In this document: piece by piece, positions 1-36,213 of the stretch
Layout: each line of letters begins with the position of its first letter
Numbering within the stretch: position 1 is the stretch's first letter
Assembly: GCA_017415165.1 (NCBI GenBank)
Contig: JAFQIY010000019.1
Span: forward strand, 1 to 36,213
DNA: 36,213 nt
Reading direction: 5' to 3'
From: Oscillospiraceae bacterium
GTDB taxonomy: Bacteria > Bacillota > Clostridia > Oscillospirales > Ruminococcaceae
The notes under the pieces: generated by a model
What the model saw: only the letters and a program-made list of their open reading frames with translations
The model's database searches: none
Told to the model about the DNA's origin: nothing
Position numbers and translations under genes: made by a program

Positions 1-374
1 AAAAAACAAAATATTCCGTATTACTACTTTTCTTGTTCCGCCCGAATGAGCGCTACCCCCTTCAAAAAATCTGCGGCGACGAAGGGTAGAAAAAATCCCC
101 CTTCATAAGCACCTACAAATTCGAGCGAATTTTTAAGTCTGATGGAGGGGGTATTATGAAATTTTGAATGGATATACAAGATTACGAAGCGTGACTAATT
201 GAATTGTTGGGCATTTAGATATCTAACATCCAAAATAGAATTACAGAAATATTAAATAATAAACATTATTTAATAATCTAAAGTAGCAATAGAAAGAAAC
301 ATCTAGCGCTTTTTGATAATATGTGCACACAACGTTGTCTACAATACGCAGTCCAAATTGTTACTTAAAAACAG
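1..374. other. AT-rich non-coding left flank of the defence island
   Basis: No credible gene is visible here. The stretch holds an imperfect inverted repeat (CTACCC at 53-58 plus TTC at 61-63, against GAAGGGTAG at 81-89) and a small AAATTCG/CGAATTT palindrome at 117-132. A GGAGGGGG ribosome-binding-like run near 144-151 is followed by an ATG that opens only a four-codon frame. This could be the debris of an interrupted gene at the island edge, but that is inference. No direct repeat matching the right edge of the island was found by eye. Confidence 0.4.
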
Positions 375-403
375 TTGACTTATTTGCAACTTAAGTGTAT
401 AAT
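375..403 (+). promoter_or_regulatory. Promoter of the restriction-modification controller gene, with overlapping inverted repeat
   Basis: A -35 box TTGACT (375-380) and a perfect -10 box TATAAT (398-403) are separated by 17 bases, 60 bases before the start of the controller gene. An inverted repeat ACTTA (378-382) / TAAGT (392-396) lies between and partly over the boxes. Controller proteins of restriction systems often bind repeats placed like this to regulate their own promoter, so this is a candidate operator. Promoter confidence is high; operator function is inference. Confidence 0.75.
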
Positions 404-463
404 ATATTGTGTATTGTTATATAATGAGATTTTTATATTCTTTAGGACAAGAGGTTACACATT

Positions 464-670
464 ATGATCACTATAAAAATTGGAAATAGAATTCGTGAGT
501 TGCGAACTCAAACTGGTCTTAGCCAAGAGAAATTTGCTCAAAAAATAGGAATGGATAGAACTTATTTTGCAAGTGTTGAACTAGGCAAAAGAAACATCTC
601 TATAGTAAACATAGAAAAAATAGCAAATGGATTGAATATTTCGTTGTCCGAGTTGTTTAAAAATGTTTAA
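464..670 (+). CDS. Xre-family helix-turn-helix protein, probable restriction-modification controller (C protein)
   Basis: This 68-residue protein is a single Cro/CI-type helix-turn-helix domain (about residues 7-62). The stretch GLSQEKFAQKIGMDRTYFAS (18-37) gives the two DNA-contacting helices, followed by ELGKRNISIVNIEKIA and a SLSELF end typical of C proteins. Its size, lone-domain build and position just upstream of two methyltransferases and an endonuclease fit a C protein, which delays endonuclease expression after entry into a new host until methylation is complete. The start is the ATG preceded by AGAGGT about eight bases away, below a strong promoter. It could instead be a generic Xre repressor of the whole island. 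The Xre fold is clear; the controller role is inferred from context. Confidence 0.8.
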   Translation: MITIKIGNRIRELRTQTGLSQEKFAQKIGMDRTYFASVELGKRNISIVNIEKIANGLNISLSELFKNV

Positions 671-671
671 T

Positions 672-704
672 GTCCGTTTTATCGGACTATCGAAGATGTA
701 TAAT
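672..704 (+). promoter_or_regulatory. Candidate operator/promoter between controller and methyltransferase genes
   Basis: An inverted repeat GTCCG (672-676) / CGGAC (683-687) with a six-base spacer sits just after the controller stop codon. A perfect TATAAT follows at 699-704, 32 bases before the methyltransferase start. No good -35 box lies at the expected distance, and the repeat occupies that region, so this could be an activator-dependent promoter operated by the controller protein. It could also be a weak stem-loop in a read-through transcript. Function is inferred from layout. Confidence 0.45.
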
Positions 705-736
705 TAGATTAGCGAGAGAAAACGGAGGAACTCATT

Positions 737-1780
737 ATGGGTGCTGCTGAAATAAAAGCGTATAAAACCTCATTGATTAATAACAGAAGATATTTAGGCA
801 ATAAATATAAATTGCTTCCCTTCATTACAGGTGTAGTGAACTCTAAGTGTGAAGGTATTGAAACAGTGGCCGATATTTTTGCTGGCACTGGAGCTGTATC
901 TTCTGCATTTACAGATAAAACAATTATCACAAACGATTTGATGTATAGTAATTATATTTGTCACTATGCTTGGTTTGGCGCAGAGGTTTATGACCCTCAA
1001 ACAATTATTGACTATGTAATAAGGTATAATGCTAAACTCAAGTGCGGTGAGAATTATATGACACGTAATTTTGCAGATACGTACTTCAGCAAAAGTGATT
1101 GTGCTAAAATTGGTTATATCCGTGAAGATATTGAGCGCAATTATAAAAAAGGAAATTTGAACAAGAGAGAAAGGGCAATTTTGATAACATCGTTACTTTA
1201 TGCGATGGATAAAATTGCAGTTACCTGCGGTCATTATGACGCATATCGCAAAGGCGCTGAGTTTGATGTTTCATTAGAACTTTATGTTCCGTTAGCAGAA
1301 GTTAATAATAACGCAGAAAACGAGTGTTTCAACGAAGATGCAAACAATCTTGTAAAACGAATTGAAGCAGATCTTATATATATTGATCCACCGTACAATT
1401 CAAGGCAGTATTGTGATGCATATCATCTGCTTGAAAATGTTGCTCGATGGGAAAAGCCCGAAGTGTTTGGCGTTGCTAAAAAAATGGACAGAAGCAGTAT
1501 GAAAAGCAAGTATTGTACAACAAGTGCAACAAAGGCTTTTGAAACACTAATTAATGACATTAAGGCTAAATACATATTGCTCTCTTATAACAATATGGCT
1601 GAAAAAGGAAACAGTCGCTCCAACGCCAAAATTTCTGATGAAGATATAATGAGAATTTTAAGCAAGAAAGGTACAGTTAAGGTGTTTGAGGAAAGCTATA
1701 AAGCCTTCACTACTGGGAAATCTGACATTGAAGAAAATGCCGAAAGACTGTTTCTTTGCACTTGTTTTAACGAGGAGTAA
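737..1780 (+). CDS. D12-class adenine-specific DNA methyltransferase (first of two)
   Basis: This 347-residue protein transfers a methyl group from S-adenosylmethionine to N6 of adenine in a specific DNA site. The order of motifs is that of the D12 (alpha/Dam-like) class: motif X at about residues 16-30 (RRYLGNKYKLLPFI), the SAM-binding motif I DIFAGTGAV at 46-54, then the target-recognition region, and the catalytic DPPY at 217-220 within IDPPYNSRQY. The start has a GGAGG eight bases upstream. The stop lies five bases before a second methyltransferase, so the two are co-translated. A pair of adenine methyltransferases next to one endonuclease is expected where the recognition site is asymmetric and each strand needs its own enzyme. 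Class assignment is secure; the target sequence cannot be read from here. Confidence 0.9.
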   Translation: MGAAEIKAYKTSLINNRRYLGNKYKLLPFITGVVNSKCEGIETVADIFAGTGAVSSAFTDKTIITNDLMYSNYICHYAWFGAEVYDPQTIIDYVIRYNAKLKCGENYMTRNFADTYFSKSDCAKIGYIREDIERNYKKGNLNKRERAILITSLLYAMDKIAVTCGHYDAYRKGAEFDVSLELYVPLAEVNNNAENECFNEDANNLVKRIEADLIYIDPPYNSRQYCDAYHLLENVARWEKPEVFGVAKKMDRSSMKSKYCTTSATKAFETLINDIKAKYILLSYNNMAEKGNSRSNAKISDEDIMRILSKKGTVKVFEESYKAFTTGKSDIEENAERLFLCTCFNEE

Positions 1781-1785
1781 AAACG

Positions 1786-2715
1786 ATGATACAATCACCG
1801 CTTAACTATACCGGTGGCAAATTTAAATTGTTACCTCAAATATTGCCGCTTTTTCCTAAAGACATAAATGTCTTTGTTGATTTGTTTTGTGGCGGCTGTA
1901 ATGTTGGTATAAACATTGATAGTAATCGTGTTATTTACAATGATCTTAATGAGAATTTATTATACTTGTACAATACATTTAAAAATCTAGATAAAAAATC
2001 TGTTTTAGATTGGATTTATCAGATTATTGAAAAATACAATCTGTCTTTAGTTAGTGAAAACGGTTACTATTATTATGGTTGCGAAAGCAGTAGAGGTCTT
2101 GGAGACTATAACAGAGATAAATTTCTAAAACTCCGTGCAGATTTTAATGAGAGGCACGCAAAAGGCAACTTTGATTATTATTACTATGTAATGCTCTACG
2201 TAATAATCGTATATGCCTTTAACAATCAAATTCGTTTTAATTCTAACGGTGAATTCAATCTGCCTGTTGGAAAATGTGATTTTAACAAGAAAATGGAGCA
2301 AAAACTTGTAGAGTTCATAGATAGAATCCAAGCGCAAAACTGTACATTTACTTGTTGCGATTTTAGAGAATTTGATACATCAGCCCTAACCCCGCAAGAT
2401 TTTGTGTATGTAGACCCCCCATATTTAATCACCTGCGCTACATATAACGAGCAAGGTGGTTGGGATGAAACAACTGAAAAAGATTTACTTGCATTCTTAG
2501 ATGAATTGCATAGTAAGCATATTCGATTTGCATTATCTAACGTTTTGCGGAGCAAAGGGAAGGAAAATAAGATGCTAATTGAATGGTTAGAGAAAAACTC
2601 CGACAAATATACAGCCATATCGCTCAATTATAGTTATTCAAACTCTAACTATCAAACTAAAGACAAAACATCCGTCTCTGAAGAAGTGCTAATAATGAAT
2701 TATCAACAAAACTGA
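1786..2715 (+). CDS. D12-class (Dam-like) adenine-specific DNA methyltransferase (second of two)
   Basis: This 309-residue protein is a second SAM-dependent N6-adenine methyltransferase, closer to Dam/DpnM than its neighbour. Motif X is NYTGGKFKLLPQI (7-19), motif I is VDLFCGGCNVGI (31-42), the Dam-type FNSNGEFNLPVG stretch is at about 151-162, and the catalytic DPPY is at 210-213. It is only distantly similar to the preceding methyltransferase, so the pair did not arise by a recent duplication. This suits two enzymes that modify the two strands of an asymmetric site. The endonuclease start follows nine bases after its stop, and that gene's ribosome binding site GAGGTG overlaps this stop codon. 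The family call is firm; the role in protecting against the adjacent endonuclease is inferred from context. Confidence 0.92.
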   Translation: MIQSPLNYTGGKFKLLPQILPLFPKDINVFVDLFCGGCNVGINIDSNRVIYNDLNENLLYLYNTFKNLDKKSVLDWIYQIIEKYNLSLVSENGYYYYGCESSRGLGDYNRDKFLKLRADFNERHAKGNFDYYYYVMLYVIIVYAFNNQIRFNSNGEFNLPVGKCDFNKKMEQKLVEFIDRIQAQNCTFTCCDFREFDTSALTPQDFVYVDPPYLITCATYNEQGGWDETTEKDLLAFLDELHSKHIRFALSNVLRSKGKENKMLIEWLEKNSDKYTAISLNYSYSNSNYQTKDKTSVSEEVLIMNYQQN

Positions 2716-2724
2716 GGTGTAAGT

Positions 2725-4830
2725 ATGATCGTTGAAAAAAATCAAATATTTAATTTGATGGATACAAACGGCAGACGAAGTGACGTTCTGAATGCTTTGA
2801 AAATATATTTAGAGATTCTTGAGGAATTAAAAGAGGTTTATCCTACTGAAATCTGGGGAACGTATCCCACTAGTTTATCTCAATTTCTATTTTATGAAAA
2901 AGCGTTAGAAAAATCGAAGGACGTTTTTAAGATTCATGGTAATTACGATAGCTTTATCAATGAACTTGGTGATGATTATCAGACATTCATTGATAGAGAC
3001 GGCAACTGGATCCAAAATAATATTACCAAGTTTGCAAAAGTCTTGGATGAAGCTATAGAAAAACGATCTCGTCACTATACAAGCAATCTTGTAAAGATGG
3101 GATTTACCACCACTAACCGCAGTATTACCGAAGCAGGATATTCTTATTTGAAGGGTTCTGTGGTTAGAGATGAATTGGAAGAATTATTACCTTTAGATAA
3201 TGTAAATATTGCACTATTTAGACAGTTATCTAAACTTAAAATTTTTGGTTCTTCCAATAATGGAAAGAGACAGTTCTATTCTCCATTTATTATGGCACTT
3301 GTTTTGCTATTAAACAACGAAACTATTGATGAACATAGTTTTGAGGTTGTTGTTCAAGGCCTTTCTCCATACAGTAGCGATGAAATTAAAGAAGCTATTC
3401 GAAACAACGAGATAAGCGTTGCTGAACTGGAAGAATCTATTCGCAATATAGACATTACTATTCCAGAAGAGTTGATTGGAAAACATGATGTTGATTTCGA
3501 TGTTTTCAAAAACATTTTTAAGGGTTCAAAAAAGAACGATTCAATATCTAAGCTTTATTATGATTTCTTTGTTGTTTTGAGAGATTTCAGAAACAACAAG
3601 ACTCAAGAAACATATGCCAACTTGATTAAATGTTTGGATCAAGATAACATTGCAACTATATACAAAGCGTTCGGGTATGGCAAAGCTGTTTTTGCCGCCG
3701 GGAATAGAGGTAATCGGCACAATCTTGAGCGATTCCTAGAGAAAAACGCAAATCACCCATTGTTAATTTCTGAAGATTTTGTAGGTGAGTTTTACACTGC
3801 TTTTACGAGATCTAAATGGATTGACGGAATTAGAGAGTATTCTGACACAACTGTTAGATTATTAAGCGCAACAGGTTTATTTAAGTTCAAGAATTTGCCA
3901 GAATTGTCATACAAAGAAATATTATCTTTAATATTCGATGTTGAACAACTTAGGCAAAATGTTTTTGGCGAGATGACTGATGAAGAATATGCTAACTATG
4001 AAGAAACGGAAGATTCTTACTTTGGCAAGAACATTCCGTTTGTGAAGATATTTAATTATTCTCACGATGATATTTCTGCAATAACATCTAAATTAGAAAG
4101 ACTACTTGGAGTTAGCGCCGCAACTGATGTTAAGAAGTTTCTTAATGATCAAAAAAATTCTGACTTTATTGCACACATTAATGATAAGTATCCTAAAGAA
4201 AAGATTATGGAACTTCTTCCGATGTTCTCTGATCGAAAGAAAGATAACCAAATCAAAAAAGAAGTTAACGATGCGGCAACAGTGCCAACTATATACGAGT
4301 ACATTATTGGAATTGCTTGGTATTATATTTCAAACAAAGAGTTTGATCTGTATAACAGCTTGAATTTAACATTAAATGCCGATTTTGAACCTGTTATTCA
4401 TGCAGGAGGCGGAGATGGCGATATCGTAATACACTATGAAGAAATCATTATAATGCTCGAAGTAACACTTATGAATAAGCAGGCTCAAAAGCGTGGCGAA
4501 TGGGAACCAGTTTTAAGACATTCGCTTAACCTTAAAGCTACTAATGAGCCGACAGAAACTATTACATTCTTCATAGCCGATGAACTTGACCATAATACAA
4601 TCAACATATGGAGAGCGGTTGCTTCGGTATCGTTGGAATCAACCAATACTCATACAAAAGTAGATGGTGTTGTTATAATGCCTTTTACAAACAAGGAAGT
4701 TTTGGCTTTCCTAGAGAGAAATGTGTATTACAAAGATATTGTAAAAGCTGTTAAAAGTTCTTTTGCAAAAGTACCACAAATCACGGATGTCAAATGGCAC
4801 GAAGAAATAATGTCGAATTTAATTGGTTAA
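2725..4830 (+). CDS. AlwI-family-like type IIS restriction endonuclease
   Basis: This 701-residue protein is the likely restriction enzyme of the system. Its C-terminal part carries HAGGGDGDIVIHYEE (559-573) followed by a hydrophobic strand and LEVTL (578-582). This is a PD-(D/E)XK-type arrangement with D566 and E579, in which the usual lysine position is replaced by threonine in an E-V-T motif. That arrangement, with the following EPVLRHSLNL segment (about 592-601), is characteristic of the AlwI/PleI/BstNBI family as I know it. The long N-terminal region would recognise DNA. Members cut a few bases outside an asymmetric site such as GGATC or GAGTC, which agrees with two separate methyltransferases upstream. 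No frameshift is visible. The family is recognised from motifs, not a search; the exact site is unknown. Confidence 0.75.
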   Translation: MIVEKNQIFNLMDTNGRRSDVLNALKIYLEILEELKEVYPTEIWGTYPTSLSQFLFYEKALEKSKDVFKIHGNYDSFINELGDDYQTFIDRDGNWIQNNITKFAKVLDEAIEKRSRHYTSNLVKMGFTTTNRSITEAGYSYLKGSVVRDELEELLPLDNVNIALFRQLSKLKIFGSSNNGKRQFYSPFIMALVLLLNNETIDEHSFEVVVQGLSPYSSDEIKEAIRNNEISVAELEESIRNIDITIPEELIGKHDVDFDVFKNIFKGSKKNDSISKLYYDFFVVLRDFRNNKTQETYANLIKCLDQDNIATIYKAFGYGKAVFAAGNRGNRHNLERFLEKNANHPLLISEDFVGEFYTAFTRSKWIDGIREYSDTTVRLLSATGLFKFKNLPELSYKEILSLIFDVEQLRQNVFGEMTDEEYANYEETEDSYFGKNIPFVKIFNYSHDDISAITSKLERLLGVSAATDVKKFLNDQKNSDFIAHINDKYPKEKIMELLPMFSDRKKDNQIKKEVNDAATVPTIYEYIIGIAWYYISNKEFDLYNSLNLTLNADFEPVIHAGGGDGDIVIHYEEIIIMLEVTLMNKQAQKRGEWEPVLRHSLNLKATNEPTETITFFIADELDHNTINIWRAVASVSLESTNTHTKVDGVVIMPFTNKEVLAFLERNVYYKDIVKAVKSSFAKVPQITDVKWHEEIMSNLIG

Positions 4831-4854
4831 ACTACACTAAAAATAGGATGTGAT

Positions 4855-5799
4855 ATGTTGACTAAAATATTTATTGACACAAATATCTTTCTTGATATGT
4901 ATCGTTCTAATTTACCCAAAGATATAAAAACTCTTATGCAGTTTTTATATCAGAACAAGAAATATTTCATTACAACGGAACAATCGATCAATGAATTGAC
5001 AAGAAATCGTCATAAAATATTGAACGAGACTTTAGATAATTTTAAAAATCAAACAAGTATAGACAAAGGTACTTCCACTTTTCTACGTTCTTTAGTGTCT
5101 TTTAAAAAATATGATGATTCTTTGAAGAAATTTCGAGAACAGAGGAACTGTATTATCGATGAAATACAGGATAAAATTGCTAATCCACAAAAGGACGATA
5201 TTTTTTCTAAGTTCAAAAAACTTTGTAAACCCGATAATATCATCATGTCGTCTAGTGAAATTATTGATTCGGCAAGTAGAAGAAAACTTGCTGGCAACCC
5301 ACCAACGAGTGACAAATATACTTGTGGTGATGAAATTATTTGGGAGTCATTGCTTTTGTATGAGATTGAGCACAAAGAAGATCTGATAATTGTTTCTAAA
5401 GATAAAACATTTGCCGATAATAGTGAGTTTTTATATGGTGAATACACCTCAAAAACAAGCAAGGTTTTAACAATTTGTCAAGATATTATAGAGGCGTATC
5501 GCCTAGTTGGTGTTGAACTTTCCAGAGAGATTGAACAAGCAGAAGAAAATCTGAAATGGACAGATGTTATAATCACAGCTTTGACAAATCTTGGCGGAGA
5601 AGCAACGTTAACAGAGATTTATAACGAAGCGAGCGATATTCTATATTATAGTGATTGCCAATCTAAAATGAAGAATAAAGCCAAAGAATCAACCATAAGA
5701 GGTATATTACAGAGATTCAGTAGCGATATTCCAAGTGCATATAATGGTAAAAAAGATTTATTCCATCAAATATCTGAAGGAGTTTGGGCGTTAAGATGA
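4855..5799 (+). CDS. PIN-like nuclease fused to a C-terminal winged-helix domain
   Basis: This 314-residue protein begins with FIDTNIFLD, the first strand and acidic residue (D8) of a PIN-type metal-dependent RNase. E47 (INELTR), D159/E160 (CGDEIIWESLL) and D183 (SKDKTFAD) complete a plausible acidic site. The overall pattern, including AGNPP at 146-150, resembles the DUF4935 PIN group. From about residue 236 there is a separate domain with LGGEATLTEIYNEA, IRGILQRFSSD and a terminal GVWALR, a small winged helix I know mainly as an appendage of restriction and defence nucleases. The gene starts 24 bases after the endonuclease. Likely an RNase effector or accessory defence nuclease. Domain calls are good; role is inferred from context. 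Confidence 0.75.
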   Translation: MLTKIFIDTNIFLDMYRSNLPKDIKTLMQFLYQNKKYFITTEQSINELTRNRHKILNETLDNFKNQTSIDKGTSTFLRSLVSFKKYDDSLKKFREQRNCIIDEIQDKIANPQKDDIFSKFKKLCKPDNIIMSSSEIIDSASRRKLAGNPPTSDKYTCGDEIIWESLLLYEIEHKEDLIIVSKDKTFADNSEFLYGEYTSKTSKVLTICQDIIEAYRLVGVELSREIEQAEENLKWTDVIITALTNLGGEATLTEIYNEASDILYYSDCQSKMKNKAKESTIRGILQRFSSDIPSAYNGKKDLFHQISEGVWALR

Positions 5800-5830
5800 T
5801 CTTTATACATTTTTGAAAGGAGGATTGAAA

Positions 5831-6268
5831 ATGTATTCAGCTTATACCATAGCAAAATATATAATCAATTGGTGCAATGATCACTCAATCAGAATAACAA
5901 ATTTAAAACTACAAAAGCTTTTATATTTCCTACAAGGTGAAATTGTAAAACGAACTGGAAATCAACTAATTAAAGAGGATTTTTATGCTTGGCAGTTAGG
6001 CCCGGTTATTCCTGAAGTTTATAATGTGTTTTCTATATATTCATCCTCAACAATTCCAAAACAAGAATTAAACGTCTCTATTGATCCTGAATTAGAAACA
6101 CATATAGGTTCAGTTCTATCGAAATATGCAAGAAGGTCAGCATGGGATTTAGTTGATTTATCGCATTGCCAAGACCCTTGGAAATACAATTATCAAATCT
6201 TTGGTGATAAATCAATTATTCCATTTAAATCAATCGAAGACTTTTTCAAAGGGGCGGATAATCAATGA
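5831..6268 (+). CDS. Panacea-domain (DUF4065/SocA-like) antitoxin-type protein
   Basis: This 145-residue protein shows the Panacea signature: TIAKYIINWCN near the start, then ITNLKLQKLLYFLQG (about 22-36) and FYAWQLGPVIPEVYNVF (about 50-66). The domain is known from SocA, from phage GepA-like proteins and from PanA antitoxins, which neutralise many unrelated toxins encoded beside them. The ATG is chosen because AAAGGAGG (5816-5823) lies seven bases upstream; an in-frame TTG further upstream would sit on top of that site. The stop overlaps the next start in an ATGA arrangement, so it is translationally coupled to the membrane protein, its likely partner. The family is confident; the antitoxin role here is inferred from gene pairing. 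Confidence 0.85.
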   Translation: MYSAYTIAKYIINWCNDHSIRITNLKLQKLLYFLQGEIVKRTGNQLIKEDFYAWQLGPVIPEVYNVFSIYSSSTIPKQELNVSIDPELETHIGSVLSKYARRSAWDLVDLSHCQDPWKYNYQIFGDKSIIPFKSIEDFFKGADNQ

Positions 6269-7686
6269 CTGATGCGGACAAGAAAGCAGAACTTCAAGAG
6301 TTAATTGAATCCCTATGTGATGTGGGTTTCTCTAAAGATACAAAAAAGATTGATAAATGGATTCAACGATTGAATAAAATTTATGCCAATAAATATAGGC
6401 ATACATACTCTGATATATTTTTCAAACTTCAGGAAATAATCGCCAATTCCGATTCAGAAGTTTTAGAAACATTAGGCGAAAACCTAGATGTGTTAAAAGG
6501 AAAAATAGAATTACTAATAGCTCAAAATTCTGATGATGAGAATTTGAAAATCACTCTTGCAGGATATAAAAAATTAGCAGACCATATCAATCTTGAAATA
6601 GGAAGATACAATTTTATTAAAAATCAATTTTCGGTTACCACAACATCAACTGTTCCTTTAACAACTCCAACTACTGCAACTGTCGATAAAGAATTGGAGA
6701 AAAAGTTTGATAAGTTGTCCGAAGATGTAAAAAACATGCGACCGATTACGACGCAGGCAAAAAAGGAACTTGATAGACTAGATTCTCGGTTAGAAAGTAA
6801 TAAAATATCGTCAATTACTACTCTTACAATCTTTTCCGCTGTCGTTCTTGCGTTTTCGGGAGGTCTAACGTTCGAGGTTGGAATGTTGCAAGGGATGGCC
6901 TCTGCATCTGCCTATAGATTAGTGTTTGTTATTGCATTAACAGGCTTTGTGCTTTTTAACACAATTTTTGCATTACTCTACTTGGTCGGAAAGCTTGCCG
7001 GGAAATCCATAAGCACAAAGTGTCGCTATTGTTCTAGCGATCCTAATAATAGTGGAAACTGCATTTGTGGTGAGGGGACTTGTACAAAAGAATTAGCTAC
7101 AGGAAGTATTTTTTGCAGGATAACACATAAGTATTGTTATGTTTTAATTATTAACATAATTTTACTTTTGGTAATGTACTCTGATTTCTTTTTGTGGTTT
7201 TTCAACGGACAAGCCTCTGACATTCGCTTTATTATTTCACAAAGTATTCCTTTTATTATTTGTGTCATGTTTTTGCTTGGCTATCTTTTTAAGAGAAATA
7301 TGTATGCGTATAGGAACAAATTGAAATTCAAAATGGCAGTATTACAAAAGATTGTTGCCCCTGAAGAAAAAGAAAACAAATTATTTACTCTTTTTGCCGA
7401 AAGTCTTTCGCGTATATTTTTCAAGGAAGCTCTTAATTATGCAGAACTGTATGAAAAACAAATTGTAGGCATTGGCTACATAAGAGCTTTGTGGAGACTA
7501 GAAATTTTTGCCAAAGAACAATTGTTGGAAAGTTCAAAAAATCTTGCCAAAATCTCATTTAAGGAACATAGTTTAAATAAAATAAAATGGAAGCGTTATA
7601 AAAAAATGTTTAAGCAACAATTTAAGCATAAACATATATGCAAACCGAAAGAACAGCAATTAAACTCATTTTCTGTAGATCGCTAA
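6265..7686 (+). CDS. Four-pass membrane protein with coiled-coil and Cys-rich loop, probable partner of the Panacea protein
   Basis: This 473-residue protein matches no named family that I recognise. Residues 1-120 are helical and charged; a Thr/Pro-rich linker (about 124-140) leads to a coiled-coil-like stretch (141-178). Two hydrophobic segments follow at about 183-206 and 217-243, then a loop containing C253, C256, C266, C268, C273 and C284 that could bind a metal, then two more membrane segments at about 290-313 and 322-343. The last 130 residues are basic and soluble. The start overlaps the Panacea stop by four bases. Membrane effectors that depolarise or permeabilise the cell are common toxin partners in defence islands, so an effector role is plausible but unproven. 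Confidence 0.6.
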   Translation: MTDADKKAELQELIESLCDVGFSKDTKKIDKWIQRLNKIYANKYRHTYSDIFFKLQEIIANSDSEVLETLGENLDVLKGKIELLIAQNSDDENLKITLAGYKKLADHINLEIGRYNFIKNQFSVTTTSTVPLTTPTTATVDKELEKKFDKLSEDVKNMRPITTQAKKELDRLDSRLESNKISSITTLTIFSAVVLAFSGGLTFEVGMLQGMASASAYRLVFVIALTGFVLFNTIFALLYLVGKLAGKSISTKCRYCSSDPNNSGNCICGEGTCTKELATGSIFCRITHKYCYVLIINIILLLVMYSDFFLWFFNGQASDIRFIISQSIPFIICVMFLLGYLFKRNMYAYRNKLKFKMAVLQKIVAPEEKENKLFTLFAESLSRIFFKEALNYAELYEKQIVGIGYIRALWRLEIFAKEQLLESSKNLAKISFKEHSLNKIKWKRYKKMFKQQFKHKHICKPKEQQLNSFSVDR

Positions 7687-7740
7687 AAAATAGAAAACAT
7701 TGAATTAATTGCAAGATTACAATTAACATACTACTACTAA

Positions 7741-7774
7741 ATAAACGGGTTATCTTTTATGACAACCCGTTTAT
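7741..7774 (+). terminator. Strong stem-loop ending the island operon
   Basis: ATAAACGGGTT (7741-7751) pairs perfectly with AACCCGTTTAT (7764-7774) over 11 base pairs around a 12-base loop. It lies 55 bases after the last island gene. The T-tract after it is weak, so it may stop transcription inefficiently or mainly protect the mRNA 3' end. Confidence 0.6.
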
Positions 7775-7871
7775 TCCATAATCTGCTGTATTAAGTTTTA
7801 AATAATATTTTCAAAACCTCTATATCGCACCCACGCTAAGGGGTGTCCCCTTTGCCAATCCGTAATAAACA

Positions 7872-7910
7872 AATTAAGGGTATCGAGTTTGTTGCTCGGT
7901 ACCCTTAATT
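7872..7910 (-). terminator. Rho-independent-like terminator of gdhA
   Basis: A 16-base arm at 7872-7887 pairs with 7895-7910 (CTCGGTACCCTTAATT) with one G-T wobble and a seven-base loop. It sits 56 bases downstream of the gdhA stop on the minus strand and is followed there by TTTGTTTATT. The GGTACC-containing core closely resembles the terminator at 36028-36062. Confidence 0.75.
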
Positions 7911-7965
7911 ACTTTTATACGGTCATTACCCTAATCCGTGCCGTAATTTTATTATGTATGGAGAA

Positions 7966-9321
7966 TTAGTATGCAACGCCCTGCCACTTCATAGCGTCAG
8001 CAATCTTTACGAAGCCAGCGATGTTAGCACCCATAATGAGGTTGCCCTTGTCGCCGTACTTTTCAGCTGTATCGTAAGCAGCATTGAAGATGTTCTTCAT
8101 AATGCCCTTGAGCTTTTCGTCAACTTCTTCAGCTGTCCAGGAGTATCTCATAGAGTTCTGGCACATTTCGAGAGCGGAAACTGCAACACCGCCAGCGTTA
8201 ACAGCCTTGGAAGGACCAACAACTACGCCGTTCTGTACGAGGTATTCAACAGCCTCAGCAGTTGTAGGCATATTGGAAACTTCGATGTAGAACTTTGTGC
8301 CGTTAGCAACAATCTTCTTAGCGTCTTCAATGCCAACTTCGTTCTGTGTTGCGCAAGGCATAACAACGTCAACCTTAACGCCCCATGGCTTTTCACCAGC
8401 GAAGAACTTAGCACCGAACTTGTCAGCGTAATCCTGAACCTTATCTCTACCGGAAGAACGCATTTCGAGCATATAAGCAGCCTTTTCAGCTGTGATGCCG
8501 TCTTCATCGTAAACATATCCGTCAGGACCGGAAATTGTAAGAACCTTACCGCCGAGTTCGTTAATCTTGAGAACTGCACCCCAAGCTACGTTACCGAAGC
8601 CGGAAACAGCGAATGTCTTGCCCTTGATATCTTCGCCCCACTTCTTGAGTGTTTCATCACAGAAGTAAACAGCACCGTAGCCTGTAGCTTCAGGACGGAT
8701 AAGGCTGCCGCCGTAAGAAATGCTCTTACCTGTGAGAACGCCGTTTTCGAAGTTGTTGCAGATTCTCTTGTACTGACCGTAGAGGTAGCCGATTTCTCTT
8801 GCGCCAACACCGATATCACCTGCAGGAACGTCAACGCTTGCGCCGATGTGACGGTAGAGTTCAGTCATGAAGCTCTGGCAGAAACGCATGATTTCTCCGT
8901 CGGAACGGCCTCTTGGGTCGAAGTCGGAGCCGCCCTTACCGCCACCGATTGGGAGACCTGTAAGGCTATTCTTGAAGCACTGTTCAAAACCGAGGAACTT
9001 GATGATGCTTGCGTTTACGGATGGGTGGAAACGGAGACCGCCCTTGTAAGGACCGATTGCAGAGTTGAACTGGCATCTGTAGCCGCGGTTAACCTGAATG
9101 TTGCCGTTGTCATCAACCCAGGAAACTCTGAAGGAGATGAAACGTTCAGGCTCAACGATTCTGTCGATGATGCCGTTTGTTTCGAAAGACTTATCCTGTT
9201 CAACAACAGGTTCGAAAGATTCAAGAACTTCCTTTACAGCCTGAAGGAATTCAGGTTCGCCTGGGTTACGCTTTTCAACCTGAGCGTAAACGCCGGCAAG
9301 GTACTCATTTTTAAATGCCAT
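7966..9321 (-). CDS. gdhA: NADP-type glutamate dehydrogenase
   Basis: GdhA interconverts 2-oxoglutarate plus ammonia and glutamate, and is the main ammonia-assimilating enzyme of many rumen and gut Clostridia. The 451 residues match the hexameric bacterial enzyme. PYKGGLRFHP (91-100) binds substrate, PIGGGKGGSDFDP (124-136) carries the catalytic lysine K129, and PAGDIGVG (166-173) holds the conserved aspartate. The Rossmann stretch AVSGFGNVAWGA in the second half binds the nucleotide, and the KGGSDFDP form of the motif is typical of NADP-type enzymes. The ATG is preceded by AGGGAGGAT about ten bases away and by its own promoter at 9400-9428. It is a single-gene unit with a terminator. No anomalies seen. 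Confidence 0.97.
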   Translation of the reverse strand: MAFKNEYLAGVYAQVEKRNPGEPEFLQAVKEVLESFEPVVEQDKSFETNGIIDRIVEPERFISFRVSWVDDNGNIQVNRGYRCQFNSAIGPYKGGLRFHPSVNASIIKFLGFEQCFKNSLTGLPIGGGKGGSDFDPRGRSDGEIMRFCQSFMTELYRHIGASVDVPAGDIGVGAREIGYLYGQYKRICNNFENGVLTGKSISYGGSLIRPEATGYGAVYFCDETLKKWGEDIKGKTFAVSGFGNVAWGAVLKINELGGKVLTISGPDGYVYDEDGITAEKAAYMLEMRSSGRDKVQDYADKFGAKFFAGEKPWGVKVDVVMPCATQNEVGIEDAKKIVANGTKFYIEVSNMPTTAEAVEYLVQNGVVVGPSKAVNAGGVAVSALEMCQNSMRYSWTAEEVDEKLKGIMKNIFNAAYDTAEKYGDKGNLIMGANIAGFVKIADAMKWQGVAY

Positions 9322-9399
9322 GGTAAAAATCCTCCCTATAAATTACATTTTAAGGCAGCATATGGTAAAAACAAAACACTACCCAACTTTACAATAAAC

Positions 9400-9428
9400 A
9401 GTATACTACATACCGACAAATTTTGCAA
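9400..9428 (-). promoter_or_regulatory. Promoter of gdhA
   Basis: Read on the minus strand, TTGCAA (9423-9428) and TATACT (9400-9405) are separated by 17 bases, about 79 bases before the gdhA start. The leader between them and the gene shows no obvious riboswitch. Confidence 0.65.
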
Positions 9429-9524
9429 GAGTTTTTCAGAAAAAAATCCAAAATTTTTGAAAAAAAGTAATTTTAGCCAAAAAGTCGGTGCAAAATGCAA
9501 CTTTGCAAGTTAAATAATTCAAAA

Positions 9525-10238
9525 TCAATATTTCAGAATATTTACGCAGATTTTGTAATCGGGCATAAGCTGACCCACAACAGCATAGAAATTTTTGCTG
9601 TGGTCGGGGAAAATAAAGTGTGCATATTCGTGAATAAAAACGTAAGCCGCACACATTTCGGGGTACAGCGCAAGGCGGCTGTTCATCACGATTTTTCCCT
9701 TGGTGTAGTGGCAGCTTCCCCAGCGTGAGGTCATTTTCCGTATCTGCAATTCCGCCATCGGCACATCGTATCCTTTGGCACGGAACATCTCACAGGTACG
9801 CTTATTAAGAGACTCAAACAGCTTTTTCGTTTCATCCGCATAGAATTTTTCCAGCAGTTTGCCGACACGTTCTGAATTTTTCGCCTGCACAATAATATCC
9901 TTATTATGTAAAAATACGGTTTCTTTTGGCAAAATTTCTATACACAAAGTATAATAATCCCCAAAATAACTAAGAGTATCGCCATTTTCGTATATTTCAT
10001 CAGCTGTTGGCAGCTGCGGTTCGGCACTTTTTACTTCGTAGCGGTCAAGTGCGTCAAGAATAAAATCCGACTTTTCACGGATAAAATCCTCGATGTGTGC
10101 AATCGTGACACGGCTGTTTGCACTGACGTAAACGAACCCGTCAGGCTTGATACGCAGATTTAAATTCTTCACACGCTTCCGTGTTAAAATCCATTTTATC
10201 TCCTTGCCGCTGCAGGTAAGCGTGCGGAAATCAGTCAT
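9525..10238 (-). CDS. YgjP-like (DUF45/SprT-like) zinc metallopeptidase
   Basis: This 237-residue protein has the YgjP-like layout. An N-terminal beta-rich part (NLNLRIKPDGFVYVSA) is followed by the conserved SRWGSC (171-176) and the zinc-protease site HEYAH (203-207), with a third ligand at H213 in PDHSKNFY. Members are predicted intracellular metallopeptidases, often found near restriction or DNA-repair genes; their substrate is not well known. The ATG at 10238 gives an eight-base overlap (ATGACTGA) with the stop of the upstream cation transporter and has GAGG six bases before it. A TTG fifteen bases upstream is possible but less convincing. Fold and active site are clear; biological role is not. 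Confidence 0.85.
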   Translation of the reverse strand: MTDFRTLTCSGKEIKWILTRKRVKNLNLRIKPDGFVYVSANSRVTIAHIEDFIREKSDFILDALDRYEVKSAEPQLPTADEIYENGDTLSYFGDYYTLCIEILPKETVFLHNKDIIVQAKNSERVGKLLEKFYADETKKLFESLNKRTCEMFRAKGYDVPMAELQIRKMTSRWGSCHYTKGKIVMNSRLALYPEMCAAYVFIHEYAHFIFPDHSKNFYAVVGQLMPDYKICVNILKY

Positions 10239-11403
10239 GGAAAGCCTCGTCAACAGTTATCACAGGGAAGAAGCGTTCGTCCTCACGGCGGATGCGTTCC
10301 TTTACAAGTTCGGTAATTTTATTCACCTCGGCAGGCTTGTGAGTGCTGCTGATAACCATATCAAAAATGAGATTTATTCTGTTCTCTCCGTCAGTAATTC
10401 TGAAATCGTGAATTGTAGCGGTGGAGTCCGTCGCAACAACGCACTTGTACACCATTTCCTTGAGTCCGTTGACGTACTCATTGTCAACAGCAATGGGGTC
10501 GGTGTGGATAACCGTCATAATGCCAAGTTCGTGGAGAATTTTTCTCTCGATTTCATCAATGACCTCGTGCACCTGAACAACGTCAGCATTGTCAGGGACT
10601 TCCGCGTGCACCGATGCAAAAACACGTCCCGGACCGTAGTCGTGCACAATAAGGTCGTGAGTGCCGACGATTATCTTGTCGGATAGCACCATTGTAGTGA
10701 TAGCATTGATTGTTTCACGGGACGGCGGCGTACCGAGAAGCAGGTCAATGGTGTCCTTTGCAAGGTTGAAACCGCTGTACATAATGAGAATTGACACAAT
10801 TACACCGATGAAGCCGTCAATCTGGAACGGCAGGAAATATCCGATAACCGTTGCGGCAATTACCGCACTTGTGGACATAACATCGTTGATGCTGTCCTGT
10901 GCGGTTGCCTTCATAACGGAGGAGTTGATTTTCTTTGCAATGTGGTTGTAGCAGAAGTACATCCACAGCTTAACCAGTACAGATGCCGCAAGAATAATTG
11001 TCATTGGCACGCTGAAATTCATTTCCTCAGGATTGCGGATTTTGTCAATGCCGCCCTTGAAAAGTTCAAAACCCACAAGCATAATGATAAATGACACAAT
11101 CAGGGAGGAAATATATTCAAATCTGCCGTGTCCGAATGGGTGTTCACGGTCGGGGAGACGGTTTGCCATTTTTGCGCCAATTATCGCCACAACACAGCTT
11201 CCCATATCAGAAAGGTTGTTGAAAGCGTCAGAGGTAATTGCGATACTGTTCATAATCGTGCCTATAACAAGCTTCAGCACGAAAAGAAATATATTGCACA
11301 CCGCACCTATTACACCGCCGAGAATGGAATAATTCTGACGGACGGTTTTATCCGCTGTATTTTCGCTGTCCTTGACAAAAGTCTTTACAAGAAGTTTAAT
11401 CAT
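10231..11403 (-). CDS. Cation diffusion facilitator (CDF) family metal transporter
   Basis: This 390-residue membrane protein is a CDF antiporter that exports divalent metals such as Zn2+, Fe2+ or Mn2+ from the cytoplasm in exchange for protons. It has the family's six hydrophobic segments in the first 240 residues. The first metal-site helix is ITSDAFNNLSDMGS, then HPFGHGRFEYISSL, then a second site helix with QDSINDVMS. After about residue 240 comes the cytoplasmic domain (VGTHDLIVHDYGPGRVFASVHAEV). Metal specificity cannot be read off reliably. It is translationally coupled to the YgjP-like gene downstream by an eight-base overlap. An unusually long C-terminal domain, relative to FieF of about 300 residues, is typical of Clostridia. 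Confidence 0.9.
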   Translation of the reverse strand: MIKLLVKTFVKDSENTADKTVRQNYSILGGVIGAVCNIFLFVLKLVIGTIMNSIAITSDAFNNLSDMGSCVVAIIGAKMANRLPDREHPFGHGRFEYISSLIVSFIIMLVGFELFKGGIDKIRNPEEMNFSVPMTIILAASVLVKLWMYFCYNHIAKKINSSVMKATAQDSINDVMSTSAVIAATVIGYFLPFQIDGFIGVIVSILIMYSGFNLAKDTIDLLLGTPPSRETINAITTMVLSDKIIVGTHDLIVHDYGPGRVFASVHAEVPDNADVVQVHEVIDEIERKILHELGIMTVIHTDPIAVDNEYVNGLKEMVYKCVVATDSTATIHDFRITDGENRINLIFDMVISSTHKPAEVNKITELVKERIRREDERFFPVITVDEAFHD

Positions 11404-11426
11404 AAAGTCACTTCCACATATAAATT

Positions 11427-11448
11427 TGCACCTGCCGAAACAGGTGCA
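11427..11448 (-). terminator. Stem-loop after the small membrane protein gene
   Basis: TGCACCTG (11427-11434) and CAGGTGCA (11441-11448) form a perfect 8-bp stem with a six-base loop. On the minus strand it lies just past the small membrane protein gene and before the CDF gene. The following AAATTTAT is a modest T-tract, so termination is plausible but may be partial. Confidence 0.5.
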
Positions 11449-11455
11449 TAGAGTA

Positions 11456-11677
11456 TTAAATAAAATAGTTTACATAAATATATGCCGCAGCAGCGAGAAT
11501 TAGCACAAGCACAAGAATAACCCAAAGCCTGCCCCGGCTTTTTTTCTTCGGTTCATCGAACACCGAGAAGGTTTCCTTGAAGTCACGCTGCATTTCCTTT
11601 ATATCCTGTTCAAGCATACGGATTTTCTGTTTATCCGTAAGCGGCTTGTCAGTTTTGTGTTTCGGCATATTTATCAT
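11456..11677 (-). CDS. Small single-pass membrane protein of unknown function
   Basis: This 73-residue protein has a charged cytoplasmic-type N-terminal part with a short helical stretch (KQKIRMLEQDIKEMQRDFKE, 17-36), a basic patch KKKSRGR (44-50) and one C-terminal membrane helix (about 51-70). I do not recognise a family. It starts seven bases after the SCIFF maturase stop on the same strand, so it is very likely co-transcribed with it. That position could hint at a role in handling the modified peptide, but the secretion genes secD/secF that often follow the maturase in Clostridia are absent here. An internal ATG three codons in is an alternative start. Confidence 0.65.
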   Translation of the reverse strand: MINMPKHKTDKPLTDKQKIRMLEQDIKEMQRDFKETFSVFDEPKKKSRGRLWVILVLVLILAAAAYIYVNYFI

Positions 11678-11684
11678 TCCCGTC

Positions 11685-13070
11685 TCAATCGGAATTTTTC
11701 TCTGCTTCTTCCAGCGCCTTTGCAGCCTTAATCATTATAGCACATTCAAGACGCTTCTTCTGCATTTCGCAGGCAAGCTTGTAGGAACTGAGTATATTTC
11801 CCGCATAGATGAAGTTATTTGCGTTACAGCCGCCGCTGCAGTAGAACTTCGCCCAGCACTTCTTACATTCTTCCTTGGTGTAGATGTGTGCCTTGGCAAA
11901 ATCGTTCTTCATCTCCATATTGAAGCTGCCGTCGTTGAGGTTACCCATCTTGTATTCGTCATAACCAACAAACTGGTGACAAGGGTAAATATCGCCCTCA
12001 GGAGTAATTGCAACATACTCGTTTCCGCTTCCGCAGCCTCTCAGACGCTTGATTGCGCAAGGACCCTGGTCGAGGTCAAGCATAAAGTGGAAGAAGTTGA
12101 AGTGTTTGCCCTGCTTGTCGTGTTCAAGAATGATGTTTGCAAGCTTCTCGTATTCGGAGAAAATTGCAGGCAGGTCACGTTCAGTAAGTGCATAACCCAT
12201 AGTTGGTTCAGCCACAACAGGTTCAACAGAAATCTGGTCGAAGCCTTCGTTGTAGAGGTGAACAACGTCCTCTGCAAAGTCAAGATTGTACTTTGTAAAT
12301 GTACCTCTTACATAGTAATTTTCATAATTTCTCTTTTCGGCAAGCTGCTTGTACTTGTCCATAATCTTATCGTAGCAGCCTGTTCCGTCAACACGCTTTC
12401 TCACGCGGTCGTTTACGCACTTTCTTCCGTCAACGGACATAACAACGTTGGACATTTCCTTGTTGATGAAGTCCATTTTCTCCTCGTCAAGAAGCATACC
12501 GTTTGTAGTGATAGTGAAGCGGAAACGCTTGCCGTACTCAGCTTCCTTGCTTCTGCCGTACTCAACAAGCTGCTTTACAACGTTCCAGTTCATAAGGGGT
12601 TCGCCGCCGAAGAAGTCAAGTTCAAGGTTTTCACGGTCGCCCGAATTTTCAAGCAGGAAATCCATAGCCTTCTTACCTGTTTCAAAGTCCATATGCATAC
12701 GCTTGCCAAGACCGTAATCGCCTGTTGAAGCGAAGCAGTATTCACAACGGAGATTGCAGTCCTGCTCAACAAGCAGACACATAGCCTTGACAGGTGCCGC
12801 AACGGAATACTTTGCAAAGCGTTCATAGTCGTCCTCAGAAAAGAGTATACCGTCGTTGTAAAGCTCAACAACTTCCTTGTAGCAGGTCTTTATATCCTCA
12901 GGTGCATAAAAGCGGGAAAGCTTTTCCACAACCTTTTCGGGACATTCCTCAGCAAACGGAGGTTCAACGTTATCGAGAATATCATATGTAAGCTCGTCCA
13001 CAAGATGAACGCCGCCGCTGTGCACATCAAGAACAATATTGAGTCCGTTGAGTTTATACTTGTGTATCAT
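11685..13070 (-). CDS. scfB: SCIFF peptide radical SAM maturase
   Basis: This 461-residue enzyme is a radical SAM/SPASM protein that installs a thioether crosslink in the SCIFF peptide encoded upstream. An N-terminal peptide-recognition (RRE-like) domain covers about residues 1-85. The radical SAM cluster motif is CNLRCEYC (C105, C109, C112). The C-terminal SPASM region carries the cysteines of GCGSGNEYVAITPEGDIYPC and CKKCWAKFYCSGGC that hold two further [4Fe-4S] clusters. The ATG is chosen because AAAAGGA lies nine bases before it; a TTG three codons upstream directly abuts that site. A MITE-like repeat separates it from the peptide gene, an unusual interruption of this otherwise conserved pair. 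The product's function in the cell is not established. Confidence 0.95.
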   Translation of the reverse strand: MIHKYKLNGLNIVLDVHSGGVHLVDELTYDILDNVEPPFAEECPEKVVEKLSRFYAPEDIKTCYKEVVELYNDGILFSEDDYERFAKYSVAAPVKAMCLLVEQDCNLRCEYCFASTGDYGLGKRMHMDFETGKKAMDFLLENSGDRENLELDFFGGEPLMNWNVVKQLVEYGRSKEAEYGKRFRFTITTNGMLLDEEKMDFINKEMSNVVMSVDGRKCVNDRVRKRVDGTGCYDKIMDKYKQLAEKRNYENYYVRGTFTKYNLDFAEDVVHLYNEGFDQISVEPVVAEPTMGYALTERDLPAIFSEYEKLANIILEHDKQGKHFNFFHFMLDLDQGPCAIKRLRGCGSGNEYVAITPEGDIYPCHQFVGYDEYKMGNLNDGSFNMEMKNDFAKAHIYTKEECKKCWAKFYCSGGCNANNFIYAGNILSSYKLACEMQKKRLECAIMIKAAKALEEAEKNSD

Positions 13071-13187
13071 AATCTTCAATCCTTTTCAATGTGTATAGAA
13101 AAAATCCCCAACATATACAATATAATGTCGGGAAAAAACAACTTTTCAATAAAGCAAATAAGGGACATTACTGTCCCTTGCATTTTG

Positions 13188-13367
13188 CCGAAAAAGTCTT
13201 TTCGGCAATGAAGAATGAATATTGAATAATGAAGAATGAAGAATTACGGTATTGCCTTCGGCAATAATATTAAAATCTGTCCGCAAAGCGGACACCTTAA
13301 TTATTCACTATTCATTATTCTTTTTTCACTATTCATTAGCCTGGCGAGTTTGCTGACAGGCTAACAA
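13188..13367. repeat. MITE-like dispersed repeat, copy A
   Basis: This roughly 180-base AT-rich element starts with a GCCGAAAA...TTTTCGGC hairpin. It continues with degenerate GAATGAAGAATGAATATTG repeats, then two perfect short palindromes, ATTGCCTTCGGCAAT (13251-13265) and TGTCCGCAAAGCGGACA (13278-13294). It closes with ACCTTAATTATTCACTATTC repeats inverted relative to the left end, and a TTAGCCTG/CAGGCTAA hairpin. The same order of parts occurs at 36063-36213. It has no coding capacity and lies between scfA and scfB. A non-autonomous mobile element or a structured intergenic repeat both fit. Confidence 0.75.
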
Positions 13368-13390
13368 GTACTCCATTCCTCAGTGCGTGA

Positions 13391-13528
13391 TTACTTTTCG
13401 CACTTCTGGTTAGCAACTGTGCAGGAAGTCTTGCAAGCAGACTGACAGGAAGCCTGGCACTTGCCGCAGCCGCCCTTAGCAGCAGTTTTCTTCAGGTTAG
13501 CCTTGTTGATTGTAAGAATGTGCTTCAT
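13391..13528 (-). CDS. scfA: SCIFF ribosomal peptide precursor (six cysteines in forty-five residues)
   Basis: This tiny gene encodes exactly 45 residues with cysteines at 21, 24, 28, 32, 36 and 43, the hallmark of SCIFF. The N-terminal leader MKHILTINKANLKKTAAK precedes a core GGCGKCQASCQSACK followed by TSCTVANQKCEK. Work on clostridial SCIFF maturases assigned a thioether bond between Cys32 and Thr37, and both residues are present here at those numbers. The start has a perfect GGAGG ten bases upstream, and a promoter with 17-base spacing precedes it at 13561-13589. The modified peptide is nearly universal in Clostridia but its job is unknown. Identification is near certain. Confidence 0.95.
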   Translation of the reverse strand: MKHILTINKANLKKTAAKGGCGKCQASCQSACKTSCTVANQKCEK

Positions 13529-13560
13529 GAGAAAACCTCCGATAAAAATAGATTACAAGT

Positions 13561-13589
13561 ATTATACCACATATCTTGTCGTATTGCAA
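13561..13589 (-). promoter_or_regulatory. Promoter of scfA
   Basis: On the minus strand TTGCAA (13584-13589) and a perfect TATAAT (13561-13566) are spaced by 17 bases and lie 33 bases before the scfA start. It is a strong, simple promoter, consistent with high expression of the peptide. Confidence 0.75.
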
Positions 13590-13597
13590 TAGTCATT

Positions 13598-13999
13598 TTA
13601 ACGAAATCTTTGGGGAGAATTTACACCAATTATACCACCCAATGAAGAACATATCAATATTATTAACAGTTTGGTAAAAAAGCCGCCTGCGGAAAAGCTT
13701 CTGACAAAAATAATTCCGCCTAAAAGCGTTACTCCGAAAATTATTGCGCCGCACATCAGACCCGTTTTAAGACCGTCTTTTCTCCGTCTTTTTGCCGCCG
13801 TAAAGCTTGCGCCGAAGCAGCCTGCGCAGAGGGCGATGCTTGACATTATCGTGAATGCACCGTCGCTCAGGTCAATAACCGTTGCGATTGCCGAAAAAGC
13901 AAGCAGCGTGACAAAAACAGCGCCTATGCAGGCGAAAACCGAGTGCACAACAGCTGTTATACGTTCCCTGCGGAGACGTTGTGCAGGTGTCTTACGCAT
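13598..13999 (-). CDS. TIGR04086-type four-pass membrane protein
   Basis: This 133-residue protein has a basic N-terminus and four hydrophobic segments at about 18-42, 47-66, 77-100 and 106-124, with the basic loop KRRRKDGLKTG between the second and third. Its size, topology and position between yajC and the SCIFF genes match the uncharacterised TIGR04086 membrane family of Clostridia. The recurrent neighbourhood suggests a link to membrane insertion or handling of the SCIFF peptide, but no activity is known. Its ribosome binding site GGGGGA lies inside the 3' arm of a long hairpin (14004-14050), an unusual arrangement that may limit its translation or transcription. Confidence 0.75.
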   Translation of the reverse strand: MRKTPAQRLRRERITAVVHSVFACIGAVFVTLLAFSAIATVIDLSDGAFTIMSSIALCAGCFGASFTAAKRRRKDGLKTGLMCGAIIFGVTLLGGIIFVRSFSAGGFFTKLLIILICSSLGGIIGVNSPQRFR

Positions 14000-14003
14000 A
14001 AAA

Positions 14004-14050
14004 ATTCCCCCGTTCCGAATACTGCTTAATTATATTCGGAGCGAGGGAAT
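14004..14050 (-). terminator. Long hairpin between yajC and the next gene, overlapping its ribosome binding site
   Basis: The arms 14004-14020 and 14034-14050 pair over 17 positions with only one mismatch and one G-T wobble around a 13-base loop. On the minus strand the 3' arm ends in GGGGGAATTTTTATG: the arm contains the ribosome binding site, and the T-run leads straight into the start codon of the membrane-protein gene. It has the shape of an intrinsic terminator for yajC, and can also act as an attenuator or a ribosome-binding-site lock for the next gene. Confidence 0.7.
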
Positions 14051-14069
14051 ATTATTCTTTAATCGGAAA

Positions 14070-14447
14070 TTACTTCTTGCTGATTTCTTCTTCAGGCATA
14101 TCGTGAATTGTAGCATTTTCGGAAATTGCCCAGAGCTTTACACGAATTTTGCTGCGGTCGCCGCCTGTTTCGATAACAACAGTGTCCTCAGTCTTGCGGA
14201 CAACAATACCTGTGATGCCGCCGATTGTTGTAACCTCGTCACCAATCTGAAGATTGTCACGGAGCTGCTTTGCTTCCTTTTCCTTCTTCTTCTGAGGACG
14301 AATCATAAAGAAATAGAAAACAACGATAACCAGACCAAAAGAAAAAATCATATAAATGATAGAGCCTGTCATACTTGCCTGCTGAGCAGCAGCGTCACCT
14401 GTTGCAGCTGTTGCTGCGAGCATTGTGTTTAAAAGTGCTGTATTCAT
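14070..14447 (-). CDS. yajC: Preprotein translocase accessory subunit YajC
   Basis: YajC is a small membrane partner of the SecDF complex that assists protein export through SecYEG. This 125-residue version has a short Ala/Thr-rich N-terminal tail, one membrane helix (about 28-48) ending in the signature FFMIRPQKKKEKE (46-58), and a cytoplasmic domain with LQIGDEVTTIGGITGIV. The tail after that (about 107-125) is acidic. A promoter lies just upstream. secD and secF, its usual partners, are not in this window. Confidence 0.95.
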   Translation of the reverse strand: MNTALLNTMLAATAATGDAAAQQASMTGSIIYMIFSFGLVIVVFYFFMIRPQKKKEKEAKQLRDNLQIGDEVTTIGGITGIVVRKTEDTVVIETGGDRSKIRVKLWAISENATIHDMPEEEISKK

Positions 14448-14483
14448 TGAAAAAATCCTCCTGTAAAATAAAACAATACTATT

Positions 14484-14511
14484 ATTATACCATTATTTCC
14501 CCAACTTGCAA
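14484..14511 (-). promoter_or_regulatory. Promoter of yajC
   Basis: On the minus strand TTGCAA (14506-14511) and TATAAT (14484-14489) are separated by 16 bases, 37 bases before the yajC start. It lies in the gap after the acetyltransferase gene, so yajC can be expressed independently of it. Confidence 0.6.
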
Positions 14512-14532
14512 GGGTTTTCACAAAAATTTTAT

Positions 14533-15291
14533 TTATTCAATATCGAAAGCGTTCATTTCCGTCCATACGGGGTAGTATCCTGCTTTTCTTGCTGTATTCT
14601 GAGAAGCAATGTTGCCGCTCCAGGTGCTGTAATATGGGATTGCGCCGTGCATAAAGACTGCCTGAGTAAGTGCGGAAACAAGCTCGGTTGCAATGCCTAT
14701 TCCGCGGTATTCGGGGAGCACGTCAATTCCAATCTGCCAGAAGCGCTCGCTGTCGTTGCTTGCTCCTGCCATACCCACGATTTTTCCGCCGTTGACAGCG
14801 CATACCGCCAGTACGTCGTGACGCGGCTTGGTTGAGTCGTACATAAGAGCATTGCTGAAGCCCTTGACGGGGTAAAGCTCGGAAATAATCTGAGGCTTTT
14901 CGTAAAATTTCAGCTTGAATTTGTTGCTGGGAATATATTTGTACGGTGTAGCAGGCAGGTAGAAAATGCTGTTGAAGGCAATAGCCTTGTTGTACTTGGC
15001 AAGCTGAGCGTTGATTTTCCAGATTTTCGTCTGCTCGAAAATTTCCGCACCGCTGTATTTGCTGAGCAAATCGTTTGCAAAGTCCAGCATTTCGCTTGCT
15101 GCCGTGATTACAGTGCCGTTGCCCATAGTTGCCGCCTTGAAAAAATCAGGCTCGGCACGGAAAATTCTGCGTCCATCGGTTATGCGTGCAAGAGTAGCCC
15201 TGTTGCCCTTGCGGACAAAATCCTCAGGGTTGCAGCAGTAATCGAGAGCAAGCTGTGCAGCTGCCGCTGAAATAAGCTCATTTTTAAACAT
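14533..15291 (-). CDS. GNAT-family N-acetyltransferase
   Basis: This 252-residue protein has a GNAT fold in its second half. GKIVGMAGASNDSERFWQIGIDVLPEYRGIGIATELVSAL contains the acetyl-CoA-binding motif Q/R-x-x-G-x-G/A as YRGIGIATEL, followed by NIASQNTARKAGYYP typical of the last strand-helix. The N-terminal half (to about 150) is a less conserved extension. The substrate is unknown. The start at 15291 gives an eight-base overlap with the upstream NUDIX gene; a farther upstream start would require a much larger overlap. Co-transcription with the NUDIX and aroQ genes is likely. Confidence 0.85.
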   Translation of the reverse strand: MFKNELISAAAAQLALDYCCNPEDFVRKGNRATLARITDGRRIFRAEPDFFKAATMGNGTVITAASEMLDFANDLLSKYSGAEIFEQTKIWKINAQLAKYNKAIAFNSIFYLPATPYKYIPSNKFKLKFYEKPQIISELYPVKGFSNALMYDSTKPRHDVLAVCAVNGGKIVGMAGASNDSERFWQIGIDVLPEYRGIGIATELVSALTQAVFMHGAIPYYSTWSGNIASQNTARKAGYYPVWTEMNAFDIE

Positions 15292-15805
15292 CGTTTTCAC
15301 CGTTTTCTTCCAGATAAATTCCGTGGAGATAGTCATTCAGCAAATTCCAGCCGATGCTGTCGTAACGTAAAATCTGCTGTGCATATTTGAGAGGAAACCA
15401 CTCAGCCTTGTCAACCTCAACGGACAATGCAAATTCGTCCTTCTTCACCTTGCAGATGTAGCCAAGCATAAGGTTGTCCTTCTTCTCATAGTAGTAGCTG
15501 CCGATATATCTGTAGGAAACAACGTCCAGCCCGATTTCCTCCTTGACCTCACGGACAACGGTAGTTTCGGGTGTTTCGCCCTGCTTGATGTAGCCTGCAA
15601 CGTTGATGTAATTGTTGGAAACATAGTCCTGCTGAATGAGAGCGATTTCCTTGTTGTCCTCGGTAACGCAGAGACAGATTACGCAAGCGTAGGAAAAGGG
15701 AAAGAAAGGTCTTTTGCAGCTTCCGCAGTAGGGGATTGCACCCTCGTCGCCGCATACCTTTGGGAAAAGCTTTTCGCCGCACTGTGGGCAGTAGGAAAAG
15801 TTCAT
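15284..15805 (-). CDS. NUDIX hydrolase with N-terminal zinc ribbon (NudC-like)
   Basis: This 173-residue enzyme begins with a four-cysteine zinc ribbon (C6, C9, C27, C30) and then a NUDIX domain. The catalytic box GYIKQGETPETTVVREVKEE (71-90), ending in IGL, fits the G-x5-E-x7-REUXEEXGU consensus perfectly. It would cleave a nucleoside diphosphate linked to another moiety; zinc-ribbon forms like this often act on NAD(H) or NAD-capped RNA. It is shorter than E. coli NudC, so that activity is only a guess. The start lies 12 bases after aroQ. Confidence 0.88.
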   Translation of the reverse strand: MNFSYCPQCGEKLFPKVCGDEGAIPYCGSCKRPFFPFSYACVICLCVTEDNKEIALIQQDYVSNNYINVAGYIKQGETPETTVVREVKEEIGLDVVSYRYIGSYYYEKKDNLMLGYICKVKKDEFALSVEVDKAEWFPLKYAQQILRYDSIGWNLLNDYLHGIYLEENGENDV

Positions 15806-15817
15806 AGGAGTCCTCCG

Positions 15818-16258
15818 TTAGTTGTTGGTTTTGTAAGCAAGTGCCTGAAGTGCAAGGAGATAGCCGTCCTTGCCGAAGCCGAAAAGGCTTCCCGAGCAAA
15901 CGGGAGCGATAACGGAATTGTGGCGGAATTCCTCGCGGGCACAGATGTTGGAAATGTGCACCTCGATTACAGGAATTTTAATTGCCGAAATAGCGTCACG
16001 GATTGCGTAGCTGTAATGTGTGTACGCACCAGCGTTGAGAATTACGCCGCACTTGTCAAGGCGTGCCGCATGAAGCTTGTCAATGATTTCGCCCTCGTGG
16101 TTGGACTGAAAGCACTCACAGTCATCAAAGCCAAGCTCAGAAGCCTTTGCCCTGATTTCAGCACATATGCTTTCGTATGTATCGGAGCCGTATGTGCCGG
16201 GCTCACGCTCGCCTAAAAGGTTGAGGTTTGGACCGTTTATTATCAGTATGTTTTTCAT
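15818..16258 (-). CDS. aroQ: Type II 3-dehydroquinate dehydratase
   Basis: AroQ dehydrates 3-dehydroquinate to 3-dehydroshikimate, the third step of the shikimate pathway to aromatic amino acids. The 146 residues carry NGPNLNLLGEREPGTYG (8-24) with the catalytic Arg18 and Tyr23, QSNHEGEIID (51-60), LNAGAYTHYSYAIRDA (74-89) and EVHISN (99-104) with the catalytic His101, then Arg112. It is full length for the dodecameric type II enzyme. GAAAGGACG lies about nine bases before the start. No other shikimate genes are nearby. Confidence 0.96.
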   Translation of the reverse strand: MKNILIINGPNLNLLGEREPGTYGSDTYESICAEIRAKASELGFDDCECFQSNHEGEIIDKLHAARLDKCGVILNAGAYTHYSYAIRDAISAIKIPVIEVHISNICAREEFRHNSVIAPVCSGSLFGFGKDGYLLALQALAYKTNN

Positions 16259-16294
16259 TTTGGGTACGTCCTTTCGGATTGGATTTATAAGTAT

Positions 16295-16323
16295 ATTTTA
16301 ATTCCAAAGGTCAAATCTGTCAA
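16295..16323 (-). promoter_or_regulatory. Possible promoter of the aroQ-NUDIX-GNAT group
   Basis: On the minus strand TTGACA (16318-16323) and TAAAAT (16295-16300) are 17 bases apart, 37 bases before aroQ. The -35 box falls inside the end of the lipoprotein gene, in a segment duplicated in the paralogous lipoprotein, so the match may be coincidental. Confidence 0.4.
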
Positions 16324-17365
16324 CTCTCCAGCCATCATTGGTTTTTGTCATTCGGTAGTTAAGGGTTTCAAACCATATGAAGTAGGGGCTGTCTTCGTGT
16401 GCGTGGGTGACAATGTTTTGAAACAGCACTTCGTTCTCATCTGAATAAACAGGAAGGAAGCAGTGATCGCAATAACTTATGTCACTTTCTCGCCCTCCGT
16501 CGATATTACGGAGATTTCCATTTTCATCAATGTATTCTGCCGAAAGTTCATTTGCGTATTCTTCGGTGAAAACCTCGTAAAGCATTGTAATGGAATTATC
16601 GGTAGTATGAGTATCGGTATATTCAGGAAGCATCCATTTATTAGTCCAAAAACGGTTCGTCATAACACCGTCGGCTTTTGAAAAAATTTCCTGCTGTTCT
16701 TCAGTAAGAAATGTTGGTGCGTATTCGCAGTTGTTGATAAAGAATTTTCTGCCGTACCCTTCAAGTCCGACATTTGCAACAGCGTTATAAATTCCCGACT
16801 CACAGGCTGAATAATCAAAATCCTCTGCTCTTAGTATGTAGTCGGTTTTGTGCATTGGCTCTACGGTTAAATTTATATCAAGGAAAAGTGAGCCGTCCGT
16901 GAAGCTGACAAGTGTATCTTTGGCATCGTTGACAATGTTTATGCTGTCAATTGTGACAGGTTCATTTGTATAGTTGGAGAAAACAAAAATAAGCTCTTTT
17001 GTATACAGCCATTCGCCGTCATAGTGAAAATCACGCAAAACCTCAGTATCGCGACATTCCCAATTGTCAACCCAGCTTGCTTCGTCACGCTGACAAATGC
17101 TTGGCTGAACAAAAAATACAAGTCCGTCTTCGGGGTTGCGCCAGCTGTCTTCGGCTGCTTCTGTTGTTTCCTCTACAGTTTCTTCCGTAGTAATCTCCGT
17201 TGTTGTCACTGCCTCGGTAACAACACTTGCAGTTGTTGTTTCAGCAGATGCAGCTACCGTAGTAGTTGTTTCACTCACGCTTGTGTGCTGAACATTATTG
17301 TTTGCAGAACAAGCTGTGAGGCAGAGTATAGAAAGTGCAATTGCTAAAATTTTTCTGTTGAACAT
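16298..17365 (-). CDS. Secreted lipoprotein, tandem paralogue 2
   Basis: This 355-residue protein starts with a lipoprotein signal peptide (MFNRKILAIALSILCLTAC), with the lipidated Cys at 19. A low-complexity Thr/Glu/Val linker to about residue 75 would span the cell wall. The rest is a globular domain of unknown family, with EDGLVFFVQPSICQRDEASW near its start and GWRVDRFDLWN at the end. It is a shortened paralogue of the gene 12 bases upstream; a segment of about 25 residues before the PTFLTEEQQ motif is missing relative to it. Its stop-proximal DNA is identical to the other copy. Likely surface-exposed; function unknown. Confidence 0.8.
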   Translation of the reverse strand: MFNRKILAIALSILCLTACSANNNVQHTSVSETTTTVAASAETTTASVVTEAVTTTEITTEETVEETTEAAEDSWRNPEDGLVFFVQPSICQRDEASWVDNWECRDTEVLRDFHYDGEWLYTKELIFVFSNYTNEPVTIDSINIVNDAKDTLVSFTDGSLFLDINLTVEPMHKTDYILRAEDFDYSACESGIYNAVANVGLEGYGRKFFINNCEYAPTFLTEEQQEIFSKADGVMTNRFWTNKWMLPEYTDTHTTDNSITMLYEVFTEEYANELSAEYIDENGNLRNIDGGRESDISYCDHCFLPVYSDENEVLFQNIVTHAHEDSPYFIWFETLNYRMTKTNDGWRVDRFDLWN

Positions 17366-17377
17366 AATGCCGCCCCC

Positions 17378-18523
17378 TTAATTCCAAAGGTCAAATCTGT
17401 CAACTCTCCAGCCGTTTTCGGTGTTGACCATAACATAGCGGAAGTCATCTTCAAAGCTTACCTCATAGGGGTTGTCGTTGTGGCAATATGTAACAACAGC
17501 CTTGAATTCAACCCTGTTTTCGTCAGCGGAAATCGGGAAGAAGCAATGGTCGAAATAATTTATGTTTGCACCTTTATCAGCATCATAGATTATAAACTGT
17601 CCGTTTTCATCAATGTAATCGTGGTCTGTTACAAGTTTATTTGCATATTCCTCAGTGAAAATTCCGTAGAGCATAGCCATAAAATCTTCGGTAGTGTGTG
17701 TGTTGACATATTCCTCAGGTATATTGTGTCCGCACCAAAACCAGTCCCACATAGTACCGTGAGCTTTTGCAAAGATTTTTTGCTGTTCCTCGGTGAGAAA
17801 ATCGGGAGCATATACGGTATATTCACGATGAAGGAGTTCGTCGGTTTCTTCATCATAGAAAATGTTATTTTCAGAAATATGCGTTTCAGAATACACACCG
17901 CAGTTGTTGATGAAAAACTCTCTTGTACTTACTTCATCCCCGACGTTTATGTGTGCAATATATCTCCCCGACTCGCAAGCGGAGTAGTTGAAAATCTCGG
18001 AGCGGAGCAGGTAATCGGTTTTGTGCCCAGGCTGTACCGTGAAATTAATTCCAAGGCTGTCGGAACCGTTGGTGAAGGTCATATCTTCGCCTGTTTGAGT
18101 ATTGTAAATTTCTATGCTGTCGATTGTAACGGGAACTTCGTTATAGTTGGAAAATACGAAAACAAGCTCCTTGGTGTAGTTCCACTCGTCCTCGTAGTGA
18201 TATTCGTGCTTTACAGCCGTGTCACGGGGAGTCCAGTCGTCATAGTAGCTGTCCTCGTCAAGCTGGCTTATGCTCGGCTGAATAAAGAAAACAAGACCCT
18301 GTTCGGGATTTGCATATGGATTGCTGATAACGGTTGCTTCGGTTTGGATTTCCTCAACAATATCCTCTTCAATGGGACTTTCTGTTGCCGCAATGGTTTT
18401 TGCTGTTGTTTCCGCAACAGTAGCTGTTTCGCTCACGCTTGCTTGCTGAATATCGTTATCACTTGCACACCCCGTAAGACAAAGCATAGAAAGTGCGATT
18501 GCTAAAAATTTTCTGTTAAACAT
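17378..18523 (-). CDS. Secreted lipoprotein, tandem paralogue 1
   Basis: This 381-residue protein has the same plan as the next gene: signal peptide with lipobox LTGC (Cys19), an acidic Thr/Ala linker, and a domain beginning EQGLVFFIQPSISQLDEDSY. Central motifs are RSEIFNYSACESGRY, REFFINNCG and PDFLTEEQQKIFAKAHG, and it ends in GWRVDRFDLWN. Shared motifs throughout show a tandem duplication, recent at the 3' end, where about 35 bases are identical between the copies. The domain resembles no family I can name. The N-terminal half of the domain may be an immunoglobulin-like fold, as in DUF4352-type lipoproteins, but this is speculation. Confidence 0.8.
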   Translation of the reverse strand: MFNRKFLAIALSMLCLTGCASDNDIQQASVSETATVAETTAKTIAATESPIEEDIVEEIQTEATVISNPYANPEQGLVFFIQPSISQLDEDSYYDDWTPRDTAVKHEYHYEDEWNYTKELVFVFSNYNEVPVTIDSIEIYNTQTGEDMTFTNGSDSLGINFTVQPGHKTDYLLRSEIFNYSACESGRYIAHINVGDEVSTREFFINNCGVYSETHISENNIFYDEETDELLHREYTVYAPDFLTEEQQKIFAKAHGTMWDWFWCGHNIPEEYVNTHTTEDFMAMLYGIFTEEYANKLVTDHDYIDENGQFIIYDADKGANINYFDHCFFPISADENRVEFKAVVTYCHNDNPYEVSFEDDFRYVMVNTENGWRVDRFDLWN

Positions 18524-18553
18524 AAAGACATCTCCCCAGTGTAGTATACCTAA

Positions 18554-18582
18554 ATTATACCAAGCAATTGTACCAAAGGCAA
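18554..18582 (-). promoter_or_regulatory. Promoter of the lipoprotein pair
   Basis: On the minus strand TTGCCT (18577-18582) and a perfect TATAAT (18554-18559) are 17 bases apart and 31 bases before the first lipoprotein start. The GGGGAG ribosome binding site follows. Confidence 0.6.
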
Positions 18583-18611
18583 TTACAGCGGAATGTCAAT
18601 ATGGTTACAAT

Positions 18612-19466
18612 TTATTTCAGGCTTTCGTAGTATTTCTTCATCGCCTGTGCGTCCTCGGTCTGAGTGCCCGCACTCTCGCAGACGAAAATCGGGGAGAGAT
18701 TTCTCTCGTAAACAAGCTCCATAAGCGGCTCAAACTGAGGACCGTAAACCGTGTCCTCAAAGGTAAGATGCTTCTTTTCGCCGCCCTTTGTGGTGTACTC
18801 AATTTTGGAGAAGTGGGAGTGGAAAATCTTCGCACGGTCAGCGCCAAGCTCATTTTCAATGGTATCAAGGATTGCGGCATATTCAGCCTTGCCCTTGATT
18901 TCGCCGAAGGTGCGTGCGTTGAGGTGTCCGAAATCAATGCAGGGGATAAAGGTATCGTCAACCTTGCAGATTTCCATTACCTCACGCAAATCGCCAAGCT
19001 GATTGATTTTGCCCATTGTTTCGGGACAGCAGTGAATGTGTCCAAGTCCCTCAGCGACAAGTGCTTCACGGGCTTTTTTCATTGTAGCCTTTGCAAGCTC
19101 CAACGCTTCCTCACGGGTCATTTTTGAGCAGGAGCCACTGTGGATAACAATTCTGCTGCCGCCCATAGCGTTTACCGCCGCCGCTGACTGCAAAATGTAG
19201 TTGATAGAGTTGTCACGCTTTTCCTCCTCAACGCTTGAAAGGGAGATAAAATATGGTGCGTGAACGGAAACGGTGATGTTCTTTTCAGCAAGTGCAGCAC
19301 CGATTTCCCGTGCTGCCTGTTCGCCTACACGGACGCCCTGTCCGCACTGATATTCAAAGTGGTCAAGTCCGAATTTTTCAAGGTATTCGCCAAGCTGAAC
19401 GGACTTCTTGTAGCCCATTGTCTTGAAGCTTTCAGCTGTGCCTGCGGGTCCGAATTTTGCGGTCAT
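18612..19466 (-). CDS. Endonuclease IV-like TIM-barrel protein
   Basis: This 284-residue protein belongs to the AP endonuclease 2 (xylose isomerase-like TIM barrel) superfamily. Most of the metal ligands of endonuclease IV have counterparts: H69 (VSVHAPY), H109 (IVIHSGS), E149 (CCPETMG), D178 and H181 (IDFGHLNA), H216 (FHSHFS) and E264 (VCESAG). The D-x-H pair of the E. coli enzyme is replaced by KKH around residue 233, so one ligand appears lost. It may cut DNA at abasic sites or act on another substrate. The ATG is preferred over an upstream TTG that abuts the AAAGGA ribosome binding site. Family is firm; activity is likely but not certain. Confidence 0.82.
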   Translation of the reverse strand: MTAKFGPAGTAESFKTMGYKKSVQLGEYLEKFGLDHFEYQCGQGVRVGEQAAREIGAALAEKNITVSVHAPYFISLSSVEEEKRDNSINYILQSAAAVNAMGGSRIVIHSGSCSKMTREEALELAKATMKKAREALVAEGLGHIHCCPETMGKINQLGDLREVMEICKVDDTFIPCIDFGHLNARTFGEIKGKAEYAAILDTIENELGADRAKIFHSHFSKIEYTTKGGEKKHLTFEDTVYGPQFEPLMELVYERNLSPIFVCESAGTQTEDAQAMKKYYESLK

Positions 19467-19490
19467 AATTTTCAATCCTTTCAAACAAAT

Positions 19491-20579
19491 TTATTTTTCC
19501 CAGTAATATACAACCTTTGAAAAGTCCCTGTTTCTCAAATCCTCCATAGATATAAGAAAACAGCAGCTACTTAATCCGTTTATGCAGCCATTCAAATCAG
19601 TACTGTCAAGTCTTAACAGCACCTCATCATATGAACGCAGTTCAGAATTTGTTTCACGAGGGTCTTTTTTGAAGGACGGATATCCTCCTACTGCCGTACA
19701 TTTTTGTGAAAAAGAGTTATAAATAGTGTCTTTAAGCGTTTCGGGCAGGTCAATCATAGATTTTGTCTTTTTGGGACAGAACTTGTAAAGCTTTGCAAAT
19801 TCAAGCAATAGTTTTTCAAATCTGTAGTCGCCAAGCTTCAATGTGTCCGTTCTTACCTCGGATGAAGTAAGGGCGGTTTCTTTTATTATCGGAAAAGTCC
19901 CGAAAGGCTGTTCCTCAATAGCAGGCATTTCATTTTCTGACAGCAGATTTTCTCTGTCAGCTATTGTATCATAATAAACAATTCTGAAATTTTCCTGCTC
20001 TGCGAGATTTTTTGTGTTCATACCGAACTTGAAATCGTCTTTGCAGAAAAATTGAAGAATTCCGTTCGGGTAATATTGCAGATGTGGAAATTCATCAAAG
20101 TTAAGCTGTGCAAGAAGCCGCAAGGGCTTTCCGTCCCTGCCGCAGGGATATTCAGCGTCCTTTGGCATATACGGTACGCCGCCAAGCTTTGTTGAATATA
20201 TATCGGAAGTCTTTTCTGATGGGGTTAACCCGAAATAATATTTTGAGTAAAATTTTCTTTTCAGAAAGCTGTCAAAAAGCTCCTCAACGGATTTCGGCTT
20301 ATCAAACTCGTCCGATTCCTTGGGTTGTTGTTTCTGAAATTTGATATTGGAGAGGTCAAAGGGGTTGTTGATAACGCCTTGTTTAATTTTATTATGTCTG
20401 CGTTTTGCAAATATAATGCCTGCTGCGGTGAGAAGAATTCCTATTATTATATTGAATGAAAATTCTTCAAATACAAGCACTGTAATCAAGCCTGACCAGA
20501 AAAATATAAAAGCGAGTGCAAAACAGAAAATGCTTATTCCAAACAAATAATAAAGCAGTCTGATAATGTGTATAAACAT
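19491..20579 (-). CDS. DUF1963 (YwqG-like) protein with two N-terminal membrane segments
   Basis: This 362-residue protein has two hydrophobic helices in the first 60 residues, then a basic linker and a DUF1963 domain. Typical motifs are TKLGGVPYMPKDAEYP, LRLLAQLNFDEFPHL and GILQFFCKDD, then VGGYPSFKKDPRE near the end and a closing DFSKVVYYWE. DUF1963 proteins are of unknown biochemistry; genomic surveys place them among immunity-like proteins of polymorphic toxin systems. The ATG at 20579 has GGAG seven bases upstream; a GTG two codons earlier is too close to that site. A soluble paralogue is encoded two genes upstream. Confidence 0.85.
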   Translation of the reverse strand: MFIHIIRLLYYLFGISIFCFALAFIFFWSGLITVLVFEEFSFNIIIGILLTAAGIIFAKRRHNKIKQGVINNPFDLSNIKFQKQQPKESDEFDKPKSVEELFDSFLKRKFYSKYYFGLTPSEKTSDIYSTKLGGVPYMPKDAEYPCGRDGKPLRLLAQLNFDEFPHLQYYPNGILQFFCKDDFKFGMNTKNLAEQENFRIVYYDTIADRENLLSENEMPAIEEQPFGTFPIIKETALTSSEVRTDTLKLGDYRFEKLLLEFAKLYKFCPKKTKSMIDLPETLKDTIYNSFSQKCTAVGGYPSFKKDPRETNSELRSYDEVLLRLDSTDLNGCINGLSSCCFLISMEDLRNRDFSKVVYYWEK

Positions 20580-20606
20580 ATGCACTCTCCTGTGTTAGCA
20601 ATTTAG

Positions 20607-21143
20607 CTATTGGACTTCTGCTGAGCAGGTCAATTCAACGAATTTTCTCTCGGTCAAATCAAACTCCCAGTGCTTGTCGGGAAACCAGCGGTTCATATGG
20701 TCAGTGTGTTCCCTGATAAGCTGTGCGGAGTATTCCTGCCCGAGAATTTCGTGGATTTTGTTTATCCTGTATTCAAAGTGGAATTTGCGTGAGTCGTACT
20801 TGGTATGATAAGTCCATTCTGTGGTAAGCTTTGCACGGTTTTGCAGTTCCGTCTGCGTGCCGAAACCGAAAAGAATTTCCTTCAGCAGGTAAAACCGCAT
20901 ATCTGCCTTACTTCCGAGAAAACGGATTTCGTTGCAGCCTCTCTCGGTGTAAACGTCATAGTAGCCGAATTCCTTGCAGTAGCCCCTGTTGTTCTCGAAA
21001 TTATATGGCTTCACCCGTGGGTCAACGTATTGTTTCGGAACACCTGCCCTTGCGCAGTCCTCGTAAATCTGCTTCACAAGGCTGTTCCACTCGGCAAGCT
21101 CTTCGGCGGTCATATTGTAGGTTGCAAGCTGATTTTGGTTCAT
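20607..21143 (-). CDS. Hypothetical protein, Imm63-like immunity protein candidate
   Basis: This 178-residue soluble protein sits between two DUF1963 genes, 12 bases after the first. I recognise parts that resemble the Imm63 family of polymorphic-toxin immunity proteins: VYTERGCNEIR (about 65-75), LLKEILFGFG and the acidic-basic KYDSRKFHFEYRINKIHEIL stretch that fits the family's conserved D-R-F segment. The match is by memory and is not strong. The ATG is preferred over a TTG four codons upstream because GGAG lies eight bases before it. No toxin gene is nearby. Confidence 0.5.
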   Translation of the reverse strand: MNQNQLATYNMTAEELAEWNSLVKQIYEDCARAGVPKQYVDPRVKPYNFENNRGYCKEFGYYDVYTERGCNEIRFLGSKADMRFYLLKEILFGFGTQTELQNRAKLTTEWTYHTKYDSRKFHFEYRINKIHEILGQEYSAQLIREHTDHMNRWFPDKHWEFDLTERKFVELTCSAEVQ

Positions 21144-21155
21144 AGTGTTCTCCAA

Positions 21156-22109
21156 TCAACAGCAGTCCCAATTATAAGCAACCTTTGAGAAATCAAGATT
21201 TTTCAGGTCATCAGGCTTGATGAAGAAATTTGCCACGCCCAAGTCACCCCACATAATATCGTCCCCTGTTTCTCGTTCGTAAAAGCTTGCACACTGGAAA
21301 AGCAGGACATCATAATCTGCAATTTCCTTTTTAAAGCCTCTTGGGTCATCTTGTGTAAAGAATGGGTAGCCGCCTATGCAGGAAAGTTCAAAGGGGCGCT
21401 GGTCGGCAACTTCTTCAAATACATCACCAAAGCCTGCGTCTTCCACATCAACATAGTCATTCATTTCCTTGCCACACACTTCTCCACAGTATTTCATAAC
21501 TGAGTCAAAAAAGCGGTAATCTTCAAACGTAATAGGGCACTCTGTTACCTTCGCTTCAAGAGTAAATTCTCCCTTGAATGGGAAAATCCCGTATTCATCG
21601 GAAAACTGAGGCAAATCCTCTGCGGTGATAAGCTGACTTTTGTCGGTAATAATATTTTCGTGGTATATAACACGGAAACCGTTCTGACTTATTGGATTTT
21701 CAAAATCCAAACCGTACATACTTTCTTCCTCATCATCTGAGCAGAAGAATTGCAGAATACCCTTTTCGGGGAAACCCTCTATATGAGGAAGCTGTTCAAA
21801 ATTAAGCTGTGCAAGAAGTCGAAGCGGTCTGCCTTCAAAAACGCCGCTTTTGCCCTTTGGGTATTCAAAATCTTTTGGCATATAAGGTGTACCGCCAAGC
21901 TTGCTTGCAAAAACACTTAGATTTTCAGCACGCTTCGGGTTAAGGCTGATAGTCGGCAGGGCAGGGTAATCACGGTCAATTTTTTTCAGCACGTCATTTA
22001 TATCGTATTCAGGTTTTGACTGTGTTTCAGAAATAGTTTCGGTATATGTGTTTTGAACAGCCTTGCTTCTGCTGCTGAGCATTTTTTTAAGTGTATCAAA
22101 TATTCCCAT
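21156..22109 (-). CDS. DUF1963 (YwqG-like) soluble protein
   Basis: This 317-residue protein shares the DUF1963 pattern with the gene at 19491-20579: SKLGGTPYMPKDFEYP, RPLRLLAQLNFEQLPHIEGF, ILQFFCSDDEE, IGGYPFFTQDDPRG and a terminal NLDFSKVAYNWD. It lacks the membrane helices and instead has a polar N-terminal segment of about 40 residues. The function is unknown. Two divergent copies flanking an Imm63-like gene suggest an immunity-type cluster, or repeated duplication of a housekeeping gene; the sequence cannot decide. GGAGATACGAT precedes the start. Confidence 0.85.
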   Translation of the reverse strand: MGIFDTLKKMLSSRSKAVQNTYTETISETQSKPEYDINDVLKKIDRDYPALPTISLNPKRAENLSVFASKLGGTPYMPKDFEYPKGKSGVFEGRPLRLLAQLNFEQLPHIEGFPEKGILQFFCSDDEEESMYGLDFENPISQNGFRVIYHENIITDKSQLITAEDLPQFSDEYGIFPFKGEFTLEAKVTECPITFEDYRFFDSVMKYCGEVCGKEMNDYVDVEDAGFGDVFEEVADQRPFELSCIGGYPFFTQDDPRGFKKEIADYDVLLFQCASFYERETGDDIMWGDLGVANFFIKPDDLKNLDFSKVAYNWDCC

Positions 22110-22120
22110 ATCGTATCTCC

Positions 22121-22615
22121 TTAAAATTTATCATACTCCTTAGGCAAAAGTGGCTTCTCAATAGCACGCTTCACCTTGAAGAAGGTACTATGCTCAAACT
22201 CAATAGGGTAAACAAAAATCGAACGTATACCCGCCATATTTGCGCCTAAAATATCGGTGAAAATCTGGTCGCCGACTGCACAGACCTGCTTCTTGCTTAT
22301 GCCAAGCTCAGCAATCGCACGCTTGAAGCCTTTCGGCAGCGGCTTTGCTCCGTTTGGGACAAAGTGCAGACCAAGCATTTCCGCAAAAGGCGTAACACGC
22401 TCAGCGGTGTTGTTGCTGACGATAAGAAGCTTTATTCCTGCCCTTTGCATATCGGCAATCCAGTCCAGCACGCCCTCGGCAGGTGCAGGGTTGTCGTGGG
22501 TGGTAAGGGTATTGTCAAGGTCAAGGACAAGCGCTTTTATATCACGCTGTTTCAGCGCTTCGGGAGTAATCTCCAGCACGGATTTCAGCGCATAGGTTGG
22601 TTTGAAAATTGCCAT
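22121..22615 (-). CDS. YqeG-family HAD-IIIA phosphatase
   Basis: This 164-residue protein is a haloacid-dehalogenase-type phosphatase of the YqeG family. Motif I is LVLDLDNTLT (29-38) with the nucleophile D33 and general acid D35 region, motif II is LLIVSNNT (63-70), motif III contains the lysine of AKPLPKGF (about 95-102), and motif IV is VGDQIFTDILGAN (113-125). In Bacillus the gene lies near aroE and yqeH; the physiological substrate is not settled, although family members dephosphorylate phosphatidylglycerophosphate in other organisms. It is preceded by typA, with the two starts and stops closely spaced on the same strand. Confidence 0.9.
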   Translation of the reverse strand: MAIFKPTYALKSVLEITPEALKQRDIKALVLDLDNTLTTHDNPAPAEGVLDWIADMQRAGIKLLIVSNNTAERVTPFAEMLGLHFVPNGAKPLPKGFKRAIAELGISKKQVCAVGDQIFTDILGANMAGIRSIFVYPIEFEHSTFFKVKRAIEKPLLPKEYDKF

Positions 22616-22659
22616 AACAACACCTCACATTAAATGTTTTATCGGAATTTAATTGCGAA

Positions 22660-24480
22660 TTATTTCAGCTTAGCTCTCTGCTTAGCACGAAGCTGGTTGT
22701 CAAGAATACGCTTTCTGATACGGATTGACTTTGGTGTAACTTCAAGAAGCTCATCATCTGTGATGAATTCAAGGCTGTCCTCAAGGGAAAGCTTTCTCGG
22801 CGGAACAAGACGGAGTGCGTCATCGGAACCGCTTGCACGGGTATTTGTAAGGTGCTTTTTCTTACATACGTTTACAACAAGGTCGTCTGTCTTTGGTGAT
22901 GCACCGACCACCATACCCTCGTAAACAGGTGTACCTGCGCCGATAAAGAGTGAGCCTCTTTCCTGAGCATTGAACAGACCGTAGGTTACAGCTTCACCTG
23001 TTTCGAAGCAAACGAGAGAGCCTGTGCTGCGGCGTGGAATATCGCCCTTGTACGGCTGATAGCTGTCAAATACGGAGCTGATTACGCCCTCGCCCTTTGT
23101 ATCTGTAAGGAATTCAGACTTGTAGCCGAAAAGTCCTCTTGAAGGGATAAGAAATTCAATCTTCATACGGCTGCCCACAGGGTTCATTGACTGGAGCTCA
23201 GCTTTTCTTGTGCCCAGCTTTTCCATTACAGAGCCGACGCAGTCCTCAGGAACGTCAATTACAAGGCGCTCGATTGGCTCGTGAGCCTCGCCGTCAACCT
23301 CTTTGTAAAGTACACGAGGTGTAGAAACGGAAAGCTCATAACCCTCACGACGCATATTCTCGATAAGGATGGAAAGGTGCATTTCGCCGCGTCCCGCAAC
23401 ACGGAAGCTGTCTGTGTTTTCGGTTTCGCTTACACGGAGGGAAACGTCACGGAGAATTTCCTTGAAAAGTCTGTCACGGAGCTGACGGGAGGTAACGAAC
23501 TTACCCTCACGTCCTGCAAACGGGCTGTCGTTTACGGAAAAAGTCATTTCAACAGTCGGTTCGGAAATCTTTACAAAAGGTACAGGCTCGTAGCAGGCTG
23601 TATCGCAGAGTGTATCGCCGATTGTAATGTTTTCGATACCTGAAATCCATACGATATCGCCAACCTTTGCTTCATCGACAGGAGTTCTGTTAAGACCCTC
23701 AATCTGATAAAGGGTAACGACCTTGCTGTTGAAGGATTTGTGGTTTTCGTAGTAATCGCCGACAGTAACAGGCTGATTTACCTTGATTGTACCGCGTTCG
23801 ATACGTCCTATACCGATACGTCCTACATAGTCATTATAGTCGATAGAGGAAATAAGCATCTGGAGCGGCTCATCAGGTTCGCCCTCAGGAGCAGGAATGT
23901 GGCTGAGGATTGTTTCAAAAAGCGGAACAAGGTCTGTACCTGCTTCGTACTGGCTGAGAGAAGCTGTACCTGCACGTCCTGAGCAGAAAAGGATAGGGCT
24001 TTCAATCTGCTCGTCGCTTGCGTCAAGGTCAAGGAGAAGCTCAAGAACTTCGTCACCGATTTCGTCGAGACGTGCATCAGGACGATCAATCTTGTTTACA
24101 ACGACGATAATTCTGTGACCCATTTCAAGTGCCTTCTGGAGCACGAAACGAGTCTGCGGCATACAACCCTCGGCTGCGTCAACAAGAAGCACAACGCCGT
24201 CAACCATTTTCAGTACACGTTCAACCTCACCGCCGAAGTCAGCGTGGCCAGGGGTGTCGATGATGTTGATTTTTACACCGTTATACATTACAGAAGTGTT
24301 TTTCGCAAGGATTGTGATACCACGCTCACGTTCAATGTCACCTGAGTCCATAACTCTGTCAGCAACTTCCTGATTTTCACGGAACACGCCGCCCTGCTTG
24401 AGCATTTCGTCAACGAGAGTTGTCTTACCGTGGTCAACGTGAGCAATGATTGCAACATTTCTTAAATCTTCTCTTACCAT
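22660..24480 (-). CDS. typA: Translational GTPase TypA/BipA
   Basis: TypA/BipA is a ribosome-binding GTPase related to EF-G that helps 50S assembly and is needed under cold and other stress. The 606 residues are full length. The G domain covers about 1-195 with AHVDHGKTT (13-21), [12 protein letters not shown] and [10 protein letters not shown]. The beta-barrel domain II ([20 protein letters not shown]), domain III and V ([35 protein letters not shown]) follow, then the BipA-specific C-terminal part with [19 protein letters not shown] and the basic [18 protein letters not shown] tail. The start has GGAAGGAAAA upstream. No clear promoter was identified. Confidence 0.98.
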
Positions 24481-24570
24481 AAAAATTTTCCTTCCTTATT
24501 GGATATACAATATATATTGTTTTAACATTGTCGAAAAAAAGTATTTATTATGTCGAAATCCCCTAAACGT

Positions 24571-24598
24571 AAAAAAGCCTTGCAGGGTATGCAAGGGC
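24571..24598 (-). terminator. Rho-independent terminator downstream of the tRNA group
   Basis: CCTTGCA (24578-24584) and TGCAAGG (24590-24596) form a 7-bp stem with a five-base loop; on the minus strand it is followed by GCTTTTTT. This is a clear terminator and probably insulates the tRNA genes from typA. A further stem-loop lies at 24612-24637 (AATGGACA/TGTCCATT). Confidence 0.75.
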
Positions 24599-24651
24599 AG
24601 TTTGTCAGCATAATGGACACAGCTTTTAATGTCCATTTTTAGATTAAATAA

Positions 24652-24675
24652 GCCCCTGTAAGAAATTACAGGGGC
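24652..24675 (-). terminator. Stem-loop just after tRNA-Tyr
   Basis: GCCCCTGTAA (24652-24661) pairs perfectly with TTACAGGGGC (24666-24675) around a GAAA loop. On the minus strand it starts six bases after the tRNA-Tyr CCA end and is followed by TTATTT, so it is the first terminator of the Thr-Tyr transcript. Confidence 0.8.
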
Positions 24676-24680
24676 GTTTC

Positions 24681-24764
24681 TGGTGGAAGAGGGTGGATTC
24701 GAACCACCGAAGCCGAAGCAACAGATTTACAGTCTGCCCCCTTTGGCCACTCGGGAACTCTTCC
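24681..24764 (-). tRNA. tRNA-Tyr (GTA)
   Basis: On the minus strand GGAAGAG pairs with CTCTTCC to form the acceptor stem, followed by discriminator A and an encoded CCA. The anticodon loop CTGTAAA within AGACTGTAAATCT gives GTA. The GGTTCGAATCC T-arm is standard, and the extra arm GCTTCGGCTTC is long, as expected of bacterial tRNA-Tyr. Confidence 0.96.
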
Positions 24765-24793
24765 ATATTAGGTTTTGCAGTTAAGCAAAAAAA

Positions 24794-24869
24794 TGGAGCT
24801 GGTGGACGGACTCGAACCCCCGACCTGCTGATTACAAATCAGCTGCTCTACCAACTGAGCTACACCAGC
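24794..24869 (-). tRNA. tRNA-Thr (TGT)
   Basis: The acceptor stem is GCTGGTG/CACCAGC with discriminator T and encoded CCA. The anticodon arm CTGATTTGTAATCAG reads TGT. The D-arm AGCTCAGTTGGTAGAGC and T-arm GGGGGTTCGAGTCC are canonical. It is 29 bases upstream of tRNA-Tyr and shares its transcript. Confidence 0.97.
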
Positions 24870-24878
24870 TTAACTGTT

Positions 24879-24933
24879 AGTCGCTCTCGTTCAGCGACTT
24901 GATTATTATATCACATTGTTTTGAACTTGTCAA
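24879..24933 (-). promoter_or_regulatory. Promoter and leader hairpin of the tRNA-Thr/Tyr transcript
   Basis: On the minus strand a perfect TTGACA (24928-24933) and perfect TATAAT (24905-24910) are spaced by 17 bases. Transcription should start near 24898, and the first transcribed bases fold as AGTCGCT-GAACGAG-AGCGACT (24879-24899), ten bases before the tRNA. The tRNA-Pro leader has a closely similar hairpin. Confidence 0.85.
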
Positions 24934-25025
24934 CCCTCTTTTTGAGGTTTTACATTTTGTTCACAATTGATGTGATGTTTAAAAATTCTGCCGATATATT
25001 TCCGCAAGGCGGAAATACTCGTAGG

Positions 25026-25048
25026 ACAAAAATGCTTCGCATTTTTGT
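25026..25048 (-). terminator. Stem-loop after tRNA-Pro
   Basis: ACAAAAATGC (25026-25035) and GCATTTTTGT (25039-25048) form a 10-bp stem closed by a TTC loop, three bases past the tRNA-Pro CCA end. The T-run lies within the stem, so it may act as a compact terminator or a processing signal. Confidence 0.55.
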
Positions 25049-25051
25049 TTT

Positions 25052-25128
25052 TGGTCGGGGCGACAGGACTTGAACCTGCGGCATCTTGGTCCCAAACCAA
25101 GCACTCTACCAAACTGAGTTACGCCCCG
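25052..25128 (-). tRNA. tRNA-Pro (TGG)
   Basis: The acceptor stem CGGGGCG/CGCCCCG is followed by discriminator A and an encoded CCA. The anticodon arm CTTGGTTTGGGACCAAG gives TGG, which reads all four CCN codons by wobble in many bacteria. The D- and T-arms are canonical. Confidence 0.97.
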
Positions 25129-25143
25129 ATTTTCTTGTCTTTT

Positions 25144-25199
25144 TGTCGGCTCTCGTCCGACAGCTTTATCATTATACTACAAGAAAAATCATTTGTCAA
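25144..25199 (-). promoter_or_regulatory. Promoter and leader hairpin of tRNA-Pro
   Basis: On the minus strand TTGACA (25194-25199) and TATAAT (25171-25176) are spaced by 17 bases. The transcript should start near 25164 and immediately forms the hairpin TGTCGG-ACGAGAG-CCGACA (25144-25162). The sequence ACGAGAGC is shared with the tRNA-Thr leader hairpin. Confidence 0.85.
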
Positions 25200-25268
25200 G
25201 CTTTTTTTGAAAAAAAGTTGCAAGAAATTTTTTCTGAATAATTAGTTAGTAAAGAAACACAAAAACAG

Positions 25269-25297
25269 TTGAAATTTACGAAGATAAATGGTATAAT
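25269..25297 (+). promoter_or_regulatory. Promoter of the ATP synthase operon
   Basis: TTGAAA (25269-25274) and a perfect TATAAT (25292-25297) are 17 bases apart, 48 bases before the first operon gene. It is divergent from the tRNA-Pro promoter, with the two -35 boxes about 70 bases apart. Confidence 0.8.
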
Positions 25298-25345
25298 ATT
25301 CAGTATTATAGTTGTAAGTTGTGCGGAAAGGATTGGTTTGACTCA

Positions 25346-25738
25346 ATGGCAAGACGGATATTCAGTGAAATGATTAGCAGGGAACTGAAATTCCTTCTGC
25401 CAAGAGCGCTTATTCTTGACGTTGTGATTTACATTATTTCGCTGCCTGTGTATGGTTTGTGCAAAGAGGTTCCGCTGGGACTTCTTGCAGGAACGGCGGT
25501 TATGCTCATCAATTTCATCATTCTCGGTCTTTCTTCGGAAAGAGCGGTCGAACGTCCTCTGCGCAGCGCAAAGGGATATATGTTCGGCTCATATATGTTG
25601 AGACTGGCAATTGTGGGTGTGCTGTTCTTTGCGGGAATAAAATGCAGCTCGCTTAACCTTATAGCGTGTGCACTTCCTCAGCTGTTTCCGAAAATTGCAT
25701 ATACTCTGCACGCAGCATTAAAAAAGAAGGGAGGATAA
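25346..25738 (+). CDS. atpI: ATP synthase subunit I-like assembly protein
   Basis: This 130-residue protein has four hydrophobic segments and heads the ATP synthase operon, the standard place for AtpI. AtpI helps assemble the c-ring and is implicated in Mg2+ or Ca2+ handling in some bacteria. The family is very divergent, so the call rests on size, topology (short basic N-terminus, helices at about 20-38, 44-66, 78-96 and 100-118) and position six bases before atpB. The ATG at 25346 has AAAGGA thirteen bases upstream; similar long spacing occurs before atpA and nusG. An in-frame TTG nine codons earlier would swallow that ribosome binding site. Confidence 0.75.
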   Translation: MARRIFSEMISRELKFLLPRALILDVVIYIISLPVYGLCKEVPLGLLAGTAVMLINFIILGLSSERAVERPLRSAKGYMFGSYMLRLAIVGVLFFAGIKCSSLNLIACALPQLFPKIAYTLHAALKKKGG

Positions 25739-25744
25739 GCCGTT

Positions 25745-26473
25745 ATGGATATTAACGTTCGGGGTCCGTCCTATATTGAATTATTCGGCGGCATCAAGCT
25801 TTCCGCTTCGGTGGTAATAGGCTGGATAATTATTGTGGCAGCATTCTTTTTCTGCCGCTGGCTGACAAAAGACCTGAAAAAGGTTCCTGATACGAAGCGT
25901 CAGGCTCTTGCTGAAACAATGGTCGGCTTTATGAATAACCTTATCGATGAAAACCTTGGTATAGGAAAGAAATTCTATGGTCCGTACCTTGCAACAATCT
26001 TTGTTTTTGCATTGATTGGCGCATTGGTTTCACTGCTGGGTATCAGAAGTATGACCGTCGATATCAATGTTACTGCGACCTGGGCGGTTATGAGCTTTGT
26101 GCTGATTACCTACAACAAAATTGATGCAAACGGCTTCAAGGGCTATCTTAAAGGACTTGCTTCACCTGCAATCCTTACGCCGTTCAACATCCTGAGTGAA
26201 ATTGCTACACCTGTATCAATGGCGCTTCGTATGTTCGGTAATATGGCAGGCGGTATGATTATTACCACAATGCTTTATGCAGCTCTTGGACTTGCAAGCA
26301 GTGCGATTTACAATCTTATCGGATTTGGAGCTGACACATATTATTTCAGCTTCCTGCAGGTAGGTATTCCGGCAGTTCTGTCAATTTATTTTGACTTGTT
26401 CTCGGGCGTAATTCAGTCCTACGTTTTCATTATGCTTACTATGGCATATATCAAAAACGGACGAGAAGGCTAA
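25745..26473 (+). CDS. atpB: F1Fo ATP synthase subunit a
   Basis: Subunit a forms the two ion half-channels of the Fo membrane motor. The 242-residue protein carries the essential stator arginine R162 in ATPVSMALRMFGNMAGG, the signature of the family, within a long membrane helix. FNILSEIATP precedes it, and a second long helix with SGVIQSYVFIMLTMAYI ends the protein. Five to six hydrophobic segments are visible. It is compact relative to the E. coli subunit, as usual in Clostridia. GGAGG lies before the start and overlaps the end of atpI. Confidence 0.96.
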   Translation: MDINVRGPSYIELFGGIKLSASVVIGWIIIVAAFFFCRWLTKDLKKVPDTKRQALAETMVGFMNNLIDENLGIGKKFYGPYLATIFVFALIGALVSLLGIRSMTVDINVTATWAVMSFVLITYNKIDANGFKGYLKGLASPAILTPFNILSEIATPVSMALRMFGNMAGGMIITTMLYAALGLASSAIYNLIGFGADTYYFSFLQVGIPAVLSIYFDLFSGVIQSYVFIMLTMAYIKNGREG

Positions 26474-26480
26474 AAACCTT

Positions 26481-26494
26481 TATACTATTATAAT
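26481..26494 (+). promoter_or_regulatory. TATACTATTATAAT motif before atpE
   Basis: The 14-base motif lies in the short gap before atpE, 22 bases before its start. The identical 14-mer precedes atpD, and an 11-base match precedes atpA. It contains TATACT and TATAAT, but no -35 box stands at the right distance, so it may be a weak internal promoter, an RNA processing site or a translation enhancer. Confidence 0.5.
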
Positions 26495-26498
26495 ATGA

Positions 26499-26795
<297 letters not shown>

Positions 26796-26842
26796 TCTGA
26801 CGATTACGAAAAATTTGCAGGAACAGGAGGCAATTCTGAAAA

Positions 26843-27340
26843 ATGGGCTTTTTTGAATTTTTTGGTATAGACTTAACTACCATTATCGGCGTTTTGCTGA
26901 ATACGCTCATTCTGTTTCTCATATTCAAGAAATTCCTTTTTGACAAGGTAAACGCTGTTCTCGAGGAGCGCAACAATTCCGTTGCAAAGACTTACGAGGA
27001 AGCTGACAAGACTCTCGAAAACGCTAAGCAGCTTGAAACGGAGTATACCGAAAAGCTTGCTGCGGCTAAGGAAGAGTCCGCTGAAATTGTCAAGAATGCT
27101 ACTAAGAAGGCACAGAGCCGTTCCGACGAGATTATTGCGGATGCTAAGGAAGAAGCACGCAGCATCGTTGAGAAGGCTAATGCTGACATTGAGAAAGAGA
27201 AAAAACGCGCCGTTAATCAGATTAAGGATGAAATCTCCGATATTGCTCTGTCCATTGCTTCCCAGGTCGTTTCCAAGGAAATCGACGAAAAGACGCACGA
27301 ACAGCTTATCGAGAGCTTTATTGATGAAATCGGTGAATAA
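26843..27340 (+). CDS. atpF: F1Fo ATP synthase subunit b
   Basis: Subunit b is the peripheral stalk that holds F1 against rotation. The 165-residue protein has one N-terminal membrane helix (about 11-30, IIGVLLNTLILFLIFKKFLF), then a long charged alpha-helix rich in Glu, Lys and Ala (33-135) that would dimerise as a right-handed coiled coil, then a C-terminal part (IALSIASQVVSKEI) that contacts subunit delta. AGGAGG lies 12 bases before the start. Confidence 0.96.
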   Translation: MGFFEFFGIDLTTIIGVLLNTLILFLIFKKFLFDKVNAVLEERNNSVAKTYEEADKTLENAKQLETEYTEKLAAAKEESAEIVKNATKKAQSRSDEIIADAKEEARSIVEKANADIEKEKKRAVNQIKDEISDIALSIASQVVSKEIDEKTHEQLIESFIDEIGE

Positions 27341-27393
27341 TTGCGGAAGTAATCTGCAATTAACCCGCACATAGGAAAGGAAAAAACTATAAA

Positions 27394-27936
27394 ATGACGG
27401 GTACAATTGAAAAAATATACTCGGAAGCAGTTTTTGAGCTTGCGTGTGAGCAGGACTGTGCGGACGATGTGAAGGCTGAGCTTGATACTCTGGCAACTGT
27501 CTTTAATGACAATCCCGGATTTGCTAAGCTTCTGTCGGTTCCGACGGTGACGATTGGTGAAAAGCTGGAAATCATCGAAAAAACCTTCAAGGGTAAGATT
27601 TCCCAGATAACATACAATCTTCTCTGCGTTGTCACCGAAAAGGGACGTGCATCAGCCGTTCCTGCCATTGCGGAGGATTACAAAAACCGCTGGTATGAGA
27701 TGAAGAATATTGCTGAGGTAAAGGTTACTACAAGTATTCCTTTGAGCGAAAACCTCAGAACCAAGCTTAAAGCAAAGCTTGAGAGCGTGTACAAGAAAAC
27801 GGTTATTATTACCGAATGTGTTGACCCGAAGATTATGGGCGGTATTGTGCTCAACTACGGCAACACAATGCTTGACGGCTCTGTAAAGGCTAAGCTTGAC
27901 GCTATTCAGAAGCAGATTAAGGGCGTTATTGCTTAA
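27394..27936 (+). CDS. atpH: F1Fo ATP synthase subunit delta
   Basis: Subunit delta caps F1 and joins it to the b stalk. The 180-residue protein has the six-helix N-terminal domain (to about residue 105) starting GTIEKIYSEAVFELA, with the conserved FAKLLSVPTV and LLCVVTEKGR, and the C-terminal strand region with the family signature DPKIMGGIVLNYGNTMLDGSVKAKL (its core at about 146-170). It sits in the canonical b-delta-alpha order. AGGAAAGG lies about 13 bases before the ATG. Confidence 0.96.
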   Translation: MTGTIEKIYSEAVFELACEQDCADDVKAELDTLATVFNDNPGFAKLLSVPTVTIGEKLEIIEKTFKGKISQITYNLLCVVTEKGRASAVPAIAEDYKNRWYEMKNIAEVKVTTSIPLSENLRTKLKAKLESVYKKTVIITECVDPKIMGGIVLNYGNTMLDGSVKAKLDAIQKQIKGVIA

Positions 27937-27961
27937 TCTGCCAATTACGGGGGCAATACTG

Positions 27962-27975
27962 TATACTATTATGTA
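27962..27975 (+). promoter_or_regulatory. TATACTATTATGTA motif before atpA
   Basis: This element matches the 14-base motif before atpE and atpD in its first 11 bases and lies 34 bases before the atpA start. Like the others it has no proper -35 box. It also forms the left arm of a small palindrome (GTATACTATTATGTATAGTAC). Confidence 0.45.
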
Positions 27976-27978
27976 TAG

Positions 27979-29523
<1,545 letters not shown>

Positions 29524-29554
29524 TTGTCGGCGATTATAGAAAGGAGGGTGTCCG

Positions 29555-30424
29555 TTGGCTTCCGGAAATATGAAGGACATTAAGCGCCGTATCAAGAGCG
29601 TCGAATCAACTATGCAGATTACCAAGGCTATGGAGCTGGTTGCTTCGTCAAAGCTGAGAAAGGCTAAGGAAAAGGCGGATAACGCCCGTCCCTATTTTAA
29701 TGACCTGTATGATACAATGTGTGAAATCCAGTCGGAAAACCCCGGCTTCTTCTCACGCTACACAAAGAAGCGCGACGCTAAGACTGTTCTGCTTGTGGTT
29801 ATCGCTGGCGACAGAGGTCTTGCAGGCGGCTTCAACTCCAACGTTCTGAAGCTTGCACAGGCTCGTGTTGACGAGCTCAAGGCGGAGAATATGACTGTTA
29901 AAATCCTTGCTATAGGCAAGAAAGCGGTTGAATACTTTGCTAAGCGCGGTCACGACCTTGTGGGCAGCTTCCCTAACGTTGCTGAGGGTATAAAAATCCA
30001 TCACGCAGCGGATATTTCCAATAAGATTGTTTACCCGTTCTTTGAGGGCGAGTTTGACAGAGTAGAGCTGTTCCGCACGGAATATGTTTCCCCTCTTGTT
30101 CAGCGTGCTGAAAGAGTTGCAATTCTCCCGCTGGAGGTTGCACCTGCCGAACATAAAGGAGCAAGACAGCTTCCTGTTTATGAGCCGTCCCCGTCAGCTG
30201 TTTTCGACGCAATCGTGCCGAAATATATCTCGGGTATAATCTTCTGTGCTGTTGTTGACAGCTTTGCTTCCGAGCAGGCTGCAAGACGTACAGCTATGGA
30301 ATCCGCTACGGACAACGCCGAGGAAATGATTTCAGGTCTGTCGCTGGTTTACAACCGTGCACGTCAGGCTGCAATTACTCAGGAAATCACCGAAATTGTC
30401 GGCGGTGCTTCAGGCGCAAAATAA
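29555..30424 (+). CDS. atpG: F1Fo ATP synthase subunit gamma
   Basis: Subunit gamma is the central rotor shaft. The 289-residue protein begins with the typical N-terminal helix (MKDIKRRIKSVESTMQITKAMELVASSKLRKAK) and has VVIAGDRGLAGGFNSNVLK in the Rossmann-like middle. The closing helix contains ESATDNAEEMISGLSLVYNRARQAAITQEI, ending in the conserved EIVGGASG. The start is a TTG with AAGGAGGG seven bases upstream; the ATG five codons later has no such site. A 167-base structured gap follows before atpD. Confidence 0.97.
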   Translation: MASGNMKDIKRRIKSVESTMQITKAMELVASSKLRKAKEKADNARPYFNDLYDTMCEIQSENPGFFSRYTKKRDAKTVLLVVIAGDRGLAGGFNSNVLKLAQARVDELKAENMTVKILAIGKKAVEYFAKRGHDLVGSFPNVAEGIKIHHAADISNKIVYPFFEGEFDRVELFRTEYVSPLVQRAERVAILPLEVAPAEHKGARQLPVYEPSPSAVFDAIVPKYISGIIFCAVVDSFASEQAARRTAMESATDNAEEMISGLSLVYNRARQAAITQEITEIVGGASGAK

Positions 30425-30559
30425 TCGGGAAAATAAATTTTCCCGATTACTCCAAGTTTCACTTTCAGGCTTGTCAGCTTGAATTTCCTTGCGGAAACCG
30501 TGAAACTTTTACAGATTGCAAAATTCCGTTATAAAAATCAAGCCGTATACTATTATAAT
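30422..30559 (+). other. Structured intercistronic region between atpG and atpD
   Basis: The gap begins with a perfect 12-bp stem, TAATCGGGAAAA (30422-30433) with TTTTCCCGATTA (30438-30449), closed by a TAAA loop that overlaps the atpG stop. A second structure has outer arms AAGTTTCAC (30454-30462) and GTGAAACTT (30500-30508), with inner TTTCC/GGAAA pairing. Then comes the TATACTATTATAAT motif (30546-30559), identical to that before atpE. No terminator-type T-run follows the first stem, so an RNA-stability or processing role is more likely than termination. Confidence 0.6.
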
Positions 30560-30591
30560 GGTAGGCGGTGCGGAAAGGATTGATTAAGTAA

Positions 30592-31995
<1,404 letters not shown>

Positions 31996-32012
31996 GAAAA
32001 GGAGGCTGCACA

Positions 32013-32420
32013 ATGGCTTCGTTTTCACTTAAAGTAACAACTCCCGAAAAGATTTTCTTTGACGGTGAAACTACGCAGATTATCGTCCGCACAACAGAGG
32101 GCGACATCGGTATTCTTGCAAATCATACAAGTCTTGTTGCCGATTTGCCATCCGGTCCGCTGAAAATCCGTCAGGAGGACGGCAGCTGGAAGGTTGCCGC
32201 AGTTTCAACAGGTCTGCTCAAAGTCGGCGGAAACAAGGTTTCTATCCTTGCAAATGCTGTTGAGTGGGCTGAAGAAATTGACCTTGAATGGGCAAAGCGT
32301 TCTGAGGAGGACGCAAGAAGCAGGCTTACTCAGAAGGCAAGCAAGCACGAGCTTGACCTTGCCGAACTGAAATTACAGCGTGCACTCAACAGAATAAGTG
32401 TCGGTTCGAAGAAATTCTAA
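32013..32420 (+). CDS. atpC: F1Fo ATP synthase subunit epsilon
   Basis: Subunit epsilon sits at the base of the rotor and inhibits ATP hydrolysis. The 135-residue protein has the beta-sandwich domain (about 1-85) with TPEKIFFDGETTQIIVRTTEGDIGILANHT and a C-terminal helical hairpin (about 90-130) containing EEDARSRLTQKASKHELDLAELKLQRALNRI. It is the last gene of the operon, with AAGGAGG nine bases before its start. No clear terminator follows; the next promoter starts within 30 bases. Confidence 0.96.
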   Translation: MASFSLKVTTPEKIFFDGETTQIIVRTTEGDIGILANHTSLVADLPSGPLKIRQEDGSWKVAAVSTGLLKVGGNKVSILANAVEWAEEIDLEWAKRSEEDARSRLTQKASKHELDLAELKLQRALNRISVGSKKF

Positions 32421-32447
32421 AAAATTTCGGGAAATTTGAAAAAAGAC

Positions 32448-32646
32448 TTGACAAACGCCTTTGCAATGAGGTATAATTATATTACCTCTTGCAGAGGCTT
32501 ATTTTTTTGTGCCCTTTTTTAAGGTGCACGGATAAATTGAAGTCTCTCGACAAGGTTCATGCGAGTCAGCTTGAACCGTGCCACAGAGGGAGGCACAGGG
32601 GAAATACGTCCCCTGCGAAATCGAAACGCTAATAGGAGGTGCCGAT
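32448..32646 (+). promoter_or_regulatory. Promoter and long structured leader of the rpmG-secE-nusG-rplK-rplA operon
   Basis: TTGACA (32448-32453) and TATAAT (32472-32477) are 18 bases apart. The transcript should begin near 32484, giving a leader of about 160 bases. It starts with a short CCTCT-TGC-AGAGG stem (32485-32497) followed by a T-run. Further stems are GGTTCA/TGAACC (32554-32559 with 32572-32577), GTGCC/GGCAC (32578-32582 with 32592-32596) and CAGGGGA/TCCCCTG (32596-32602 with 32609-32615), the last ending 18 bases before the AGGAGG of rpmG. This is too much structure for a plain leader; I do not recognise a known riboswitch or ribosomal-protein leader. Confidence 0.65.
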
Positions 32647-32796
32647 ATGAGAGTAAAGGTAACAATGGCTTGTACAGAGTGCAAACAGCGCAATTACAAC
32701 ACCAAGAAGAACAAGAAGAACGACCCGGACAGACTTGAAATGAACAAGTACTGTAAGTTCTGCAAGAAGCATACTCTTCACAAGGAAACTAAGTAA
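32647..32796 (+). CDS. rpmG: Large-subunit ribosomal protein bL33
   Basis: This 49-residue zinc-binding form of L33 has two CxxC pairs, C9/C12 ([10 protein letters not shown]) and C36/C39 ([10 protein letters not shown]), and the basic KKNKKN stretch between them. L33 lies near the E-site tRNA of the 50S subunit. The Cys-containing form is the one used when zinc is available. The ATG has AGGAGG eight bases upstream. The rpmG-secE-nusG order is standard for Firmicutes. Confidence 0.97.
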
Positions 32797-32812
32797 GTGA
32801 GGTGTGACAGAC

Positions 32813-33100
32813 GTGGCTGATGCAAAGAAAAATTCCAAGAAGTCTATAGTTGCTCAGGCTGAGGCTAAGGCAAACAAGATGGCAAGCGACCACGAAAAGG
32901 CTAAAAAATCAGGCAAGAAAACAGGTGCTGCCAAGTACTTCAAGGATCTCAAGAGTGAAATCAAGAAAGTCACATGGCCTTCATTCAAGAAGGTTCGTAA
33001 CAATACATTTGTCGTGCTCGTAGGTATGTGCGCAAGTGCAATTGTTATATTCGGAATCGACAGCGCACTTACAGCTCTTATCAAGCTTGTAACAGGCTGA
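32813..33100 (+). CDS. secE: Preprotein translocase subunit SecE
   Basis: SecE clamps SecY in the protein-export channel. The 95-residue protein has a Lys/Ala-rich cytoplasmic extension (1-45), then the family signature FKDLKSEIKKVTWPSFKKV and a single C-terminal membrane helix (about 65-90). The GTG at 32813 is preferred because GAGGTG lies nine bases before it; another GTG three codons upstream overlaps that site. The charged N-terminal extension is longer than in Bacillus, as usual in this group. Confidence 0.95.
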   Translation: MADAKKNSKKSIVAQAEAKANKMASDHEKAKKSGKKTGAAKYFKDLKSEIKKVTWPSFKKVRNNTFVVLVGMCASAIVIFGIDSALTALIKLVTG

Positions 33101-33167
33101 TGCGATCTGGACTGATAACAAGGAAAGAAGTTCCGCAGTTCCTGCGGGGAAAGGAATGGTCATAATT

Positions 33168-33710
33168 ATGTCAGAATCGGCAAAATGGTATGTCATTCAC
33201 ACTTATTCCGGTTATGAGAATAAGGTTGCACAGACAATTATGAAGGTTGTCGAAAACCGTAAGCTTCACGACCTTATTCACGAGGTTCAGGTTCCGACCG
33301 AAATGGTTATGGAAATGAACGAAAAGAATAAAATGCGTGAGGTAGAAAGAAAAGTTTTCCCTGGCTATGTGCTGGTGAAAATGATTCTTACCGACGATTC
33401 CTGGTATGTCGTAAGAAATACCAGAGGCTGTACGGGATTTGTAGGTCCCGGGTCAAAGCCTGTTCCGCTTACCGAGAAGGAAGCTCTTGCTCTTGGAATT
33501 AATGCAGGAGAAAAAACTGCTTCCGTTGAAATCAAATTCAAGGCAGGCGACAAGGTCAAGATTACAGCCGGTCCTATGGAAGGTATGGTCGGTGAAGTCG
33601 AAAGCATTGATGCAGAGGCTATGACAGCTGATGTAAAGGTATCAATGTTCGGCAGAGATACTACAGCAACATTGGATATTACAATGCTTGCAGTTTCAGA
33701 TGAATATTAA
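33168..33710 (+). CDS. nusG: Transcription elongation/termination factor NusG
   Basis: NusG binds RNA polymerase and couples it to Rho or to the ribosome. The 180 residues comprise the NGN domain (KWYVIHTYSGYENKVAQ at the start, then VERKVFPGYVLVKMILTDDSWYVVRNTRGCTGFVG) and a C-terminal KOW domain (KAGDKVKITAGPMEGMVGEV). The ATG at 33168 is chosen because AAAGGA ends 12 bases before it, while an ATG four codons earlier overlaps it. Confidence 0.97.
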   Translation: MSESAKWYVIHTYSGYENKVAQTIMKVVENRKLHDLIHEVQVPTEMVMEMNEKNKMREVERKVFPGYVLVKMILTDDSWYVVRNTRGCTGFVGPGSKPVPLTEKEALALGINAGEKTASVEIKFKAGDKVKITAGPMEGMVGEVESIDAEAMTADVKVSMFGRDTTATLDITMLAVSDEY

Positions 33711-33749
33711 TTAAAATAAACGTTACGAAAAATTCGGAGGTGCAATAGC

Positions 33750-34175
33750 ATGGCACAGAAAGTAGTTGGCTTAATCAAGCTTCAGATTGCAGCAGGTAAG
33801 GCTACTCCTGCTCCACCGGTTGGTCCTGCTCTTGGTCAGCACGGTGTAAATATTATGGCTTTTACAAAGGAATTCAATGAAAGAACAAAGAACGATATCG
33901 GTCTCATTATCCCTGTAGTAATCACTGTTTACGCAGACCGTTCTTTCTCCTTCATCACAAAGACTCCACCGGCAGCAGTTCTTATCAAGAAGGCTATCGG
34001 TCTTGAGAGCGGTTCCGGTGTTCCTAACAAGACTAAGGTTGGTAAGATCACTAAGGAACAGATTAAGAAGATTGCTGAAACAAAGATGCCTGACCTGAAC
34101 GCAGCAAACGTTGAATCTGCTATGAGCATGATCGCTGGTACTTGCCGTTCTATGGGCGTTGAAGTTGTTGACTAA
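33750..34175 (+). CDS. rplK: Large-subunit ribosomal protein uL11
   Basis: L11 forms the GTPase-associated centre with 23S rRNA and is needed for RelA-type stringent signalling. The 141 residues include the N-terminal domain with [29 protein letters not shown] and the C-terminal RNA-binding domain ending [36 protein letters not shown] precedes the start. It is 39 bases after nusG. Confidence 0.98.
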
Positions 34176-34185
34176 TTAACACTGT

Positions 34186-34296
34186 TGCGGCGGACATTTT
34201 GTCTCCGTTGTACCGAAATTGCAAAGACAATTCGGTATTGCCCTATGGTGGGAGGAACTATCCGCTAAAATCCCGATATGGGAATGTTACCACTTA
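34186..34296 (+). promoter_or_regulatory. Probable L1 autoregulatory RNA site between rplK and rplA
   Basis: The gap holds two stem-loops (CGGCGGAC/GTCTCCG near 34190-34208, and TACCGAAATTG/CAATTCGGTA near 34211-34237). Then GGTGGGAGG (34247-34255) is followed about 25 bases later by GGGAATGTTACCAC. The pair closely resembles the L1-binding part of 23S rRNA (GGUGGGAGG ... GAAAUACCACC). L1 is known to repress its own operon by binding an mRNA copy of this site. Identification rests on sequence resemblance only. Confidence 0.75.
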
Positions 34297-34313
34297 AGGA
34301 GGAAAATAAGAAA

Positions 34314-35009
34314 ATGAAACACGGTAAGAAATATAACGAAAGCGCTAAAGCTATCGATAAAACAAAGCTTTATGAAACAGAAGAAGCTCTTGCACTCGCT
34401 TGTCAGAATGCAAAGGCTAAGTTCGATGAGACCATCGAAGTTCACGTTCGTCTCGGTGTTGACTCCCGTCACGCTGACCAGCAGGTTCGTGGTGCAGTAG
34501 TTCTCCCTAACGGTACAGGTAAGAACGTTAAGGTTCTCGTATTCTGTAAGGAAGATAAGGAAGAAGCTGCAAAGGCTGCAGGTGCAGATTACGTTGGCGG
34601 CGCTGATCTCGTTGACAAGATCGTTAAGGAAAACTGGCTCGATTTCGACGTTTGCGTAGCTTCCCCTGATATGATGGGCGTAGTTGGTAAGGCTGCAAGA
34701 GTTCTCGGTCCTCGCGGACTTATGCCTAACCCTAAGGCTGGCACAGTTTCCCCTGACGTTGCTAAGGCTGTAACAGAAGCTAAGGCTGGTAAGATTGAAT
34801 ACCGTCTCGATAAGACAAACATCATTCACTGTCCTATCGGTAAGGCTTCCTTCGGTCAGGAAAAGCTTTCCGAAAACCTTAACACACTTCTCGAAGCTAT
34901 CGTTAAGGCTAAGCCAGCAGCTGCTAAGGGTACTTACATTAAGTCCTGCGTAGTAGCTTCCACAATGGGCGTTGGTATTCCTGTTTCCACAACAAAGTAC
35001 GGCGTTTGA
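34314..35009 (+). CDS. rplA: Large-subunit ribosomal protein uL1
   Basis: L1 forms the L1 stalk that moves deacylated tRNA out of the ribosome, and represses its own mRNA. The 231-residue protein starts [14 protein letters not shown] and carries the family signature [14 protein letters not shown] in the middle. The ATG at 34314 has AAGGAGG 11 bases upstream; a further ATG at 34278 would start inside the regulatory RNA and lacks such a site. Unlike many genomes, rplJ and rplL do not follow directly; a terminator does. Confidence 0.98.
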
Positions 35010-35027
35010 TTGTAATTAACAAATTTC

Positions 35028-35059
35028 GGAGTCCAAGGCTTGCTTTGGACTCCTTTTTT
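35028..35059 (+). terminator. Terminator after rplA
   Basis: GGAGTCCAA (35028-35036) pairs perfectly with TTGGACTCC (35045-35053) and is followed by TTTTTTG: a textbook Rho-independent terminator, 19 bases past the rplA stop. It isolates the ribosomal operon from the pseudouridine synthase gene. Confidence 0.92.
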
Positions 35060-35073
35060 GTAGGAGTATGTCT

Positions 35074-35970
35074 ATGAAAAATAAATCTGAGCGTAAGTCC
35101 AAGGCAACGACTTTTATAGTTGAACAGCCAAATGAGCTGCTGAAATTCCTGTATGAAATGCAGCCTAACCGTCCAAAGGGCAAGGTTAAATCCGAGCTGG
35201 AGCACAAGCTTGTTTCCGTCGACGGAAAGACCGTTACCAAGTTCAACTATCCGCTGAAAAAGGGTCAGCAGGTTACAATCGGTACTTACGTGCCAAAATT
35301 TGAAAAGGTAAGCATACCAAACCTCGACATTATTTTCGAGGACGACGAACTGCTGGTCATCAACAAGCCTGCGGGTATGCTTGCAATTGCAACTGAAACC
35401 GAAAAGACAATGACAGCCTACCACCTTGCTATGGAGTACGTCCGTGCAAAGAATTCCCACGGCAGAATTTTCATCGTACACCGTCTTGACAGAGAAACCT
35501 CAGGCGTACTGATTTTTGCCAAGAACGAGGAAATCAAGCACGCTTTGCAGGACAACTGGGACAGCGTTGCAAAGTTCCGTGGTTACGTTGCTGTTGTTGA
35601 GGGCTGCCCCGAACCAATGGAGGGACGTATTGAGAACAAGCTCCGTGAAACAGACAGTCACCTTGTTTACACAGCAAAAATGGGCGACGGAAAGCTTGCT
35701 ATCACCAATTACAAGGTGCGTAAACGTGGTGAAAATTACTCCCTCGTTGACGTGGACATCGAAACGGGGCGCAAGAACCAGATTCGTGTCCATATGAGCG
35801 ATATGGGCTGCCCGATTGCAGGGGATAAGAAGTACGGCTCTGCAACAAATCCCGTGCACAGGCTTTGCCTACACGCAAACAAGCTGGTTATTGTGCACCC
35901 TTACACCAAGGAAGAAATGATTTTCAGCACGCCCGTGCCGAAAAAGATGATGCAGGCGGTTAATAAATAG
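35074..35970 (+). CDS. RluA-family pseudouridine synthase
   Basis: This 298-residue enzyme isomerises uridine to pseudouridine in rRNA or tRNA. An S4-like N-terminal segment (about 14-70) precedes the catalytic domain, which has the motif II signature HRLDRETSG (136-144) with catalytic D139, the NKPAGML strand (97-103) and IETGRKNQIRVH (motif III) with the conserved arginine. The target base is unknown. TAGGAG stands seven bases before the chosen ATG; an ATG two codons earlier is too close to it. The gene lies immediately after the rplA terminator, so it either has its own weak promoter or is expressed by read-through. Confidence 0.92.
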   Translation: MKNKSERKSKATTFIVEQPNELLKFLYEMQPNRPKGKVKSELEHKLVSVDGKTVTKFNYPLKKGQQVTIGTYVPKFEKVSIPNLDIIFEDDELLVINKPAGMLAIATETEKTMTAYHLAMEYVRAKNSHGRIFIVHRLDRETSGVLIFAKNEEIKHALQDNWDSVAKFRGYVAVVEGCPEPMEGRIENKLRETDSHLVYTAKMGDGKLAITNYKVRKRGENYSLVDVDIETGRKNQIRVHMSDMGCPIAGDKKYGSATNPVHRLCLHANKLVIVHPYTKEEMIFSTPVPKKMMQAVNK

Positions 35971-36027
35971 AGTGGAGTTTGGAGTGTGAAGAGTGGAGTT
36001 TTATAAGTCCACCATAAACAATAGTAC

Positions 36028-36062
36028 AAACTGAGGGTACCGATTTTCGGTACCCTCAGTTT
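36028..36062 (+). terminator. Terminator after the pseudouridine synthase gene
   Basis: AAACTGAGGGTACCGA (36028-36043) pairs perfectly over 16 bases with 36047-36062 around a TTT loop. The GGGTACCGA core also occurs in the gdhA terminator at 7872-7910. It directly abuts the MITE-like repeat. Confidence 0.85.
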
Positions 36063-36213
36063 GTCGAAAAATTTTTTCGACAATGAATAGTGAATATTGA
36101 ATAATGAATAATTAAGGAATTGCCTTCGGCAATGATATTAAAAATGTCCGCAAAGCGGACACCTTAACTATTCACTATTCATTATTCTTTATTCATTTTT
36201 CATTAGTCTGTCG
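36063..36213. repeat. MITE-like dispersed repeat, copy B (cut by window end)
   Basis: This copy has the same order as copy A: a GTCGAAAA/TTTTCGAC hairpin, AATGAATAGTGAATATTG repeats, the palindromes ATTGCCTTCGGCAAT (36119-36133) and TGTCCGCAAAGCGGACA (36145-36161), then CCTTAACTATTCACTATTC repeats. The left (36082-36117) and right (36162-36204) AT segments are imperfect inverted repeats of each other. It ends with ATTAGTCTGTCG at the window edge, where copy A has ATTAGCCTGGCG. The two central palindromes are perfectly conserved while the flanks vary, suggesting that structure is selected. Confidence 0.75.

Follow-up and report, generated by a model that had tools for sequence, protein, structure and literature searches.

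Does a Panacea-domain antitoxin encoded at the end of a restriction-modification (R-M) operon act on the membrane protein encoded just downstream or on the nuclease encoded just upstream, and what would such a pair do there? This question is raised by a 36,213-nt stretch of DNA from an Oscillospiraceae bacterium (contig JAFQIY010000019.1), which represents the entire contig and is hereafter designated as the window. Seven close-set genes occupy positions 464-7686 on the plus strand, where all other features described here also lie, and encode a helix-turn-helix (HTH) protein, two D12 methyltransferases, an AlwI endonuclease, a PIN_12 protein, a Panacea protein and a membrane protein (MP). Their starts are preceded by ribosome-binding-like sequences, and the successive intergenic gaps are 66, 5, 9, 24, 34 and -4 nt, the last being an ATGA overlap of the Panacea and MP genes at 6265-6268. 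The initial annotation had described three same-strand genes behind the AlwI gene, with this overlap, and its ORFs and coordinates proved correct. With a GC content of 33.1%, the array lies well below the DNA at 7966-36213 (44.8%) and thus looks acquired. An empty-site comparison covering 4 of 8 relatives showed that the genes around the neighbouring gdh are arranged differently from one relative to another. Ahead of the first gene lies a promoter-like site for the operon as a whole (375..403; TTGACT-17-TATAAT, consensus match 11/12), a suggestion only, since the promoter scan of the window returned 28 sites where shuffled sequence would give 34.4, i.e., no excess. A terminator-like hairpin of 17 pairs lies downstream of the cassette (7872..7910), the terminator scan having found 4 hairpin sites against 3.2 expected by shuffling, which is weak as a statistic.

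The 68-aa HTH protein that opens the array (464..670; HTH_3, E 4.4e-14) is probably an R-M controller or an operon regulator, the controller role being suggested by its position. It is followed by a D12-class adenine methyltransferase (737..1780; MethyltransfD12, E 1.1e-33; PADLOC MTase_II, E 1.7e-151), a D12/Dam-type adenine methyltransferase (1786..2715; MethyltransfD12, E 9.5e-38; TIGR00571 above its cut-off) and an AlwI-family type II restriction endonuclease of 701 aa (2725..4830; RE_AlwI, E 1.9e-36; PADLOC REase_II, E 1.2e-105). The window thus holds the AlwI endonuclease and the two D12 methyltransferases that define an AlwI-type R-M system.

The array ends with a stand-alone Panacea (PanA) antitoxin of 144 aa (5834..6268; SocA_Panacea PF13274, E 3.3e-19; phrog_1281, E 2.1e-38) and with MP (473 aa, 6265..7686). 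The Panacea gene has an ATG start at 5834 with AGGAGG just upstream, and an alternative TTG start at 5813. Its product combines the DUF4065/Panacea domain with the GPV motif, as expected of a PanAT member; this motif is given as the Panacea signature, critical for neutralisation, by Kurata et al. 2022 (PMC8832971). MP has a helical N-terminal half and four putative transmembrane (TM) segments, identified by hydropathy only (residues 187-205, 219-237, 293-311 and 320-338), in keeping with the four-pass protein first annotated. Nothing above the curated cut-offs was found for MP in Pfam or NCBIfam, and PADLOC gave no match; ThrE came up below threshold (E 0.0098). Among PDB sequences, a 45-member MP profile had a best E of 0.032, these weak matches being judged chance and rejected, and the Panacea and PIN proteins yielded nothing useful. 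MP matches PHROG 5763 (E 1.3e-24), a family listed without function, whose 283-position profile spans residues 6-309 and leaves the C-terminal part outside; L136, L071 and L125, all MP loci, match it too. Judging from sequence, we consider it likely that Panacea and MP form a type II toxin-antitoxin pair, with MP as the toxin (PanT), and that this pair closes an AlwI-type R-M operon obtained by horizontal transfer.

Database searches provided the main evidence for this pairing. MP relatives were detected in 10 non-self genomes among 390 of the class and in 3 phage records, and a six-member MP alignment used as query retrieved 70 genome loci (8 in Helicobacter, the remainder nearly all in Bacillota) and 11 viral contigs; MP as a single query found no relatives in viral contigs, and plasmids gave no match. 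The pair's family was found in many gut bacteria, and MP relatives are present on phages, including a satellite phage. The co-occurrence with Panacea that the initial annotation had put forward as a check was strongly positive: a same-strand Panacea gene lies upstream of MP at 64 of the 70 genome loci, at 56 of them within -60 to +120 nt, and the 8 looser cases mostly have a doubtful ORF start or a seemingly broken frame. Panacea is absent at three loci, L112 and two with short MP remnants (L132 and L137), and three others are cut by contig ends (L101, L129 and L135). It also accompanies MP relatives in 11/11 viral contigs, 3/3 phage records, 8/10 non-self genomes of the class (L018 and L024 without) and 4/5 new genomes of a further search (L169 without), these locus sets overlapping one another. 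L018 and L169 (555 aa) encode MP-like TM parts without Panacea, and L024 (hit G312) is presumably an unrelated stress-protein-like ORF and was set aside.

The scans were seeded with MP only, so that the co-occurrence is not circular. No MP relative was found within roughly 3 kb around any of 30 Panacea loci from the phylum. MP is therefore one among many Panacea partners, yet faithful to Panacea. In a Panacea tree of 103 proteins, a quick reconstruction with long-branch warnings in which 2 of the 30 phylum loci gave no usable row, the 69 proteins with an MP partner require 3 label changes against 28.7 after shuffling. Leaving out 7 MP proteins shorter than 220 aa, MP and Panacea distances correlate across the 62 remaining pairs with r 0.70 (null maximum 0.22, 500 permutations), a value to which linkage and shared descent add. 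MP and Panacea coevolve. In eight Helicobacter genomes, chosen for carrying the MP family, an MP-family partner adjoins 8 of the 14 Panacea genes, and none of the partners at the other 6 shows a group of TM segments near its C-terminus. The Panacea-MP pair is very probably a PanA-PanT toxin-antitoxin system.

Within this family, MP of the window has an unusual build. As the initial annotation had sensed, it is a large partner, with 473 aa against a median of 284.5 aa for the 62 full-length members. In these 62 proteins the TM segments are all in the C-terminal half or the middle; three hydrophobic segments are seen in 58 of them and a fourth in the other 4 (window, L138, L136 and L100). The K+R pattern places the N-terminus inside, from which three-pass members would end outside and four-pass members would return inside. 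The loop between TM2 and TM3 of MP (residues about 253 to 290; 7021..7134) contains 7 Cys, and loops with at least 4 Cys occur in 5/62 members, namely the four-segment proteins and L064. Residues C253, C268, C273, C284 and H288 are conserved across the window, L138 and L136, which suggests that the loop of these long forms may bind zinc or be redox-active. The same three proteins are the only ones to be extended at the C-terminus, by about 118 to 137 residues (about 135 in the window). The most conserved soluble residues lie in the N-terminal half, e.g., R45, Y48, N73, D106, H107 and L110.

The gene between the AlwI and Panacea genes encodes a PIN_12 nuclease of 314 aa with a C-terminal winged-helix-like stretch (4855..5799; PIN_12, E 2e-18). 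Its acids D8, E47, D159 and D183 are conserved in 6/6 aligned PIN_12 proteins. The winged helix is the weakest part of the initial "PIN/winged-helix" description: the sole domain match is DUF7669 at E 0.21, and the stretch also resembles the N-terminal region found in two HNH proteins (L057 and L190). L190 had been considered as a PIN relative and was rejected, the match being this winged-helix-like stretch. Compared with VapC-type PIN toxins, the four catalytic acids are present; the small size and own adjacent antitoxin of such toxins are not, the protein having 314 aa and the AlwI gene as upstream neighbour. A survey of 109 genomes identified five further PIN_12 loci above cut-off, three of which are next to or within R-M operons: L206 adjoins a DNA methylase, and L208 and L209 sit between hsdS and hsdR. 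Of the other two, L210 adjoins an ImmA/IrrE-type protease and L207 lies in a region read as prophage. A single-protein scan found no PIN relatives in viral contigs, and 3 of 26 plasmid records were viewed. Apart from the window, L138 is the sole locus where PIN was found with the Panacea-MP pair, and Panacea is not a usual neighbour of PIN_12 genes. The protein is best read as a separate R-M accessory nuclease, recurrent in R-M operons; of the two roles initially offered, restriction accessory gains support from the three R-M-associated loci, and a second effector of the pair is not supported.

How the pair relates to restriction can be approached through the second genome carrying the complete cassette. 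L138, a Clostridia MAG, aligns with positions 1325-7617 of the window at 90.6% DNA identity and shares its gene content and gene order, the alignment beginning inside the first methyltransferase because the fetched flank begins there. AlwI, PIN, Panacea and MP were seen together in these two genomes. Identity declines along the block: it is 95.5% for the second methyltransferase, 95.9% for AlwI, 92.0% for PIN, 88.1% for Panacea and 81.8% for MP. The dN/dS ratios range from 0.01 to 0.19 over all genes measured (MP 0.112, Panacea 0.194, PIN 0.063); the genes of the cassette are under purifying selection, and with the shared gene order these ratios indicate that the arrangement is more than chance.

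The pair could merely stabilise a mobile R-M cassette, by addiction or as a passenger, with no functional link to restriction. This is a serious possibility, if somewhat short of probable. It is consistent with the low GC and block transfer of the cassette and with dS values that are uneven along the block (0.25 to 0.29 for the R-M genes, 0.30 for Panacea, 0.60 for PIN and 0.88 for MP), which makes the block a mosaic and points to exchange. Outside Helicobacter, moreover, family members are mostly away from R-M genes, several of them on phages and viral contigs, and the R-M queries matched at only 2/62 genome loci (L136 and L138). Seven methylase-motif matches and one C5-like ORF (L121), unconfirmed, stand outside that count. 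What this explanation leaves unaccounted for is the repeated R-M placement of the pair in Helicobacter and of the long Cys-loop forms, 3/3 of which, from two lineages, have R-M genes beside them.

These placements argue for a guard function, which we regard as possible, though rather unlikely on present data. In the manner of PrrC and EcoprrI, the pair, perhaps with PIN, would monitor the R-M system; inhibition of restriction by a phage, or a build-up of DNA ends, would make PanA release MP and the cell would shut down. Pair and PIN share an operon-like array with the R-M genes, preserved in L138; the long MP and Panacea of L136/L015 lie 1.1 kb downstream of hsdR-hsdS-hsdM; and in Helicobacter L073 and L074 the pair is flanked by hsdR and hsdM and runs on the strand opposite to them. 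A PF02384 methylase is found within 5 kb of the pair in 5/8 Helicobacter genomes, against about 0.35 expected from a density of 64 PF02384 matches in about 16 Mb, and near 1/6 of the other Panacea genes in the same genomes; however, L072 and L073 are near relatives, so that the five cases are not independent. The scarcity of R-M matches outside Helicobacter also speaks against a guard, as does the profile search in which 0/12 other AlwI loci of the class carried the pair, two of which (L192 and L193, the nearest to the AlwI of the window) end within about 140 nt past the gene at contig ends. Neither PIN nor Panacea was found near AlwI relatives in the 3 of 67 plasmid records viewed (H24, H25 and H28). 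A general rule that AlwI systems carry the Panacea-MP pair was rejected.

A more elaborate version is unlikely, and we offer it as speculation: a layered operon in which AlwI would act first, then the R-M-linked PIN nuclease, then a Panacea-held depolariser, set free once restriction had been blocked or breached. The Cys-rich loop of MP and its C-terminal extension would serve as a built-in sensor or assembly domain. It is quite improbable that MP is not a toxin and that Panacea instead regulates it as a channel, an exporter or a signalling protein; the sub-threshold ThrE match, the large size and the Cys-rich loop would suit such a protein, but a toxin fits better with a family that is carried by phages and a satellite phage and that coevolves rapidly with an antitoxin domain. 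That Panacea neutralises PIN, with MP an unrelated membrane protein, is highly improbable: PIN proteins are common toxins and this one precedes Panacea by 34 nt, but MP relatives occur with Panacea at 64/70 loci and with PIN at 1/70 (L138), and a profile search and reading by eye of L056 to L058 and L206 to L211 found no Panacea beside PIN_12 relatives, so that PIN was rejected as Panacea's partner.

Under the favoured toxin-antitoxin reading, PanA would bind MP and keep it inactive, the likely contact being the helical half of MP at its N-terminus, in the cytosol. If PanA were lost or engaged, through phage infection or cassette loss, this would free MP, whose paired TM hairpin would act on the inner membrane, most likely depolarising it, and arrest the cell. 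The branch of the window would have gained the Cys-rich cytosolic loop, the fourth TM segment and a cytosolic C-terminal extension, and PIN would act separately as an R-M accessory. Gene order, the conserved pairing, coevolution, purifying selection, the TM pattern and the PIN active-site residues come directly from the computation; toxicity and depolarisation by MP, neutralisation by PanA and a part of the pair in defence or addiction are predictions. These data draw attention to a widespread, little-studied Panacea/membrane-protein pair linked to R-M operons in two phyla, and PHROG 5763 gains a likely function. The R-M link makes it testable whether Panacea antitoxins sense failing restriction. 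Should the enlarged MP prove to be a gated effector, it would illustrate a route from a simple membrane toxin to a defence protein under regulation; if the sensor reading is true, the branch of the window would be a defence effector and not a plain toxin.

Several known systems offer points of comparison. In a 2025 review (PMC12707154), PrrC-EcoprrI and PARIS are termed R-M guardians; they share with the window a putative toxic gene inside an R-M operon. Unlike them, the cassette has no PrrC or AAA/TOPRIM domain, domain library searches found no anticodon nuclease domain in MP, Panacea or PIN, and the host system is type IIS-like, not type I. DarTG2, which according to PMC12255303 is encoded together with RptR within a type I R-M system, is likewise a toxin-antitoxin pair lodged among R-M genes that include a small regulator, but MP and Panacea are unrelated to its toxin and antitoxin. 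Both PrrC/PARIS and DarTG2 are precedents for a guard. RosmerTA combines a membrane-depolarising toxin and a defence role, according to PMC10440598, with an ImmA-type antitoxin, where the window has Panacea. In the present searches it also turned up beside another AlwI gene (L190). The same 2023 paper calls a Panacea-neutralised toxin of 281 aa relatively large, a size that MP exceeds with its 473 aa.

The closest known counterpart is the membrane group of PanA-PanT systems, in particular PanT_Hel.sp. (WP_095295403.1). Kurata et al. (PMC8832971) report nine validated PanA-PanT pairs, three with membrane toxins, among them PanT_Hel.sp. This toxin combines a coiled coil at its N-terminus with TM helices at its C-terminus, and cells depolarised by it do not take up SYTOX. 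The MP family has this architecture, a stand-alone Panacea directly upstream and Helicobacter relatives. MP relatives are the sole Panacea partners of that build in the eight Helicobacter genomes, and the family thus probably includes PanT_Hel.sp., as judged from genus and architecture. Helicobacter sp. 13S00477-4, which comes from the same reptile study as strain 13S00482-2 according to PMC5566214, carries a member (L078). The view of the module as undescribed, and of MP as a new kind of protein, accordingly had to be abandoned, since Panacea-neutralised membrane toxins are published and the Helicobacter one shares the architecture. No description of AlwI combined with PIN, Panacea and MP was found in the open-access literature. 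The screening rule of Kurata et al., an operon of at most three genes, which is a filter of their study and does not define the system, is exceeded in the window and L138, where the pair lies in a longer array; elsewhere the Panacea-MP neighbourhoods are mostly of two genes, by impression. Unlike PanT_Hel.sp., MP lies in an R-M cassette and has 473 aa, four TM segments, a Cys-rich loop and a C-terminal extension, a build not reported for any tested PanT. What is new here is that the putative toxin is enlarged, having four TM segments, a Cys-rich loop and a long C-terminus, and that an R-M cassette encodes it.

Synonymous divergence across the block common to the window (1325-7617) and L138, a Clostridia MAG locus with the same gene order, showed a threefold spread, with dS values of 0.25-0.30 for the restriction-modification and Panacea genes, 0.60 for the PIN nuclease gene and 0.88 for the gene of the four-pass membrane protein, a putative toxin. 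Judging by these values, it is as if the nuclease and the membrane protein had undergone separate exchange.

L169 (genome G806, 7621-9288) encodes a 555-aa relative of the membrane protein; it has five hydrophobic segments, and its Cys-rich loop is larger. A search for Panacea upstream of this gene found none, and an XRE-like HTH gene lies ca. 900 nt ahead of it; a partner swap is possible at this locus. A Panacea/membrane protein-like pair also occurs in the Streptococcus satellite phage Javan54 (L014, 2886-4243), where both genes are annotated as hypothetical proteins.

Behind the AlwI restriction endonuclease gene of L187 (genome G341, 1928-7488) comes, on the same strand, a Panacea-like protein scoring slightly below the Pfam cut-off (24.2 versus 25.7 bits), along with two ORFs that have no assignment and a SIR2_2 protein. 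This is a second Panacea-like cargo behind AlwI, different from that of the window. In L190 (genome G016, 5034-8734), one neighbour of the AlwI gene is a protein carrying an HNH_2 domain at its C-terminus; the neighbour on the other side is an HTH-ImmA/IrrE protein, itself followed by a DUF4411 PIN protein.

Finally, a winged-helix-like stretch, together with an apparent HNH motif, was read by eye in a protein of L057 (genome G122, 269-2127) preceded by an ATPase-like gene, also read by eye. Visually, this gene pair, ATPase-like then HNH-like, has an arrangement similar to that of Septu.
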